Source: Methylotenera sp. RIFCSPLOWO2_02_FULL_45_14 (GTDB lineage Bacteria; Pseudomonadota; Gammaproteobacteria; Burkholderiales; Methylophilaceae). Taken from it: a stretch of 64,000 nucleotides of DNA. The notes beneath the pieces were generated by a model. The model made no database searches. It was not told the DNA's origin and was given only the letters and a program-made list of their open reading frames with translations. This document shows positions 1 through 64,000 of this stretch, piece by piece. The stretch is from NCBI GenBank assembly GCA_001803395.1, contig MHBU01000031.1, positions 1-64,000 on the forward strand, in the 5' to 3' direction. The translations under genes were made by a program, and so were the position numbers. Every line of letters starts with the position of its first letter. Within the stretch, counting starts at the first letter, position 1.

Positions 1-95
1 GCACAATAAAGCTTCCTATAACTGATGTAGGCGACCCTAACTGGCAATTTATGGAAGATTTTATTAAAAATCTTCCATACGCCGATAAAATTTAA
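1..95 (+). CDS. C-terminal tail of a probable restriction-modification (specificity/target recognition) protein, partial
   Basis: Only the last 30 codons are inside the window, open from the left edge in frame 3 and ending at TAA 93-95. The tail reads ...DPNWQFMEDFIKNLPYADKI. A D-W-x-F/Y-M-E-x-x-I-K-x-L-P-Y-S/A ending is, from memory, typical of BcgI-like or type IIG/type I restriction target-recognition domains, so the gene probably belongs to an R-M or other accessory module on the left. It lies about 190 bp from a tRNA-Arg gene, which fits an island boundary. The call rests on a short tail only and the upstream sequence is needed to settle it. Confidence 0.45.
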   Translation, partial: TIKLPITDVGDPNWQFMEDFIKNLPYADKI

Positions 96-183
96 GTATT
101 GTTTCTGATTAAATATACTACCTACAAGACAACTTATGCACAGGGACTAAGGCTTTCTAACTAACTTTAAGTAAGATGAAAAA

Positions 184-251
184 TGGAAGCATAAAGTTGG
201 CCATTTGATTTGGAAGCATAAAGCTGTCTTTGGGACAATGTTATGCTTCCA
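184..251. repeat. Cluster of three 11-13 bp repeats beside tRNA-Arg
   Basis: TGGAAGCATAAAG occurs at 184-196 and again at 211-223, and its first 11 bases recur inverted (TTATGCTTCCA) at 241-251. The second direct copy and the inverted copy can form an 11-bp stem with a 17-19 base loop. The cluster fills the gap between the probable R-M gene and the tRNA 3' end. It could be recombinase arm-type sites, the end of a mobile element, or a terminator-like hairpin for the left gene; no integrase is visible in the window. Confidence 0.6.
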
Positions 252-285
252 CTGACAAGCCGTTAAGCTAACCCCTTGTTTTTAT

Positions 286-362
286 TGGTGCGCCCGGCGG
301 GAGTCGAACCCACGGCCTTCGGCTTCGGAAACCGACACTCTATCCAGCTGAGCTACGGGCGC
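286..362 (-). tRNA. tRNA-Arg (anticodon CCG)
   Basis: Read on the minus strand, a full cloverleaf is present. The acceptor stem GCGCCCG pairs with CGGGCGC. The D arm is GCTC-AGCTGGATA-GAGT. The anticodon stem TCGGT/GCCGA carries the loop TTCCGAA (anticodon CCG, arginine CGG codons). The T arm contains TTCGACT, and the discriminator A is followed by an encoded CCA. The 3' end faces the repeat cluster and probable R-M tail, the usual orientation for an integration target, but no second copy of the tRNA 3' end is visible at 1-285. Confidence 0.95.
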
Positions 363-375
363 ATGCGAGTAACGT

Positions 376-381
376 ATTATA
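376..381 (-). promoter_or_regulatory. -10 element of the tRNA-Arg promoter
   Basis: A perfect TATAAT on the minus strand lies 13 bases upstream of the mature tRNA 5' end (362), suitably placed for transcription starting just before it. No good -35 hexamer is evident at the expected distance. Confidence 0.45.
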
Positions 382-439
382 GCAAACTGAAACGTCACTG
401 GCCTTTTTACTTAAGCGTAAGACATGTTTCACCTGTCTT

Positions 440-467
440 TTGTCTTAACATAAAGAGCAGGTATAAT
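440..467 (+). promoter_or_regulatory. Sigma-70 type promoter of the dihaem cytochrome gene
   Basis: TTGTCT (440-445) and TATAAT (462-467) are separated by 16 bases and end 36 bases before the ATG at 504. The match to sigma-70 consensus is good, and the next gene downstream is the cytochrome. Confidence 0.6.
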
Positions 468-503
468 GTTTGATTATCAATAAATTTTTGGGAACAAACT
501 GTA

Positions 504-1349
504 ATGAGCGATATAGATAATGACACGCAGGGCTACTCAATTGGGCAAGTGTTACTTGCAACTGTTGCAGGTATCGTTGGTATTGCTTTGTTCATTTTGT
601 TGGTAGGTAAAATTTTTGGTGTGAGCGATAAACTTGAAGTGGCAGCGCCGACTGCGGCTGAGGCTCAAGTGGTAGAGAACATTAAGCCGGTGGCAATGGT
701 TGAAGTTGCAACCGCAGAATCTGGTGCAAAAGTCGAGAAAAGTGGCGAAGAAGTAGTAAAAGCAGTCTGTGCTATGTGCCACGCAGCAGGTTTGATGAAT
801 GCGCCTAAAATTGGCGATAAAGCACAATGGGGGCCTCGCATTGCGCAAGGTTATGAAACCTTGGTTAAAAATGCGCTCGAAGGTATTCGCACCATGCCTG
901 CACGTGGTGGCAATCCTGCGTTAACTGATGGAGAAATAGCCAATGCGGTAGCGCACATGGCGAATGCTTCGGGAGCCAAGTTCACAGCGCCCGCGCCTAA
1001 AGCAGCTGAGCCAGCACCTGTAGCAGTGGAAACAAAACCAGCTGAGCCAGTCGCTGCCGTTGTAGCAGAACAGCCTGCACCAGCCGCTGGTAAAGGTGGT
1101 GAAGGTGGTGAAGAAGTGTATAAAGCAACTTGTGCTATGTGTCATACTCCAGGGTTGATGAATGCACCTAAGTTGGGTGATAAAGCACAATGGGAGCCAC
1201 GCATTAAACAAGGCCACGCTACATTGGTGACTAATGCGACTAAAGGTATTCGTATGATGCCGGCTAAAGGCGGCAACCCAGCGTTGACTGACGCCGAAGT
1301 TGCAGGCGCGGTGAAATACATGGCAAATGCTGCGGGTGCTGGTTTTTAA
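504..1349 (+). CDS. Membrane-anchored dihaem cytochrome c with two c5-type domains
   Basis: This is a 281-residue electron carrier, probably facing the periplasm. One hydrophobic anchor (about residues 15-38) has no cleavage site after it. Two homologous class I cytochrome c domains of the c5 type follow, with haem motifs CAMCH at residues 89-93 and 210-214 and a probable axial Met about 40 residues after each (TMPARGG, MMPAKGG). An Ala/Pro-rich linker (about 161-195) joins them. The two halves are nearly identical around the haem sites (GLMNAP, GDKAQW, GNPALTD), pointing to a recent internal duplication. It has its own promoter and a terminator, so it is a single-gene unit. Likely partners are the terminal oxidases, by inference only. 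Confidence 0.9.
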   Translation: MSDIDNDTQGYSIGQVLLATVAGIVGIALFILLVGKIFGVSDKLEVAAPTAAEAQVVENIKPVAMVEVATAESGAKVEKSGEEVVKAVCAMCHAAGLMNAPKIGDKAQWGPRIAQGYETLVKNALEGIRTMPARGGNPALTDGEIANAVAHMANASGAKFTAPAPKAAEPAPVAVETKPAEPVAAVVAEQPAPAAGKGGEGGEEVYKATCAMCHTPGLMNAPKLGDKAQWEPRIKQGHATLVTNATKGIRMMPAKGGNPALTDAEVAGAVKYMANAAGAGF

Positions 1350-1382
1350 TTAAAAAATTAGTTCTGCATGTTGCTGCACATT

Positions 1383-1414
1383 AAAGCCACTTGAAATTTT
1401 AAGTGGCTTTTTTT
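1383..1414 (+). terminator. Rho-independent terminator of the dihaem cytochrome gene
   Basis: A 10-bp stem AAAGCCACTT / AAGTGGCTTT with an 8-base loop is followed by a run of T, 33 bases after the cytochrome stop codon. Confidence 0.85.
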
Positions 1415-1449
1415 ATTGAAAATACTTTTAAAAAAACGGTGAATAACTT

Positions 1450-2280
1450 TTGACTACTTATGCAATCGGCGATATTCAAGGTTGTTATCATGCTTTTCAA
1501 GCATTGCTTGAACGCATTCAATTTAACCCAAAAACAGATCAGCTATGGTTGGTGGGTGATTTAATCAATCGGGGCAGCGGGTCGCTGGAAGTGTTGCGCT
1601 GGTGCTATGATCATCAGGATAGTTTGAAGGTGGTATTGGGCAACCATGATTTACATGCCTTGGTTGTAGCAAATGGTATTGTTGCCGCACATAGAGGCGA
1701 CACCTTAGATGCGCTGCTGGCAGCAGATGATAGTGATATTTTGCTCAATTGGCTGCGCCACCAACATCTTGCGTATCAAGAGGATGGTTATTTAATGGTG
1801 CATGCCGGGTTGTTGCCACAATGGACCGCAGAACAAGCGATAAGCTACGCCGCTGAAGTGGAAGCGGCCTTGCAGCATGAAGATTATTTGAGTTTTTTAA
1901 TGCACATGTATGGTAACTGGCCTAATGCTTGGAGTGAGTCACTGGTGGGGATTGAGCGTTTACGTTTAATTACCAACGCCATGACACGACTCAGAATATG
2001 TACCGAGCAAGGTGAAATGGAGTTCAAGTTTAAAGGCGAGCTGCAAGATGTGCCGAATGGCTATCTGCCATGGTTTGAGGTGCCTAATCGCGCCACGCAA
2101 CACACGCAAGTGATTTTTGGGCATTGGTCAGCGCTGGGTTTGCAACAGCGAGAAAATTTATATGCGCTCGATACTGGTTGTTTGTGGGGCGGCAAGCTCA
2201 CAGCGATGAACATTCATAGCAAACAAATCATACAGGTAGATTCGCACCCGCTTGATAAACCTATTCAGCTAACCCCATGA
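1450..2280 (+). CDS. apaH: Bis(5'-nucleosyl)-tetraphosphatase, symmetrical (ApaH)
   Basis: Hydrolyses Ap4A to two ADP in the cytosol, removing a stress alarmone (and, in family studies, Np4 caps on RNA). The 276 residues match the usual ApaH length. Metallophosphatase motifs appear in order: GDIQG (7-11), GDLINRG (36-42, family consensus GDxVDRG), GNHD (64-67) and later HAG and GHW. The start is TTG at 1450, which places the conserved GDxxG motif seven residues from the start as in other ApaH proteins; no in-frame ATG lies upstream. It is convergent with the acyltransferase gene, with a 15-base gap. Unlike in enterobacteria, rsmA and pdxA are not adjacent. Confidence 0.95.
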   Translation: MTTYAIGDIQGCYHAFQALLERIQFNPKTDQLWLVGDLINRGSGSLEVLRWCYDHQDSLKVVLGNHDLHALVVANGIVAAHRGDTLDALLAADDSDILLNWLRHQHLAYQEDGYLMVHAGLLPQWTAEQAISYAAEVEAALQHEDYLSFLMHMYGNWPNAWSESLVGIERLRLITNAMTRLRICTEQGEMEFKFKGELQDVPNGYLPWFEVPNRATQHTQVIFGHWSALGLQQRENLYALDTGCLWGGKLTAMNIHSKQIIQVDSHPLDKPIQLTP

Positions 2281-2295
2281 AGTTAGTGAAATAAG

Positions 2296-3081
2296 TTACA
2301 ACATTAATTTGTGACGAATTAAACCTTCAATATACAGTGTGAGCGCACGCCTATCCATAGCCGCATATTCCGCTGGAGAGATAGGCGCTAAGAAATGTAA
2401 CTCAACGGCAGGTTGTTTTTGCAATAAAATTTGTTGCATGGATTCAACCAACGTTGTCTCCCCGGCATAAGCAACCTTGGTGTTGATGCTGCCGTCTGCA
2501 TTAGGGTAGCGAATAGCCACTGGCCAAACTGTGGCACTAGCTAGAATAGCTGCTTGAATTAAACTGCTTTTAAACGGCATAATTTCTGTGCCATCGGTGG
2601 TGGTGCCCTCAGGAAAAAAGCATAAGTTATCACCAGCTTGTAAGCTTTTTTGGGCTATATCAATCGTTTGCTTGGCATCCTGCCGCTTGTTGCGATCAAT
2701 AAAAAGTGTATTGGCACGGCTGACTAAATAGCCAAAGATGGGCCAGTTTTTAATTTCTGATTTAGCAATAAATCGCAGAGGAATCAGACCGTTGAGGGCG
2801 TGAATATCTGACCATGTAATATGGTTAGCGACAAACATGGTGCTTGATAGCGATGTCGCGTTATTAGGGATGTGACCAAAACTGACGACACGCACGTTAA
2901 AAACGACAAGTAATTTGCGACACCACCATTTAATCAGTTGCGCTTTTGTTAGTTTACTCGCGAATGGCAATAGGGCTGACGCTATGAGTAAACCCAATAA
3001 AGTGTGTATGACAATGCGACAAATCCTAAAATAGCGTGTGACGCTATTAGTGGCTTGGGTGTTGGTTTTTAATAATGACAA
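2296..3081 (-). CDS. 1-acyl-sn-glycerol-3-phosphate acyltransferase family protein (PlsC/OlsA-like)
   Basis: An acyl transfer enzyme of the PlsC family, 261 residues. An N-terminal membrane segment (about 24-42) precedes the acyltransferase fold. The catalytic H-X4-D motif is NHITWSD with H87 and D92, and the substrate-binding motif FPEGTTTDG is at 156-164. The upstream gene on the same strand encodes an OlsB-like N-acyltransferase, so this is plausibly OlsA, which O-acylates lyso-ornithine lipid. A general lysophosphatidate acyltransferase is the alternative. The two genes are separated by about 350 bp with a REP-like hairpin, so co-transcription is uncertain. Confidence 0.85.
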   Translation of the reverse strand: MSLLKTNTQATNSVTRYFRICRIVIHTLLGLLIASALLPFASKLTKAQLIKWWCRKLLVVFNVRVVSFGHIPNNATSLSSTMFVANHITWSDIHALNGLIPLRFIAKSEIKNWPIFGYLVSRANTLFIDRNKRQDAKQTIDIAQKSLQAGDNLCFFPEGTTTDGTEIMPFKSSLIQAAILASATVWPVAIRYPNADGSINTKVAYAGETTLVESMQQILLQKQPAVELHFLAPISPAEYAAMDRRALTLYIEGLIRHKLML

Positions 3082-3251
3082 AGTGATATAAGTGATATGA
3101 TTTATTATTTTATTCTACATTAGAACGTAGCTGTAAATGTGAGTTGTATCATCTGTACTGGAATGAAAAATTACATAAGACTTTTGCACGTAATAGTGTA
3201 AGCAGGCAAGCTGTGTGATTATTCTCAATTTGTCCATTCTCTGAGCTTCCC

Positions 3252-3334
3252 CGTTCCCTGAGCCTGCCGAAGGGTGAGATGAGATTAACCGAATGATTTT
3301 TAATGAGTATTCCCTTCGACAGGCTCAGGGAACG
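3252..3334. repeat. REP-like inverted repeat between the two acyltransferase genes
   Basis: Two 23-base arms (3252-3274 and 3312-3334) are inverted copies with one mismatch, one being CCCTTCGACAGGCTCAGGG plus AACG. The 37-base centre is unrelated. This GC-rich palindromic unit resembles dispersed REP-type elements of proteobacteria and fills most of the 3082-3429 gap, which otherwise holds no gene that I can support. Confidence 0.75.
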
Positions 3335-3429
3335 AGAGGTTTCGGGGACGGCTTAGGCGAGCATGGCAACAAGTTAAGTTTTAAGGTCAAAAAACATGTG
3401 TACGGTCGCTACATGTGAAATAAGAACCT

Positions 3430-4203
3430 TTATTTTAAAAAGTGTGCCGCATATCTAGGGTTGATTCTGGATATCGGTAGCATCACTAGCATATCTGCCG
3501 TATTGAAATAGGGGTCCCATGCTGGCTCACCACAAATATAAGCGCCAAGGCGTAAATAACCTTTAATTAAAGGTGGGCAAGCGACTTGTAAATCATTATG
3601 TAATGATTGAATCGGCAGTGGGTTTCTTGCAAAAACGCGGTACTCGATAGGTGACAAATACTCGTCTTGTAGTTTTTTATATAAGCTGGCTGCGGCGTGG
3701 CCACCGTCAGATATGCTAATGCTGCCGCAACCTATCATGTATTCGTAATTGTGAATCTGCATGTATTTTGCAAGACCCGCCCACAGCATGGTGATGGTGC
3801 CGCCATTGCGATAGTTTTGGTGTACACAAGCGCGGCCTACTTCAACGGTGCGGTCGAATAAGTGCGCTAATCTGCTTAAATCAAACTCACCCGCAGAGTA
3901 GTAGCCACCAGCTTCATTGGCTTTTTCAGGAGTTAAGATTCGATAAGTGCCGATCACTTGATTGGTGCCGCTATCACGCACGATTAAATGATCACAAAAT
4001 TGATCAAAGCCGTCAATGTCTAGGCCACCAGTGCCTGAAAGTTGCGCGCCCATTTCTTCGGCAAACACTTTGTAGCGTAGGCGTTGTGCTTCTTCAATTT
4101 CTGCCTGTGTGCGAGCAAGGTTAACATACAGCCGTCTCTGGGGTGCACGTTGGCGGTTTGGTATTTTGGTATTGTGAGTTAAAGTAAAATCTTTACGCAT
4201 CAT
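3430..4203 (-). CDS. olsB: GNAT-type N-acyltransferase, probable L-ornithine N-acyltransferase (OlsB-like)
   Basis: 257 residues of the Acetyltransf_5 / autoinducer-synthase-like family that includes OlsB, which moves a 3-hydroxyacyl group from ACP to ornithine to give lyso-ornithine lipid. Visible family features are LARTQAEIEEAQRLRYKVF (about 28-46) near the N terminus, FAEEMGA, DHLIVRD, and the core EVGRACVHQNYRNGGTI. Two independent points support OlsB over other GNATs: the downstream PlsC-type gene, and three 11-bp-spaced PhoB-box half-sites 50 bases upstream of the start (ornithine lipid is PhoB-controlled in rhizobia). The Shine-Dalgarno-like AGGAG lies just upstream of the ATG. The gene symbol is inferred, not proven. 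Confidence 0.75.
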   Translation of the reverse strand: MMRKDFTLTHNTKIPNRQRAPQRRLYVNLARTQAEIEEAQRLRYKVFAEEMGAQLSGTGGLDIDGFDQFCDHLIVRDSGTNQVIGTYRILTPEKANEAGGYYSAGEFDLSRLAHLFDRTVEVGRACVHQNYRNGGTITMLWAGLAKYMQIHNYEYMIGCGSISISDGGHAAASLYKKLQDEYLSPIEYRVFARNPLPIQSLHNDLQVACPPLIKGYLRLGAYICGEPAWDPYFNTADMLVMLPISRINPRYAAHFLK

Positions 4204-4252
4204 AAAATCGCTCCTTTTTTATTGGAGAGACTTTAATCAGTAAAGATTAACA

Positions 4253-4285
4253 ATTGATGACAAAATAGTGACGGTTTATTGACAG
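4253..4285 (-). promoter_or_regulatory. PhoB-box array (three 11-bp units) upstream of the olsB-like gene
   Basis: On the minus strand three consecutive 11-base units begin CTGTCA (4285-4275), CCGTCA (4274-4264) and TTGTCA (4263-4253). The first two together match the 18-base Pho box CTGTCATAAATCTGTCAC at 14 positions. The array ends 50 bases before the start codon at 4203, the expected distance for an activator replacing a -35 element. PhoB and PhoR are encoded at 15.2-17.3 kb. Confidence 0.7.
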
Positions 4286-4371
4286 TATTTTTTGAAGGTT
4301 AGTCACTCAACGATGCAATCGCTCACAGCATTGAGGTTTGAATTGAAAAACTTAAGTGAAGCGTTAGCGGT

Positions 4372-4824
4372 TTAGTGTGAAACTCTAGTTGTGCCGCCAC
4401 TCTCAATTAAGCGTACTTTTTCGCCGGTTAAAAATGCCTCATCCGCCTCTTGTACGACAGCAACCAAACCACCACCATCTAATTTAACGGTAATTTCCAA
4501 GCCATCTTTACGTGTAATGCCTTCTTCAGCCGCCGCACCGGCAATGCCACCTACTACTGCACCAATGACAGTGGCGATGGCAGCGCCTCTGCCACCACCC
4601 ACTGAGCTACCAGCAATGCCGCCAACGGCAGCACCAGCTACTGTGCCTACAGGTGTTTTCGTGCCTTCAAGTTTCACCTGACGCACACTTTCTACAACGC
4701 CAGTTTTAATGGTTTGTACTTTACGCGCTTCGTCACGGCTATAAACACTGCCAGAGTTAGAGCTGGCGCAAGCTGCTAAAAATAAGCTTAATAAGCTCAC
4801 TGCTAGTAATTGAGTTGTACGCAT
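4372..4824 (-). CDS. Glycine-zipper outer membrane lipoprotein (SlyB/Pcp-like)
   Basis: 150 residues. A lipoprotein signal ends at lipobox LAAC (Cys19), so the mature protein is lipidated and probably sits in the outer membrane. A glycine-zipper 2TM stretch at about 63-100 (repeated GxxxG/AxxxG, as in GTVAGAAVGGIAGSSVGGG) is followed by a short beta-rich C-terminal domain (ITVKLDGG, VRLIESGGTTRV). This is the Rick_17kDa_Anti/SlyB layout, a family tied to envelope integrity. It is transcribed alone; neighbours share no obvious pathway. Confidence 0.85.
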   Translation of the reverse strand: MRTTQLLAVSLLSLFLAACASSNSGSVYSRDEARKVQTIKTGVVESVRQVKLEGTKTPVGTVAGAAVGGIAGSSVGGGRGAAIATVIGAVVGGIAGAAAEEGITRKDGLEITVKLDGGGLVAVVQEADEAFLTGEKVRLIESGGTTRVSH

Positions 4825-4886
4825 TTTTCTTAATCCCTTTGTATAAAAAATGATTCACTATTTCACTAATAGTGACTCTGGCTGTT

Positions 4887-5843
4887 CTAAGCGGTTAAGG
4901 TTTCAGTCGTTAGTGTTTCATTGACTAAGGCTTGCGTGTAAATGGCTTCAATATCCGCACGCGTAGGGGTGTGGTTTTGCCCACCACGACTCGCAATTTT
5001 AATTGCCCCCATGGTAGCCGCCAATCTACCGCAGGTTGGCCAGTCCCAGCCTTTCGCCAAGCCATATAACAAACCAGCGCGATATGCATCACCGCAACCC
5101 GTTGGGTCAACAATTTTTTCGGCTTTAACGCAGGGAATATCAAAGCGTTGACCATCCGCATAAATCTGCGAGCCACTGCCACCCAGTGTCACGATTAATG
5201 CTTTAACCTTGAGCGCTAGTTGTTCTAGTGATAAACCTGTTTTGTCTTGAATGACTTGTGATTCATAGTCATTCACCGCTAAGTAATCTGCCATTTCAAT
5301 AAAGTGTAAAAGTTCTTCACCGCTAAACATTGGCAAGCCTTGGCCTGGATCAAACAAAAACGGAATGCCCGCTTCAAAACACTCGCGCGCATGTTGAAAC
5401 ATACCGTCACGTCCATCAGGTGCAATTACTGCTAAACTTACATTTTTCGCGTCATTTACACTGTTCTGATGAGACTCTACCATCGCGCCAGGGTGAAAAG
5501 CGGTAATTTGATTATCATCAGTATCGGTCGTGATAAAAGCCTGCGCGGTAAAGCTATTGGGAATAGTTTTAATATGAGTCGTATTCAGTTGATTTTTGTT
5601 CAACCATTGTGTGTAAGTGGCAAAATCTTCACCAATAGTAGCCATGATGAGAGGGTTGCCTTCAAGTAACTGTAAGTTATAAGCAATGTTGCCCGCCGTG
5701 CCACCAAACTCACGGCGCATTTCTGGCACATAAAACGCCACGCTTAGCGCGTGAATTTTATCAGGCAAAATATGGTTTTTAAATTGATCTTGAAACACCA
5801 TGATGGTGTCGAAAGCGAGAGAGCCGCAAATAAGTGTGTGCAT
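4887..5843 (-). CDS. PfkB-family carbohydrate kinase, probable adenosine kinase type
   Basis: 318 residues with the ribokinase/PfkB fold. The N terminus holds the substrate-binding region (GSLAFDT, then REFGGTAGNIAYN at about 65-77), and the C-terminal PfkB signature DPTGCGDAYRAG (about 246-257) carries the catalytic Asp and anion hole. The family phosphorylates sugars or nucleosides with ATP in the cytosol. Betaproteobacterial relatives are often annotated as adenosine kinase, but substrate cannot be read from sequence alone. No sugar transport genes are adjacent, and the gene appears monocistronic. Confidence 0.85.
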   Translation of the reverse strand: MHTLICGSLAFDTIMVFQDQFKNHILPDKIHALSVAFYVPEMRREFGGTAGNIAYNLQLLEGNPLIMATIGEDFATYTQWLNKNQLNTTHIKTIPNSFTAQAFITTDTDDNQITAFHPGAMVESHQNSVNDAKNVSLAVIAPDGRDGMFQHARECFEAGIPFLFDPGQGLPMFSGEELLHFIEMADYLAVNDYESQVIQDKTGLSLEQLALKVKALIVTLGGSGSQIYADGQRFDIPCVKAEKIVDPTGCGDAYRAGLLYGLAKGWDWPTCGRLAATMGAIKIASRGGQNHTPTRADIEAIYTQALVNETLTTETLTA

Positions 5844-5919
5844 GAGAATAATAAGTGATTTTTAAAACGCCTATTATCTTAGGTATTGGTTGGTGTAGGC
5901 AAGTTTATTGATTTAAGAG

Positions 5920-6483
5920 TTAGTGTGTTAACGCACCGTCAATCAAGATCTTAGCGGCAGTTTTTGCATATTTCATGGCGCCAGAGCCGCGCTTCATTTG
6001 TTCGGCTTGCACCGCGCCTTCAAATAGTAATGAAAGTTGCAATGCTAAACCATCAGCATCCTGGATGTTGGCTTCTGCTGCTAAATGGCTGATGTATTGC
6101 TTAAATTGCAAAGATTGCTCTGAAGAGAGTTGATGAACTGGATTTTCTTCTTTAGGGAATTCTGCAGACGCTTTAATAAAGCCGACGCCCTGAAAATCTG
6201 GGGATGTGACCCACTCTTCAATGTAGTCAAACAGTTTTTGAATTTTTTCGCCAGGTTTTTTTGTGTTGGTGCTGAGTTTGTCATTTAGCCAACTTTGAAA
6301 GTCTTGGTGGCCTTGTTTTAGTACTTCAAGAATAAGCACCTCTTTGCTGCCAAAGTACTTGTAAAGGGTCATTTTTGTGGTGCCGGCTACGGACACAATA
6401 GTGTCAACGCCAGTCGAGTTAATGCCCTGCGTTTGGAATAAGGCGCTCGCCGTGGTGAGTATTTTTTCACGAAGACCTGACAT
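5920..6483 (-). CDS. TetR-family transcriptional regulator
   Basis: 187 residues. The N-terminal TetR DNA-binding domain (about 5-50) contains the helix-turn-helix GVDTIVSVAGTTKMTLYKYF followed by GSKEVLI. The C-terminal helical ligand-binding domain (about 75-185) has no recognisable ligand signature. It probably represses its own transcription and a neighbour, but no divergent partner exists: the flanking genes run in the same direction. The target is unknown. Confidence 0.9.
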   Translation of the reverse strand: MSGLREKILTTASALFQTQGINSTGVDTIVSVAGTTKMTLYKYFGSKEVLILEVLKQGHQDFQSWLNDKLSTNTKKPGEKIQKLFDYIEEWVTSPDFQGVGFIKASAEFPKEENPVHQLSSEQSLQFKQYISHLAAEANIQDADGLALQLSLLFEGAVQAEQMKRGSGAMKYAKTAAKILIDGALTH

Positions 6484-6545
6484 GTTCTGATTATACTAAT
6501 CTGTATAGCTAAATTGCAACTGTTATTATTGGTTACCAATTAACG

Positions 6546-7316
6546 CTATTTTGAGGCGGCCATCAACATAGGGGTGAAATTGCAGCGCACTTTCTCTAAA
6601 TAGAAATTGGCGATGGCTAAATCGGAAAGTGTGGTTGGTAAATTGCTACCGACGACATTATCTAAGTAAACAGCCTTATGTTTATCGGGGATTAGTAGTG
6701 CTTCAGGAAACTGGCACGTACCTTGGCGCATTTGCTCATATTTTGCGTACATATTGGTGGCATCTTGCGCTGTGAGGCCTTTTTCATGCGCGTATGTGGT
6801 GGTAATAATGGGGTTGTTTTGAGCCAGTTTTGATTGTGGAATATGCGTTTGCGTAGGCAGAGTAAGCCAGATTGTGGCAACGATCAACAGTAGTATGAAA
6901 CTAGCGGCAATGCTGTATTGCGCGGATTTTGATTGCGATAGGTCTGAGAAAGCACTAGTTTTTTGCGTTTGTGCCAAAATAAGCGCGTGAGCCGCTTTTT
7001 TTGCATGGGCTAAATGGTTTTGATTTAACGGCTCTAAAGCTTGTGGCGCTAGTGTTTGTTGTGCCGCGTTCTTTGCAATTAGCACGATATGCTCAGCCAG
7101 TATGGCGGGGTTTTCTGCGCCTAGCGTTTTAGCTTGCTCGGTGCAGAAAGTAATCAGCTGTGAATGGTTGCTGGCAACCAGATTGGAAGTTTTTTGAAGA
7201 TGTGGCGCATTAAGCCAGTCATCTAAAATATCAAACAAACTGAGCAAGCGGCCTTGCGGTGTTTTGCTGGATTTGGCTAACATTTTGATGAGCCAAGGCG
7301 AGTCAAAAATTTCCAT
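6546..7316 (-). CDS. Hypothetical single-pass membrane protein
   Basis: 256 residues and not a family I recognise. Residues 1-125 look helical and cytosolic, one transmembrane helix lies at about 134-152 (AASFILLLIVATIWLTL), and the C-terminal 100 residues, probably periplasmic, hold two cysteines (in GTCQFPEA and KVRCNFTP) that could pair. Only 20 bases separate it from hemJ, which ends the upstream coding unit, so it may be co-transcribed with tlpA-hemJ. The layout (cytosolic helical domain, one TM, small periplasmic domain) resembles an anti-sigma or signalling protein, but nothing confirms that. Confidence 0.7.
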   Translation of the reverse strand: MEIFDSPWLIKMLAKSSKTPQGRLLSLFDILDDWLNAPHLQKTSNLVASNHSQLITFCTEQAKTLGAENPAILAEHIVLIAKNAAQQTLAPQALEPLNQNHLAHAKKAAHALILAQTQKTSAFSDLSQSKSAQYSIAASFILLLIVATIWLTLPTQTHIPQSKLAQNNPIITTTYAHEKGLTAQDATNMYAKYEQMRQGTCQFPEALLIPDKHKAVYLDNVVGSNLPTTLSDLAIANFYLEKVRCNFTPMLMAASK

Positions 7317-7336
7317 GTTTAAAAAGCTTTACCAAG

Positions 7337-7765
7337 TTAAAAAGGTTTGACTACTGCGAGTATAACCACTGCGGTGAGCACAATCACAGGCAATTCATTA
7401 AACCAACGATACCAAATATGACTACGCTTGTTTTTATTGCGACTAAAGTCATTAACGAGTTTTCCACAATAAAAATGATAACCAATAAGTACGACAACGA
7501 GTGTTAATTTGGCATGTATCCAGCCACCTGAAAAGCCATAGCCGCCGCGCCATAACCAAATACCAAAGCCCAGTGCGAGCAGTGCAAGCGGCAGCATGAA
7601 GCGATATAGTTTGCGTTCCATGAGCTTTAAGCGTTCAGAAGCGGTGCTGTCAGGGGCGGATGAATCTAACACCATGGCATGGTTTACAAATAATCTAGGT
7701 AGGTAAAATAACCCGGCAAACCAGCAAGTTACAAAAATAATATGAAATGATTTAATCCAAAGCAT
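7337..7765 (-). CDS. hemJ: Protoporphyrinogen IX oxidase, HemJ type (CopD-like membrane protein)
   Basis: 142 residues with four predicted membrane helices. The start MLWIKSFHIIFVTCWFAG contains the conserved His8 and Trp, and GGWIHAKL holds the conserved Lys of the HemJ (UPF0093) family, which oxidises protoporphyrinogen IX in haem synthesis. Its ATG overlaps the TAA of the upstream tlpA-like gene by one base (TAATG), so the two are translationally coupled. Haem supply fits the many haem proteins encoded further right. Confidence 0.85.
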   Translation of the reverse strand: MLWIKSFHIIFVTCWFAGLFYLPRLFVNHAMVLDSSAPDSTASERLKLMERKLYRFMLPLALLALGFGIWLWRGGYGFSGGWIHAKLTLVVVLIGYHFYCGKLVNDFSRNKNKRSHIWYRWFNELPVIVLTAVVILAVVKPF

Positions 7766-8265
7766 TAGGTGCCTAGTTCCTTATTGAGTAATTGTTGCAG
7801 GGCATTAAAATTCAGCTCACCGATGGTGCGCTGTAATAAGTGGCCTTGTTTATTGTAAATAAACGTGGTGGGCGTAAGGCTCACTTGCCCAAATTTGTTC
7901 GATACTTCAGCCGAGTTATCATGCACGACTGGAAACGGCAGCGATTGTGATTTACTGTAATTGATTACCTGGTTTATCTGATCGTAATGCATGGCTACAG
8001 CAATGATTTCCAAGCCTTTTTCATGATACTGATGATAGGTGTTGATGAGTTGCGGCATTTCTTTAATGCAACCAGGGCAATCAGTAGCCCAAAAATTCAC
8101 CAACACGACTTTGCCTTTTAATGCGGCTGTGGAAATTTGTTTACCGTCAATGGTGGTAAAAGTGACATTAGGCGCTGTAGGCTTATTACTTAACTGCCAA
8201 GCCAATAGGCTGAGCAGCGCAATAATAATGATAGGCAATAATGATTTTTTTAATAAATGGCTCAT
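7765..8265 (-). CDS. TlpA-like thioredoxin-fold protein
   Basis: About 166 residues from the ATG at 8265; an in-frame longer start at 8349 would add 28 residues in front of the membrane anchor and is less likely. An N-terminal hydrophobic anchor (about 8-23) is followed by a TlpA/ResA-type domain with the redox motif CPGC in FWATDCPGC and the cis-Pro loop LTPTTF. It is probably a periplasmic, membrane-tethered disulfide reductant, as used in cytochrome c maturation. It overlaps hemJ by one base and is divergent from the large FAD oxidoreductase gene. Confidence 0.85.
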   Translation of the reverse strand: MSHLLKKSLLPIIIIALLSLLAWQLSNKPTAPNVTFTTIDGKQISTAALKGKVVLVNFWATDCPGCIKEMPQLINTYHQYHEKGLEIIAVAMHYDQINQVINYSKSQSLPFPVVHDNSAEVSNKFGQVSLTPTTFIYNKQGHLLQRTIGELNFNALQQLLNKELGT

Positions 8266-8434
8266 GATGCTAGTGTAACGTTTCCATGTGATTCGTCTAG
8301 AGCGTTCGCTAAAAAATAATGGACGGACTTTATCAATAATCATAATCAATAACCATAATATGGTTACGTTTATTTGCGCGTGTGCACCATGTTATAATGG
8401 CGCTTTAATAGCAACGCTATTTATCAAAAATCCC

Positions 8435-11400
8435 ATGAACGCACCTTTACCCAGCAATATTTTAAACGCAGAACCTCAACCTGCTACGCGCTTGCGCGAA
8501 ATTCCTTATAACTACACCTCATTCTCTGACCGTGAAATTGTCATTCGGTTTCTAGGTATTGAAATTTGGGGCATTTTAAATGAATTGCGTGGTGAGCGTA
8601 AAACCGGCCGCTCAGCCCGTATGCTGTTTGAAGTGCTTGGTGATTTATGGGTGGTTACACGCAACCCATATTTACAGGATGACTTGTTAGAAAATCCCAA
8701 ACGCCGTAAAGCCTTGGTTGATGCTTTGCATCATCGCATTGCAGCGATTGATGAGCGCCGCATGAGTAGTGGTGATCATGATGGCACCGGCAATGCTAAG
8801 GTATTGAAGCTAGTTGTTGCGGCGCGCCAAGCCGTTACGCAGTTTGAAAATGACTTTAAGCAGACGGCTAATTTACGTAAAAAAGCGCTCGCTAAATTTA
8901 CAAAAATTACCCGCAAAGATAATGTGCAGTTTGATGGCTTGGCGCGTGTGTCACATGTGACAGACGCTACCGACTGGCGTGTTGAATATCCGTTTGTGGT
9001 ATTGAACCCAGATACTGAAAAAGAAATTGCTGCCTTGGTTCGTGCGTCTATTGAGTTGGGGCTTACAGTCATTCCACGTGGCGGTGGTACAGGTTATACG
9101 GGTGGTGCGATTCCTCTTACGCCGCTATCAGTTGTGATTAACACTGAAAAACTGGACTTTCACACTGGCGTGCAATTGCGTACTTTACCAGGCGTTGCGC
9201 GCCAAGTGGCGACGATTGAATGTGGCGCGGGTGTAGTCACGCGTCGCGCAATGGAGGCGGCGACAGATGCAGGTTTAGAGTTTGCCTGTGACCCAACCAG
9301 TGCCGATGCTTCTTGTATTGGCGGTAACGTGGCGATGAACGCGGGCGGAAAAAAGGCCGTGCTGTGGGGTACTGCATTAGATAACCTCGCCTCATGGCGC
9401 ATGGTCACGCCTGATGCCGAGTGGCTAGAGGTAGAGCGTTTGGATCATAATTTAGGCAAAATTCACGATATTGAAATGGCGCGTTTCAAAATTAGCCGCT
9501 ATAGCGATGACATGAAAACGTTGCTGGCTGAGCCTGAAATTTTAGAAATTCCAGGTCCGAGCTTCCGCAAAGTGGGTTTAGGTAAAGATGTAACCGATAA
9601 GTTTTTATCAGGTTTGCCAGGTATTCAAAAAGAAGGTTGTGATGGCTTAATTACTAGCGCTACTTTTATTTTGCATCGTATGCCCAAGTATGTGCGTACT
9701 ATTGCATTGGAATTTTTTGGCAATGTGTCACACGCCGTGCCTGCGATTGTAGAAATCAAAGATTATCTCGATGCCACTGCCAAGCAAGAGCCAGCCGTGA
9801 TTATGGCGGGCTTAGAGCATATGGATGAACGCTATATTAAAGCGGTGGGTTATGCTACTAAGGCCGCGCGTCAGCAACGCCCTAAAATGGTGCTGATTGC
9901 AGATATTGCATCCGATAATGAAAATGCCGTAGGCGAAGTTGCATCCGCCATGGTGCGCATGTGTAATGTACGCAATGGCGAAGGTTTCATTGCTGTTTCT
10001 AGCGAAGCGCGTAAAAAGTTTTGGTTAGATCGTGCGCGTACCGCAGCCATTGCCAAGCATACCAATGCTTTTAAAATCAATGAAGATGTAGTGATTCCAT
10101 TGCCGCGTTTGGGCGATTATTCTGATGGTATCGAGCGCATCAATATTGAGTTTTCAATCAATAATAAGCTTAAGTTATTAGATGCATTAGAAGTGTGCAT
10201 GCAAGGTGAGTTGCCATTGCAGCCTGATGAAGACGGCAACGCTGATGCTGAAATGGTTAAAACCAAACAGGTCATGTCATTAAAGTTACTCAGTGATTTG
10301 CGCACGCGCTGGAGCTTAATCCTTAACAATCTAGATGCGCCTGTTTCTATACTGGGTGAGCAGGATGCTGCATACGCAGAATATGAAAATGTATTCCGCG
10401 CAGTGCAATCTTACGATTTGCGTATTTCTTGGAAGCGTGAACTCAAACGTCCAATGGCAGATATATTTGCCGGGCGCGAGTATCAAAAAATTCTCGACCT
10501 CTGTGATGAAATTCATAAAAAAGTGCTTAAAAGCCGCGTGTTTATTGCCCTGCACATGCACGCAGGTGACGGCAATGTACACACTAATATCCCGGTAAAT
10601 TCTGACGATTATGAGATGATGAAGCAAGCTCATGAGGCTGTTGCGCGGGTGATGGCGCTGGCAAAAGGGCTGGATGGCGTAATTTCTGGAGAGCACGGTA
10701 TTGGCATTACCAAAATGGAGTTTTTGGAACAAGCCACTATTGATTCATTTACCGCTTACAAAAACAAAGTTGATCCCAATGGTCATTTTAATAAAGGCAA
10801 ATTGCTGGCGGGTTCTGGGCTAGATAATGCCTATACACCAAGCTTTGGCTTGTTAGAGCAAGAATCTATCATCATGGAGCAATCTGCCATTGGTGAAATT
10901 GCGGATTCAATCAGTGACTGCTTGCGCTGTGGTAAATGTAAGCCCGTGTGTACCACGCACGTGCCGCGCGCTAATCTTTTGTATTCGCCACGTAATAAAA
11001 TTTTAGGTACGTCACTCCTGATTGAAGCTTTTTTGTATGAAGAGCAAACACGGCGTGGTATTTCACTCAAACATTTTGATGAGTTCAATGATGTGGCTGA
11101 CCATTGTACCGTGTGCCATAAATGCTTAAATCCGTGCCCAGTGGACATTGATTTTGGTGACGTCTCTGTGGCCATGCGTAACTTTTTACGTGAACAGGGT
11201 AAAAAGAAATTTAACCCAGGCACCGCAGTAGGCATGGCATTTTTAAATGCTAAAGACCCGGCAACCATTAAGCTGTTGCGTACGGTGATGATCAATTGGG
11301 GCTACAAAGCGCAAAACTTAGCACATGGTTTGGCTAAAAAGTTCGGGTTGCTGCGCGACAAAAAACGTCCGCCGGCTACCGTGGGCAAACCGGAAATCAA

Positions 11401-12328
11401 GGCGCAGGTAATCCATTTTATCAATCGCCCGATGCCGAAGAAAATGCAGTCTAAAACTTCACGTGCCATGCTGGGTATTGAAGATGATCACATGGTTCCG
11501 GTTATCCGTAACCCACAAAAGGTCACGGAAGATTCAGAAGCGGTATTCTACTTCCCGGGTTGTGGCTCTGAGAGGCTGTTTTCAAACGTAGGTTTAGCAA
11601 CACAAGCCATGCTGTATGAAGTAGGCGCGATTACTGTGTTGCCGCCAGGCTATTTGTGCTGCGGTTACCCGCAAACCGCTAGTGGTAATCATGATAAAGG
11701 CCAGGAAATTACAGCCGATAACCGTGTGTTGTTCCATCGTGTGGCCAATACACTCAATTATCTCGACATTAAAACCGTGATTGTGTCTTGCGGCACGTGT
11801 ATGGATCAGCTGCAAAAGTATGAGTTTGGAAAAATATTTCCAGGTTGCAGGTTGCTAGATATTCACGAATACCTGATGGAAAAAGACGTGAAGCTAACAG
11901 GCATTACAGGTACACGCTATATGTACCATGACCCATGCCATACGCCGATGAAAACTTATAAACCATTAGAAGTGACGAATAAACTAATGGGAACAGAGGT
12001 GCAGCTCAACGAACGTTGCTGTGGTGAAAGCGGCACGTTTGCGGTAGCCCGACCTGATATTGCCACGCAGGTAAAAATGCGTAAGCAAGAAGAGCTGGAA
12101 AAAGGCATGGCAAAAATGGGTTTAACAGTAGGTAAACCTGAAACGACAGTCAAAATACTGACTTCTTGCCCAAGCTGCTTACAAGGTTTAGCGCGTTATG
12201 GTGAAGACACTGGCATTGAGGCGGATTATATCGTGGTAGAAATGGCAAAACATCTGCTAGGTGAAGACTGGATGCAAGCCTATGTGCAGAAAGCCAATAA
12301 TGGCGGGATAGAGAAAGTATTGTTATAG
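8435..12328 (+). CDS. Large FAD-linked oxidase/Fe-S oxidoreductase (DUF3683, D-lactate dehydrogenase-like)
   Basis: 1297 residues from the ATG at 8435 (MNAPLPSN...); an upstream in-frame start at 8288 gives an unlikely Cys-rich leader. In order it has an N-terminal DUF3683-type region (about 10-110), an FAD-binding PCMH domain with [11 protein letters not shown] (about 212), and an FAD-oxidase C-terminal domain with [10 protein letters not shown] (about 710) and GEHGIG (about 752). Next come two ferredoxin-type motifs [11 protein letters not shown] (about 828) and [12 protein letters not shown] (about 890), and two CCG domains (CCGYPQT about 1075, CCGESGT about 1194). The layout fuses a GlcD/Dld-like flavoprotein with a GlpC/LldE-like Fe-S subunit, consistent with oxidation of a 2-hydroxyacid and electron transfer to quinone. 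The substrate is unknown. No lactate permease is adjacent. Confidence 0.9.
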
Positions 12329-12404
12329 TTGAATGAACTGGTAGGGCGCAATAACTGTAAGACATTGTGCCGTATGTAAGTGGTCGCTTTCGCATGACTG
12401 ACAA

Positions 12405-12438
12405 GTTACTTTCTTTTGCGTAGCCAAAAGAAAGTAAC
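12405..12438. repeat. Perfect 14-bp inverted repeat
   Basis: GTTACTTTCTTTTG and its exact inverse CAAAAGAAAGTAAC flank a six-base loop (CGTAGC). It lies 77 bases after the FAD oxidoreductase stop codon. The low-GC stem resembles a widespread intergenic proteobacterial repeat; it may act as a transcription end but has no T tract directly after the stem. Confidence 0.75.
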
Positions 12439-12540
12439 TAAAGAAAAGGCTGTCTCTGTTTCCTACGTTGTTTCAGGGGATTAAAAACCTGATGAAATTT
12501 TACTATTGCTAGTTTATTTCAAAGCCTTATCAAATTCAAT

Positions 12541-12646
12541 CATTCCTTGCTGGACACGGAATCCAGTGACTTTTTGGTTTTGTGTTTTGCTTTCGCTAAG
12601 ACTTTATTTATTTAGCTGGATTCTGTGTCCAGCATCGAATGACTGG
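12541..12646. repeat. REP/MITE-like inverted repeat
   Basis: An 18-base arm GCTGGACACGGAATCCAG (12549-12566) is inverted at 12616-12633 with one mismatch, and short outer matches (CATTCC / GAATG) extend the element. Together with the preceding hairpin it occupies most of the 567-bp gap 12329-12896, in which I see no supportable gene. Confidence 0.65.
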
Positions 12647-12896
12647 TATGGTGATTGTCCGCTAGCACTACATGTGTGTTTAAAGCATGCCCACATTTTT
12701 ACCATTTTTTTACTTTTAACTAACATCTACAATTAATTAATGTTGGTAAACTAAATGCGTTAATGTGCGTTAACTAACATATGTATTTGTACCGCTAGTT
12801 CATACTAGAGCTAGCTTTGTGAAAGCGTCATTAAATTTTTCAGCAACATTTTTGTAATTTTCAAAATCAGTAATTTCATCGCTTAAGGGAGTTGAT

Positions 12897-13553
12897 ATGC
12901 GTAATAAAATGATAGTAAGTTCCGTTCTGCTTGCACTCACATTGGGCGGTTGCGCCAATATGACAGAAACTCAAAAAGGTACAGCCAAGGGTGCGGCAAT
13001 TGGTGCTGGCGCAGGTGCTGTTGTCGGGGCAATTGCGGGCAAGGGTAAAGGTGCTGCCATTGGCGCTGTTGTGGGTGGGGCAGCGGGTGCGGTGGCTGGC
13101 AATGTTTGGACTAAACGCCAAGAAGAGCAGAAAAAACAGATGGAAGAGGCAACGGCTGGCACTGGTGTGGCTGTTACGCAAACTGAAGATAATCGTTTGA
13201 AATTAGATATACCAAGTGATATTTCATTTGCCATCGGTCGTGCAGATATTAGTCCCAGTTTTAGGACGATATTAGATACTTTTGCGAGTAGTTTAGTAAA
13301 AAATCCTAACAGTCTAATCACTATTGTTGGTCATACCGATAGCTCTGGCTCGGATGCAATTAACAACCCACTGTCTTTAAATCGCGCTGCGAGCGTTCGA
13401 GATTACCTATCAAATAGAGGTGTGGCTTCAAGTCGCATTACGATTGATGGACGAGGCTCACGTGAACCTTTGGTGGCAAATGATACGCCCGCAAATAAAG
13501 CAAAAAACCGTCGTGTGGAAATTTTTGTAGCGGAGCCAGCACCTCGGCAATAA
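12897..13553 (+). CDS. OmpA-family lipoprotein with glycine zipper (YiaD-like)
   Basis: 218 residues. The signal ends at lipobox LGGC (Cys19), followed by a glycine-zipper stretch (about 32-68, repeated GAxxGA/GxxxG) and an OmpA C-terminal peptidoglycan-binding domain (about 100-210). The domain shows the diagnostic VGHTDSSGSD, LSLNRAASVRDYL and NRRVEI, including the Asp and Arg that bind diaminopimelate. It probably tethers the outer membrane to the cell wall. A clear AGGGAG site sits 6-7 bases before the ATG. Transcribed alone; a perfect 15-bp stem-loop follows. Confidence 0.9.
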   Translation: MRNKMIVSSVLLALTLGGCANMTETQKGTAKGAAIGAGAGAVVGAIAGKGKGAAIGAVVGGAAGAVAGNVWTKRQEEQKKQMEEATAGTGVAVTQTEDNRLKLDIPSDISFAIGRADISPSFRTILDTFASSLVKNPNSLITIVGHTDSSGSDAINNPLSLNRAASVRDYLSNRGVASSRITIDGRGSREPLVANDTPANKAKNRRVEIFVAEPAPRQ

Positions 13554-13564
13554 GTCGCAATCAG

Positions 13565-13601
13565 GCCATGGGTGCATTAGTTTTAGTAATGCACCCATGG
13601 C
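13565..13601. terminator. Perfect 15-bp stem-loop after the OmpA-like gene
   Basis: GCCATGGGTGCATTA is followed by a seven-base loop and its exact inverse, 12 bases after the stop codon. The stem is strong but no T run follows, so it may be an mRNA 3'-end stabiliser or a Rho-aided terminator. The rest of 13602-13907 holds no gene that I can support. Confidence 0.55.
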
Positions 13602-13907
13602 TTGGAAGTGAGTTTAGTATCTGCGAGTTAGTACGTATTTGTGTGCATTTTCAATATAAGTTATTCTTAATCATACTTGGTTAACGCACTGTTTTAATAC
13701 ATTACGCACATCAAATATGCATGACTTGTTGTGATAATTTAGTAAAAATAAACTATTAAAATAGCCCCAGAACCAATATCTGCCTAATTCTTGAGTATTC
13801 TTACCTGTCATATAAATTTCATCGCCTAGTCTCTAAATTGTCATTGGCACGGATTATGCTGATCAATCAATGCAGTACCCTAGAACTTGATGATTAGGAG
13901 ACATAAA

Positions 13908-14318
13908 ATGAAAAGTTTATTTAAACGAACGCCGTTATTAGTGAGTACGGTATTAGCAGTGGGGGCGCTTACGGTTTTTGCTAAAAATAGCCCTACATTT
14001 GATATTCACACCAGTGTAATTCTAAAGGCTGCACAAAGTGAAAAAGGTGTGATTTTAGTCTTGACAGAGCGCGGTGACATTGCCGCGGAAGCAGCCTATT
14101 TGTTGCTAGCGCAAATCAAGCAAAACGAAGGTTATGCACCTTTATTTATAGCGGTAGAAAGCGATAAAGTGGCTGGGTATAGAAATGCTTTAAGATTGCC
14201 TAGTGAATCATTACCAGCCGTGATTTTTTTCAATAAATCCGGTAAAGAAATAGTACGTGTAGTAGCGGCTAAATCTGCAATGGCCAAATCTGGACAATTG
14301 CAAGATCGCGTGAGTTAG
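13908..14318 (+). CDS. Hypothetical small exported protein, possible thioredoxin-like fold
   Basis: 136 residues from the ATG at 13908, which has TAGGAG seven bases upstream; an upstream TTG/ATG pair at 13887-13892 is a poorer start. A hydrophobic N-terminal segment (about 9-27) suggests export or membrane attachment. The rest reads like a thioredoxin-fold remnant: a VILVLTERG strand, an alternating helix, and LPAVIFFNKSGKEIVRV matching the cis-Pro and following strand, but without a CxxC motif. I do not recognise a family. It stands alone between two stretches without genes. Confidence 0.6.
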   Translation: MKSLFKRTPLLVSTVLAVGALTVFAKNSPTFDIHTSVILKAAQSEKGVILVLTERGDIAAEAAYLLLAQIKQNEGYAPLFIAVESDKVAGYRNALRLPSESLPAVIFFNKSGKEIVRVVAAKSAMAKSGQLQDRVS

Positions 14319-14442
14319 TATGGTTTGTTTTTGTAAGTAGGGCAGTCATCAATCGAATATGTAACACGTCTGGTCTACTGCCCTAACCGTAGTCAGAAAA
14401 TCTAAATTTTTGAATTAAGTTCAGATCAAGATAAGCTCGGCA

Positions 14443-15180
14443 TTAAAATGGCAAAAATAGCGCTGTTGCAAGATTCTGCATGACGCGAGAGATGAGCCGT
14501 TGCGATTTTTCAGCAAGCGCTATGGCGTATAAATCTGTACGACCAATCATCTTGCCAACCTCTCGTTCAAAAGATAAATTCTTTTTTTTGTCGTTTATCT
14601 CATTGGTGAGTAAATAAAACGCTCCATTTTCATTCCGCGCATTTGAGAGCTTCCAGGCAGCAATTTCAATATTTCTGGCGACGTTGTAAATGCGCTGCGG
14701 GTCTAAATTGTCTGTAAGATAAAAATCTGTTTTGTCGTTGTGCGCTTTGAGTAGCATGGTATGCATGCCAACAATGAATGGCAGCACACGGTCACCATTA
14801 TAGTCAGGATTAAAAGCTAGAAAAATCGCATTAGTATCTTGGAGGTTGTTGATTTCAGCAAACTGGAAATGGTGTTGTGCGCTGCCATCAAATACCCAGT
14901 TCACCATTTTTTCAGCAACATCAGAGGTGCTTTTTTGCAGCTCATGAGGGTTGCGCTTGTAAAGTTTAAGCATTAATAGCCGCAAACTTTCAGTGTTTTC
15001 TCGAATTTCAACATCCGCCATTCGGTCAAAGTCTGACTTGCCGAGCTGGTTAATCGTGCTTCGGTCTTGTTGTTGTGGGATTTGTTTGTCTGATTTATTG
15101 AGTTCAGGTGAAGTGTTAGTCGCACAAGCGCATAAAGTTAACATCAGCAAACTAAATAATAATTTAAGGGTGATTTTCAT
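14443..15180 (-). CDS. Hypothetical lipoprotein
   Basis: 245 residues. The signal peptide ends in the lipobox LCAC (Cys19 or so: MKITLKLLFSLLMLTLCAC), predicting a lipidated envelope protein. The mature part is mainly helical with DRMADVEIRENTESLRLLMLKLYKRNP near the start and FLAFNPDYNGDRVLPFIVGMHTML in the middle. It ends in a hydrophobic LATALFLPF. I do not recognise a domain name with confidence. It lies 19 bases downstream of phoR on the same strand and may be a third gene of the phoB-phoR transcript. Confidence 0.75.
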   Translation of the reverse strand: MKITLKLLFSLLMLTLCACATNTSPELNKSDKQIPQQQDRSTINQLGKSDFDRMADVEIRENTESLRLLMLKLYKRNPHELQKSTSDVAEKMVNWVFDGSAQHHFQFAEINNLQDTNAIFLAFNPDYNGDRVLPFIVGMHTMLLKAHNDKTDFYLTDNLDPQRIYNVARNIEIAAWKLSNARNENGAFYLLTNEINDKKKNLSFEREVGKMIGRTDLYAIALAEKSQRLISRVMQNLATALFLPF

Positions 15181-15199
15181 GTGGCTAGGTATTCTTTAT

Positions 15200-16513
15200 T
15201 TACAAACCTATGGTCTGTTTTTGTAAGGTACGCGCTTTGGGAAATACCGCGCTAAAGGTACTGCCTACGCCAACTTCACTTACAATTTCTAATTTAGCCT
15301 GGTGCCGTGTAAGAATATGCTTAACAATCGATAGCCCTAACCCTGTGCCGCCAGTTTCGCGGCTACGACCGCGGTCAACTCGATAAAAACGCTCCGTAAG
15401 CCTATCGATATGTTGCTGTTCAATACCGATACCATTATCACGTACACTAAACACAGCCTGGTCTTTGCGTAACTGCCAGCGGATGTGAACTTCACCACCC
15501 TTTGGTGTGTAGCGAATCGCGTTACTCACTAAATTGCTCAGCGCACTTTGCAGCTCATCAAATGCGCCAATGACATCTAGGTTGGGGGCTATTTCTGCGC
15601 TAATTTTATGGTTGCCTTGGCTTAAAGCTTTTGCATCATTTAACATCATGTTGATGAGCGCACTCATTTCAATGGCCATGTCTTCAGGTGGTTGTGTATT
15701 GCTTTCAATTTGTGACAGTGTGAGCAGATCTTCAATCAAACGCCGCATGCGCGTGGTTTGATCCTGCATCATATTAAAGTAACTACGTATGCTCTCAGGT
15801 ATTGCGCCTTCCATGTCTGATAAAGTTTCAATAAAACCACCGACAACAGTCAAAGGGGTGCGCAGTTCGTGCGAAACATTGGCAATAAAATCTCGACGCA
15901 TCGCGTCTGTTTTTTCAATTTGCGTAACATCGCGGCTAATTAACAACTTTTGCTTGCTGGCTAATGGAATCAGAAAAATTTCTAGAATAGCTTCTGAGTT
16001 TCTACAATGCTTAAGTTTGAATGGCTCGATGAAGTTTCCATTGTAGAGATAGGCAATAAAATGACTATTTCTGATTAAATTGACAATGGGTAAATTTTGA
16101 TCAGTGGCTAAATTTAAGCCGAGTTGGTTTTCAGCGTGTTTGGTACACCACTCTATTTCATTGGCGGCACCGAGTAACACTAAGCCATCTGGAATGGCAT
16201 TGGCTGTAATGTTAAAACGCTCTAGTGCTGAATTTAATTCAGTCTGTTTTAAATGGTTATTGCGCTCATATCTAAGGAGTGCTGTATAGACATCTTCCCA
16301 AAGGCCCGAGCCCTCGGGGATTTCTTGTAATACGGGAGTTTTGAGCCAGCTTTGTAATTGGTGCAACCAATATATATGGCTGGCAAGGTAAACTAAAAGA
16401 GCAAGCGAAAATATGATAAGCGCAATGACTGAGCTAGTAATCAGCCATAAAAAAATACAGATCGTGCTTAAAGCACCGATGAACAAACCAGCTTTCCAGC
16501 GAATATCGAGCAC
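15200..16513 (-). CDS. phoR: Phosphate regulon sensor histidine kinase PhoR
   Basis: 437 residues. Two N-terminal hydrophobic segments (about 8-25 and 28-50) are followed by a PAS-like domain (about 98-200), a HisKA domain with phosphoacceptor His215 in SHELRTP, and a HATPase domain with NLVSNAIRYTP, DNGIGI and GTGLGLSIVKHIL. This is the PhoR layout: little periplasmic domain, phosphate state sensed via the Pst/PhoU system. It phosphorylates PhoB, encoded upstream on the same strand 100 bases away. No pst or phoU gene is in the window. Confidence 0.93.
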   Translation of the reverse strand: MLDIRWKAGLFIGALSTICIFLWLITSSVIALIIFSLALLVYLASHIYWLHQLQSWLKTPVLQEIPEGSGLWEDVYTALLRYERNNHLKQTELNSALERFNITANAIPDGLVLLGAANEIEWCTKHAENQLGLNLATDQNLPIVNLIRNSHFIAYLYNGNFIEPFKLKHCRNSEAILEIFLIPLASKQKLLISRDVTQIEKTDAMRRDFIANVSHELRTPLTVVGGFIETLSDMEGAIPESIRSYFNMMQDQTTRMRRLIEDLLTLSQIESNTQPPEDMAIEMSALINMMLNDAKALSQGNHKISAEIAPNLDVIGAFDELQSALSNLVSNAIRYTPKGGEVHIRWQLRKDQAVFSVRDNGIGIEQQHIDRLTERFYRVDRGRSRETGGTGLGLSIVKHILTRHQAKLEIVSEVGVGSTFSAVFPKARTLQKQTIGL

Positions 16514-16613
16514 AGATTAAATTTTCATTAGATTTACTTGCCTAATTATAGCGAGATATTCTCATCTATATTTTATTTGTGATAGGTAATTTTATTGCAT
16601 GATTGATTTAAAG

Positions 16614-17306
16614 CTAACTATTTTGTGCCGAGAGCCTGTAACCGGCACCGCGCACTGTTTGAATTAAATCTTCATGTCCTGATACAGATAGCGCATTGCG
16701 TAGGCGACGAATATGTACGTCAACTGTGCGATCCTCAACAAAAACACGATCACCCCATACTTTATCCAGTAGCTGGCTACGCGTGTGTACACGTTCGGCG
16801 TTGGACATGAAAAAATGCAGTAATCTAAATTCGGTGGGGCCCAAATCTATGGTTTTTTGGTTGCCAATCACACGATGCGTGGTTGGGTCTAGTCTTAGAC
16901 CATTAAATTCAATCGGGTCATCAGTCATTTGTGGTGCGCGCCGGCGCAAAACCGCCTTGATTCTGGCATTAAGCTCGCGTGGGCTAAATGGCTTGGTGAC
17001 GTAATCATCAGCACCTACTTCTAAGCCACGTACTTTGTCGTATTCTTCACCGCGCGCGGTGAGCATGATAATCGGTATGTTTTTGGTTAACGCATCTGAT
17101 TTTAATTTGCGTGCAAATTCTAAACCATTTATCCCTGGCAGCATCCAATCCAGCAGAATTAAATCAGGGATAGTTTCGCGCATGAGGTCGTGAGCGATTT
17201 CAGCGCTTAAAGCGCGTATTGGGTGATGACCCGCTTGCGTAATGTTAAGTGCCAGTAGTTCTTGAATTGCGGGCTCATCTTCCACCACTAAAATATTGGC
17301 TGACAT
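16614..17306 (-). CDS. phoB: Phosphate regulon response regulator PhoB
   Basis: 230 residues from the ATG at 17306, preceded by AGGA; a start five codons earlier is possible but lacks a site. The receiver domain has acidic pocket EDE (9-11), phosphoacceptor Asp53 in LLDWMLPG, Thr in MLTARGEE and Lys in YVTKPFSPREL. The winged-helix OmpR-type domain follows (about 130-228) with EFRLLHFFM and VEDRTVDVHIRRLRNAL. Length and the residue-53 Asp match E. coli PhoB. A Pho box 62 bases upstream implies autoregulation. Confidence 0.95.
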   Translation of the reverse strand: MSANILVVEDEPAIQELLALNITQAGHHPIRALSAEIAHDLMRETIPDLILLDWMLPGINGLEFARKLKSDALTKNIPIIMLTARGEEYDKVRGLEVGADDYVTKPFSPRELNARIKAVLRRRAPQMTDDPIEFNGLRLDPTTHRVIGNQKTIDLGPTEFRLLHFFMSNAERVHTRSQLLDKVWGDRVFVEDRTVDVHIRRLRNALSVSGHEDLIQTVRGAGYRLSAQNS

Positions 17307-17367
17307 ATATTTTCCTATCAATTTGCCTGAATAAATTTTGAATGCAAGTTAAGTTTATGATGATAGT

Positions 17368-17385
17368 GTGACAAATTCATGACAA
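17368..17385 (-). promoter_or_regulatory. Pho box upstream of phoB
   Basis: On the minus strand TTGTCATGAATTTGTCAC matches the Pho box CTGTCATAAATCTGTCAC at 15 of 18 positions with the standard 11-base spacing of the TGTCA units. It lies 62 bases before the phoB start. Confidence 0.8.
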
Positions 17386-17507
17386 AAATTAAACCTCAGT
17401 ATATTCCGTAATTATCACAACAAGTTTGCCATTTTTCTCATTTTGTTACACCATACAATACATTGATGATTTATAACTAAAAATAATAGCTTAAGGGAGT
17501 TGGCAGA

Positions 17508-19190
17508 ATGTCAGATTTTTTGTCTAAAGAACATATCACAGCAAATGCAAATTTTAATCGCTGGTTAGTACCGCCAGCAGCTTTGGCTGTGCATCTATCT
17601 ATCGGCATGGCATATGGTTTTAGTGTATTTTGGAAGCCGCTAGGTAATGCTTTGGTGGATGACGCAGGTAAGCCTTTGGTTACCTGTGCAGCTGGTGCTG
17701 CAACATTCGGCGAGAAGTTATCCGGTACAGCCACGGCATTATTTGCTACAGACTGTAACTGGACGCAATTTGATTTAGGTTGGATGTACACTTTATTTTT
17801 TGTGTTGTTAGGATGCTCAGCCGCCGTTTGGGGTGGCTGGTTAGAGCGTGCCGGGCCACGCAAAGCCGGGTTGGTTTCAACTCTGTGCTGGTGCGGTGGT
17901 TTGCTGATTTCTGCTTATGGGGTTTACACCCATCAATTGTGGATGATGTGGCTGGGGTCAGGTGTCATAGGCGGCATTGGCTTAGGTTTGGGCTATATTT
18001 CACCAGTTTCTACACTCATCAAGTGGTTTCCAGATCGTCGCGGCATGGCAACAGGCATGGCGATTATGGGTTTTGGTGGCGGCGCCATGATAGGCTCTCC
18101 CTTAGCGACCAAGCTGATGACTTATTTTTCTACGCCTACCAGCGTTGGTGTGTGGCAGACATTTGTGGTTTTAGCCGTGATTTATGCGGTATTCATGCTG
18201 TGTGGGTCATTAGGTTATCGAGTGCCACCATTAGGTTGGAAGCCTGCTAAGTGGGTGCCACCAGTTACAAAGCAAAACACAATGATTGCAACACGCCATG
18301 TGCATTTAAATAATGCACATAAAACGCCACAGTTTTGGCTGTTGTGGATTGTGTTATGTATGAACGTGTCCGCAGCCATTGGTATCATCGGTGCTGCTGC
18401 GCCCATGCTGCAAGAAACTTTTGGTGGCGCGCTCATCGGCCAAGCTGGTGTAGGTTTTGACGAAATTAAAAAGGATGCGGTTTTAACTGCTGCTGCGGCC
18501 TCAGTAGGCGCAGGTTTTGTGGGTTTAATTTCTATTTTTAATATTTTTGGTCGTTTTGCATGGGCAACCTCATCAGATAAATTGGGGCGTAAGCGTACTT
18601 ATTATATTTTCTTTATTCTCGGCGTATTGATGTACTGTACCGCAACTTATGTGGCAGGGTTTAAATCGTTAGCTTTGTTTGTCGGCAGCTTTTGTGTGAT
18701 TGCATCGATGTATGGTGGGGGCTTTGCTACCATACCAGCCTATTTGGCTGATATGTTTGGTACGCAATTTGTTGGTGCAATCCATGGCCGCTTGCTTACC
18801 GCATGGTCAACTGCGGGTATTTTAGGGCCAGTGGTTGTAAATTATATGCATGACACACGCCTAGAAGCAGGCGTGCCATTTGACCAAATTTATGGCCCTA
18901 TCTTCTTGACGCTTGCAGGGTTGTTGGTCGTGGGTTTTATCGCAAACTGGTTAATTAAACCTGTTGCCGAAAAGTATTACATGACGGATGCTGAGCTTGA
19001 GTTAGAGCATCAGTTAGCGCATGAAAAATCATTAGCCGCGAATGGCGGTAAATCGGTCGCCAGTACTGATGTGATTTTAAAACCGGCAAGCCATCCGGCA
19101 CTGACTGCTTTTGTATGGGCTTTGGTGCTGATTCCTATTGGCTATGGGGTTTGGAGTACATTACAAAAAGCATGGATTTTATTTCACTAA
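17508..19190 (+). CDS. OFA-family MFS transporter (oxalate/formate antiporter-like)
   Basis: 560 residues with about 12 membrane helices in the inner membrane. MFS signature features include GSGVIGGIGLGLGY, a cytosolic loop WFPDRRGMATGMAIMGFGGGAM typical of the OFA family, and ATSSDKLGRKRTYY after helix 7. Between helices 1 and 2 is an extra 50-residue periplasmic-side loop with two Cys (CAAGA, TDCNW), and the C terminus has a 60-residue extension ending in another membrane segment. OFA members exchange small carboxylates such as oxalate, formate or pyruvate; the substrate here is unknown. AGGGAG precedes the ATG. Divergent from phoB. Confidence 0.88.
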   Translation: MSDFLSKEHITANANFNRWLVPPAALAVHLSIGMAYGFSVFWKPLGNALVDDAGKPLVTCAAGAATFGEKLSGTATALFATDCNWTQFDLGWMYTLFFVLLGCSAAVWGGWLERAGPRKAGLVSTLCWCGGLLISAYGVYTHQLWMMWLGSGVIGGIGLGLGYISPVSTLIKWFPDRRGMATGMAIMGFGGGAMIGSPLATKLMTYFSTPTSVGVWQTFVVLAVIYAVFMLCGSLGYRVPPLGWKPAKWVPPVTKQNTMIATRHVHLNNAHKTPQFWLLWIVLCMNVSAAIGIIGAAAPMLQETFGGALIGQAGVGFDEIKKDAVLTAAAASVGAGFVGLISIFNIFGRFAWATSSDKLGRKRTYYIFFILGVLMYCTATYVAGFKSLALFVGSFCVIASMYGGGFATIPAYLADMFGTQFVGAIHGRLLTAWSTAGILGPVVVNYMHDTRLEAGVPFDQIYGPIFLTLAGLLVVGFIANWLIKPVAEKYYMTDAELELEHQLAHEKSLAANGGKSVASTDVILKPASHPALTAFVWALVLIPIGYGVWSTLQKAWILFH

Positions 19191-19341
19191 GGTTTATTTG
19201 GCGGTTTATTTAGCTTAGGCTTTATTTTATTAAGGTTTTATTTGATAGCGCCTGCCTGAAAACTTAAGTAGCTAGTGATACTGGCGATATGCGGTAAAAT
19301 ACGGCTTTATGCAATTAAAGCTGACTGAAGGGTATTAAAAC

Positions 19342-19791
19342 GTGAGAGAAATTAAGCAAAATTTAGATGGTACAGGCATGCAAATTGGTATTGTGCTATC
19401 AAGGTTCAACAGCAATATTGGTGATGGGCTACTCAGCGCATGTACCAGTGAGTTGCTTAAATTGGGTGTGACCAGTGATGCAATCACGATTGCTACCGTG
19501 CCTGGTGCACTTGAAACACCATTGCTATTGCAACACATGGCGTTGAGCGAGAAGTATGATGCTTTGATTGCACTCGGTGCCATTGTGCGTGGTGAAACTT
19601 ACCATTTTGAAGTGGTGGCTAATGAGTCAGCTCGTGGAATTTCTGAAGTGCAATTAAATACAGGCGTGCCAGTGGCTAATGCCGTGTTAACGACGGAAAA
19701 TGACGACCAAGCCATTGCCCGCATGCATATTAAAGGTGCTGAAGCCGCACAAGTGGCGGTTGAAATGTTTAATTTGGTTAAAGCGTTATGA
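19342..19791 (+). CDS. ribH: 6,7-dimethyl-8-ribityllumazine synthase (RibH)
   Basis: 149 residues, standard length. Condenses ribitylaminouracil with dihydroxybutanone phosphate in riboflavin synthesis. Visible motifs are [14 protein letters not shown], the substrate loop [32 protein letters not shown] (containing the catalytic His of this family) and [14 protein letters not shown]. The start is GTG at 19342, after GAAGGG. It overlaps nusB by four bases (ATGA), the classical ribH-nusB arrangement. Other rib genes are not adjacent; ribF is at 40.8 kb. Confidence 0.95.
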
Positions 19792-20330
19792 TTGAGCATA
19801 AACCTCCATTGACCAGCTTGGCTGTTGAGCCTGATGCGAGCGTAGAACAAGTTGCCAACAAACGTAATGCATCCAAAAATAATTCAGCTAAAAAAAGTGG
19901 TAGTAGAAATCGCAGGAAGTCGCGTGAGCTGGTGCTAAAAGCAGTGTATCGCGGCATGTTGAATCAATCGGAATTGTCGCAAATATTACGCGATATGGTG
20001 GATGATCCAGATTACAACAAGGCTGATGAACCTTACTTTAAGCAGTTATTAGAAGGAGTGACAACTCACCTTGATGCGATTGATGCCAAGATGGTTAATT
20101 TTATTGACCGACCAATTGCTGAGTTAAGCCCAATTGAACATGCTATTTTACGCATTGCTGGATGTGAGTTAATGTTTGATTTAAGTATCCCTTACCGCGT
20201 GGTGATTAACGAAGGTGTGGAGCTCGCTAAGGTGTTTGGCGGTACTGATGGTCATAAATATATCAATGGTGTGTTAGATAAGTTTGCTGCTGACGTGCGT
20301 GAAACAGAAGTAACGCGAGCTAGAAGTTAA
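19788..20330 (+). CDS. nusB: Transcription antitermination protein NusB
   Basis: 180 residues. After a basic, low-complexity N-terminal extension of about 40 residues ([18 protein letters not shown]), the NusB helical fold appears: [72 protein letters not shown]. NusB with NusE binds boxA RNA for rRNA antitermination. E. coli NusB has 139 residues; the extra length is the N-terminal tail. Translation is coupled to ribH by the four-base overlap. Confidence 0.93.
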
Positions 20331-20451
20331 AATTGCAAGAAGTTGACGTTGAAACTGGTCTGTGAATTTTCAGTTTGATGAGTTTTAATCAATTAACCAA
20401 GAAGTTGATTAGTGTCATTTATCGAATTAAAATCAGCCCCAGTTTGGGTCG

Positions 20452-21285
20452 ATGAATATGAACTTAAGTGATGCTTTAGAAGTTGTACGTTTGACGGATG
20501 TAGGTTTGTTGCGAGACCATAATGAAGACGCAATAGCCAGTGATGTCACTATGGGTTTTGTCATATTAGCAGATGGCATGGGTGGCTATAAAGCGGGTGA
20601 GGTAGCCAGTGAAATAGCGGTATTAAGCATTACTGCTGATTTAAAAGAGGCGATGTTAAATTATCGACCCAGCCTCGAAGCCGCTGTGTTAAAAAAACTG
20701 CCTGAATCACAGTTAATGATAGATGCGGTTAAACAGGCTAATGAAGCGATTTACCATGTGTCACAAACTCATTCGCAATGCGCTGGTATGGGTACAACAT
20801 TAGTTGTTGGGCTCTTTACCAATAATAATAAGTTACTGGTGGGGCATATTGGCGATTCACGGATGTACCGTTTACGTGGTCAAGTGTTAACGCAGATTAC
20901 TGAAGACCACTCGTTACTTCAAGAGCAAATTAAATTAGGCTTGATAACCCCGGAGCAAGCGAAATTCTCGGCTAATAGAAATTTGGTGACACGCGCTTTG
21001 GGTATAGATCCTGAGGTTGAATTGGAGCTTAATGAATACGATGTGGAGATTGAAGACATTTACCTGCTCTGCTCAGACGGCTTGAGTGACATGGTGGATG
21101 ATGACATCATACAGTCCGCACTTAATGAAAATTCATTTAGCCTGATAGAAGCGGCTGAGGCGCTGGTGCAATTAGCTAACGACAATGGTGGCAAAGATAA
21201 TATTTCTGTCATATTGGCAAAAGTAAAAAATTCACTTGAATGTAACAGTTCTTGGTACGATAATTTTCTTGGTTGGTTAAAGTAA
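20452..21285 (+). CDS. PP2C-type serine/threonine protein phosphatase
   Basis: 277 residues with all PP2C metal-binding motifs in order: RDHNEDA, LADGMGGYKAGEVAS, GMGTTLVV, GHIGDSRMYRLR, ITEDHSL, LLCSDGLSDMVDDD and GGKDNISVI. It removes phosphate from Ser/Thr residues in the cytosol using Mn/Mg. The next gene, eight bases on, encodes an FHA-domain protein that would bind phospho-Thr, so the pair is probably one signalling unit; no Hanks-type kinase is seen in the window. Two close ATGs (20452, 20458) are possible starts. Confidence 0.92.
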   Translation: MNMNLSDALEVVRLTDVGLLRDHNEDAIASDVTMGFVILADGMGGYKAGEVASEIAVLSITADLKEAMLNYRPSLEAAVLKKLPESQLMIDAVKQANEAIYHVSQTHSQCAGMGTTLVVGLFTNNNKLLVGHIGDSRMYRLRGQVLTQITEDHSLLQEQIKLGLITPEQAKFSANRNLVTRALGIDPEVELELNEYDVEIEDIYLLCSDGLSDMVDDDIIQSALNENSFSLIEAAEALVQLANDNGGKDNISVILAKVKNSLECNSSWYDNFLGWLK

Positions 21286-21293
21286 CAGGATGA

Positions 21294-22070
21294 ATGATGG
21301 CAACGCTTATTCTTTCTCTCGATAATGTGTACATCACTGAGTACCCGCTTACTAAAGCGAGTACCAGTATTGGACGCAAACCTGCTAATGATATTCATCT
21401 TGATAATCTAACGGTAAGTGGCGACCATGCAGTGATTGTGAAAGCAGGTAATGGTTTCTATGTTGAAGACTTAGCCAGTACCAATGGCACGCTTGTGAAT
21501 GATGAGCCTACCAAAAAACATTTACTGCAAAATGGTGACGTGATTGAATTTGGCAAGTTTCAATTAAAGTATATTGATGATGCAACGTCGGGTAATGTTG
21601 CTGTAGAAAGCACTGCGCCAGCTTTTGAAAAAACGATGATGATTCATCCATCAGCAATAACGTCCAATAAACCTAAACCTTTAGCAGCATCGGCTCCAAT
21701 AGCGCAATCGGCGATAACTTCTGAAACTCAATCAAGTGAAAAAACAATTGCAATAAAGCCAGTGGCAGCGTCAATTGCTCCCTTAGCTAATAATTTAAGC
21801 GACATGGTAGGTAGAATACAAGTATTAAATGGGTCAAGTAGTGGACGGGAGTTGGTATTAAACAAAGCACTAACTACGCTTGGTAAAACAGGGGTTCAAG
21901 TGGCGGTCATTACAAAACGGCCTCACGGCTATTACATTACGCATGTTGAGGGGTTAATGCGGCCCATAGTAAATGGCGTATCAGCAGGCCCGCAAGCACT
22001 TGCACTGAATGACCATGACGTGATTGAGCTGGCTGGCGTTAAAATGAAATTTTATCTTACAACGCCTTAA
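21294..22070 (+). CDS. FHA-domain protein
   Basis: 258 residues. An N-terminal FHA domain (about 22-92) shows the phosphothreonine-binding pattern SIGRKPANDI, LDNLTVSGDHA, and DLASTNGTLVND. A Ser/Ala-rich linker with EKTMMI and SEKTIAI (possible phospho-Thr sites) follows, then a second degenerate FHA-like domain (about 176-256, TLGKTGVQVAV, HYITH-like core, VNGVSAG). ATG codons at 21294 and 21297 are adjacent; the second has better spacing from AGGA. Cognate partner of the upstream PP2C phosphatase by position; related pairs occur with type VI secretion or cell-envelope signalling, neither of which is seen here. Confidence 0.88.
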   Translation: MMATLILSLDNVYITEYPLTKASTSIGRKPANDIHLDNLTVSGDHAVIVKAGNGFYVEDLASTNGTLVNDEPTKKHLLQNGDVIEFGKFQLKYIDDATSGNVAVESTAPAFEKTMMIHPSAITSNKPKPLAASAPIAQSAITSETQSSEKTIAIKPVAASIAPLANNLSDMVGRIQVLNGSSSGRELVLNKALTTLGKTGVQVAVITKRPHGYYITHVEGLMRPIVNGVSAGPQALALNDHDVIELAGVKMKFYLTTP

Positions 22071-22091
22071 TCGTAAGCATCCAGCCAGGGT

Positions 22092-22943
22092 TCATAAACC
22101 CACACTTTTGAAACCGTTTTGATCACAAACAAGGTAGCTACCTTGTTCGTACCAGTCACCTAAAACCCAGCGTGTTATATGACGTCCATCAAGTTGGATT
22201 TGATGCTGATTTGGCCTATGGGTGTGGCCATGAATCAACAGCTCAGGATAATGATAGGCTTGCAAAAGTGCGTTCACGGTGTCCACGTTAACATCCATAA
22301 TTTGAGCTGACTTTTGTGATTTTTCTTGTTCGCTGCGTGTTCTAATAGCTTTGATTTGTTTTTTACGCGTTTGTAATGGAAGCTTCAGAAATTCCGCCTG
22401 CCAGTTTTTATCTCTAACTTGGTGACGAAAGCTTTGGTAAGCAATGTCGTCAGTACATAAATCATCACCGTGACTTAAAAGAGCTTTCTTCCCATTTAGA
22501 ACCACTAAAGTTGGGTCATTGAGCAGTGTGATTTTGGCGGCAGAACAAAAGCCTTGGTTGATAAGAAAGTCACGATTGCCGTGCATCAAAAATAATTGCA
22601 CGCCAGTATCTGCAAGCGCACGAAATGCAGTAATTACTTGCTGATGGAATATATCATCAATATCATCATCACCAGCCCAGTATTCAAATAAATCACCTAA
22701 GATATAAAGTGCTCTGGCTCGTGTTGCCGTGGTTTGTAAGAAATCTAAAAATGCGATGGTGATGTGAGGCCGACTTGCACATAAATGCAAATCCGAGATG
22801 AATAAATAAGTGTCTGAGCTACCTGCTTTCAGTAAAGACGGGTTAGGTGAATCGGTAAGCGACAACTTGGGGGGGGGTAAATCAGGGCGAGATAAATCGG
22901 GCTTTAATGAATCAGCTGCTGATTTATCTCGATGTTGCGCCAT
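22092..22943 (-). CDS. lpxH: UDP-2,3-diacylglucosamine diphosphatase (LpxH)
   Basis: 283 residues. Hydrolyses UDP-2,3-diacylglucosamine to lipid X in lipid A synthesis. Metallophosphatase motifs begin at about residue 46: FISDLHL, LGDLFEYWAGDDD, MHGNRDF, LLSHGDD and LIHGHTHRP. E. coli LpxH is about 240 residues; the extra 40-residue N terminus is Pro/Ser/Asp-rich (SLKPDLSRPDLPPPK) and is encoded partly by a run of nine C. No Met lies between this tract and the core. The gene starts six bases after the ppiB-like gene and is probably co-transcribed. Confidence 0.92.
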   Translation of the reverse strand: MAQHRDKSAADSLKPDLSRPDLPPPKLSLTDSPNPSLLKAGSSDTYLFISDLHLCASRPHITIAFLDFLQTTATRARALYILGDLFEYWAGDDDIDDIFHQQVITAFRALADTGVQLFLMHGNRDFLINQGFCSAAKITLLNDPTLVVLNGKKALLSHGDDLCTDDIAYQSFRHQVRDKNWQAEFLKLPLQTRKKQIKAIRTRSEQEKSQKSAQIMDVNVDTVNALLQAYHYPELLIHGHTHRPNQHQIQLDGRHITRWVLGDWYEQGSYLVCDQNGFKSVGL

Positions 22944-22949
22944 GCTTGA

Positions 22950-23441
22950 TTAAGCGCGAGTCGCACGCTCAATAATCACGTTGCTGGCTGGCACATCTTG
23001 GTGGCCTTTAAGGCTGGTTGTTGCTACTTGTTTAATTTTATCAACCACATCAAATCCATCAGTGACCTTGCCAAAAACACAATAACCCCAGCCGCTACTG
23101 GTAGGCGCCGTATGGTTAAGAAACTCATTGTTAGCAACGTTAATGAAGAACTGGCTGCTGGCAGAGTGCGGTGCCGAAGTGCGTGCCATCGCAATTGTGT
23201 ATTTGTCGTTATTTAAGCCGTTATCCGCTTCATTTTTAATTTCAGCCTCAGTCTTTTTTTGGCTCATTGTTGCATCAAAACCACCGCCTTGAAGCATGAA
23301 GCCGTTGATAACCCGGTGAAAAATGGTGCCATCATAAAAACCGTTATCTACATATTGTAAAAAGTTTGCAACGGTAATCGGTGCCTTTTCAGCATCTAGT
23401 TCTAAAGTAATTTCGCCAAAGTTTGTGTGCAGTTTAACCAC
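22950..23441 (-). CDS. ppiB: Cytosolic peptidyl-prolyl cis-trans isomerase, cyclophilin type (PpiB)
   Basis: 163 residues with no signal peptide. The cyclophilin core is visible: [17 protein letters not shown] with catalytic Arg, then [27 protein letters not shown] and [18 protein letters not shown]. Speeds proline isomerisation during folding. It lies upstream of lpxH (six-base gap), and a periplasmic paralogue is the next gene upstream on the same strand. Confidence 0.95.
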
Positions 23442-23512
23442 AGGGTTTCCTTATTATAAATAGTTAGAAAAAATCAATGTTTAGCGTGTTTTTAATAAAA
23501 TGACAATCTTTA

Positions 23513-24079
23513 TCAATGCGCTTCATTTAACTTAATTTTGTGAATGATAATGCTCGTTTTAGGGACGTCGCCATAAGGGCCAACGTATGTGGTTGGGGCA
23601 GCGCCAATTTCACGCACAACATCCATCCCTTTGAGTACGCGTCCAAATACACAGTAACCGATAAGCTCGGGCTCCGGGCCTCTGAAATTCAAAAACTGAT
23701 TATTGGCTAAATTGATGAAAAACTGAGCCGTCGCTGAGTTAGGGTCTGAAGTTCTAGCCATCGCCAGTGTGCCGATTTCATTTTTAAGCCCATTATTAGC
23801 CTCGTTAATGATCGGCGGAAGGGTCTCTTTCTCAGCCATGCTAGCTGTAAAGCCACCACCTTGAATCATAAAATTACTAATGACGCGATGAAAAATAGTC
23901 TCTTTGTAAAAGCCGGAGTTTACATATTGCAAGAAGTTAGCCACCGTTTTCGGGGCTTTTTCTGGGTAAAGTTCAACAATAAAGTTACCACGATTAGTTT
24001 CAACAATCACTTGTGGATTAGCCGCTATTGCTGAGCTGCTTAGCAACGCAAGCATTAAAAAAGCATAGAGTTGGCGCAT
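23513..24079 (-). CDS. ppiA: Periplasmic peptidyl-prolyl cis-trans isomerase, cyclophilin type (PpiA-like)
   Basis: 188 residues. A cleavable signal peptide (MRQLYAFLMLALLSSSAIAAN, cut near residue 20) directs it to the periplasm. The cyclophilin core matches the neighbour: TIFHRVISNFMIQGGGF, AMARTSDPNSATAQFFINLANNQFLNF, and YCVFGRVLKGMDVV. The two adjacent cyclophilin genes are clear paralogues, one exported and one not. Transcribed with ppiB and lpxH or just upstream of them (71-base gap). Confidence 0.93.
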   Translation of the reverse strand: MRQLYAFLMLALLSSSAIAANPQVIVETNRGNFIVELYPEKAPKTVANFLQYVNSGFYKETIFHRVISNFMIQGGGFTASMAEKETLPPIINEANNGLKNEIGTLAMARTSDPNSATAQFFINLANNQFLNFRGPEPELIGYCVFGRVLKGMDVVREIGAAPTTYVGPYGDVPKTSIIIHKIKLNEAH

Positions 24080-24232
24080 AAGGTTCCTTGAAAAGTAATG
24101 TTCTGATTTAACTCAAAATAAGTAATGTTGAATAAATGTAGCGTTACCAAATTAGGTAGTGACAATGGCGGTTAAGCTGCACCTACATGAGTCCAATATT
24201 GACGCTTTTGTATTTTATTTTTGAGCGTTGAA

Positions 24233-24805
24233 CTATTTTTTTGCAGCATCTTTACTTGCAGCGGACGTGGTTTTATTGCCAGTGCCAAATAAGTTTTTAA
24301 TTAAAGAAAGTTTGCCTTGTGCGCGAGCATTGCTGGGATCCAGTTGCAAGGCTTTGTCGTAAGCATCACTCGCCATACGCGCATAAATATCACCCAAATT
24401 TTCATGTGCAGTGGCATAGCTCGGGTGCGTTTTAATTGCGGTTTCGAGTGCCTTACGTGCTTTATCAAATTGGCCTTGGTCTGCGTAAAGCACTGCTAAG
24501 TTATTATATGGCTCGGGTAAATTTGGAAATTTTTCAGTGACCTCGGTAAAGGTTTTAATTGCATCATCACGACGACCTTGCTCAGCCAATAAAACACCTT
24601 TCATGAACAGCGCTTGTGCGTTTTTAGGGTTGGCTGCAATGTAAGTGTTTACTTTATCGAGTGCTACGGAAGTTTGCCCTTGATCCGCTAGTTGTGAAAT
24701 ATCTTTAAGCTCATCTGCATGTGCAATAGAGAGCGTGAAACTGGTAGATACAACCAATACAAACCTTGTGATAGTGGGAGTGAGCGACGCAATAAAATTA
24801 TTCAT
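24233..24805 (-). CDS. Exported TPR-repeat protein
   Basis: 190 residues. A signal peptide (about 1-30, ending SIAHA) is followed by four tetratricopeptide repeats (about 32-165): ALDKVNTYIAANPKNAQALFM, AIKTFTEVTEKFPNLPEPYNN, ARKALETAIKTHPSYATAHEN and the shorter AYDKALQLDPSNARAQG. The C terminus is Lys/Ala-rich. TPRs mediate protein-protein binding; a periplasmic role near the exported cyclophilin is plausible but no partner is indicated. The region 24806-24969 between this gene and cysS holds the divergent promoters. Confidence 0.85.
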   Translation of the reverse strand: MNNFIASLTPTITRFVLVVSTSFTLSIAHADELKDISQLADQGQTSVALDKVNTYIAANPKNAQALFMKGVLLAEQGRRDDAIKTFTEVTEKFPNLPEPYNNLAVLYADQGQFDKARKALETAIKTHPSYATAHENLGDIYARMASDAYDKALQLDPSNARAQGKLSLIKNLFGTGNKTTSAASKDAAKK

Positions 24806-24969
24806 TGTGATATACTTTTTTGGTGAATCAATAAGAATGTAATTCTATCAACAGCCTAAGTAACCTCCAATAGCTCATTTAGGTTTGAGACAATATATTT
24901 CGCTAATTAGCTCATTTTCAACCAAACTTTTCCAAAACCAACACTTCAATTATATTTACAATCCAGATT

Positions 24970-26373
24970 ATGCTCAAAATTTATAATACCTTAGCTCGTG
25001 AAAAGCAAATCTTTACGCCGATTGTTGCGGGAAAAGTCAGCATGTATGTGTGCGGCATGACGGTTTATGACTATTGTCATTTGGGTCATGCACGGGTAAT
25101 GGTGGTGTTTGACATGGTGAGTCGCTGGCTGCGTGCATCAGGGTTAGAGGTGACTTATGTACGCAATATTACTGATATTGATGACAAAATTATCAAACGC
25201 GCTAATGAAAATAACGAAACTATCGCGCAATTAACCCAACGCTTTATTGATGCGATGGATGAAGACTCCGCTAAATTAGGCGTACTACGCCCTGATATTG
25301 AGCCGCGTGCTACTGAGTTTATAGGCGGGATGTTAAGCATGATTGCCGCGTTAATAGAAAAAGGCTTTGCCTATGCTGCTGATAATGGCGATGTTTACTA
25401 TGCAGTGAATAACTTTGAGGGTTACGGCAAGTTATCGGGTAAGTCGCTTGAAGATTTACGTGCAGGCGAGCGCGTTGAAGTCGATACCTTTAAAAAAGAT
25501 CCAATGGATTTTGTGCTGTGGAAAGCTGCTAAACCCAATGAACCCAGCTGGGATTCGCCATGGGGCAAGGGACGTCCAGGTTGGCATATTGAATGCTCGG
25601 CGATGAGTTCACAATTGCTAGGCGAGCATTTTGATATACACGGTGGTGGACAAGATTTGCAGTTTCCACATCATGAAAATGAAATTGCGCAGAGCGAAGC
25701 TGCACACAGCGGAGCTTTACATGGCGAAGCTCCGCACAGCCATGATGGTAAGCCTTGCCAGATGGTGAACTACTGGATGCACAATGGTTTTGTGCGTGTG
25801 GACGATGAAAAAATGTCTAAATCGTTAGGCAACTTTTTTACCATCCGCACGGTGTTAGAACAATACGATGCTGAAGTGGTACGTTTTTTTATTTTACGCG
25901 CGCATTATCGTAGCCCGCTCAATTACAGTGATCAGCATTTGGATGATGCAAAAGTGGCACTTACTCGCCTTTATACCGCTTTGCGTGGGCAAGATGCAAA
26001 CATTTCAACCGTGGATTGGCAGCATCCGCAAGCGGCACGCTTTAAAGACGCGATGAATGATGACTTCAACACGCCAGAAGCTTTTGCCGTATTGTTTGAT
26101 TTGGCGAATGAAGTGAATAAAACCAAGTTGGCAGAAACTGCGCGGTTGCTTAAAAACTTGAGCGGTGTGTTGGGCTTGTTGCAGCGTAATCCTGATGATT
26201 TTTTACAAGGTGAAGCTTCAGAGACCTGTGATATTGACGGTTTAATCCAAGCACGCTTGACCGCTAAGAAAAGTAAAAACTTTGCTGAAGCTGATGCCAT
26301 TAGAAAGCAATTGGCAGAAGCGGGTATTGTTTTAGAAGACACACCACAAGGCACAACTTGGCGCCGCGCGTAA
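24970..26373 (+). CDS. cysS: Cysteinyl-tRNA synthetase (CysS)
   Basis: 467 residues, class I synthetase charging tRNA-Cys. The HIGH-type motif is HLGH (about 37-40), zinc ligands include Cys28 in YVCGM, and the KMSKS motif is KMSKSLGN (about 280). HIECSAMSS and HHENEIAQ are standard. Between AQSE and the VNYWMHNG motif is a His-rich insertion ([21 protein letters not shown]) about 14 residues longer than in E. coli, created by an in-frame 30-base duplication at 25694-25740. Divergent from the TPR gene. Confidence 0.95.
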
Positions 26374-26430
26374 CTCGGTTTTTTTAACCAGGTTTTAACG
26401 TTTATAATGATAAAAAAGTAAGGAATTTAT

Positions 26431-27672
26431 ATGCCCGTTAAACTAACTGCTCCACAAGCGACATCTTTATTGCCTGTTAAGGGTGTGCAATTAGGCTTTG
26501 CAGAAGCTTTTGTGAAAAAACCTAATCGCAAAGATGTGTTGGTGATGACTTTGGCTGAAGGTAGCCGTGTAGCGGGTGTATTTACCAAAAACCGTTTTTG
26601 CGCGGCACCTGTGATTTTATGTAAAGATTTTTTGGCGCAAAGCCATGATAATCAACATCGGGGCATTCGTGCATTGCTGGTAAATACAGGCTGCGCCAAT
26701 GCGGGTACAGGTGAAGATGGTCTGCATCGTGCTCAGCAAAGTTGTGAGGCCTTGGCGAATTTGCTTAACTTACAAGCAAATCAAGTATTGCCATTTTCTA
26801 CCGGCGTGATTTTAGAGCCATTGCCAGTGGATAAGGTGATTGCCGGTTTGCCAGCGGCAATCGCTAATTTAAAAGAAGATAACTGGCTCAATGCGGCTGA
26901 AGCCATTATGACAACAGATATTGTTGCCAAAGGCACTTCTAGGAAAATTCAGTTGAGCGGTAAAACGGTCACCATTACTGGCATGAGTAAAGGCTCTGGC
27001 ATGATTCATCCTAATATGGCGACCATGTTGGCTTATGTGGCGACCGATGCAGCTGTTAGCCAGGCTGCACTGACGAGCATTATCCAGTATGCAGTGAATA
27101 AATCATTTAACTGCATTACGGTAGATGGTGATACCTCGACCAATGATAGCTTAATTTTGGTGGCAACCAACCTTGCCGGTAATGCAGAGGTGACAGAAAA
27201 TAGCGCTGATTTTATTACCCTGCGCGATGCATTGACTGACGTAGCTATTGAGCTGGCGCAAGCCATTGTGCGAGATGGCGAAGGCGCAACCAAGTTTATG
27301 ACCGTAACTGTTGAAGGTGGAAAAAATGAAGAAGAATGTCGCAAAGTGGCGTATGCCATTGCACATTCACCGTTGATTAAAACAGCGTTTTTTGCCTCCG
27401 ACCCTAATCTCGGCCGCATATTGGCAGCCATTGGCTATGCTGGCATTGATGATTTAGATGTGAATACATTGCAATTATACTTAGGCGATGTACTAGTGGC
27501 AGAAAAAGGCGGTAGGGCAGCCTCATACCTTGAAGAGCAGGGGGCTGCCATCATGAAAGAGTCGGACATTTTAGTGCGCGTGGTATTGAATCGCGGTGCG
27601 GAAAATATCACCATTTGGACCTGTGATTTCTCTTACGATTACGTAAAAATCAATGCAGATTACCGTTCTTGA
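26431..27672 (+). CDS. argJ: Bifunctional glutamate N-acetyltransferase / ornithine acetyltransferase (ArgJ)
   Basis: 413 residues. Recycles the acetyl group between N-acetylornithine and glutamate and may also acetylate glutamate with acetyl-CoA, in arginine synthesis. The precursor cleaves itself before the nucleophile Thr198 in [14 protein letters not shown], giving alpha and beta chains; the context [14 protein letters not shown] is conserved. [11 protein letters not shown] and [12 protein letters not shown] are N-terminal hallmarks, and [16 protein letters not shown] is C-terminal. AAGGA sits ahead of the ATG. Ornithine from this pathway would also feed the probable ornithine-lipid enzymes. 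Confidence 0.96.
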
Positions 27673-27719
27673 TACATTGTTATCATTGACTATTTATATT
27701 TTTAAGCGGGTTATTTCAA

Positions 27720-28730
27720 GTGAATGCGGTTGATTCGGCACCAGGCTTAGTGGATAGTATGATTACTGAAGCGGCTGTTGGCGTAATTCAACGTGACAAT
27801 GGTTTGGTGTTGTTAGGTGAGCGCCCCGTTAGTAAGCCGTGGGCAGGGTACTGGGAGTTTCCCGGGGGCAAGGTAGAGGCGAACGAAACTCCTGCACAAG
27901 CTTTAAAAAGAGAACTGCAAGAAGAGTTGGGCATTATGGTAACGCTTTATTACCCATGGCTTACGCGCAGTTATAATTACGAAGCTAAATATGACGCTTT
28001 TGGTGCGCTAGAGAGCCCAGCTAAAACCGTCAAACTACATTTTTTTATAGTAGTGGCGTGGGAGGGTGAGCCATTGGGTTTAGAAAACCAAATACTGAGC
28101 TGGCAAAATCCTGCAAAAATTACCGTAGGACCTATGTTGCCCGCTAATGCGCCGATATTAACGGCGCTTACATTACCGCCAATTTATGCGATTACCAATT
28201 TAAGCGAGTTAGGTGAAGACTTGTTTTTTGCGCGCTTGAAACTAGCACTCAATAACGGCTTGATGATGATACAAGTGCGTGAAAAACAGCTCTCTACAAA
28301 AGATTTGATGCTGTTCGCGGCGCATGTAATTGAAATTGTTGAGCCGTATGAAGCCAAAGTATTTATCAACACTGATTTGAATCTGGCGCAAACATTAAAT
28401 GCCACTGGCGTACATTTGAACTCACAACAACTGATGCAGTTACAAATAAAACCAGAAGGCTTGCTGTGCGGGGCATCATGCCACAATCCTCAAGAGTTAA
28501 CACAGGCGGCTAAATTGGGTTTGGATTACGTGATGTTATCCCCCGTTCAGGCTACGCTTAGCCATGAAAGTGCAGAATCTCTTGGTTGGGATGTTTTTAC
28601 GGATTTAATTACAGGCTATTCATTGCCTGTGTTTGCATTGGGCGGCTTGCAGGTAAATGATTTACATACCGCTAGATTGCATGGCGCGCATGGCATTGCC
28701 ATGCAACGAGGGGTTTGGGCTGATAAATAG
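27720..28730 (+). CDS. Nudix hydrolase (MutT-like) fused to a thiamine phosphate synthase-like domain
   Basis: 336 residues. Residues 14-140 form a Nudix domain with the box GKVEANETPAQALKRELQEELG, MutT-type and predicted to hydrolyse 8-oxo-dGTP. Residues 155-335 form a ThiE/TenI-like TIM barrel (MIQVREKQLSTKDL, INTDLNLAQTLNATGVHL, DYVMLSPVQAT, LPVFALGGL). The fusion is known in proteobacteria and the second domain is often thought not to be a true ThiE. The start is GTG at 27720 or ATG at 27759; the latter already contains the whole Nudix domain. It follows argJ by 47 bases. Confidence 0.9.
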   Translation: MNAVDSAPGLVDSMITEAAVGVIQRDNGLVLLGERPVSKPWAGYWEFPGGKVEANETPAQALKRELQEELGIMVTLYYPWLTRSYNYEAKYDAFGALESPAKTVKLHFFIVVAWEGEPLGLENQILSWQNPAKITVGPMLPANAPILTALTLPPIYAITNLSELGEDLFFARLKLALNNGLMMIQVREKQLSTKDLMLFAAHVIEIVEPYEAKVFINTDLNLAQTLNATGVHLNSQQLMQLQIKPEGLLCGASCHNPQELTQAAKLGLDYVMLSPVQATLSHESAESLGWDVFTDLITGYSLPVFALGGLQVNDLHTARLHGAHGIAMQRGVWADK

Positions 28731-28747
28731 CTTAGATTTTTGTGCTG

Positions 28748-29281
28748 CTAATGGTGATGGTGTTCATGCGCATCATTATTATTGCCAGTTTCCGTATTTG
28801 CTGCTTTTACTACCGCTTTAACTTGCTGCTTGAATTCAATATTATTTTGATGTTTAAAAGTGAGTGTAAAATTCACTTGCTCGCCCTCTGACAGCGGTTT
28901 TTTCAAATCAAATAGCATCAAATGAAAGCCGCCTGGTGCTAGCTGGTATGGCTTACCTGCGGTGAGTGGTAATGTCTCAAGCATGCGCATTTTCATCACG
29001 CCATTCTGCATGCTCATGCTATGAATCTCAACGCTTTTAGTCACATCACTCTCAATGTGTACTAGATTGATATCTTGTTTGCTGGTAAGTGTCATGTAAG
29101 CGGCACCAACCTCTTGCCCAGCATTAGTCGGGCGAACCCAAGCATTTTGCACTGATACGACACTTTTGTCTGCTATAGCTTTTTGAGCTGAGGCTACGTT
29201 TTTAGCCTGTGCAGCAGCGGCGCTTATCGCCAACGTTAACATTAAGACGCGTGAGAAGTGTTGAAGTAATGCGTGGCTCAT
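28748..29281 (-). CDS. Periplasmic copper chaperone PCu(A)C
   Basis: 177 residues. A signal peptide (about 1-27) leads into a PCu(A)C domain (PF04314) with the Cu(I)-binding ligands in EIHSMSM, MKMRMLE and GGFHLMLFDL, i.e. the H-M-(X)n-M-(X)n-H-X-M pattern. The C terminus is His-rich (AHEHHHH), an added metal-binding tail. In other bacteria the protein delivers copper to the CuA site of cytochrome oxidase, together with a SCO protein; a SCO homologue and both oxidases lie at 54-64 kb. Convergent with the Nudix gene. Confidence 0.92.
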   Translation of the reverse strand: MSHALLQHFSRVLMLTLAISAAAAQAKNVASAQKAIADKSVVSVQNAWVRPTNAGQEVGAAYMTLTSKQDINLVHIESDVTKSVEIHSMSMQNGVMKMRMLETLPLTAGKPYQLAPGGFHLMLFDLKKPLSEGEQVNFTLTFKHQNNIEFKQQVKAVVKAANTETGNNNDAHEHHHH

Positions 29282-29348
29282 GAGTGATTTCTTTAAATTT
29301 AAGCGCTAATAACGTTGATGTGATTATTAAAACATACGTTTTTAAAAT

Positions 29349-29546
29349 TTATTGCGGCGTAAAGTCATCTGGCAACTGGTCGGATTTAGTATCAGCTGGA
29401 ATTGCATATTCTTCGCTTGCCCATAAGCCTAAGTCAATGAGCTTGCAGCGTTTGCTACAAAAGGGGCGAAAAGCATTGTCGGGAGAAAATTCTGCCAACT
29501 GCTTGCAGGTGGGGCATGCAACTAATCTTTTTTTAGTATTAACCAT
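29349..29546 (-). CDS. yacG: DNA gyrase inhibitor / zinc-binding protein YacG
   Basis: 65 residues. Zinc ligands are CPTCK and [12 protein letters not shown], the four-Cys pattern of YacG, followed by the family's [10 protein letters not shown]. coli YacG is 65 residues and binds GyrB. It is the last gene of the pilD-coaE-zapD-yacG group, the arrangement found widely in beta and gamma proteobacteria. Confidence 0.95.
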
Positions 29547-29599
29547 TTTAGTGTTTAAAGCGAATTTTTGTAGGTTTCAATTTCGAGGATGCAATCAAG

Positions 29600-30358
29600 C
29601 TATAAATTACATAGCGTTAATAAAAACGGAACGTCTTCTTCATATTTTTGCGGTTTTTGGGTGCAATCCAGCGTATTAAATCGTATGTTGATCGCGTACT
29701 TATTGGCACTGACTTCAGGGAAGCAGGTAAGGCTGTTGGCAAGTTCGATTTTTAGCATTTGCGCAGGCTTCGTGCCACCAAGCATTTGTTGATAAGCACC
29801 ATTGCTTGCGATTAATTTGCTCGTTGCACCACTGCCACGCAAGATGTGCAAAATAATTACGATGGCTTGTTGCATGGGGATGAGGGGTTTGAGCCAAGCG
29901 TCCAGATCACTCCTGCGTCTATCCTCGCCAAGTCCGAGCCAGTAATGGTATGAAGGTACATCAAACTCACATACGCCACCAAGAATGCCAGCGCGCTGCT
30001 TGATGCTCATTAACCATTCATTAGCTCTTAATGTCTGCCCTAGCTTGGATGTTTCGGCACGCAATGCATTGACAGCAATCTCAATGTCGGCAAGAGTGGA
30101 TTCTAATGCATCCACTACGATGGCTGGGTTGCCAATGAGTAATCGCATGGCGGTTTTTTGACGTTCTAGTTCTTGTAAAAGATCAAGTTTGAGCTCAGAT
30201 CTATCGACTACATCCAAAATTTGCAGCAATGTAAGTAACGCACAATGATGATGATATTCGTGACCAGCTTCTACATTATGCAAAACTTTAGCGAACAAAT
30301 CCTCCACGCGAAGCAAAGTGCGTATGCGCTCATTAAAAGGATAATCGTAACTAGGCAT
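29600..30358 (-). CDS. zapD: Cell division protein ZapD
   Basis: 252 residues of the ZapD (DUF1342/YacF) family, a cytosolic FtsZ-bundling factor. Diagnostic stretches are YDYPFNERIRTLLRVEDLF at the N terminus, DLLQELERQKTAMRLL, and FDVPSYHYWL in the middle. It lies between coaE and yacG on the minus strand, as in many proteobacteria. Confidence 0.95.
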   Translation of the reverse strand: MPSYDYPFNERIRTLLRVEDLFAKVLHNVEAGHEYHHHCALLTLLQILDVVDRSELKLDLLQELERQKTAMRLLIGNPAIVVDALESTLADIEIAVNALRAETSKLGQTLRANEWLMSIKQRAGILGGVCEFDVPSYHYWLGLGEDRRRSDLDAWLKPLIPMQQAIVIILHILRGSGATSKLIASNGAYQQMLGGTKPAQMLKIELANSLTCFPEVSANKYAINIRFNTLDCTQKPQKYEEDVPFLLTLCNL

Positions 30359-30455
30359 GTTTCATAACGGTTTAGCCCAAATAGCACTTTGCCAAATGTC
30401 GGTTTATAAGTTGCAAGGTTAAATGTGCGTTAAAAGTTGAGCTGAATTATCAAAT

Positions 30456-31073
30456 TTATTTGCTAACTATGCAAGGCTTAATGAGTTTTTTATGTAATTC
30501 ATTAATTTTTGTCGTTAATTCTTCAACTGAACCGTTGTTTTCGATAATCTCATCCGCAAGTTTGAGTCGAGTTGCCCTAGTGGCTTGCGCGGCCATTATG
30601 GCTTTGACTTCAGGTTCAGATAGCTGGCTGCGTACCATTGCACGTTGGATTTGTAAATCTTCATTGCAATCAATGACTAAGACTTTGTGCGCAATAGATT
30701 GATAGCGGCTGTTTTCAAAAAATAAAGGCACGACTAGCACTTGATAGACTGGGTGCAGTTGATTTTGATTGTCCGTCAATTGTTTTACCGCGCAGGTGTG
30801 AATTGCTGGATGAAGCAAGGCTTCGAGCTTAAGCCGTTCTTTGGCGTCGTTAAGTATATGAGCGCGTAGTTTGGCACGGTTGAGTGTGCCGTCTGCATTG
30901 ATAAACGCTGTACCAAAAATACGCTCGATTTCAGCAAGGATGGGTTCGCCAGCAGCGGTTAATGCATGCGCAATAGCGTCAGTATCCACCACAGGCACGC
31001 CAAGTTTGGCAAACTGCTTGGCAGCTTCGCTTTTGCCCGAGCCTATGCCGCCAGTGAGAGCAATGACGATCAT
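30456..31073 (-). CDS. coaE: Dephospho-CoA kinase (CoaE)
   Basis: 205 residues. Phosphorylates the 3'-OH of dephospho-CoA in the last step of CoA synthesis. The P-loop is GGIGSGKSEA (8-17), then DTDAIAH, HPAIH, PLFFEN and QIQRAMVRS with the lid Arg. The start ATG at 31073 lies six bases after the pilD stop, so it is co-transcribed with pilD. Confidence 0.96.
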   Translation of the reverse strand: MIVIALTGGIGSGKSEAAKQFAKLGVPVVDTDAIAHALTAAGEPILAEIERIFGTAFINADGTLNRAKLRAHILNDAKERLKLEALLHPAIHTCAVKQLTDNQNQLHPVYQVLVVPLFFENSRYQSIAHKVLVIDCNEDLQIQRAMVRSQLSEPEVKAIMAAQATRATRLKLADEIIENNGSVEELTTKINELHKKLIKPCIVSK

Positions 31074-31079
31074 GTGTGA

Positions 31080-31949
31080 TTATGGTAGATAAATTGCAGC
31101 AAGTTGTTGCCCAAAAAACAGCGCAGCAATGCCGCCAATGGCTAAGAATGGGCCAAACGGCATCGGTACTTCTTTGCCACGTTTTGTCAATACGATTAAG
31201 GCGATGCCAATGATGGCGCCTAACGTTGAGGACAATAAAATAACGGCTGGCAGCAGTTTCCAGCCAAACCATGCGCCAATCGCGGCGAGCAGTTTAAAAT
31301 CTCCATAGCCCATGCCCTCCTTGCCACGAATGAGCTTAAATAACCAATAAACGGACCACAATACCAAATAGCCGGCCGCGGCACCGATGACCGCTGATTT
31401 TAAATCAGTAAAGCCAAAATTTAAGTTAAAGAGTAAGCCTAGCCATAGTAGGGGCAAGGTGATGTCGTCTGGTAGCAGTTGTGTATCAAAATCAATAAAG
31501 GTGAGTGCTATAAGCGCAAAAGTGAAAATTGAAGCAAATAGCGCAGTGCTGCTGTAGCCAAATTTCCAGCTAATTAAGCCGATAAGCGCGCCTGTGAGCA
31601 CCTCGATGAGCGGGTAGCGCATGCTGATGGGAGCTTTGCAGTCACGGCAACGACCCTTCAATATCAAATAGCTAATGATAGGAATGTTTTCCAAGGCAGT
31701 AATTTTGTGGCCGCAATTGGGGCAAGCGGAGCGAGGTTTGGATAAGGTATAGCTTGTTTGCGCTGGAATCTCTTTGCCTTGAAGGTCAAGGCAGTTGTTG
31801 TGCCATTCGCGTTCCATCATTTTAGGTAATCGATAAATGACAACATTTAAAAAACTACCTACCATTAAGCCAATAATAGTAGAAACGGTGATAAAAACGG
31901 CGCTATTTTGTTGCAGTATGTTAGATATTTCTATCAATCCGTTAGGCAT
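31080..31949 (-). CDS. pilD: Type IV prepilin peptidase/methyltransferase (PilD)
   Basis: 289 residues, inner membrane with about eight helices. It cleaves prepilin leader peptides and N-methylates the new N terminus. The cytosolic zinc-binding loop has CPNCG and CRDC; the catalytic aspartates are in FIDFDTQLLPDD and GYGDFKLLAAIGAW. The usual upstream pilB and pilC are absent: the 217 bases upstream lead straight to an unrelated gene on the other strand, so pilus assembly genes must be elsewhere. Confidence 0.95.
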   Translation of the reverse strand: MPNGLIEISNILQQNSAVFITVSTIIGLMVGSFLNVVIYRLPKMMEREWHNNCLDLQGKEIPAQTSYTLSKPRSACPNCGHKITALENIPIISYLILKGRCRDCKAPISMRYPLIEVLTGALIGLISWKFGYSSTALFASIFTFALIALTFIDFDTQLLPDDITLPLLWLGLLFNLNFGFTDLKSAVIGAAAGYLVLWSVYWLFKLIRGKEGMGYGDFKLLAAIGAWFGWKLLPAVILLSSTLGAIIGIALIVLTKRGKEVPMPFGPFLAIGGIAALFFGQQLAAIYLP

Positions 31950-32166
31950 AACAATCCTTAATTTTTATTTTTAATTTAACTATTCATTTAAAAGTGCCGT
32001 TAAACAATTGTAAACGTAAGGCATCGTTTAATCGTTAAAGGTGCGTGGTGACTAAATTATTAGTGAAATTTTCAAGTCAAGCCACTTGAAATTCGTTCAA
32101 GTCGTCACAAACATAAACATTGTAATCAATATTATAATGAGTGTACTTAAGTAAGAGGGAAATAAC

Positions 32167-32538
32167 ATGACAGAAACCACAAATCAACACAACGCAATTG
32201 AGCTAGCGCAGGCAGAGGTGCATCATCCAGAGTGGGATGAGCCAATTATTTGCCGCGTTGAAGTTGACTTGCCGAGTTGGTTGTCTCAATTGGCCGGCGG
32301 GCAAGATTGGGAGGTTTATTCCGAAGCGGAAGAAGAAAATTGCGTTAGTTTTGCCATGCGTCAAAATAAAGCCAAAACGCCTAAGCTTGCAGAAGTGACT
32401 TTGTATCACAACGGTTATGCCGTGGTTGATGTTGAAGGTAAATCGCTGTTTGACGGTTCGCTTACAGCCGGCACCAGCAATTGCGCGCATTTAACTTATT
32501 ATCATGCAGATAGCGGCGAGAAAATCACCTTAAATTAA
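32167..32538 (+). CDS. Hypothetical small acidic cytosolic protein
   Basis: 123 residues, strongly acidic (many Glu/Asp, few Arg/Lys), no signal or membrane segment. The stretch VEVDLPSWLSQLAGGQDWEVYSEAEEENCVSF and the end CAHLTYYHADSGEKITL look like a compact alpha/beta domain. I recognise no family. Coding looks genuine: AAGAGGG precedes the ATG by six bases and codon use matches neighbours. Monocistronic, convergent with ispB. Confidence 0.7.
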   Translation: MTETTNQHNAIELAQAEVHHPEWDEPIICRVEVDLPSWLSQLAGGQDWEVYSEAEEENCVSFAMRQNKAKTPKLAEVTLYHNGYAVVDVEGKSLFDGSLTAGTSNCAHLTYYHADSGEKITLN

Positions 32539-32628
32539 CGTGAGATTGCTCTAAATCCTGTGGTTTAGAGCAATCCATATCTAATGCGTATGTCTAAATT
32601 CAAGATTTAAATCCAAGCCGTAGCTGAA

Positions 32629-33597
32629 TTAAAAATTTCGTTTCACCGCGAAATCAGCTAACTCAATCAACGCCCGCTTAAATTGTGATTCAGGAAAGTG
32701 CGCAATAGCGGCACAACAAATAGCGGCTTCGGCTTCAGCAAGCTTTTTAACGTGATCAAGCGCACCTGAGTTTTTTACGGCTTCGATCACTTGTGGCAAG
32801 TGTTCCAGCCCGCCTTGCTCAATGGCATTTCGAATCATTTGACTTTGTACACTATTGCTGTTGCGCATGGCATATAGTAGTGGCAGTGTAGGTTTGCCTT
32901 CGGCTAAATCGTCACCCAGGTTTTTGCCAATGGCATCACTGTCGCCGCTTAAATCAAGAATATCATCAATCAATTGGAATGCAGTGCCTAAGTGCATGCC
33001 ATATACGGTTAATGCAGCTTCATCATGCGCGCTGGCTTGGCTAATAATTGCACCTAACCGCGTTGCGGCTTCAAATAACTTAGCCGTTTTGTAGTGGATC
33101 ACCCGTAAATAGGCGTCATCAGTAATATCCGCATTATGCACATTCAGTAATTGCAATACTTCACCTTCAGCAATCACGTTGGTGGCGCTACTTAATACTT
33201 CCATCACGCGCATATTTTGCACTGAAACCATCATTTGAAATGCGCGGGAATATACAAAATCGCCCACTAATACACTAGCAGCATTGCCAAATAGCGCGTT
33301 AGCTGTGCTTTGCCCGCGCCGTTTTGATGATTCATCCACGACATCATCGTGTAATAGGGTAGCGGTATGAATAAATTCAACCACGGCGGCAAGCTGGTGG
33401 TGTTGCGCCTGAATATCGCCAAATAGCCCGGCAGATAACAATACCAATATGGGGCGCAAACGCTTACCCCCGCTGTTGACGATGTAATCTGCAACCTGAT
33501 TAACGAGGGCAACCTCAGAGTGTAAAGATTGGCGGATGACGCCATCCACCATGTGCATATCGTCGGCGATGCAAGATTGAATAATGCTTAATGTCAC
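32629..33597 (-). CDS. ispB: All-trans polyprenyl diphosphate synthase (IspB, octaprenyl type)
   Basis: 322 residues. Extends farnesyl diphosphate with isopentenyl units to make the ubiquinone side chain. The first Asp-rich motif is LLHDDVVDESSKRRG (about 77-91), the second QLIDDILDLSGD (about 206-217), and GGKRLRP binds diphosphate near the N terminus. Chain length cannot be read directly but the family and setting (divergent from rplU-rpmA, as in E. coli) support IspB. Confidence 0.95.
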   Translation of the reverse strand: MTLSIIQSCIADDMHMVDGVIRQSLHSEVALVNQVADYIVNSGGKRLRPILVLLSAGLFGDIQAQHHQLAAVVEFIHTATLLHDDVVDESSKRRGQSTANALFGNAASVLVGDFVYSRAFQMMVSVQNMRVMEVLSSATNVIAEGEVLQLLNVHNADITDDAYLRVIHYKTAKLFEAATRLGAIISQASAHDEAALTVYGMHLGTAFQLIDDILDLSGDSDAIGKNLGDDLAEGKPTLPLLYAMRNSNSVQSQMIRNAIEQGGLEHLPQVIEAVKNSGALDHVKKLAEAEAAICCAAIAHFPESQFKRALIELADFAVKRNF

Positions 33598-33744
33598 GTT
33601 GTACGGGCCTGAAAATTGAGCGATTATTTTAGCACAGCCTATTTAGCTTACTGAATTTGCTTGTGTAATTTGGTTCGAAAATGTGAGAGAATTAGCACCC
33701 CAGAGCATTTACCATAATTTTTTGATTAAGCTTGAGATTATGGT

Positions 33745-33772
33745 TTGCTTTGCAGGATATTTTGCGTATAAT
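33745..33772 (+). promoter_or_regulatory. Sigma-70 promoter of rplU-rpmA
   Basis: TTGCTT (33745-33750) and a perfect TATAAT (33767-33772) with a 16-base spacer lie 38 bases before the rplU ATG. This is the expected strong promoter for a ribosomal protein operon. Confidence 0.65.
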
Positions 33773-33809
33773 GCGCGATTCTTTTGAAGTATGAGTTAAA
33801 GGCATAATC

Positions 33810-34124
33810 ATGTATGCAGTAATCAAAACTGGTGGCAAACAATATCGCGTAGTTCAAGGCGAAAGATTGAAAGTTGAAAAATTAGAAGTTGAAGTTGGCG
33901 GTACTGTTACGCTGGATCAAATTTTGATGGTTTCAGATGGTGACAATACAACGATAGGCTCACCTATCATTAAAGGTGCAACAGTTAAAGCTACTGTGCT
34001 TTCGCACGGTCGTGGCGACAAGGTCATGATTTTCAAGTTCCGTCGTCGTAAACATTATCGTAAAACACAAGGCCATCGCCAAAGTTTTACTGAAATTAAA
34101 ATTGAAGCAATCGCTGCTAAATAA
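33810..34124 (+). CDS. rplU: 50S ribosomal protein L21
   Basis: 104 residues, identical in length to the usual L21. Starts [14 protein letters not shown] and has [21 protein letters not shown], the conserved rRNA-binding end. First gene of rplU-rpmA. Confidence 0.98.
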
Positions 34125-34174
34125 GCAGTATAAGCAACTGTAACTAAGTAGTTTTAGAGCTAAGGGATTAAATC

Positions 34175-34435
34175 ATGGCACACAAAAAAGCAGGCGGTAG
34201 TTCACGTAACGGTCGCGATTCGCACTCACAACGTTTAGGTGTTAAAGCCTTTGGTGAAACCGTAGTAACAGCAGGTAGCATCATCGTGCGTCAGCGCGGT
34301 ACAAAAATGCACGCTGGTGAAAATGTAGGTATGGGTAAAGATCACACTTTATATGCTAAAGCTGATGGTAAAGTGGCTTTTGCAATTAAAGGTGCTTTAA
34401 AGCGCCATACTGTTAGTATTATTGTTACAGCTTAA
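34175..34435 (+). CDS. rpmA: 50S ribosomal protein L27
   Basis: 86 residues. [16 protein letters not shown] is the flexible N terminus that reaches the peptidyl transferase centre, followed by [10 protein letters not shown]-type core and [26 protein letters not shown]. Lies 50 bases after rplU; a terminator with a T tail follows. Confidence 0.98.
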
Positions 34436-34453
34436 GTTAAATTAACAATATTC

Positions 34454-35589
<1,136 letters not shown>

Positions 35590-35590
35590 T

Positions 35591-36724
35591 ATGAAATCGC
35601 CTGAATTTAAATCTTTGGTGCTAGACGCAAAAGTAATTGTGGTTAAAGTGGGTTCTAGCTTGGTGACCAATGATGGCAACGGTTTAGATCAAACGGCAAT
35701 TGCTGCATGGGCGGCGCAAGTCGCAACATTGGCGCAGCAAGGTCGGCAAATAGTATTGGTTTCAAGCGGTGCAGTGGCTGAAGGCATGCAGCGTCTAGGT
35801 TGGAAAAAACGCCCAACCGCCGTGAATGAATTGCAAGCCGCTGCAGCTGTCGGGCAAATGGGATTGGTGCAAATGTATGAAAGCTGCTTTAGTCAGCACC
35901 GATTGCATACTGCTCAAGTGTTGTTAACGCATGATGATTTAGCTGATAGAAAGCGTTATCTCAATGCGCGTAGCACGTTGCGGACTTTGTTGGATATGAA
36001 AGTGATCCCGATTATCAATGAAAACGATACTGTGGTTACAGACGAAATTCGTTTTGGTGATAATGATACTTTGGCTTCACTGGTGGCAAATTTGATTGAG
36101 GCGGATACCTTGGTGATTTTAACTGATCAACAGGGCTTGTATTCTGCCGATCCACGCAAAGACTCTAATGCGACTTTTATTCAACACGCTACAGCAGGCG
36201 ACTTAGCTTTGGAGCAAATGGCGAGTGGCGCAGGTAGCAGCGTTGGTACTGGAGGTATGCTCACTAAGATACTAGCGGCAAAACGTGCCGCACGTAGTGG
36301 CGCACATACCGTGATTGCATCTGGACGTGAAAAAGATGTGCTGGTGCGTTTAAGCGCAGGCGAAGCGATTGGTACGCATCTAGAAGCGACACAAATGAAA
36401 ACAGCCGCCCGTAAACAGTGGCTTGCAGATCATTTGCGCATGACGGGTAAATTAGTATTAGATGCCGGCGCAGTCAAAGTGTTGAGATCTGAAGGTAAAA
36501 GCTTACTGCCGATAGGAGTGACTGCAGTAGAGGGTTATTTTGAGCGTGGTGATGTGGTGGCTTGTGTAGATGCGCAAGGTACGGAGATAGCACGTGGCTT
36601 GGTGAACTATTCTGCAAGTGAGGCGGCTAGAATTATGCGTAAGCCTAGCCATGAAATAGAAACAATTTTGGGTTACATGGATGAGGCGGAGTTGATTCAT
36701 CGCGACAGTCTGGTTTTATTGTAA
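35591..36724 (+). CDS. proB: Glutamate 5-kinase (ProB)
   Basis: 377 residues from the ATG at 35591, one base after the obgE stop; a longer frame start at 35546 would lie inside obgE. Phosphorylates glutamate in the first step of proline synthesis. The amino-acid kinase domain has [38 protein letters not shown] and [11 protein letters not shown]-terminal PUA domain (about 280-370) has [15 protein letters not shown] and the IMR-KPSHEI end. obgE-proB is a common betaproteobacterial order. Confidence 0.95.
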
Positions 36725-36757
36725 AACGAGTTGGATACTTCTGTAAAAAGGAAAGAT

Positions 36758-37258
36758 ATGGCAAATAACAAACCATTAGTCGCGATTATCATGGGTTCAG
36801 ACAGCGATTGGCCTGTAATGAAAAATGCTGCACAAATGTTGGCCGACTTTGGTGTCGCTTATGAAGCCAAGGTTGTTTCAGCACACCGCACCCCTGATTT
36901 AATGTTTCAATTTGCCGAGACTGCTGCAGATAATGGCATACAAGTAATTATTGCAGGTGCCGGTGGTGCGGCACATTTACCAGGCATGGTAGCCGCTAAA
37001 ACGACATTGCCAGTACTGGGTGTGCCAGTTCCTTCTAAGCACTTGCAAGGGCAGGACTCATTGCTATCCATCGTGCAAATGCCCAAAGGTATTCCCGTGG
37101 CTACGTTTGCAATTGGTGATGCTGGTGCTGCAAATGCAGGCTTATTTGCAGTGTCGATACTGGCCAATCATGATGCAGGTTTAGCTAATAAACTTGCTGA
37201 TTTCCGTAACAAGCAAGCTGAAAAAGTATACAACATGGCGTTGAGTGATCAGCCTTGA
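36758..37258 (+). CDS. purE: N5-carboxyaminoimidazole ribonucleotide mutase (PurE)
   Basis: 166 residues from the ATG at 36758, with AAGGAAAG upstream. Converts N5-CAIR to CAIR in purine synthesis, acting on the product of PurK, encoded next. Class I PurE motifs are [34 protein letters not shown] and [15 protein letters not shown]. purE-purK adjacency supports the two-step bacterial route. Confidence 0.97.
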
Positions 37259-37320
37259 AGGCGTTAGCTTTTAGTCGATAGTCGTTAGTAAAAAAACTTA
37301 AATTCAATAGCATTTAATAT

Positions 37321-38493
37321 ATGAACCAAAACTTAGAACAACATTCAGTGATTTTGCCACCAGCGATGCTGGGTATGTTAGGCGGCGGTCAGCTTGGCCG
37401 TTTTTTTGTGATTGCTGCCCATGAAATGGGCTATAAAGTCACCGTATTAGACCCAGATGAAAATAGCCCCGCAGGTAAAATTGCAGATGTACATATTTGT
37501 GCAAAATATGATGATGCAGCTGCACTAAAGCACATGGCTGAGAGCTGTCAAACGGTCACCACTGAATTTGAAAACGTACCAGCGGCAACGTTAGAAACTT
37601 TGGCTAAAACCATAGCAGTCAGCCCTTCTGCGCAAAGCGTTGCCATTGCTCAGCATCGTGTGAGTGAGAAAAACTTTCTTAAACAAGCCGGCTTGCCAGT
37701 GGCGCCTTATGTCGTAATTAATGCTGAGGCTGATTTGCCTGCAGATGATAATGATATTTACCCGGCCATTCTTAAAGTAGCCAGATTTGGTTACGACGGC
37801 AAAGGTCAGGCGCGTGTTGCTAATTTAACTGAGGCTAAAAAAGCTTTTGTAGAGTTCTCTCAAGAGGAATGCGTGTTAGAAAAAATGCTGAAACTTGATT
37901 ATGAAGTTTCAGTAGTGCTGGCACGAGATGTTAATGGTCACATAGCCACATTTCCAACGACTGAAAACAGTCATCTTAATGGTATTTTGGATGTTTCTAT
38001 CATACCGGCTCGAGGCAGTGATGCAGTGAATTATCAGGCGCAAAAGCTGGCAATTAGTGTGGCAGATAAGTTGGAATACAAGGGCGTGTTAGGGGTGGAG
38101 TTTTTTGTGTGTGATGGAGAATTATTGGTGAATGAAATTGCACCGCGCCCGCATAACTCTGGTCATTACACGATAGATGCTTGTATTACTAACCAATTTG
38201 AGCAGCAAGTGCGTGCGATGACTGGCTTGCCATTAGGGAGTAGTCGTCAGCATAGCCCTGCTGTGATGGTGAATATATTAGGTGATATTTGGCCTGATGA
38301 TGGCGCTGTGCAGCAAGCTGAACCAGCATGGCAGTTTGCATTGAGTAATCCGCAACTTAAAATGCATCTTTATGGCAAGCGAGAGGCGCGAGATGGCCGG
38401 AAAATGGGGCATTTTACAGTGCTTAATACAAGTCGTGATGAGGCAATTAAGCAGGCGATGCAGGTGCGCTCAGAGTTGAATATAGGGAATTAG
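37321..38493 (+). CDS. purK: 5-(carboxyamino)imidazole ribonucleotide synthase (PurK)
   Basis: 390 residues, ATP-grasp enzyme carboxylating AIR with bicarbonate. N-terminal MLGGGQLGRFF, ATP-binding KVARFGYDGKGQAR and EVSVVLARD, and C-terminal NEIAPRPHNSGHYTIDAC are all present. It follows purE by 62 bases. Confidence 0.97.
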   Translation: MNQNLEQHSVILPPAMLGMLGGGQLGRFFVIAAHEMGYKVTVLDPDENSPAGKIADVHICAKYDDAAALKHMAESCQTVTTEFENVPAATLETLAKTIAVSPSAQSVAIAQHRVSEKNFLKQAGLPVAPYVVINAEADLPADDNDIYPAILKVARFGYDGKGQARVANLTEAKKAFVEFSQEECVLEKMLKLDYEVSVVLARDVNGHIATFPTTENSHLNGILDVSIIPARGSDAVNYQAQKLAISVADKLEYKGVLGVEFFVCDGELLVNEIAPRPHNSGHYTIDACITNQFEQQVRAMTGLPLGSSRQHSPAVMVNILGDIWPDDGAVQQAEPAWQFALSNPQLKMHLYGKREARDGRKMGHFTVLNTSRDEAIKQAMQVRSELNIGN

Positions 38494-38556
38494 TTGCGGT
38501 GAATCTGGGTGGGAGTTAAATTAGCCGGTTTGACTTAACCTAGAAAAAGCAGTTGG

Positions 38557-38674
38557 TCCACGAAAAACACAAAAGTCACGAACAAATTCAAATAGCTACG
38601 AGCTGAGAACCAAAACCGATGGGTGAGTTGCTGAACTAATGTAACATCTTGTTTTATTTTGTGTCTTTCGTGGA
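38557..38674. repeat. Inverted repeat downstream of purK
   Basis: TCCACGAAAAACACAAAA at 38557-38574 is inverted at 38657-38674 with one mismatch, 82 bases apart. It occupies the 38494-38798 gap between convergent purK and rpsT. The central part has no open frame of note. It resembles dispersed intergenic repeats; no transposase is attached. Confidence 0.6.
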
Positions 38675-38745
38675 TAAATTGCCGTTTTTAAGCTTAAGGC
38701 TCATTGGGCTTGGAATCTAAAAAGAAAATTTAAATGAGCAGAAAT

Positions 38746-38779
38746 AAAAAAGCCGAACATAAATTCGGCTTTTTTATTT
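38746..38779 (-). terminator. Rho-independent terminator of rpsT (probably bidirectional)
   Basis: AAAAAAGCCGAA / TTCGGCTTTTTT with a six-base loop gives a strong stem with T tracts in both directions. It lies 23 bases after the rpsT stop and may also end purK transcription. Confidence 0.9.
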
Positions 38780-38798
38780 TTATCTAAGCAAACAACAA

Positions 38799-39062
38799 TT
38801 ATGCCATTGCTTTAATCGCTGCGTTTAAGCGGCTTTTATGACGTGAGGCTTTGTTTTTGTGAATGATTTGTTTGTCCGCAATGCGGTCAATCACGCTTAC
38901 GTTTTCACTGTAAGCGGCAGTAGCTGCGGCTTTGTCGCCAGCTTCTACAGCTTTAATAATTTTTTTAATTGCTGTACGCAAAGTAGAGCGCAAACTTGCA
39001 TTGTGAGCACGTTGCTTAACTGCTTGACGAGCACGTTTTCTTGCTTGTGCGGTATTTGCCAT
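38799..39062 (-). CDS. rpsT: 30S ribosomal protein S20
   Basis: 87 residues, highly basic and helical: [21 protein letters not shown] at the start and [19 protein letters not shown] at the end are diagnostic. Monocistronic, divergent from murJ with a 184-base spacer. Confidence 0.98.
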
Positions 39063-39246
39063 CTGTTTTTCCTAAGAAACTATTCAAAATACGAAGCCCG
39101 TCATAATAGCTATTTTATAAATATATTGCAAGTTAAAATAACGCAAATATCATTAGCAATTACTACGTGATGACACTCGGCATGTTAAAATCACGCAAAA
39201 TATTGTTAATACACTATTTTCCTCCATTACATTATAACGATAAAGC

Positions 39247-40791
39247 ATGAATTTACTCAAAGCGCTGGCTAAAGTCGGCAGTATGACTTTTGTTTCGCGT
39301 ATTTTAGGTTTTGTACGTGATACATTGATTGCGCGCGTGTTTGGCGCTGGCATGCTCAGCGATGCTTTTATTGTTGCGTTTAAAATTCCTAATTTATTGC
39401 GCCGTGTTTCAGCAGAGGGTGCATTTAGTCAGGCGTTTGTACCCATTTTGGGCGAATATAAAAGTCAACGTGGTTTTGATGAAACACACGCCCTAATCAA
39501 TCGTGTCGCCACATGGCTGGGCTTGATTTTAGTCGTAGTGACTTTGTTGGGTATGTTGGCCGCGCCTTGGATCGTTACCTTAATTGCCCCAGGCTTTAGG
39601 ACTGATGCTGCAAAAATGCAACTGACGGTTGAATTGCTACGCATTACTTTCCCCTATATTTTCTTTATCTCGCTGGTTTCAATGGCAGGTGGGGTGCTCA
39701 ACACTTACAACAAGTTTGGCATTCCAGCGTTTACACCCGTGTGGCTCAATGTTTCGATGATAGCCTCTGTATTATTTTTTGCAGATTACTTTGATGAGCC
39801 GATTAAAGTGTTGGCGTGGGCGGTATTCATTGGTGGCTTTTTACAGCTGGCGTTTCAGGTGCCATTTTTAAAGCAAATTGGCTTGCTACCTAAGCTGGAT
39901 TTTAAGCGTGATGATGAAGGTGTGTGGCGTATATTGAAATTGATGGGGCCAGCGGTGCTTGGGGTGTCGGTAGCGCAGATTTCATTGATTCTTAACACGA
40001 TATTCGCCTCATTTTTAAAAACGGGTAGTGTGAGCTGGCTTTATTATGCTGATCGTTTGATGGAGTTTCCGACCGGGGTGCTAGGAGTGGCTTTAGGTAC
40101 TATTTTGCTACCTAGCTTATCTAAGGCTTATGCAGGTAAAGACGATAGTGAATACTCACAATTGCTAGATTGGGGCTTACGTTTAACTTTTATTTTAGCA
40201 GCGCCTGCTGCAGTGGCGCTAGCTGTGCTGGCAACACCTTTGGTGACGGCGTTGTTTTATTATGGAAAGTTCACACCTTTGGATGTTGCTATGACTCAGC
40301 AAGCTTTAATTGCTTATAGCGTGGGCTTGCTTGGGTTGATTTTGGTTAAGATTTTGGCTCCTGGTTTTTATGCACGGCAAAACATTAAAACTCCCGTAAA
40401 AATTGCAATTTTCACCTTAGTGATGACGCAAGTGATGAATGTGCTGTTTGTGTTTGTTTTGGATTTACGGCATGCAGGTTTAGCTTTGGCAATAGGTTTG
40501 GGCGCGTGCCTCAATGCCACGCTGCTTTACTACCATTTGCGACAAGCTAATATTTTTAAGCCACAATTAGGATGGATGCTATTTTTACTTAAATTATTAG
40601 TAGCGCTTGTTGTGATGGGTAGCGTGCTTTATTTCGCGATGGGCGATGCAAAAGCCTGGCTGGAGTTTGGTTTAATCAAACGCTTAACTTACATTACCGG
40701 CTTGGTGGTGTTGGGTGGCGTCAGTTATTTTTCTACGTTAATGCTGTTAGGTTTTAGGCCGCGAGATTATATGCGTCGGGTGAATCGTTAA
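39247..40791 (+). CDS. murJ: Lipid II flippase MurJ (MviN)
   Basis: 514 residues with about 14 membrane helices. Moves lipid II across the inner membrane for peptidoglycan synthesis. The N terminus [24 protein letters not shown] is diagnostic, and [16 protein letters not shown] and [17 protein letters not shown] are conserved functional regions. Divergent from rpsT, and its stop codon abuts the ribF ATG with no gap. Confidence 0.97.
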
Positions 40792-41685
40792 ATGCGGATG
40801 TTTAGACACATCCCCGCCAGCTTGCAGCAGCCATGCGCGCTAGCTATAGGTAATTTTGATGGGTTGCATTTAGGGCATCAGGCCTTATTGAATAAATTGA
40901 CGCAAACCGCGAAAACGCTCAATTTAACCTCTGCTGTAATGACGTTTGAACCGCATCCGCGCGAGTTTTTTACACCAGAGAGTGCGCCGGCCAGGTTATG
41001 TTCCATGCGCGAAAAGTTAGAGTATTTTGCAAAAGCGGGTGTTGATCTTGTCTATGTGTGCCGATTTAATCGGCGTTTTGCTAAAGTGAAGGCGGAAGAA
41101 TTTATGCAAACTATTTTGCGTGACGCTTTGAATGCTGAAGTGATTTTGGTCGGTGAGGATTTCCGCTTTGGGGCGATGCGCGCGGGTTCTGTAGTTGATT
41201 TTGTAGAGAAGAAGTTTAATTTAATTAGTTTGCCACAGGTGAATTTGGCTGATGCGCGCGTCTCCAGCACCCGTGTGCGCTCAGCCTTGGCTGCTGGCAA
41301 TTTGCAAGAAGCCGCGTTGCTGTTGGGGCGACCATACAGCATGAGCGGCAAGGTGGTGCATGGCGCAAAACGCGGACGGCAGCTTGGTTTTCCTACAGCT
41401 AATGTACATATGCGGCATGAGCGACCTGCACTCACTGGCGTATATGCAGTAAAATTAGATGGTTTGAATGCGGTGGCAAATTTAGGTGTGCGCCCAACGA
41501 TTGCGGGTGTGCCTAAGTTGTCACTAGAAGTGCATGTGCTGGATTTTGATGATGATTTGTATGGTAAGCATGTGCATGTAGAATTTTTGCACAAAATACG
41601 TGATGAAATGAAGTTTGAAAGTTTAGATGCGTTGAAAGCGCAAATTGCGGCTGATGTAATAGCGGCACGAGATTTTTTCTTGTAG
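40792..41685 (+). CDS. ribF: Bifunctional riboflavin kinase / FAD synthetase (RibF)
   Basis: 297 residues. The N-terminal FMN adenylyltransferase domain (about 15-180) has GNFDGLHLGHQALL and SSTRVRSALAAGN; the C-terminal riboflavin kinase domain (about 183-295) has GRQLGFPTANV and GVRPT. Makes FMN and FAD. Starts directly after the murJ stop; ileS follows at 47 bases, with a hairpin repeat in between. Confidence 0.96.
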   Translation: MRMFRHIPASLQQPCALAIGNFDGLHLGHQALLNKLTQTAKTLNLTSAVMTFEPHPREFFTPESAPARLCSMREKLEYFAKAGVDLVYVCRFNRRFAKVKAEEFMQTILRDALNAEVILVGEDFRFGAMRAGSVVDFVEKKFNLISLPQVNLADARVSSTRVRSALAAGNLQEAALLLGRPYSMSGKVVHGAKRGRQLGFPTANVHMRHERPALTGVYAVKLDGLNAVANLGVRPTIAGVPKLSLEVHVLDFDDDLYGKHVHVEFLHKIRDEMKFESLDALKAQIAADVIAARDFFL

Positions 41686-41710
41686 GCGCGCAATAAATTG
41701 CGCTCCTACA
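41681..41710. repeat. Short REP-like hairpin between ribF and ileS
   Basis: TGTAGGCGCGCAA is followed by TAAA and the inverse TTGCGCTCCTACA (one mismatch). It overlaps the last codons of ribF. The sequence resembles a common intergenic palindrome (TGTAGGAGCGCAA); it may trim or attenuate read-through into ileS. Confidence 0.6.
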
Positions 41711-41732
41711 AAAGACTAGTTGGAATGATGAA

Positions 41733-44522
41733 ATGACTGAAGAAAATAATAAATACAAATTAAACCTACCTGAAACCACGTTTCCTATGCGTGGCGACTT
41801 GGCTAAGCGTGAGCCTGCGTGGTTAAAACAATGGACGGATACGCAGCTTTACCAGCGTATTCGCGCATCACGTAAAGGGGCTAAAAAATTCATTTTGCAT
41901 GATGGTCCTCCCTACGCCAATGGCGACATTCACATCGGCCATGCGGTGAATAAAATATTAAAAGACATTATTGTTAAGTCAAAAACCATGTCTGGTTTCG
42001 ATGCGCCTTATGTACCGGGCTGGGATTGTCACGGTTTGCCAATTGAGTTAGTGGTAGAAAAAAATCACGGTAAAAATATTGATCCTGCCAAATTCCGCGA
42101 GCTTTGTCGTGAATATGCTGCGGAACAAGTCGCGCGTCAAAAGAAAGACTTTATTCGCCTAGGTGTGTTGGGTGATTGGGATAACCCATATCTGACGATG
42201 GATTTTAAAACCGAAGCCGACATCATGCGCGCTTTGGGCGAGATTTATAAAAACGGTTATTTGTACCAAGGCAGCAAGCCAGTGCACTGGTGCGTAGACT
42301 GTGGTTCTGCGTTGGCTGAGGCTGAAGTTGAGTATGAGGATAAAAACTCGCCAGCGATTGATGTGGGCTTCAAGGTGGCTGATAACGTGGCATTGGGTAA
42401 AGTCTTTGGTGTACAAGTCACGGGTGACGCCTATGCTGTGATCTGGACAACTACACCTTGGACATTGCCTGCAAACCAAGCAGTTTCTGTTCATCCTGAA
42501 TTTGACTATGATTTGATTGAAACCAGTAAAGGTTTGTTGATACTCGCGCAAGGTCTAGCTCAAGCAACATTAGCGCGTTATGGTGAAACTGCAACCAAGA
42601 CGATTGCATCATGCAAAGGTGTAGCGCTTGAGCATATAAAATTGCATCATCCGTTTGAAAGCCGCGAAGTGCCTATTATTTGCGGCGATCACGTCACCGC
42701 TGAAACGGGTACGGGCTTGGTCCATACAGCACCTGCACATGGTTTAGATGACTACGCTGTGGGCATGCGCTACAACCTGCCAGTGGATTGCCCTGTGGGC
42801 GACGATGGCAAGTTTTACAGCCGCGTAGAGCGCTTCGCTGGCATGAGCATTTGGGATGCCAATAAAGGTGTGATTGAAACTTTGCAAGCAAGTGGCAATT
42901 TGATGGCTTCAGCACGTTTGAACCACAGCTATCCGCATTGCTGGCGCCATAAAACCCCAGTGATATTCCGCGCCACGCATCAGTGGTTTGTGGGGATGAA
43001 CGAGCAAGATGCTGCAGGTATAAGCTTGCGTGAACACGCCAATAGTGCGGTAGCTGAAACAGAGTTTTTCCCTGCCTGGGGGCGTGCGCGCTTAGAAGCA
43101 ATGATTAAAAATCGCCCTGATTGGTGTGTATCACGCCAACGTAATTGGGGGGTGCCGATGCCATTTTTTGTGCATAAGGAAACCGGCGAGCCACATGCGC
43201 AAACGCCAGATTTGTTAGAAAAAGCCTGTTTGTTAGTTGAGCAGCAAGGCGTGGAAGCTTGGTTTAGTTTAGATGGTGCCGCCTTTTTGGCGCTACATGC
43301 ACCAGAACATGCGGCAGATTACAAAAAAGTCACTTATACCTTAGATGTCTGGTTTGATTCAGGGGCTACCCATGCTGCGGTGTTAAAACGTCGCCCAGAG
43401 CTTAACTTTCCTGCTGACCTATATCTTGAAGGTTCAGACCAGCACCGTGGCTGGTTCCAATCAAGTTTGCTTACTGGTTGCGCCATAGATGGCCGCGCGC
43501 CGTATGAGGCTTTGCTTACGCATGGTTTTGTGGTGGATGGCTCAGGTCACAAAATGAGTAAGTCTAAAGGTAATGTAGTTGCGCCGCAAAAGGTGATGGA
43601 TACATACGGTGCGGATATTTTACGCCTTTGGACAGCTTCAACCGATTACTCAGGTGAACTGACGATTTCAGATGAAATTTTAAAGCGTGTGGCTGAAAGT
43701 TACCGGCGTATTCGTAACACATGCAAGTTTTTATTGGCGAATATTGCAGATTTTGATGCAAATAAAGATTTGCTACCAGTGAACGAGTGGCTAGAAATTG
43801 ACCGTTATGCTTTGTACTTAACTGAAAAACTGCAAACGGAAATTTTGGCAGATTATGACCGCTACGAATTTCATTTTGCAGTACAAAAATTTGTGAGCTT
43901 CTGTTCAGAAGATTTAGGTGGATTTTACTTGGATATTCTTAAAGACAGGTTGTATACCGCAGGTGAAACTTCACATGCACGTCGTGCAGCGCAAAGTGCT
44001 TTGCACCACATTACGCACACTATGATGCGTTTGATGGCACCAATTTTGAGTTTTACCGCAAATGAAATTTGGCAAACGCTAGAGCTAGATGCTGATAAAA
44101 CGGTGTTTGAAGATGTTTGGTATGAATTGCCTAAGCATGGCCTAACTGATGCAGATATTCAATCATGGCAGACAGTTTTAGAAGTGCGTGCGGTGGCGAA
44201 TAAAGCCATAGAAGAAAAGCGTGCAACAGGTTTAATAGGGTCATCATTGCAATCCGAGCTGGATATTTATGCCGAAGATGCAGTTTTTGAGGCGCTAAGC
44301 AGTTTAGGTGACGATTTACGCTTTGTGCTTATTACATCGCGCGCTACAGTTCATCAACGCGCGGGTAATTTAGATGTGCAAGTAGCGCCAAGTTCACACG
44401 TTAAATGTGACCGTTGCTGGCATTATCGCGCTGATGTTGGCTCAGACCCCGCGCATCCTCACATTTGCGGACGTTGCGTCAGCAACTTATTTGGTGCTGG
44501 CGAGGCGCATTCACATGCGTAA
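41733..44522 (+). CDS. ileS: Isoleucyl-tRNA synthetase (IleS)
   Basis: 929 residues, class I synthetase. HIGH motif HIGH in [10 protein letters not shown] (about 67-70); the editing domain has [13 protein letters not shown] and [12 protein letters not shown]; the KMSKS motif is KMSKSKGN (about 605-612). A C-terminal zinc finger has CDRCWHYR and CGRC. Sits in the standard ribF-ileS-lspA order; the last eight bases overlap lspA. Confidence 0.97.
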
Positions 44523-44973
44523 ATGGTTTTTAATCAGCGCGATTGTCGTAGCATTTGATTTATATACCAAACATTTGGTGCAAAATGCTTTTGTATATGG
44601 CGAACACTTAACCGTGACGAGTTTTTTTGATTTAGTGCGCTACCACAATGAAGGCGCGGCTTTTAGTTTTTTAGCCGATGCAGGCGGTTGGCAAAAATGG
44701 TTTTTTACTGCAATTACATCGATTGCCGTGGTAGTAATTACTTACTTGATTAAAAAGCATCATCAAGAAAAATTGTTTAGTTTAGGTTTGGCTTTAATAT
44801 TAGGCGGTGCCATCGGTAATTTGTATGACAGGTTAACCTTGGGTTATGTCGTTGATTTTCTGTTTTTTCATATTAACGATTTGTACTGGCCTGCGTTTAA
44901 CGTGGCAGACAGCGCGATTTGTGTAGGTGTAGGCTTGCTATTGCTGGATAGTTTTAGAAAACCAAACAGATAG
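44515..44973 (+). CDS. lspA: Lipoprotein signal peptidase (LspA)
   Basis: 152 residues from the ATG at 44515, inside the ileS end (eight-base overlap). Four membrane helices. Cleaves signal peptides of diacylglyceryl-modified prolipoproteins. Catalytic aspartates are in [15 protein letters not shown] and NVADSAIC, and [12 protein letters not shown] is conserved. Its substrates would include the several lipoproteins in this window. The usual ispH gene does not follow. Confidence 0.95.
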
Positions 44974-44993
44974 CCAAGAGGCGGGGATCATAA

Positions 44994-45632
44994 ATGCCAG
45001 ACTGGAAAAAGCTCATAGAAGGCAAAGTTGCTTTAGCTAAGCGTGGTGCAAAGCCAGGTAAAGCGAATAGCAATGAGCGCATTCCTGCTGGGCAGACTGA
45101 AGTCAAAAGCTTCCCGACATTGGATTTGGGTATTCGTCCGCAGGTATCGTCCCAAAATTGGAAGTTGTGCGTTTATGGCTTGGTTGAACATGAACTCAAT
45201 ATAGATTGGGATACGTTTCAGGCAATGCCTCAGGTTACAGAAGTTTCGGATTTTCACTGTGTGACGCGCTGGAGTCAGTTAGATATGGATTGGCATGGCG
45301 TACGTGCGCAGGATGTTTTAGCCATGGCGCAACCCAAACCAGCCGCTAAATTCGTCACCCTGCACGGCTATGATGGTTATAGTACTAACTTACCTTTGGA
45401 AGCGTTATTAGATGACGATGTCATCATTGCGCATCGTGTTCTAGGCGCGGCTTTAACGCCTGAGCACGGTGGGCCAGTACGTATTGTTGTGCCTAAACGC
45501 TATGCCTGGAAAGGCGCAAAGTGGCTCAAGGCGATTGAGTTACATGCGGTTGATCGGCCAGGTTTCTGGGAAGTACGTGGTTATCACAATGAGGCCGACC
45601 CGTGGCGCGAGCAGCGATTTAGCGACGATTAA
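44994..45632 (+). CDS. Sulfite oxidase-like molybdopterin oxidoreductase
   Basis: 212 residues with the oxidoreductase molybdopterin-binding domain (PF00174). The molybdenum-ligating Cys is Cys89 in SDFHCVTRWSQL, followed by GYDGYSTNLPLEAL and PKRYAWKGAKW. There is no signal peptide or haem domain, so this is the short cytosolic type, whose substrate is unknown. It comes 20 bases after lspA. Its 3' end overlaps the convergent regA-like gene by 14 bases. Confidence 0.88.
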   Translation: MPDWKKLIEGKVALAKRGAKPGKANSNERIPAGQTEVKSFPTLDLGIRPQVSSQNWKLCVYGLVEHELNIDWDTFQAMPQVTEVSDFHCVTRWSQLDMDWHGVRAQDVLAMAQPKPAAKFVTLHGYDGYSTNLPLEALLDDDVIIAHRVLGAALTPEHGGPVRIVVPKRYAWKGAKWLKAIELHAVDRPGFWEVRGYHNEADPWREQRFSDD

Positions 45633-46206
45633 ATAAACCTAACTCGTTAATGGCAGGATTTAAGCTAGGTTTTTTGTTTAATTTTCTTTGTAATGTGCGT
45701 CTGTGCATATTCAGGCTACGCGCGGTGGCTGAGATGTTGCCATCATTTTCTGCTAATACGCGTTGAATATGCTCCCATTCTAAGCGGTCAATAGAGAGTG
45801 GGCTGTGAGACAACTCTACTTCAGCATCACCCGATTGTTTTTCAAACGCGGCAACAATTTCATCCGCATCTACAGGTTTTGCAAGGTAATGTGTCGCGCC
45901 TAATTTGATGGCTTCAATTGCTGTGGTAATACTTGCGTAACCAGTGAGCACAACAATGTTAATACCTGCATTTAAGCTCGCAAGTTGTCGAATCAGCACC
46001 AAGCCTGAATTGCCTGACATTTTGAGATCTACTACCGCAAATTCAGGCGCATCGTTTTTAGCAAGCTCAAAAGCCGTTTCTGCGCTATTCGCCGTAGTGA
46101 CTAAAAAACCTCGCTTACGCATGGCAGGTGCAAGCACGCTTAAAAACTCAGCATCATCATCCACCAATAATAATGTTGGCTTTTCATCTGCAATAATAGT
46201 ACTCAT
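45619..46206 (-). CDS. regA: RegA/PrrA/ActR-type redox response regulator
   Basis: 195 residues. A receiver domain (about 8-130) with acidic DDDAEF, phosphoacceptor Asp in FAVVDLKMSGNSG and Lys in YLAKPVDADEI is joined by a short linker to a Fis-type helix-turn-helix (HIQRVLAENDGNISATARSLNMHRRTLQRKL, about 148-178). The Pro-rich linker and HTH match the RegA family, which controls oxidases, photosynthesis or nitrogen genes by redox state. The start overlaps the regB stop by four bases. Confidence 0.9.
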   Translation of the reverse strand: MSTIIADEKPTLLLVDDDAEFLSVLAPAMRKRGFLVTTANSAETAFELAKNDAPEFAVVDLKMSGNSGLVLIRQLASLNAGINIVVLTGYASITTAIEAIKLGATHYLAKPVDADEIVAAFEKQSGDAEVELSHSPLSIDRLEWEHIQRVLAENDGNISATARSLNMHRRTLQRKLNKKPSLNPAINELGLFNRR

Positions 46207-47513
46207 GGACTCACCTTTAATTTTTTTAATGGTATTTTTACGATAGTGATTACGCCGCCATCAGGATGGTTGCCAAGCTTTAGCTTGCCTTCATAACGCG
46301 CCAGTGTGGTTTGTGTTAAATACACGCCCAGTCCCATGCCTTTTTCACTTTTTGAAGTGAAAAATGGTTTGCCTAGATGCTTTGCAACTTCCTCTGTTAG
46401 CCCTGAACCAAAATCACGGATTTTAATTGTTAGCACAGCTTCATCCCATTCGGCATTAAACAAGACGCGTTCAGGGGAGGCATCAGCCGCATTGTCTAGT
46501 AAATTTTGAATCGCCTGCGTGAGGGTTTTATCCGTAAAGATTAAAGGATTGTGAATGTTTTCACTGAGTGAGGTGACCAGTTCAGTCGCCGGTCGCATAT
46601 CGCGCCAGCGCTGAATAGTTTCTTGTAAATACTCACGCAATACTATGCCATGGCCAGTATCGGCACGGCTTTTACCTGCATCACGCGTAATGGAAGATAA
46701 AATCTCTTTGCAGCGTAAAATCTGCCTAACTATGATATCTAATTGCTGTAACTGCTCAGGTTGGTTGACCAGGTCGTGCGCAAGCTCCTTGCTTATCACG
46801 GCCATGGTTGCAAGCGGCGTGCCTAGCTCGTGTGCCGCGCTGGTAGCCAGCGTGCCTAATGCCAACATGCGTTCACTTTCAAGTGATATTTCACGTATCG
46901 ATGCCAACATGCGGTCGTAATCGCGCAAACTTTGCCCAATACGGGTGATAAAAAAGGCAATGATGCCAGCACTTACCACAAAGCCTAACCACATGCCCAC
47001 CAAGTGAATATCTAGTGTTTTGCCAGCCAAGTCGTGCATGTGCAAATGTGACAGCGGTACGTAATAAAACACCAATGCAGAATAACAGGCTACAGCAATG
47101 GCGGTGAGTAGCCAGGCATGTTCACGCTTTAATGCCACCGCTGCCACGGTGAGTGGCAATAAATACATCCATACCAGTGGGTTGCTATAACCGCCTGTAA
47201 AATAAAATAACAGCGTAAGCGCAGCTAAATCACCCAAAAGCTGTAGTAAAAGCTCTTTATCATTGACGTCACTGTGTTTTTTTAAACGCACTAATGTCAC
47301 TAGGTTGAGTAGCAACATAGCACCCACAGCAAGAATAATCGGTAATTTTGGCAGTGGAATATGCATGTAAAATAGCGCCGTTGTGGCTGCCAGCATAGAG
47401 ATAATCATCACGCTACGCAGAAAAAATAAACGCTGCAAATTGCGACGTAAGGGATTTTCTAACCCAGTTCGATTGAGTGCGTTAACTTGTGTAGTTTGAG
47501 GATACGTTGCCAT
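46203..47513 (-). CDS. regB: RegB/PrrB/ActS-type redox sensor histidine kinase
   Basis: 436 residues, about six N-terminal membrane helices (30-190), then a kinase. The quinone-sensing heptapeptide region of the family is present as GGYSNPL (107-113; consensus GGxxNPF). The phosphoacceptor His228 is in SAAHELGTPLAT. Cys268 in QILRCKEIL lies exactly 40 residues later, matching the spacing of His225 and redox-active Cys265 in Rhodobacter RegB. HATPase motifs are NLLDNAADASPE, DFGSGL and GMGLGVYLTQ. Located beside copper and oxidase genes that RegA orthologues control elsewhere. Confidence 0.92.
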   Translation of the reverse strand: MATYPQTTQVNALNRTGLENPLRRNLQRLFFLRSVMIISMLAATTALFYMHIPLPKLPIILAVGAMLLLNLVTLVRLKKHSDVNDKELLLQLLGDLAALTLLFYFTGGYSNPLVWMYLLPLTVAAVALKREHAWLLTAIAVACYSALVFYYVPLSHLHMHDLAGKTLDIHLVGMWLGFVVSAGIIAFFITRIGQSLRDYDRMLASIREISLESERMLALGTLATSAAHELGTPLATMAVISKELAHDLVNQPEQLQQLDIIVRQILRCKEILSSITRDAGKSRADTGHGIVLREYLQETIQRWRDMRPATELVTSLSENIHNPLIFTDKTLTQAIQNLLDNAADASPERVLFNAEWDEAVLTIKIRDFGSGLTEEVAKHLGKPFFTSKSEKGMGLGVYLTQTTLARYEGKLKLGNHPDGGVITIVKIPLKKLKVSP

Positions 47514-47709
47514 GCATCACATTATATAGTGGATTATAAATATCAGAATGTGACAAATCGTCGCGCAGATAAATTGCTCAGTACAGTATATTGATCAACT
47601 AACTAGCAACTGCAATTGATATGATTTGCAGATGATTTCTCAATGGATTTGGTGTGTTTACAGGTATACAATCAGCCTATTAATTTAAACTCACGAAAAG
47701 GAATTTGCA

Positions 47710-48150
47710 ATGAACAGGAGAGAATTGTTATTAAGTGGCGTGGCGTTAGCAGGGGCGGCGATTGTTGGTAAAGCACACGCAGTTGAGGGGCATAAACATC
47801 AGCACCATCATGGAGGTACCGTGAATACAGGTTTAATTACGGCGGCGTCAGATTGCATACAAAAAGGGCAAGTTTGCCTTAGCCATTGTCTAACATTGCT
47901 AGGTCAAGGCGATAAAGAAATGGCAGCCTGTGCCCAAAGTGTGAATCAGATGTTGGCCGTATGTGGCGCGTTGCAACAGCTTGCAAGCCAAGAGTCGGCC
48001 TATTTAAAAAGCCAAGCCAAAATTGCGATGGATATTTGCAAGGAATGTGAAGATGAATGCAAAAAACATGCAGATAAACATGATGCCTGCAAAGCGTGTA
48101 TGGAAAGCTGTACTGCATGTTATAAAGAATGTAAGAAAGTGGCAGCCTAA
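47710..48150 (+). CDS. csp1: Tat-exported copper storage protein (Csp1-like, four-helix bundle)
   Basis: 146 residues. Tat-type signal with Arg pair in MNRRELLLSG and a cleavage region near AHA, followed by a His-rich start (GHKHQHHHGG). The mature domain carries 13 cysteines in helical spacing, including CKECEDEC and CKACMESCTACYKEC, and VCLSHC. Methanotroph Csp1 also has 13 Cys lining its four-helix core and stores many Cu(I) ions. Export makes it a periplasmic store. It is divergent from regB and about 190 bases upstream of a copper-related receptor cluster. A terminator follows. Confidence 0.9.
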   Translation: MNRRELLLSGVALAGAAIVGKAHAVEGHKHQHHHGGTVNTGLITAASDCIQKGQVCLSHCLTLLGQGDKEMAACAQSVNQMLAVCGALQQLASQESAYLKSQAKIAMDICKECEDECKKHADKHDACKACMESCTACYKECKKVAA

Positions 48151-48182
48151 AAACGGATTCTTGAAATACAGATGTGATTAAA

Positions 48183-48205
48183 AAGAGCCGAGAGGCTCTT
48201 TTTTT
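48183..48205 (+). terminator. Rho-independent terminator of the Csp1-like gene
   Basis: A seven-bp stem AAGAGCC / GGCTCTT with a GAGA tetraloop is followed by a run of T, 33 bases after the stop codon. Confidence 0.85.
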
Positions 48206-48341
48206 GTTGTAATAATTTTGTACATGTTGCCTTGGAGCAAAGTGCTGCGACAATATGCCACATTCCGCATGGTTTTTATTTCATATACACTCAAGCCAAG
48301 TTTTATTTATCAGTTAAACAATAAAAGTTGGGGTGGGGAGA

Positions 48342-50660
48342 ATGCAGAATAAACTTATTTTTGCTTTAGTTGTAGCTACGTTCGGTAATGTGGCTTGGGC
48401 AGAACATAAGGAGACTATCAATTTAGATGCGGTGACAGTACGTGCACCAATGATTGATAGTCGTATTACCAAGCATCCGGCCACTGTTGAGACTTTTGAT
48501 AAAAAACAAATTGAAGAAAACGTCAACGCGGCAACTCCTGCGCAAACCTTGAAATATCTTCCCAGCATTCAAGTACGTGAGCGTTTTATTGGTGATCGCA
48601 ACGGCATTATTGCCACGCGTACCATTGGCACACTATCTAGCGCGCAAAGCATGTTGTATGCGGATGGTGTGTTGCTTTCTAATTTACTCGGCAATTCGTT
48701 TGCTTTTCCGCCGCGCTGGGGGATGGTTAGCCCAGAGGAAATCGAAAGTATGAGCATGATGTATGGGCCATTCTCGGCACTTTACGCAGGAAACTCGTTT
48801 GGCGGTGTAATTAGTATTGCCACACGTATGCCAGAGAAATTTGAGGTACATGCGAGCGTGCAGGCGTTTGCGCAAAATTTTGAGCTTTACGGCACTGACG
48901 AAAATTATAATGGCAATCATTTAACGGCGTCATTCGGCAACAAAGTGAATGATTTTGCGTTTTGGTTGGGGGTGGATCGTTTAGAAAGTGAAGGTCATCC
49001 GATGAATTTTTCAACGGCGAACCTTTCAACTACAGCACCTGAGGCAAGCCCTGTGGTGACGGGAGCGTATCAGGATAAAAGTGAAACCAATGCCAATCGT
49101 CTCATTTTTGGAGCAAATAGCATTGACGATACCAAGCAAACTAACATTAAATTCAAAGCGACTTACGACATCACCCCAACCATTAAAGCAGCTTATACTC
49201 TGGGTGTATGGGATATGGATGGAAAAACAGACGTGCAAAGCTATATTAAAGATGCGGCAGGTAACACGGTGTATAACGGTCGTATAAACTTTAATGGCAA
49301 GCGTTATGATATTTCCGGCATGAATCCAGGCGAGGCAGAAGCTTTGCATATCATGCACGCCTTGGACATCAAATCGAACACCAAAGGTTTTTTTGATTGG
49401 GAACTGACACTCTCAGATTACGATTATCAAAAAGATAAAAATAGTGCTGCTAATGCGTCGTCTACAGGTACTATTGCTCAAGGAGACCCCTACAGAACAC
49501 GCGCTGGCCGCGTGACAGACCTGGAAGGTACTGGCTGGACGGTGTTTGATGCACGCGCTACCTTGCGCCCGCATGACCACACCATTGATATTGGCTACCA
49601 TGTGGATCAATACGAGCTAAGCAGCGAAACAAATAACACAGCTGATTGGTCAATTGGCACTAAAGGTACGTTGAATGCTTCTGCACGTGGCGAAACACGT
49701 ACCCAGGCACTCTATGCGCAAGATAAATGGCAGATTAACCCGCAATGGGCGCTGACTTTTGGCGGACGTGCCGAGCATTGGGAGGCGAATGATGGGCAAA
49801 ATAAGACGATTATTTCTAACGTATTGAGAACTGCCAATTATAAAGATGTATCTGAAACTAAATTCTCACCTAAAATCTCATTGAGCTTTGAGCCGCAGCC
49901 CGCTTGGGGCTTCCGCGCGGCGTTGGGGCAGGCATTCCGTTTTCCCACTGTAAGTGAAATGTTCCAGCCTTTGCAAAATGGGGCCACAGCCTACTTCGTG
50001 CAGGCTAACCCAATCTTAAAACCAGAAGAAGTGATTGCGGGCGAGTTCACGGCAGAGCGTCGCTTTGATAATGGCTTAGTACGAGCCAGCTTATTTAGTG
50101 AAAATAAATATGATGCGCTGATTTCGCAGACTTTAAGAAATGGCAGTGCAATTCCCTACGATACAGGTACTTGCACCAATCCAAGGAATTGTAGCTTTGT
50201 GCAGAGTGTTGACCATATTCGCACGCGTGGACTTGAATTGGCAACCCAATGGCAAGATGTATTTGTGCATGGCCTGGATTTACAAGGTAGCGTAACTTTT
50301 ACCGAGGCCGAGGTTTTACGTAACGATGGCGCACCTAACACTGTAGGTAATAAACCACCGCGTATTCCAAGAAACATGTTTAAGGTGGTGGCGACTTACC
50401 ACAAAGGTAATAATCTCACATATAGTTTCGCTGCGCGCTATAGCGGCCGGCAGTATAATGCTTTGGACAATAGCGACATTAACCCCGACACATTTGGTGG
50501 TGCGAGCAAATTCTTTGTGATGGATGTTAAAGCCAATTACAAATTCGCAGACCGTTACACCGCCAGTTTGGGCGTGGATAATTTGAATAATTACAAATCG
50601 TATGTGTTTCACCCTTATCCACAGCGCACTGGCTATGTGCAATTGAAATTTGATTATTGA
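48342..50660 (+). CDS. TonB-dependent outer membrane receptor, possibly for copper
   Basis: 772 residues from the ATG at 48342 (Gly-rich Shine-Dalgarno upstream; a GTG at 48333 is less likely). A signal peptide ends near AWA (about 19-20). The plug domain (about 30-165) has VETFDKKQIEENV, ALYAGNSFGGVISIAT; the 22-strand barrel ends in aromatic KFDY. The family imports ligands such as metal chelates or cobalamin. Neighbours are a copper storage gene upstream and a translationally coupled propeller protein downstream, so copper uptake is an inference. It is not a named receptor I can assign. Confidence 0.87.
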   Translation: MQNKLIFALVVATFGNVAWAEHKETINLDAVTVRAPMIDSRITKHPATVETFDKKQIEENVNAATPAQTLKYLPSIQVRERFIGDRNGIIATRTIGTLSSAQSMLYADGVLLSNLLGNSFAFPPRWGMVSPEEIESMSMMYGPFSALYAGNSFGGVISIATRMPEKFEVHASVQAFAQNFELYGTDENYNGNHLTASFGNKVNDFAFWLGVDRLESEGHPMNFSTANLSTTAPEASPVVTGAYQDKSETNANRLIFGANSIDDTKQTNIKFKATYDITPTIKAAYTLGVWDMDGKTDVQSYIKDAAGNTVYNGRINFNGKRYDISGMNPGEAEALHIMHALDIKSNTKGFFDWELTLSDYDYQKDKNSAANASSTGTIAQGDPYRTRAGRVTDLEGTGWTVFDARATLRPHDHTIDIGYHVDQYELSSETNNTADWSIGTKGTLNASARGETRTQALYAQDKWQINPQWALTFGGRAEHWEANDGQNKTIISNVLRTANYKDVSETKFSPKISLSFEPQPAWGFRAALGQAFRFPTVSEMFQPLQNGATAYFVQANPILKPEEVIAGEFTAERRFDNGLVRASLFSENKYDALISQTLRNGSAIPYDTGTCTNPRNCSFVQSVDHIRTRGLELATQWQDVFVHGLDLQGSVTFTEAEVLRNDGAPNTVGNKPPRIPRNMFKVVATYHKGNNLTYSFAARYSGRQYNALDNSDINPDTFGGASKFFVMDVKANYKFADRYTASLGVDNLNNYKSYVFHPYPQRTGYVQLKFDY

Positions 50661-51883
50661 TGATAAAAAACCTACTCATATTGTGTTTGGCTGGTTTCGT
50701 ATTTAATGCGCATGCTCATGAAGACCACACCAAACATCAAAAGGCGGCATTAGCAATCAGCTTGGCTTTTGATGCGCAGGGCAACCTGTGGCGAGCTAGT
50801 GTGCAGGATGGTTTTGTGATGGTGGGTGTGAGCCGTGATTCAGGCAAAACCTTTTCGACGCCAGTAAAAGCGAACCTGGTGCCACATAAAATCGGCGCAG
50901 ATGGTGAAGCGCGCCCGAAAATTGCAGTCTCGTCAGAAGGGTATATTTATCTTACCTGGACGGAGGCACTGAAAAAGCCATTTTCAGGCTATATATGGTT
51001 TGCACGGTCAATCGACGCAGGTAGAACGTTTGAGACGCCTTATATCGTGCATCGGGATCGCGATGAAATTACGCATCGGTTTGATTCACTCAATGTGGCG
51101 GCAGATGGAAAAATTACCGTTACATGGGTGGACAAGCGCGATTTAATTGCCGCTAAAGCCGCTAATAAACCTTACGATGGTGCGGCGATTTATTATGCGG
51201 TTTCTAACAATAAAGGCGAGAGTTTTATACCTGAACAAAAGCTCGCGGATAGTAGTTGCGAGTGTTGTCGCATTGCGCTCACTAATAAGCCGGACGGGAC
51301 TGTGGTTGCCATGTGGCGGCACGTATTTGCAGGTAGTGAGCGCGACCATATGATAGCCGAAATTCCCAATATGTCTCCTGCCATAAACAAAGCTCCAGCG
51401 CCTAAACGCGCTACTTTTGGCCGCTGGAAAATAGACGGCTGCCCACATCACGGTGCAGCACTAGCCAGCGGCGGCGAGGGCAAAAGCTGGTGGGGATATC
51501 ATATGGCGTGGTTTGATGGTGGTAACGATGATGCTGGCAGAGATGCCACACTGTTTTATGGGCGTATGGATGGCGAGGCTTGGGTGTCATCTCCCCCCAA
51601 AAAGTTCGGCAATATGGCAAGGCAGGCTGGTCATCCTGCGCTGGCTACGATAGGTGAAAATGTTTGGTTGGCATGGCGCGAAAAAAATGCGGGTAAAAGC
51701 CAAATTTGGGTGATGCACTCTGGCGATGAGGGTAAAAGTTGGGAGGCAGCCTACATGCTACTTGAGGTTGATGGTATGGCAGATTATCCGGTGCTCATGC
51801 AAAAAGAAAAGCAATTATTTTTAGTTTGGAATACAGATAAAGAAGCTTTGAAAGTGTTGGCATTATCGCCGCATACCCAGTAG
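50660..51883 (+). CDS. Exported BNR/Asp-box beta-propeller protein with Cys- and His-rich motifs
   Basis: 407 residues. Its ATG overlaps the receptor TGA by one base (TGATG), so the two are coupled. A signal peptide (about 1-20, ending AHA) precedes HEDHTKHQK, a His-rich start. The body is a six-bladed sialidase-type propeller with Asp-boxes SRDSGKTF, SIDAGRTF, SNNKGESF and SGDEGKSW. Sialidase catalysis is unlikely; instead the SSCECCR motif (about 197-203) and CPHHG (about 258) look like metal ligands. It probably works with the receptor in metal capture. No family name is certain. Confidence 0.75.
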   Translation: MIKNLLILCLAGFVFNAHAHEDHTKHQKAALAISLAFDAQGNLWRASVQDGFVMVGVSRDSGKTFSTPVKANLVPHKIGADGEARPKIAVSSEGYIYLTWTEALKKPFSGYIWFARSIDAGRTFETPYIVHRDRDEITHRFDSLNVAADGKITVTWVDKRDLIAAKAANKPYDGAAIYYAVSNNKGESFIPEQKLADSSCECCRIALTNKPDGTVVAMWRHVFAGSERDHMIAEIPNMSPAINKAPAPKRATFGRWKIDGCPHHGAALASGGEGKSWWGYHMAWFDGGNDDAGRDATLFYGRMDGEAWVSSPPKKFGNMARQAGHPALATIGENVWLAWREKNAGKSQIWVMHSGDEGKSWEAAYMLLEVDGMADYPVLMQKEKQLFLVWNTDKEALKVLALSPHTQ

Positions 51884-51894
51884 TTGTTGCTTAG

Positions 51895-52554
51895 CTACGT
51901 ACACCATACCTTGGTATTGTGCGTGAGTTCCATCCAGATCGCCCATGCGCTGGCGCCGCTGAGTAGTAGGCCTGCTAAACGCATGCCGTAGGGTTCTACT
52001 GTTTTGGTTTTAAGTTTAAGCCAAAGCCAAGGCGCTAAAAATAACGAGACGCTAGAGCCTGCAGCAAATGCCGCCATACTAATTGCGCCATCAAGCGGGT
52101 TGCCATTGAACGATGCAATAATCAGCGCAGAATATAACAAGCCGCATGGCATAAGTGCCCACAGCATGCCGACATAAAAATGGCCGCCTTGTTTTATGCT
52201 GAGTTTTTTTACATGTCCCCAAATGTTGCGTCCTGCGCGGTCAACCCAAACCGGTTGGCGTGCAAAAACCAGCAGCAAAACACCCCAAAAAAACACTAAT
52301 ACATGAAAAAAAGTCCAAAGCGGGTGCAGTATGGCGCTGTAACTTGATAACCATGCAATGCTTTGTATGGCGAAAGTAGCAATTGCGCCAAGCGTGGCAT
52401 AGCCACACAGACGCCCTAGATGATAAAGATAGATGCCGCGAGGTTGCTGCGGTGACTGCGTTAATGCGGTACAAGCCGCACCGCACATAGCAACGCAGTG
52501 CGGACCGCCAGCCAAGCCCATGATTAGGGCGCTGTAGGTGAGCGCAGACTGCAT
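51895..52554 (-). CDS. TauE/SafE- or DsbD_2-like membrane protein of the cbb3 assembly cluster
   Basis: 219 residues with six or more membrane helices and the conserved N-terminal LAGGPHCVAMCGAACTAL, whose Cys-X3-Cys motif lies in the first helix pair. The protein belongs to the family often annotated sulfite exporter TauE/SafE or UreH-like, typically encoded at the end of the ccoNOQP-ccoG group and thought to help copper or thiol supply to the oxidase. It follows the fixH-like gene by two bases. Convergent with the propeller gene. Confidence 0.8.
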   Translation of the reverse strand: MQSALTYSALIMGLAGGPHCVAMCGAACTALTQSPQQPRGIYLYHLGRLCGYATLGAIATFAIQSIAWLSSYSAILHPLWTFFHVLVFFWGVLLLVFARQPVWVDRAGRNIWGHVKKLSIKQGGHFYVGMLWALMPCGLLYSALIIASFNGNPLDGAISMAAFAAGSSVSLFLAPWLWLKLKTKTVEPYGMRLAGLLLSGASAWAIWMELTHNTKVWCT

Positions 52555-52556
52555 GT

Positions 52557-52817
52557 TTATTGTTTATTCACACCCGTGGCTGCGTGATTGCGTGCGCGCC
52601 CGGCAGGCTCTAGAGAATTTTTTTGATCCACCGTTAATGACTTAGTGTAATTGCCGGAATTTTCTTCATGGGCTAGTACCGGGTCTTGACCATTCACAGC
52701 AATATATACGGTGGTTAAGCTGGCAACGACGACCACTGCAGGACCTGTAAAAACCAGCCATGCGTAGCCTGATTTCCACCATTTAGGTTTTTGATTGGGG
52801 GGTTGATTGCTTGTCAT
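52557..52817 (-). CDS. Small FixH/CcoH-like membrane protein
   Basis: 86 residues. One membrane helix (about 17-42, YAWLVFTGPAVVVVASLTTVYIA) is followed by a short, probably periplasmic tail with VNGQDPVL. The position between ccoG and the TauE-like gene, ten bases from ccoG, and the NGQDP motif point to the short form of FixH/CcoH, which assists cbb3 oxidase maturation. The identification is mostly positional. Confidence 0.65.
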   Translation of the reverse strand: MTSNQPPNQKPKWWKSGYAWLVFTGPAVVVVASLTTVYIAVNGQDPVLAHEENSGNYTKSLTVDQKNSLEPAGRARNHAATGVNKQ

Positions 52818-52827
52818 GACTTAACCT

Positions 52828-54264
52828 TTAGCGAGACATATAAAAAATTGATTTTTCAGAGATTTCTTCATGCGAGCTGGCAGCCTCAATTTCAAACTCA
52901 ATCGGATGTGAACCGCTCTTAATTGAGCCATCCTCAATTTGCAAGCTCACTGCAACCATGCGGGATTCAGCGGGATTAACTGTAAATTCCTTATCTGATG
53001 CAATGGATAAGCCTTTAATGCCCTCCACTGAGATGCGATAGGTTTCCAGTTTCTCAGAGGCATTGGTAATTTGTAGTCGATATACGTTTTCAACTTTACC
53101 ACCAGGGACCAGACGTGACATTACGCCGCGATCTCGAATAACATCTACTTTAAATGGGACGCGGGTAGCAAGCGAGTAAACAAGGCCAGCGCTCATTAGT
53201 AATAATAGCCCGCTATAAACAAGCACGCGCGGGCGTAAAATTTTTCGGATAACTTGATGTTGCGTCCAGTGATGCGTGAGGGCATTTTGTGTTGAAAACC
53301 GGATTAAACCACGTGGGTATTCCATTTTATCCATAATGCTGTTGCATGCGTCCACACATAGCCCGCAGCTAATACACTCATACTGCAAGCCATTGCGTAT
53401 ATCAATGCCTGTTGGGCAGACTTGCACGCAGAAATTGCAATCAATACAGTCACCTAAACCAGACTTTTTGGCATCGACTTTGCGAGAACGGCCGCTGCGC
53501 GGCTCTCCACGTTCTTCATCGTAAGTAACGATGAGGGTGTCGTTGTCAAACATAGCACTTTGAAAGCGTGCATACGGGCACATGTGTTTGCAGATTTGCT
53601 CACGTAAAAAGCCTGCATTGCCGTAGGTGGCAAACCCATAAAAGCATATCCAGAAAGTTTCCCATGGGCTTAGATTAAATAGCGCAATGTTTTGCATGAG
53701 GTCACGTATTGGGGTGAAGTAACCTAAGAAAGTAAAGCCGGTCCACATTGAAAAACTAATCCAAGCCAAATGTTTTAGCCACTTCTTGTAAAACTTTTTA
53801 AAGCCAAATTTCATGCTGTCTAAACGTATACGCGCTGCGCGGTCGCCCTCAACCTGGCGTTCAATCCATAAAAATATTTTGGTATAGACCGATTGTGGGC
53901 AAGCAAAACCACACCATAGCCTGCCAGCAACCGCTGTAAATAAGAAAAGGGCTAACGCTGCAATAATCAAAATGACTACAAGATAAATTAAATCCTGCGG
54001 ATAAAGCACTAAGCCAAAAATATAGAAGCGATGCGTGCTGATGTCGAGCAGCATCGCCTGGCGCTCACCCCATTGTAGCCATGGCACACCATAGAATACC
54101 AATTGCGTAATCCAGATCATGGCCCAGCGCCAGTTTTTGTAAAAGCCAGAGGTATTGCGAGGATAGATTTTTTGATGCGCTTCGTAGAGTGATACAGATT
54201 TAACTTTTGAAGCATCACTGGCGATAGGAATAACTTTTTTCGACTTTTGTTTCTGATTAGGCAC
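52828..54264 (-). CDS. ccoG: cbb3 oxidase accessory protein CcoG (FixG), Fe-S membrane protein
   Basis: 478 residues. Several membrane helices (about 40-230) hold CGFACPQSVYTKIF. A dicluster ferredoxin domain follows with CIDCNFCVQVCPTGIDIRNG and CISCGLCVDACN (about 260-305), then a helix at about 348 and a C-terminal immunoglobulin-like domain (PF11614). CcoG is reported to reduce Cu(II) for oxidase assembly. It lies downstream of ccoP with a large palindrome between them. Confidence 0.95.
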   Translation of the reverse strand: MPNQKQKSKKVIPIASDASKVKSVSLYEAHQKIYPRNTSGFYKNWRWAMIWITQLVFYGVPWLQWGERQAMLLDISTHRFYIFGLVLYPQDLIYLVVILIIAALALFLFTAVAGRLWCGFACPQSVYTKIFLWIERQVEGDRAARIRLDSMKFGFKKFYKKWLKHLAWISFSMWTGFTFLGYFTPIRDLMQNIALFNLSPWETFWICFYGFATYGNAGFLREQICKHMCPYARFQSAMFDNDTLIVTYDEERGEPRSGRSRKVDAKKSGLGDCIDCNFCVQVCPTGIDIRNGLQYECISCGLCVDACNSIMDKMEYPRGLIRFSTQNALTHHWTQHQVIRKILRPRVLVYSGLLLLMSAGLVYSLATRVPFKVDVIRDRGVMSRLVPGGKVENVYRLQITNASEKLETYRISVEGIKGLSIASDKEFTVNPAESRMVAVSLQIEDGSIKSGSHPIEFEIEAASSHEEISEKSIFYMSR

Positions 54265-54308
54265 TTGTTTTGAGACCTTGCATAAATGGTGATGCAGAAA
54301 TAGACAAT

Positions 54309-54341
54309 GCCCGATATTTTTGCACGTGCAAAATATCGGGC
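54309..54341. promoter_or_regulatory. Long palindrome between ccoP and ccoG
   Basis: GCCCGATATTT-T-TGCA CG TGCAAAATATCGGGC forms a near-perfect 15-bp inverted repeat with one bulged T, in the 147-base gap. It has no T tract, so an operator or an mRNA-processing hairpin that sets ccoG levels is more likely than a simple terminator. Confidence 0.6.
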
Positions 54342-54411
54342 GTCAAGTAACAGTGAGATTATTCAATCTGCATTAAAGTTTCATGCAAATGATCAATTAA
54401 CTAATTGCCTA

Positions 54412-55323
54412 TTATTGTGCTTTAGCTGAATTTGAAAAGCGCCAAACATAAGAAGCCAATACATGAATTTGCTCAGGCGTTAAGCGTGAACCTTGTGCCG
54501 GCATTTGGTTGCTTTTACCGTTGTTAATACGGTCGATAATAGCGGCTTCGCCTGCGCCATGTAGCCAAATGTCATCGGTAAGATTCGGCGCGCCAATGGC
54601 TTGGTTGCCTTTGCCATCAGCACCATGACAAGCTGCACACGCGGTAAATTTATCTTTACCTAATGCTGCAAGTTTGGCGTCATGTGTGCTGCTAGATAAA
54701 CTGAGTACATAGTTAGTTACATTTTTAACGTCTTCAGGTGTACCAATTGCCTGTGCCATTGGCGGCATCATGCCGTGACGACCGTTGGTAATGGTTTCTT
54801 TGATTGTTTCTGGTGCGCCACCGTATAACCAGTCGTTGTCAGTTAAGTTGGGAAAGCCGCGACTGCCATGCGCATCTGAACCATGACATTGTGAGCAGTT
54901 GTTCATAAATAAACGTTCACCAATCGCCATTGCTTTGGCATCCTGGGCAACATCTTCAGCTTTCATGGCAGTAAAAGCAGCATAGATAGGCGCTATGCGA
55001 TCGTTGGATTCTTTCACTTCCTGGTCATACTGGTTTGCCTGTGTCCAGCCCAATGCGCCTTTATAGTTACCTAACCCTGGGTAGAGAAATAGGTAAATTG
55101 CACCGAATACACAGGTGATAATAAACATCCACATCCACCATCTAGGCATAGGGTTGTTCATTTCCACAATATCTTCATCATACACGTGGCCAGTTGATTG
55201 ACCTGTATGGCGAGGATCGTGTGATTTGCTGGTAACAAACAATACGACTAAACAGAAAATAATACCGCCAATGACAATGGCTGAAATGAAAATCGGCCAA
55301 AAATTGCTTGTAAAGTCACTCAT
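54412..55323 (-). CDS. ccoP: cbb3-type cytochrome c oxidase subunit III, dihaem (CcoP)
   Basis: 303 residues. Two membrane segments (about 8-30 and 60-80) anchor two cytochrome c domains with CSQCHG (about 141-146) and CAACHG (about 229-234). Passes electrons from soluble cytochrome c to CcoO. Its ATG overlaps the ccoQ TGA by four bases. Last oxidase subunit gene of the ccoNOQP operon. Confidence 0.96.
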   Translation of the reverse strand: MSDFTSNFWPIFISAIVIGGIIFCLVVLFVTSKSHDPRHTGQSTGHVYDEDIVEMNNPMPRWWMWMFIITCVFGAIYLFLYPGLGNYKGALGWTQANQYDQEVKESNDRIAPIYAAFTAMKAEDVAQDAKAMAIGERLFMNNCSQCHGSDAHGSRGFPNLTDNDWLYGGAPETIKETITNGRHGMMPPMAQAIGTPEDVKNVTNYVLSLSSSTHDAKLAALGKDKFTACAACHGADGKGNQAIGAPNLTDDIWLHGAGEAAIIDRINNGKSNQMPAQGSRLTPEQIHVLASYVWRFSNSAKAQ

Positions 55324-55463
55324 TCTTCATCTCCTTCAAGCGGCAATCTTGCCGCTTCATCAAAATCTTTTTTATGCCGCCCAGACCATGCCCACACCCA
55401 AATGCCGACAAAGGTCACCAAGGCGGCAACGGTTGCTATGCTGCGTAAATCAGTAATGTCCAT
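55320..55463 (-). CDS. ccoQ: cbb3-type cytochrome c oxidase subunit CcoQ
   Basis: 47 residues: one membrane helix (about 9-27, ending in WVWAWS) followed by RHKKDFDEAARLPLEGD. The stop TGA overlaps the ccoP ATG. The short length, single helix and position between ccoO and ccoP are standard for CcoQ, which stabilises the complex. The frame was read directly from the sequence. Confidence 0.9.
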   Translation of the reverse strand: MDITDLRSIATVAALVTFVGIWVWAWSGRHKKDFDEAARLPLEGDEE

Positions 55464-55472
55464 ATTGCGCGC

Positions 55473-56099
55473 TTACTGTTTAAGTGCTGTGCCAAGCACT
55501 TGTAAATAGGCAATCATGGCTTCCATTTCTGTTTTACCATAAACATCATTTGCGGCATTTTTGATTTCTTCATCCGTATATGGCACACCTGCAATTTTTA
55601 ATGCGCGTAGGTGAGCCGGCATTTTTTCTGCGTTCACCAGGTTTTTTTCTAACCAAGGATAACCAGGCATGACAGATTCTGGCACTAAATCACGCGGGTT
55701 AATTAAGTGAATGCGGTGCCATTCGTCGCTATAGCGTTCGCCTACACGTGCTAAATCAGGCCCAGTACGTTTGCTGCCCCATTGAAATGGATGATCAAAC
55801 ACCGACTCACCAGCCACTGAGTAATGACCATAACGCAAGGTTTCAGCTTTAAATGGACGTATCATTTGCGAGTGGCAGTTGTAGCAGCCTTCGCGTAAGT
55901 AAATGTCACGCCCCGCTTGTTGCAATGCGGTATAAGGTTTTAATCCTTCAATCGGTTGTGTGGTTGATTTTTGGAAAAACAACGGCACGATTTCAACCAA
56001 ACCACCGAATGAAACCACCACTAAAATCAACACAATCATCAAGAAGCTGTTGGTTTCAATCTTCTCGTGCGTAAACCCTTTTTTTTCATTATCTGACAT
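55473..56099 (-). CDS. ccoO: cbb3-type cytochrome c oxidase subunit II, monohaem (CcoO)
   Basis: 208 residues. One N-terminal membrane anchor (about 17-37) leads to a cytochrome c domain with CYNCHSQ (about 73-79), preceded by REG and followed by MIRPFKAET, both typical of CcoO. A Met ligand is in SVMPGYPWL. Receives electrons from CcoP and passes them to CcoN. Ten-base gap to ccoQ. Confidence 0.96.
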
Positions 56100-56110
56100 T
56101 TCTATATTCC

Positions 56111-57544
56111 TTAAGCGTGCGCCGCGACAGCTGGAATTCTAGCTGGCGTTGCTTGACCCATTTGTACAGTTTTAATGACGTTCCACAACATGATAATCAT
56201 GCCGCTCACGTACATTAAGCCACCTATCATACGAATGACGTAGAAAGGGTGCATTGCCTTCACGGACTCAACGAATGTATAAGTGAGCGTGCCGTCTTCA
56301 TTGACTGCGCGCCACATTAAACCAGCCGTTACGCCTGAAATCCACATGGCGGTGATATACAATACCACGCCGATAGTCGCCAACCAGAAGTGCAGCTCAA
56401 TGGCTTTTGTGCTGTACATTTGTTTTAGGCCCCACAAGCGTGGTGTTAAGAAATACAACGACCCCATAGAGATAAAGCCTACCCAGCCTAAAGCACCAGA
56501 GTGAACATGACCCACGGTCCAGTCTGTGTAGTGTGATAGCGCATTTACAGTTTTAATCGCCATCATTGGACCTTCAAACGTACTCATGCCGTAGAATGAA
56601 AGTGACACAATCATGAAGCGTAAAATTGGGTCATCACGTAGTTTGTGCCATGCACCAGACATGGTCATCATGCCGTTGATCATGCCGCCCCAGCTTGGCG
56701 CTAAGAGAATGAGCGATAACACCATGCCGACTGACTGCGTCCAATCAGGGAGCGCGGTGTAATGCAAGTGATGTGAACCTGCCCACATGTAAGTAAAAAT
56801 CAACCCCCAGAAGTGCACGATTGATAAGCGATATGAGTACACAGGACGTTGTGCTTGTTTTGGCACAAAATAGTACATCATGCCTAAAAATGCTGCGGTT
56901 AAAAAGAAGCCTACTGCGTTGTGACCATACCACCATTGGATCATGGCATCCTGTACGCCAGAATATGCTGAATATGACCTAAACCATTCAGATGGAATTG
57001 CTGCGCTGTTTACAATGTGCAGTAGCGCTACCACGATGATAAACGCGCCATAAAACCAATTAGCAACGTAAATGTGTTTGATTTTTCTGTTAGCAATAGT
57101 GCCAAAAAACACCAGCGCGTACATCACCCAAACCACTAATAGCAACAAGTCAATTGGCCACTCAAGTTCGGCGTATTCTTTACCTTGGGTATAACCTAAG
57201 GGCAAGCTGATGGCAGCGGCAAGAATGACAGCTTGATAGCCCCAGAATGTGTAACGGGCTAAAAGTGGAAAGGCTAATTTGACTTGGCTAGTACGTTGCA
57301 CAACGTAGTAAGACGTGGCAAACAAAGCACAGCCGCCAAAAGCAAAAATCACGGCATTGGTATGTAGCGGGCGTAAACGACCAAAGCTAATCCATGGCAG
57401 ATCAAAATTAAGTGCTGGAAAAGCAAGTTGTGCGGCAATAATCACGCCTACTAGCATGCCGACCACTCCCCAAACCACTGCCATCACGGTAAATTTTCTG
57501 ATGACGTAGTCGTCGTAAAACGTTTCTACATTATTGTTACTCAT
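56111..57544 (-). CDS. ccoN: cbb3-type cytochrome c oxidase subunit I (CcoN)
   Basis: 477 residues from the ATG at 57544. About 12 membrane helices with the haem b/b3 and CuB ligands, including [11 protein letters not shown] (first haem His), [11 protein letters not shown] and GSHHLHYT, and [18 protein letters not shown] with further His. This is the catalytic subunit of the high-affinity oxygen reductase used at low oxygen. First gene of ccoNOQP. A long upstream gap holds a palindrome. Confidence 0.97.
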
Positions 57545-57699
57545 CACTTCGGTCCTTAAATAAAACTAAAGAAAATTGATCATTAGGGGTAAGTTTTTGC
57601 TTGTTCCAACAAAATCTTAACTTGCGTGTTTTTTTACTGAATACAGCCCTCGCATCAAGTAGATGCCTCAATATCTTGCAATTATACAATGTAATATAT

Positions 57700-57731
57700 T
57701 GCACTGGCTCAATATATATCGAGTCAATGCA
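57700..57731. promoter_or_regulatory. Imperfect 32-bp palindrome upstream of ccoN
   Basis: Two 16-base halves (TGCACTGGCTCAATAT and its inverted partner) match at 13 of 16 positions around the centre at 57715/57716. It lies about 155 bases before the ccoN start within 57548-57896, which has no supported gene. I do not see a full FNR site (TTGAT-N4-ATCAA) there, only a TTGAT half at 57577-57581, so another regulator such as RegA may act here; this is inference. Confidence 0.45.
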
Positions 57732-57896
57732 ACTTTTACTTAGTGATTTGGATAGTGTAGGTGGGGAGGTGTTTAGACTCAAAATATGATTGAGCCATTG
57801 ATTTGAATATCACTTTTGCTTATTTTAAGCTTTGATGAGTGATTAGTGATGCGGAAAAAATCCAACGTCGCACATTGAGGAGACAATTCTCCCCAA

Positions 57897-58829
57897 TTAC
57901 ATCAACCAGTAATGATCGACTAACAAAGCGGCAAATAACAGCGTTAAGTAGATGATTGAGTATCTGAAGGTACGTTTTGCCAGATCATCTGAATATTTTT
58001 TATAAAGCGCAATGACATAAGCCATGAAAATGGCATCCAGTATGATTACGGATATTAGATAAATCATGCCGCTCATGCCAAGCCCGTAAGGCATGAGTGA
58101 AACCACGATGAGGATGATGGTGTAGAGCAATATATGTAGCAGCGTAAATGCTTCACCGTGGGTGACGGGTAGCATGGGCATACCGACTTTAGCGTATTCT
58201 TCCCGGCGATACAGCGCCAGTGCCCAGAAGTGGGGTGGAGTCCATGCAAAAATGATTAAAAACATGATGAGCGATTCTGGTGAAACGGTGTTAGTCACGG
58301 CGGCCCAACCCAAAATAGGCGGCATTGCACCAGATGCGCCACCAATGACGATATTCATCGGTGTCGCCGGTTTAAGAAACACGGTGTAAATCACGGCATA
58401 ACCGACAAAAGTAGCCAGCGTGAGCCACATGGTAAGTGGGTTGACGTAAACGTATAAAATGGTAAGCCCGGTTAAACCTAGCAATGTGGCGAATACCATG
58501 GTTTCCATCGATGAAACTTGCCCCGTAGGGAGTGGGCGTGCGCGGGTACGCGCCATGACGGCATCAATTTTATGCTCAATTAGGCAGTTAAACGCCGCCG
58601 CCGCACCGGACGCAAAAGCAATGCCAATTGTAGTGGCTAGCAAAAGTGGCAAAGGTACCATGTTTGGTGTAGCTAAAAACATGCCGATGAGTGCGGTAAA
58701 CACGATTAAGGAAGTCACACGCGGTTTACACAGTGGAAAGAAAATCTTGATTCTGTGCATCAAGTTTTTAATTTGGTTGGTTACGATTATGCGCATTGGT
58801 GTCTCACTGGTGTATTTTTGCGTGGTCAT
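57897..58829 (-). CDS. ctaB: Protohaem IX farnesyltransferase (CtaB/CyoE)
   Basis: 310 residues, seven to nine membrane helices. Adds a farnesyl group to haem b to make haem O for the aa3 oxidase. The prenyltransferase motif region has [23 protein letters not shown] (about 100-122) and the second Asp-rich loop is at [17 protein letters not shown]. It overlaps the ctaA 3' end by 26 bases. Confidence 0.95.
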
Positions 58830-59817
58830 ATTTTGTGCTCGTTATTTTTGAGTTAAGTACTACGGTGATCATCACCAGCAAAGCTGCGCCTAGGTTATGT
58901 AATACGGCGAGTGCTAACGGTAGCTGAAGCACTAAATTTGCAATGCCGATACACACTTGTATCAATAATATGGCAAATAGCAGTAATGCTATGGTTCTAA
59001 GGTGTTGGGTGTTGATTATTTTGAATGCTAAAGCCGCTAAATATATAAAAGTAATGAGTGCGCCGATGCGGTGTGTCCACTGAATAGCCACTAAAGCGGG
59101 CAGTGTTAAATTGCCGCCATTTGCACTTTGCCCAAGCTCACGTACCAAATGAAACGCGTCTTTAAAGTCCATTGCGGGAACCCAGGCACCGTGACAAGTT
59201 GGAAAATCTGTGCAGGCAAGCGCTGCGTAATTAGTGCTGGTCCAACCACCTAAAAAAACTTGCCCGAGCAGAATCAGCAAGGCGCCTCGAATGAAAAGTT
59301 TTAGTGCTGGCGAAATTGTACTGTTGGTAACATCCATTACCCAATGCCGATGGGTTATCCAGGTGAGTAACGCTAGCGTTGTCATACCGCCAATGAGATG
59401 TGCGCTGACAATGGCAGGCTTTAGTAGTAGGGTGACTGTCCACATGCCTAGTATGGCCTGAAAGCCAACGATAACAAGCAAGGCTGTTGGCAGTAAGGGA
59501 TGTACTTTAATGCTTGGTTTGAGACGCCAGCTAGATAAAAACATAACAAGTATGACTAAGCCCAAGGTGCCGGCTAAATAGCGATGCGCCATTTCTTTCC
59601 AGGCTTTACTAGATTCAATCGGGCTGCCTGGAAATACGACTTGCGCTTTTTGAATAGCCACTTCACTTTGAGGTACGGTAAGTGCTCCGTAGCAGCCTGG
59701 CCAATCTGGACAACCAAGCCCGGCATCGGATAATCGCACATAAGCGCCAAGTACGATGACACATAGCGCGAGCACCGTTGCAAATAAAGACAAGCGTTTA
59801 AAAAAAACGTGCTTCAT
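58804..59817 (-). CDS. ctaA: Haem A synthase (CtaA/COX15)
   Basis: 337 residues from the ATG at 59817, which follows the SCO-like stop by two bases and has GGCAGG upstream; a TTG five codons earlier is possible. About eight helices with conserved His in [28 protein letters not shown] and LHNLGAALL, and a Cys pair region [14 protein letters not shown]. Oxidises haem O to haem A. Overlaps ctaB. Confidence 0.95.
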
Positions 59818-59819
59818 GA

Positions 59820-60434
59820 TCAGCCTGCCCAAGAATACTTCATGAGGCGTGTAATATCTTTACGAATGAGCGCTGGATCAGTCATTGGCGCGTAACTCAT
59901 CATTAAGTGTCCCAGCGGATCAACTAAATAAATCCTGTTAGCACTAATGGACTGCTCGCTTTTGATGTTAAATTGATTGCCAAGTGTGCTGATTCCAATC
60001 GCAGGCTGATTCAATATCAGCATATCTGGATAGTTTTGTTTCAACTCGGCAACATTATTAGATGTGGTGATTAGCACGCGTTGCATACGTGGTATTTCTT
60101 TATACAAAGAAACGTGCAATTGACGCATAGTGTGCAGCTTGTTTTTGCAGGCATTCTCACAAGTTGCAGCCACATAAACCATGCTCCATTTTTCTTTCCA
60201 TAGATTTGCTGGAGCGACCGACCCTTCGCTCGTTATGATGGGGTTATCCATGGTGAGGAGCTTTGCTGGGGTGACCAGTTCACCAATGCTTTCGCCTTTA
60301 GGTTTCCAGTCCAGCTTATACATCGCAATGACAGCCACGATAGGCGTTACAAAAAATATCAGCATGCTAAGGAACACTAGCCGCCCTCTGCGTTGTCGAT
60401 CAAGATATTCGGTATTTTCTACTTCGTTTTGCAT
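59820..60434 (-). CDS. SCO1/SenC-like copper chaperone
   Basis: 204 residues. One membrane anchor (about 22-40) then a thioredoxin-fold domain with the copper-binding CxxxC motif CENAC and a C-terminal YLVDPLGHLMMSY strand region. The SCO family carries copper to the CuA site of cytochrome oxidase subunit II. Lies between the SURF1-like gene and ctaA on one transcript. The extra length of the first strand region is unusual, and the conserved distal His is not obvious, so the match is to a divergent SCO. Confidence 0.75.
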   Translation of the reverse strand: MQNEVENTEYLDRQRRGRLVFLSMLIFFVTPIVAVIAMYKLDWKPKGESIGELVTPAKLLTMDNPIITSEGSVAPANLWKEKWSMVYVAATCENACKNKLHTMRQLHVSLYKEIPRMQRVLITTSNNVAELKQNYPDMLILNQPAIGISTLGNQFNIKSEQSISANRIYLVDPLGHLMMSYAPMTDPALIRKDITRLMKYSWAG

Positions 60435-60452
60435 ATTAAATTTGCCCGTATT

Positions 60453-61199
60453 TTATTGATTGCTTGTGACTTTTCTAATGCTGGTGAATAAGTAAATCAT
60501 GATGCTGGCAAAGGCAAAGCCAAACCACTGATAGGCGTATCCTATATTGGTGGCAATTCTGCTCGCCGGTATTTGCCAATGACGGACAAAGCCACCGGCA
60601 TTGCTTTTTGCATCAAGTTTAATCACCACAGGTAACACTGTGATGGGGACACTTTTTTGATAGCGTTCCATATCCATGTGCTGCCACACTTTATTCCAAA
60701 CCGTTTTTTCTGCATCGCCTTCTAAAGTAAAAATCTTTTTACTGGGTATAGCAACTTGGCCAACAACTTCGACTGGCTCACTTGGAGTGGAAATATCGGG
60801 TATGTTGTTATGTATGACTCCACCTTCTACCCAGCCTCTGTTGATGAGGATGTAATCGTTTCTACCTGCTAACTTTAATGGCGTGAGTACATGAAACCCA
60901 GCTTTGTTATTTTCTATTTGGTTATCGAGTAGTATTTGATATTGCGTATTGTAGATACCCTTTAATTTTATTTTTTTATATTGCCATGCATTAAAGTTAT
61001 CTATTTGACTTGGTAGGGTGAGTGCATCAGCGCTTACGGCGGCTTCATAATTAGATTGAATTTCTTGTTTTAACGCAGCCTTGTTGTATTGCCAAAGTCC
61101 AAGTTTAATAAATAATGGCACGCAAATAATCAATATGAGCGTCCCTAGCCACGAGGGCCTAAATACGTAGCCAGTTAAGCTAAATTGCTTTTGTGTCAT
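60453..61199 (-). CDS. SURF1-family cytochrome oxidase assembly protein
   Basis: 248 residues from the ATG at 61199; an in-frame ATG at 61220 is equally unsupported by a ribosome site. Two membrane helices, near the N terminus (about 14-32) and the C terminus (about 220-240), bracket a periplasmic domain. Family signatures are LGLWQYNKAALKQEI, YLINRGWV-like YILINRGWVEGG, and IGYAYQWFGFAFA at the end. Helps haem A insertion into CtaD. Part of the assembly operon with SCO, ctaA and ctaB. Confidence 0.9.
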   Translation of the reverse strand: MTQKQFSLTGYVFRPSWLGTLILIICVPLFIKLGLWQYNKAALKQEIQSNYEAAVSADALTLPSQIDNFNAWQYKKIKLKGIYNTQYQILLDNQIENNKAGFHVLTPLKLAGRNDYILINRGWVEGGVIHNNIPDISTPSEPVEVVGQVAIPSKKIFTLEGDAEKTVWNKVWQHMDMERYQKSVPITVLPVVIKLDAKSNAGGFVRHWQIPASRIATNIGYAYQWFGFAFASIMIYLFTSIRKVTSNQ

Positions 61200-61241
61200 A
61201 TGCGACGCATAATGCCGCATCTACAAAGATAGGACATCGTC

Positions 61242-61445
61242 ATGTTAATTAAAATTGCTATTGTAATCGTGCTGTTTACCATTGTGGGTAGCTTATTTTC
61301 TGCATTATATTTTTTAGCGAAAGATAAAGGCAGTGGAGAACGTACTGTCAAGGCATTGACCATACGTATCGGCCTTTCAATTACATTGTTTTTATTGCTA
61401 CTAATAGGTTACTACTTTGGTTTAATCGGCCAGCCCAAAGTCTAA
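61242..61445 (+). CDS. Twin-transmembrane protein (DUF2909)
   Basis: 67 residues with two membrane helices (about 3-25 and 43-62) and a short hydrophilic loop (KDKGSGERTVKALTIRIG). The family is usually encoded among cytochrome oxidase assembly genes, as here between surf1 and ctaE but on the opposite strand. The function is unknown. A strong terminator follows. Confidence 0.85.
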   Translation: MLIKIAIVIVLFTIVGSLFSALYFLAKDKGSGERTVKALTIRIGLSITLFLLLLIGYYFGLIGQPKV

Positions 61446-61513
61446 TGGCTTTTCAAAAACCGCAAACAGCATCACTATTATTTATTTGATGGAATGAAAG
61501 CCAGGTTCAAACA

Positions 61514-61547
61514 AAAAAGGGGCGGTGCGTGAGCATCGCCCCTTTTT
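61514..61547. terminator. Bidirectional terminator between DUF2909 and ctaE
   Basis: AAAAAGGGGCGGTGC / GCATCGCCCCTTTTT with a GTGA loop forms a strong stem with A and T tracts on the two sides. It serves the plus-strand DUF2909 gene and the convergent minus-strand ctaE. Confidence 0.9.
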
Positions 61548-61557
61548 ATAAATACCA

Positions 61558-62463
61558 TTACAACCAGTAAACGAATATAAACAAACCCAACCACACCACA
61601 TCCACAAAGTGCCAGTACCAAGCGACACCTTCAAAGCCAAAATGGCTCTTGGCTGAGAAATGGCCTTTCATTGAACGTAGCAAAATGACAATCAGCATGA
61701 TTGTCCCCAAGGTGACGTGAAAGCCGTGAAAGCCGGTTAGCATAAAAAAAGTGGCACCGTAAGCGCCGCTTCCCAGCGTTAAGCCCATCTCTGTATAGGC
61801 TTCATGGTATTCGAATGCTTGGCAAACCAAGAATGCAGTACCTAAAGCGACAGTAAGAAATAACCCGATAATCAACTGCTTACGGTTGTCTTTAAGCAAA
61901 CCCCAATGTGCCCAAGTGATGGTGGCGCCTGATGACAGTAATAGTGCGGTGTTGATAGCCGGCAAGCCCCACGCGCCCATAGGGTTAAGTGTGCCAGGGG
62001 AGTATTCTTTGCCAAGTACAACGCCGCCAGGTCCGGCGGAGGGCCAAGTGCCTATGAAGTCTTTATAAGGTGTAAATAATGGGTCAAATGCAGCTAAATC
62101 TGGCACGGAAATAATGCGCATATAAAACAGTGCACCAAAGAAGGCGGCAAAAAACGCGATCTCAGAGCAGATGAATACAATCATGCCGATGCGGAAAGAT
62201 TGATCTTCCCATTTTTTGTACTGACCAGTCACGCTTTCGGTCACAACCGCACCCAGCCACTTAAAGGTCATGAACAGAATAAGAGCCGCCCCAATATACA
62301 TCATCCACTTACCAGGGGTTTGCAGATAAGCTAAATCTTTGTTCTTATCTGTAGCCAGGCTAAAAATAAAACCAGAAGCAAGGCTCAACAACCCCGCTGA
62401 AATGACCACTGGGTATAAGCTCCCGTGAGGAACATAATAATGATTACTTGAATGTGTTTCCAT
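61558..62463 (-). CDS. ctaE: Cytochrome c oxidase subunit III (CtaE/CoxC)
   Basis: 301 residues, seven membrane helices. Conserved features are SEIAFFAAFFGALFYMR, INTALLLSSGATITWAHW, CQAFEYHEA, ATFFMLTGFHGFHVTLGTIML and the end VAWYWHFVDVVWLGLFIFVYWL. Part of the aa3 oxidase. Downstream of ctaG on the same strand (113-base gap). Confidence 0.97.
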   Translation of the reverse strand: METHSSNHYYVPHGSLYPVVISAGLLSLASGFIFSLATDKNKDLAYLQTPGKWMMYIGAALILFMTFKWLGAVVTESVTGQYKKWEDQSFRIGMIVFICSEIAFFAAFFGALFYMRIISVPDLAAFDPLFTPYKDFIGTWPSAGPGGVVLGKEYSPGTLNPMGAWGLPAINTALLLSSGATITWAHWGLLKDNRKQLIIGLFLTVALGTAFLVCQAFEYHEAYTEMGLTLGSGAYGATFFMLTGFHGFHVTLGTIMLIVILLRSMKGHFSAKSHFGFEGVAWYWHFVDVVWLGLFIFVYWL

Positions 62464-62576
62464 GCATTGCTCCTATTGCATTATGTTTAACTAATCTACT
62501 TCAACTAATCCGCGGTTGAGCGGCGCTTATTTGTTACACACTCTTTGCATTCTTATAAAAAATATAAGCTGAATCT

Positions 62577-63143
62577 TTATGGTTTATCTGCACTAAAAAA
62601 CGCATACGACAAGGTCATTTCACTGACATCACTGGGCAGCTCTGGACTCACAAAAAACCTTAGAGGCATGACTTTGGTCTCTCCTGGTTGCAGTTCTTGT
62701 CGCATAAAACAGAAGCATTCTATTTTTTTAAAATAGATAGAGGCCACTCCTGGTGTAACGCTCGGAACCGCTTGTCCTGCAACTACTTGACTCGTAATGT
62801 TTTTAGCCTCAAACAACACTGTTTCTACTTGTCCTGGGTGCAATTTAATGCTGGTTTGTTTAGGATAGAAATTCCATCCTAACCCAGGCATTACACTCGA
62901 TGTAAATTGAACCGTAACCCATCTTGATTCATCAACTTTTGTGTTTGAAATCTCAGAAGCAGTAGTTTTTGTTTTACCATTGAGCCCCGTTAAAGTACAC
63001 AGCACATTATATAAAGGCACCAGTGCAATCGCAAAAGCAATGGATCCCGCAACGACCCAGAGCAGCTTAAAGCCTAGCTTCTTGTTCGCCAATTTTCTTT
63101 GCTGATCTGGGCTAGTGCTGTTATTTTCAACTTTTATTTCCAT
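62577..63143 (-). CDS. ctaG: Cytochrome c oxidase assembly protein CtaG (Cox11)
   Basis: 188 residues from the ATG at 63143 (MEIKVENNS...). One membrane helix (about 23-42) then a periplasmic immunoglobulin-like domain with the copper-binding CFCF motif in KIECFCFMRQEL. Inserts CuB into CtaD. Its start overlaps the end of the upstream 35-residue frame by ten bases. Confidence 0.95.
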   Translation of the reverse strand: MEIKVENNSTSPDQQRKLANKKLGFKLLWVVAGSIAFAIALVPLYNVLCTLTGLNGKTKTTASEISNTKVDESRWVTVQFTSSVMPGLGWNFYPKQTSIKLHPGQVETVLFEAKNITSQVVAGQAVPSVTPGVASIYFKKIECFCFMRQELQPGETKVMPLRFFVSPELPSDVSEMTLSYAFFSADKP

Positions 63144-63241
63144 AACGTAAACATGGAAGCTAGATACCATGCCAATGCAATCGCACCTAAAATTAAAGCA
63201 ACGATTTTATTTTTTTTTGATAATTGTTTTTTTTCCATCAT
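63134..63241 (-). CDS. Cytochrome oxidase small assembly protein, 35 residues
   Basis: A short frame between ctaD and ctaG: MMEKKQLSKKNKIVALIL at the start, one membrane helix (about 13-31) and the end MFTLWK. Its stop lies inside the first codons of ctaG in another frame (ten-base overlap), implying coupled translation. Tiny single-helix proteins of this size and position are known in betaproteobacterial aa3 operons. Either of two adjacent ATGs (63241, 63238) could start it. Confidence 0.7.
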   Translation of the reverse strand: MMEKKQLSKKNKIVALILGAIALAWYLASMFTLWK

Positions 63242-63302
63242 AGTGTCGAAGGCTCATCTAAATCAACAAGCCTTCATTTTTACCTTAATTTAACTTTTCA
63301 AT

Positions 63303-64000
63303 TTACTTGATAACCGGCTGCTCTGTAAAGCTATGATATGGAGGAGGTGAGGGCAATGTCCACTCTAAGCCTTCAGCACCTTCCCATACCTGATCGGTTG
63401 CTTTTTTACCGCCACGTACACAAGTAATGATGATGTAAACAAATAGTAACTGAGACAAGCCTAAAACAAACGCTGAGATCGATGAAATCATATTAAATTC
63501 AGCAAACTGTAACGCGTAGTCAGGAATACGACGTGGCATGCCAGCAAGGCCTAAGAAGAATTGTGGGATAAAGGTCATATTAAATGAAATCGCAGTCAGC
63601 CAGAAGTGTGTTTTACCTAACTTTTCGCTATACATGTGCCCGGTCATTTTTGGTAACCAGTAGTAAACACCCGCCATAATGCCCATGATGCCACCAGCAA
63701 ACAATGTGTAATGGAAGTGCGCCACTACAAAGTAGCTATTGTGATATTGAGCATCCGCCGCAACGTCAGCTAATACCAGACCTGTTAAACCACCAATACC
63801 AAACAGAATGATCCAGCCTACGGTAAATAGCATGGGTGTTTCAAAACTCATTGAGCCTTTCCACATCGTTTTAATCCAGCAGAAGAATAAAACCGCAAGT
63901 GGTAGAGAAATTGCCATGGTGCTGTACATAAAGTAGAGCAGTGCAGGTACAGGCAGACCTGCAGTAAAGAAGTGATGAGCCCAAACAACTACTGATAAGG
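63303..64000 (-). CDS. ctaD: Cytochrome c oxidase subunit I (CtaD/CoxA), C-terminal part
   Basis: The gene runs off the right edge; about 232 C-terminal residues are present. The first visible residues VVVWAHHFF include the two adjacent CuB histidines. HFHYTLFAGGIMG carries the haem a3 and haem a ligands, followed by YWLPKMTGHMYSEKLGK. The end ...LPSPPPYHSFTEQPVIK is typical. It is the catalytic subunit of the aa3 oxidase and heads the group ctaD-small peptide-ctaG-ctaE. Confidence 0.96.
   Translation of the reverse strand, partial: LSVVVWAHHFFTAGLPVPALLYFMYSTMAISLPLAVLFFCWIKTMWKGSMSFETPMLFTVGWIILFGIGGLTGLVLADVAADAQYHNSYFVVAHFHYTLFAGGIMGIMAGVYYWLPKMTGHMYSEKLGKTHFWLTAISFNMTFIPQFFLGLAGMPRRIPDYALQFAEFNMISSISAFVLGLSQLLFVYIIITCVRGGKKATDQVWEGAEGLEWTLPSPPPYHSFTEQPVIK

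What the first reader, a model, noticed from the sequence alone, without database searches (positions are those of the whole stretch)
47710..51883. Copper acquisition and storage module beside the oxidase genes
A Tat-exported 13-Cys Csp1-like store, a TonB receptor and a translationally coupled propeller with SSCECCR and CPHHG motifs lie together, next to cbb3 genes that need copper. The propeller protein is not a recognised copper protein, so receptor plus propeller could be an undescribed outer-membrane/periplasmic metal-capture pair.
Basis: partly seen in the sequence, partly recalled or inferred. Interest (0 to 1): 0.7.

Follow-up and report, generated by a model that had tools for sequence, protein, structure and literature searches.

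The report
Copper-uptake operon with sialidase-like propeller
Next to its oxygen-respiration genes this bacterium carries a copper store, an outer-membrane receptor and a propeller-shaped protein of a kind filed in databases as sialidase-like; relatives of that propeller often sit among copper genes, so it is probably an overlooked copper-handling protein.

Summary
In detail: csp1 (47710-48150; TIGR04401 162 bits, cut-off 100), a TonB receptor (48333-50660) and a propeller (ATG 50660, stop 51883; TGATG overlap) lie between regBA and the cbb3 genes. The propeller has no Pfam or NCBIfam match above cut-off and folds as a sialidase/lectin-like seven-bladed propeller (pLDDT 90).

The copper reading is supported by comparison. 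Relatives at about 20% identity keep CxCC and CPxxG. In a phylum sample, 6 of 10 propeller loci have PCuAC just downstream, three of them headed by DUF2946 (CruR family). Of 10 plasmid loci inspected, nine have annotated copper genes and one a Csp-like gene. A copper-gene panel hits 16 of 51 propeller loci and 0 of 31 control loci. Against this: in the class sample DUF2946 and propeller share only one genome, and the panel hits only 4 of 31 class loci.

csp1 is an occasional neighbour (2 of 77 relative loci) with its own terminator-like hairpin. The more constant third part is a TlpA-like thioredoxin (20 of 31 class loci, 0 of 20 controls; twice fused to the propeller). Copper binding and transport are inferred. 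No paper on the propeller was found in the held library.

The parts
47710..48150 (+). csp1: Tat-type, 13-Cys periplasmic four-helix-bundle copper storage protein
   Evidence: TIGR04401 162.3 bits, cut-off 100; PDB Csp1 5fjd E 1.1e-21; 13 Cys counted
48180..48203 (+). terminator-like hairpin after csp1 (10 pairs, T-rich tail)
   Evidence: 7 such sites in the region against 5.0 +/- 2.5 in shuffles; this one has the longest stem; a similar hairpin is visible after csp1 in L069 (sequence)
48333..50660 (+). TonB-dependent outer-membrane receptor, 775 aa from the GTG (ATG at 48342 also possible)
   Evidence: PF00593 164 bits, PF07715 46 bits; no NCBIfam model over its cut-off
50660..51883 (+). exported seven-bladed beta-propeller, 407 aa, start codon overlapping the receptor's stop (TGATG)
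51251..51271 (+). SSCECCR motif (residues 198-204), loop between last strand of blade 3 and first of blade 4
   Evidence: C202 kept in 59 of 59 rows, C203 57, C200 56
51440..51454 (+). CPHHG motif (residues 261-265), loop between end of blade 4 and first strand of blade 5
   Evidence: C261 kept in 59 of 59 rows, H263 54, H264 53
45619..47513 (-). regB-regA redox two-component pair, divergent from csp1; possible regulator (inference)
   Evidence: best NCBIfam matches are ActS/PrrB/RegB and ActR/PrrA/RegA, below the equivalog cut-offs; RegA / RegB homologues near 7 / 6 of 31 class propeller loci and 0 of 31 control loci
51895..52554 (-). DsbD_2/CcdA-like membrane protein, convergent neighbour, present in 32 of 77 relative loci
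   Evidence: PF13386 136 bits
52557..57547 (-). cbb3 oxidase block: FixH-like, CcoG, CcoP, CcoO, CcoN (copper client)
   Evidence: CcoG TIGR02745 521 bits, FixH 21 bits, just below cut-off; CcoP/O/N named from translation and position, not scanned
28748..29281 (-). PCu(A)C copper chaperone, about 19 kb away in the window; its family is next to the propeller in other lineages
   Evidence: PF04314 126.7 bits
57897..63929 (-). second haem-copper oxidase block (UbiA-family CtaB, CtaA, COX3, CtaG, COX1)

Best explanation
The receptor and the propeller form the outer-membrane and periplasmic entry steps of a copper-supply line for haem-copper oxidases. The TonB receptor brings a copper chelate into the periplasm. 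The propeller, made from the overlapping gene and exported, takes the copper at a thiolate-rich site on one face, formed by the CxCC loop before blade 4 and the C-P loop after it, with nearby His in the Methylophilaceae type, probably as Cu(I). A TlpA-like thioredoxin, encoded next to it or fused to it in most of the wider class and phylum samples, keeps the thiols reduced or reduces the copper. PCuAC then delivers copper to the oxidases. In this genome Csp1 is a neighbouring store. Shown: gene order, motif conservation, predicted fold, copper-gene association with controls. Inferred: that the pair imports copper, that the propeller binds it, the ligands, the oxidation state and the hand-offs.
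For: Order TBDT-propeller-TlpA-like-PCuAC in L232-L235 and L238, and PCuAC downstream of the propeller in L236 (6 of 10 phylum loci, 4 families; PCuAC 130-149 bits against 29.4). DUF2946 at the head of L234, L236, L238 (43-71 bits against 23.7), DUF1775 and CopC-CopD following in L235. In 12 of 77 genome-contig loci a member of a DUF2946-type cluster lies upstream on the same strand; 10 of the 12 have CxxC and a PP ending, and the two members scanned pass Pfam. Of 10 plasmid loci inspected, nine have annotated copper genes, one a Csp-like gene, and all ten propellers both motifs. Copper panel 16 of 51 propeller loci, 0 of 31 controls. TlpA-like partner 20 of 31 against 0 of 20; fusions in L143 and L179. 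CxCC and CPxxG kept at about 20% identity and in 30 of 30 and 28 of 30 class-sample genes. Model pLDDT 90 with both motifs in consecutive same-face loops.
Against: In the class sample DUF2946 (29 of 369 genomes) and propeller (31 of 369) share one genome, 105 kb apart, where about 2.4 would be expected by chance. Only 4 of 31 class loci hit the panel, and PCuAC, present in 16 of 30 of those genomes, is nowhere seen near the propeller. With a wider panel 5 of 31 class loci score, but so does one of 20 controls (L213, an ATPase at 27%). Some full-length copies have a degraded site (L104, L131, L142). Loci are not independent: three PCuAC cases are one genus, the plasmid hits are mostly roseobacters. 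Plasmid contexts look like resistance rather than uptake. The window's genome has no DUF2946 match and no TlpA-like gene beside its propeller. No distances, no biochemistry.
Confidence: 0.66

Rival explanations
1. The propeller is mainly a redox protein, not a carrier: C202 and C261 form a disulfide or reactive pair that, fed with electrons by the TlpA-like partner, reduces Cu(II) chelate released by the receptor, a job comparable to that proposed for the PepSY_TM protein CrpH.
For: C202 and C261 are the only Cys kept in 59 of 59 rows, even where C200/C203 and His are lost; the seven half-size (192-226 aa) relatives read keep one Cys in each of the two regions (by eye); TlpA-like neighbour in 20 of 31 class loci, fused in L143 and L179.
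Against: The third and fourth Cys are kept in 90% or more of the divergent 21-row alignment. PepSY_TM genes coexist with the propeller in 16 of 77 loci, so a reductase of that kind is often already at hand.
Confidence: 0.22
2. It is a general periplasmic copper buffer used mostly in copper defence; the pairing with a receptor is one use among others.
For: Copper oxidases, Cus-like RND, P-type ATPase and CopC/CopD contexts on plasmids, with no TBDT gene listed next to the propeller (the plasmid gene table is incomplete); CopA/CopB homologues at L206, a CopF-like ATPase at L186.
Against: A TBDT is the commonest neighbour family in the class sample (21 of 108 neighbour proteins) and overlaps or nearly touches the propeller gene in 17 of 73 loci; PCuAC and CruR-type leaders point to supply.
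Confidence: 0.25
3. It is a real glycan-acting protein (sialidase, lyase or lectin) that frees or holds copper bound to exopolysaccharide.
For: Four Asp-boxes and sialidase, lectin and lyase structural matches.
Against: No Pfam family over its cut-off, BNR_2 26.5 against 31.4; loci of other BNR_2 proteins show 0 of 11 copper contexts; what marks the family across 20% identity is Cys, Trp, Asp and Gly. Catalytic residues of sialidases were not mapped.
Confidence: 0.07
4. The pair takes up another metal or cofactor (iron, haem, lanthanide).
For: The receptor's best sub-threshold families are haem receptors and its best solved relative is the haem receptor PhuR.
Against: Those scores are far below cut-off (107 against 324 bits); copper genes recur beside the propeller in Proteobacteria and Bacteroidota; no iron family among the 25 commonest families of the 108 neighbour proteins.
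Confidence: 0.06

Closest known systems
CruR-CrtA-CrpH operon of Bordetella pertussis (PMC9426467, PMC12914433, PMC13038864)
   Same: Copper-repressed TBDT operon; relatives here have a DUF2946 leader and PepSY_TM genes nearby; link to haem-copper oxidases
   Different: In the text seen, CrtA operons are described with PepSY_TM, not with a propeller or TlpA-like protein; the words propeller and sialidase do not occur in the three main texts; the window lacks the leader; the CrtA sequence could not be compared
Bradyrhizobium pcuABCDE copper-starvation operon (recalled; a passage on PcuB and PcuC seen in PMC12617631)
   Same: TBDT with PCuAC and, in L235, DUF1775 and CopC-CopD in the order I recall for PcuC-D-E
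   Different: Propeller and TlpA-like genes between receptor and PCuAC; whether PcuA is related was not tested
TccA, Caulobacter TBDT needed for aa3 oxidase (PMC12617631)
   Same: TBDT thought to feed copper to an oxidase
   Different: The words propeller and sialidase do not occur in the main text
OprC/NosA copper receptors (TIGR01778)
   Same: TBDT for copper; in L107 the propeller follows an OprC-like receptor (158 bits, below the 472 cut-off) with a CxxxM stretch seen by eye
   Different: The window's receptor does not match this model
Csp1 copper storage proteins
   Same: The window's csp1 is a member by sequence
   Different: None seen; only its neighbourhood is of interest
Sialidase-fold beta-propellers (sialidases, PLL lectins, PL25 lyases)
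   Same: Fold and Asp-boxes
   Different: No family membership over cut-off; marked by CxCC and CPxxG; copper context

Membership tests
Csp1 (TIGR04401) | Score over the curated cut-off | tested here: met
   162.3 against 100 bits
Csp1 (TIGR04401) | Tat signal and 13 Cys | tested here: met
   13 Cys counted; Tat motif judged by eye from the N-terminus MNRRELLLSG, no predictor run
Csp1 (TIGR04401) | Binds many Cu(I) ions | not testable with these tools
   needs purified protein
CrtA TBDT subfamily | Same sequence cluster as B. pertussis CrtA, conserved ligand residues incl. His358 | tested here: inconclusive
   CrtA entries 9RVQ/9RVX did not appear among the PDB matches of the receptor profile; the CrtA sequence was not at hand
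CrtA TBDT subfamily | CruR (DUF2946) leader upstream (reported for more than 40% of crtA operons) | tested here: not met
   no DUF2946 match in the window's genome; DUF2946-type gene upstream in 12 of 77 relative loci
CrtA TBDT subfamily | PepSY_TM gene directly downstream (reported for over 75% of loci) | tested here: not met
   the propeller follows in the window; 62-77% identical receptors in L075, L089, L105, L132 do have PepSY_TM next
OprC/NosA (TIGR01778) | Score over the curated cut-off | tested here: not met
   not listed at E <= 0.01 for the window's receptor
Sialidase / BNR_2 (PF13088) | Score over Pfam's gathering cut-off | tested here: not met
   26.5 against 31.4 bits
Sialidase / BNR_2 (PF13088) | Beta-propeller fold with Asp-boxes | tested here: met
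   four Asp-boxes, model and matches
Sialidase / BNR_2 (PF13088) | Catalytic Arg triad, Tyr-Glu pair, Asp (recalled) | not tested
   no coordinates available
PCuAC-linked copper TBDT operon (pcu-like) | PCuAC gene in the same operon | tested here: not met
   the window's PCuAC is about 19 kb away; met in 6 of 10 phylum-sample loci

The most novel reading that the evidence does not exclude
Propellers with CxCC and CPxxG, annotated as 'sialidase family protein' where annotated, are a previously unrecognised, cross-phylum family of periplasmic copper proteins. With a TlpA-like reductant they form a receptor-coupled acceptor module (CruR-TBDT-propeller-TlpA-PCuAC) that takes copper from outer-membrane receptors of quite different subfamilies, and the same propeller was reused in plasmid copper-defence islands.
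Probability: 0.5. Interest if true: 0.85.

Novelty: new variant of a known kind. Interest (0 to 1): 0.68.

Why it matters
How copper passes from an outer-membrane receptor to the periplasmic chaperones that feed respiratory oxidases was not settled in the copper-TBDT texts I looked at. A conserved partner whose gene overlaps the receptor's and which carries a Cys-rich site is a direct candidate for that step and can be purified and tested. It would also correct an annotation ('sialidase family protein', 'exo-alpha-sialidase') seen on many plasmid records and add a fold to copper proteins.

Tried and rejected
Rejected: csp1 as a core member (2 of 77 relative loci). Rejected: cbb3 adjacency as proof of function (cbb3 subunit genes in 14-15 of 77 loci, CcoI in 17; convergent orientation). 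Rejected as general: DUF2946 as a universal leader. Two neighbour controls were run: other TBDT loci of the same genomes (20 loci) and loci of other BNR_2 proteins (11 loci, several on short contigs, 139 kb in all). The propeller loci total 748 kb, the controls 454 kb. The panel is not wholly independent: besides Cupriavidus pMOL30 and E. coli cus genes it holds the window's PCuAC and Csp1, and DUF2946 seeds from propeller loci; no locus of the 16 scores by DUF2946 alone. The TlpA-like seeds also come from propeller loci.

A RegA-type box was considered: GYGACANNNYGYCRC occurs at 47550, 48247 and 53115 (3 against 0.10 expected), but I wrote the pattern after seeing two of the sites; the broader consensus I recalled gives 4 against 1.36, reached by 7 of 100 shuffles, which is not significant. 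Kept as a lead only.

Led nowhere: single-sequence search of the propeller against the PDB (none; the profile finds only weak sialidase matches); genome-contig scan with the very divergent alignment; papers on the propeller (searches returned none or unrelated papers). A lead not followed: a review passage (PMC7558416) says that loss of pcuC, senC2 or Pden_4445, 'a protein of unknown function', lowers N2O reduction at low copper in Paracoccus and that copper rescues the Pden_4445 and senC2 mutants. That the genes lie in an order like ours is recollection; the original paper is not held and the protein was not compared.

The second AlphaFold2 job and the Foldseek viral library were not used.

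Rows left out: L133 and L134 had no called propeller gene, one of 31 loci (L198) lost its propeller in gene calling, neighbours under 70 aa or with internal stops were dropped; the 10 plasmid loci were chosen by me, to spread genera, from 67, 63 and 45 overlapping records. Two of the 12 DUF2946-type upstream genes (L082, L102) lack CxxC and the PP ending and may be miscalled ORFs; the DUF2946 gene of L234 lacks CxxC. Gene calls in high-GC loci come from my own script and some are wrong (L232, L234 and L236 were read again). An earlier count gave rounder neighbour counts (21 and about 17 of 30); the recount is 19 and 15 of 30.


Full report
What is there. On the plus strand, between the divergent regB-regA pair (45619-47513, minus) and the convergent block DsbD_2-like, FixH-like, CcoG, CcoP, CcoO, CcoN (51895-57547, minus), lie csp1 (47710-48150), a TonB-dependent receptor (48333-50660) and a propeller gene (50660-51883). 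csp1 passes the Csp1 model with 162 bits (cut-off 100), has 13 Cys and aligns to crystallised Csp1 (5fjd, E 1.1e-21). The receptor has plug and barrel but reaches no curated subfamily cut-off. The receptor's stop codon overlaps an ATG of the propeller (TGATG). A terminator-like hairpin follows csp1 (48180-48203), so I read two transcription units. The genome is probably a Methylotenera or close to it, judging from the named relatives (best match 83% to a Methylotenera oryzisoli MAG). The window also carries a second haem-copper oxidase block and PCuAC at 28748-29281.

Distribution. Of 61 near genomes, our own included, 38 have a homologue at E <= 1e-3; in even draws of the class 31 of 369 and of the phylum 10 of 299, own included, at E <= 1e-10. 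Named relatives come from Methylophilaceae, Thiobacillus, Sterolibacterium, Sulfurimicrobium, other Proteobacteria and one Cloacimonadota MAG (92 relatives, best 80 kept, 79 loci); plasmid homologues come mainly from roseobacters, with Methylomagnum and Bacteroidota.

Neighbours. In the 77 genome-contig loci with a called propeller, a TBDT is directly upstream on the same strand in 36 of the 73 that hold an upstream gene, 17 with an overlap or at most 4 nt, 34 with at most 120 nt; a TlpA-like gene is directly downstream in 10; a DUF2946-type gene heads the same-strand run in 12 (10 of them with CxxC and a PP ending); PepSY_TM is present in 16, CcoI 17, CcoG 15, TonB 10, ExbB 9, csp1 2. In the class sample a TBDT is directly upstream on the same strand in 19 of 30 and the TlpA-like gene directly downstream in 15 of 30 (recounted); of 108 neighbour proteins within two genes, 21 hit the TBDT barrel and 10 AhpC-TSA. 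The TlpA-like gene occurs in 20 of 31 of these loci and 0 of 20 loci around other TBDTs of the same genomes (a second thioredoxin type is found in 6 and 1). In the phylum sample it occurs in 7 of 10. It is fused to the propeller's C-terminus in L143 (28% identity over 85 columns to the free form, E 9e-9) and L179. RegA and RegB homologues lie near 7 and 6 of 31, in none of 31 controls.

Copper. In the phylum sample six of ten propeller loci have PCuAC just downstream: L232-L235 and L238 as TBDT-propeller-TlpA-PCuAC, and L236, where no TlpA hit was found (three of the six from one genus, four families in all); Pfam confirms PCuAC with 130-149 bits. Three of them (L234, L236, L238) start with a DUF2946 gene ending in RAPP or AAPP (L234 lacks CxxC). 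DUF2946 proteins of the CruR type shut off a copper-linked TBDT operon when copper is present (PMC9426467; passages and section 10 read). L235 continues with DUF1775 and CopC-CopD. Ten plasmid loci were chosen by me to spread genera. Nine have annotated copper genes: copper or multicopper oxidase (L064, L065, L066, L068, L243, L244, L245), CopC (L067, L244), copper-translocating ATPase (L241). The tenth, Spirosoma L242, has a DUF326 protein (63 against 20 bits) that also hits the Csp1 model below cut-off. All ten propellers have both motifs at a near-constant distance (pattern starts 55, once 56, apart). A copper-gene panel at one threshold hits 16 of 51 propeller loci (plasmid 6 of 10, phylum 6 of 10, class 4 of 31) and 0 of 31 controls (20 TBDT, 11 BNR_2 loci). 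The loci are not independent, so I give no probability.

Results against. In the class sample DUF2946 (29 of 369) and the propeller (31 of 369) share one genome, 105 kb apart, about what chance gives or less; PCuAC is in 16 of 30 of those genomes but nowhere near the propeller; only 4 of 31 class loci carry panel genes. A wider panel scores in 5 of 31, and in one of 20 controls (L213, an ATPase at 27% identity). The receptor partner varies: window-type receptors (55-84% identity), a group near 42% and others at 18-28% precede the propeller; in L107 it is an OprC-like receptor (TIGR01778 158 bits, below cut-off). Receptors 62-77% identical to ours are followed by PepSY_TM in L075, L089, L105 and L132, with the propeller a few genes on. 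So what is constant is the propeller with some TBDT, more than a fixed receptor.

How it most likely works. A TonB receptor imports a copper chelate; the co-made propeller accepts the copper on its Cys-lined face; a TlpA-like reductant keeps the site or the copper reduced; PCuAC passes copper to the oxidases. In the window the TlpA-like neighbour and the CruR leader are absent; RegBA next door and the DsbD_2-like protein may fill regulatory and reducing roles, which is speculation. Csp1 is a neighbouring store.

Known or new. Copper-linked TBDT systems are described: CrtA/CruR/CrpH (PMC12914433: abstract, start of the introduction, sections 4, 7, 23 and passages; PMC9426467: passages and section 10; PMC13038864: passages), TccA and PcuB (PMC12617631: passages). 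The words propeller and sialidase do not occur in the main texts of these four papers, nor of PMC9973294, PMC7558416 or PMC6769254, of which I saw passages. Full-text searches combining sialidase, propeller or BNR with copper and TonB, PCuAC or multicopper oxidase gave nothing relevant. Subscription papers are mostly not held, so this is no proof of absence. I class the system as a new variant of a known kind, with a propeller family whose copper role I did not find described.

Noticed in passing
window 47550-47564, 48247-48261, 53115-53129: Imperfect inverted repeats of RegA/PrrA type (GTGACAAATCGTCGC, GCGACAATATGCCAC, GTGACATTACGCCGC); the first two lie in the intergenic regions on both sides of csp1, and the second has look-alikes upstream of the receptor in L069 and L146. 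The pattern was written after seeing two sites.
   Followed up: partly
L178, L180, L184, L186, L193, L206: RegB-RegA type two-component genes near TBDT-propeller loci in several families of the class, absent from 31 control loci; a redox regulator may be tied to this operon more widely than copper leaders.
   Followed up: partly
L051:9337-10017, L052:7951-8631, L053:8369-9034, L054, L056, L057, L063: Half-size (192-226 aa) propeller relatives with one Cys left of each motif. In L051-L053 they follow a TonB-ExbB-ExbD set (Pfam-checked in L052 only); L051 and L052 adjoin cbb3 genes, L054 a PepSY_TM gene; L052 and L053 also hold a full-length divergent propeller.
   Followed up: no
L075, L088, L089, L105, L132 and others: A divergent pair of EAL/GGDEF and HD-GYP genes lies between the TBDT(-PepSY_TM) and the propeller in many Methylophilaceae (EAL cluster in 22 loci; domains seen in L037); a c-di-GMP link is unexplained.
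   Followed up: no
L074:7854-8819, L090, L094, L098, L101, L104, L131: Putative outer-membrane protein with a CSSCGC stretch near its start (cluster c32), recurrent beside the propeller (9 loci); the one member scanned has no Pfam family.
   Followed up: no
L143:3969-4982: MauG-type di-haem peroxidase (PF03150) upstream of TonB-like and TBDT genes and the propeller-TlpA fusion in a Cloacimonadota MAG; recalls MbnH next to copper genes.
   Followed up: no
L242:7121-7489: DUF326/Csp-like Cys-rich protein beside the propeller on a Spirosoma plasmid: an independent Csp-propeller neighbourhood in Bacteroidota.
   Followed up: partly
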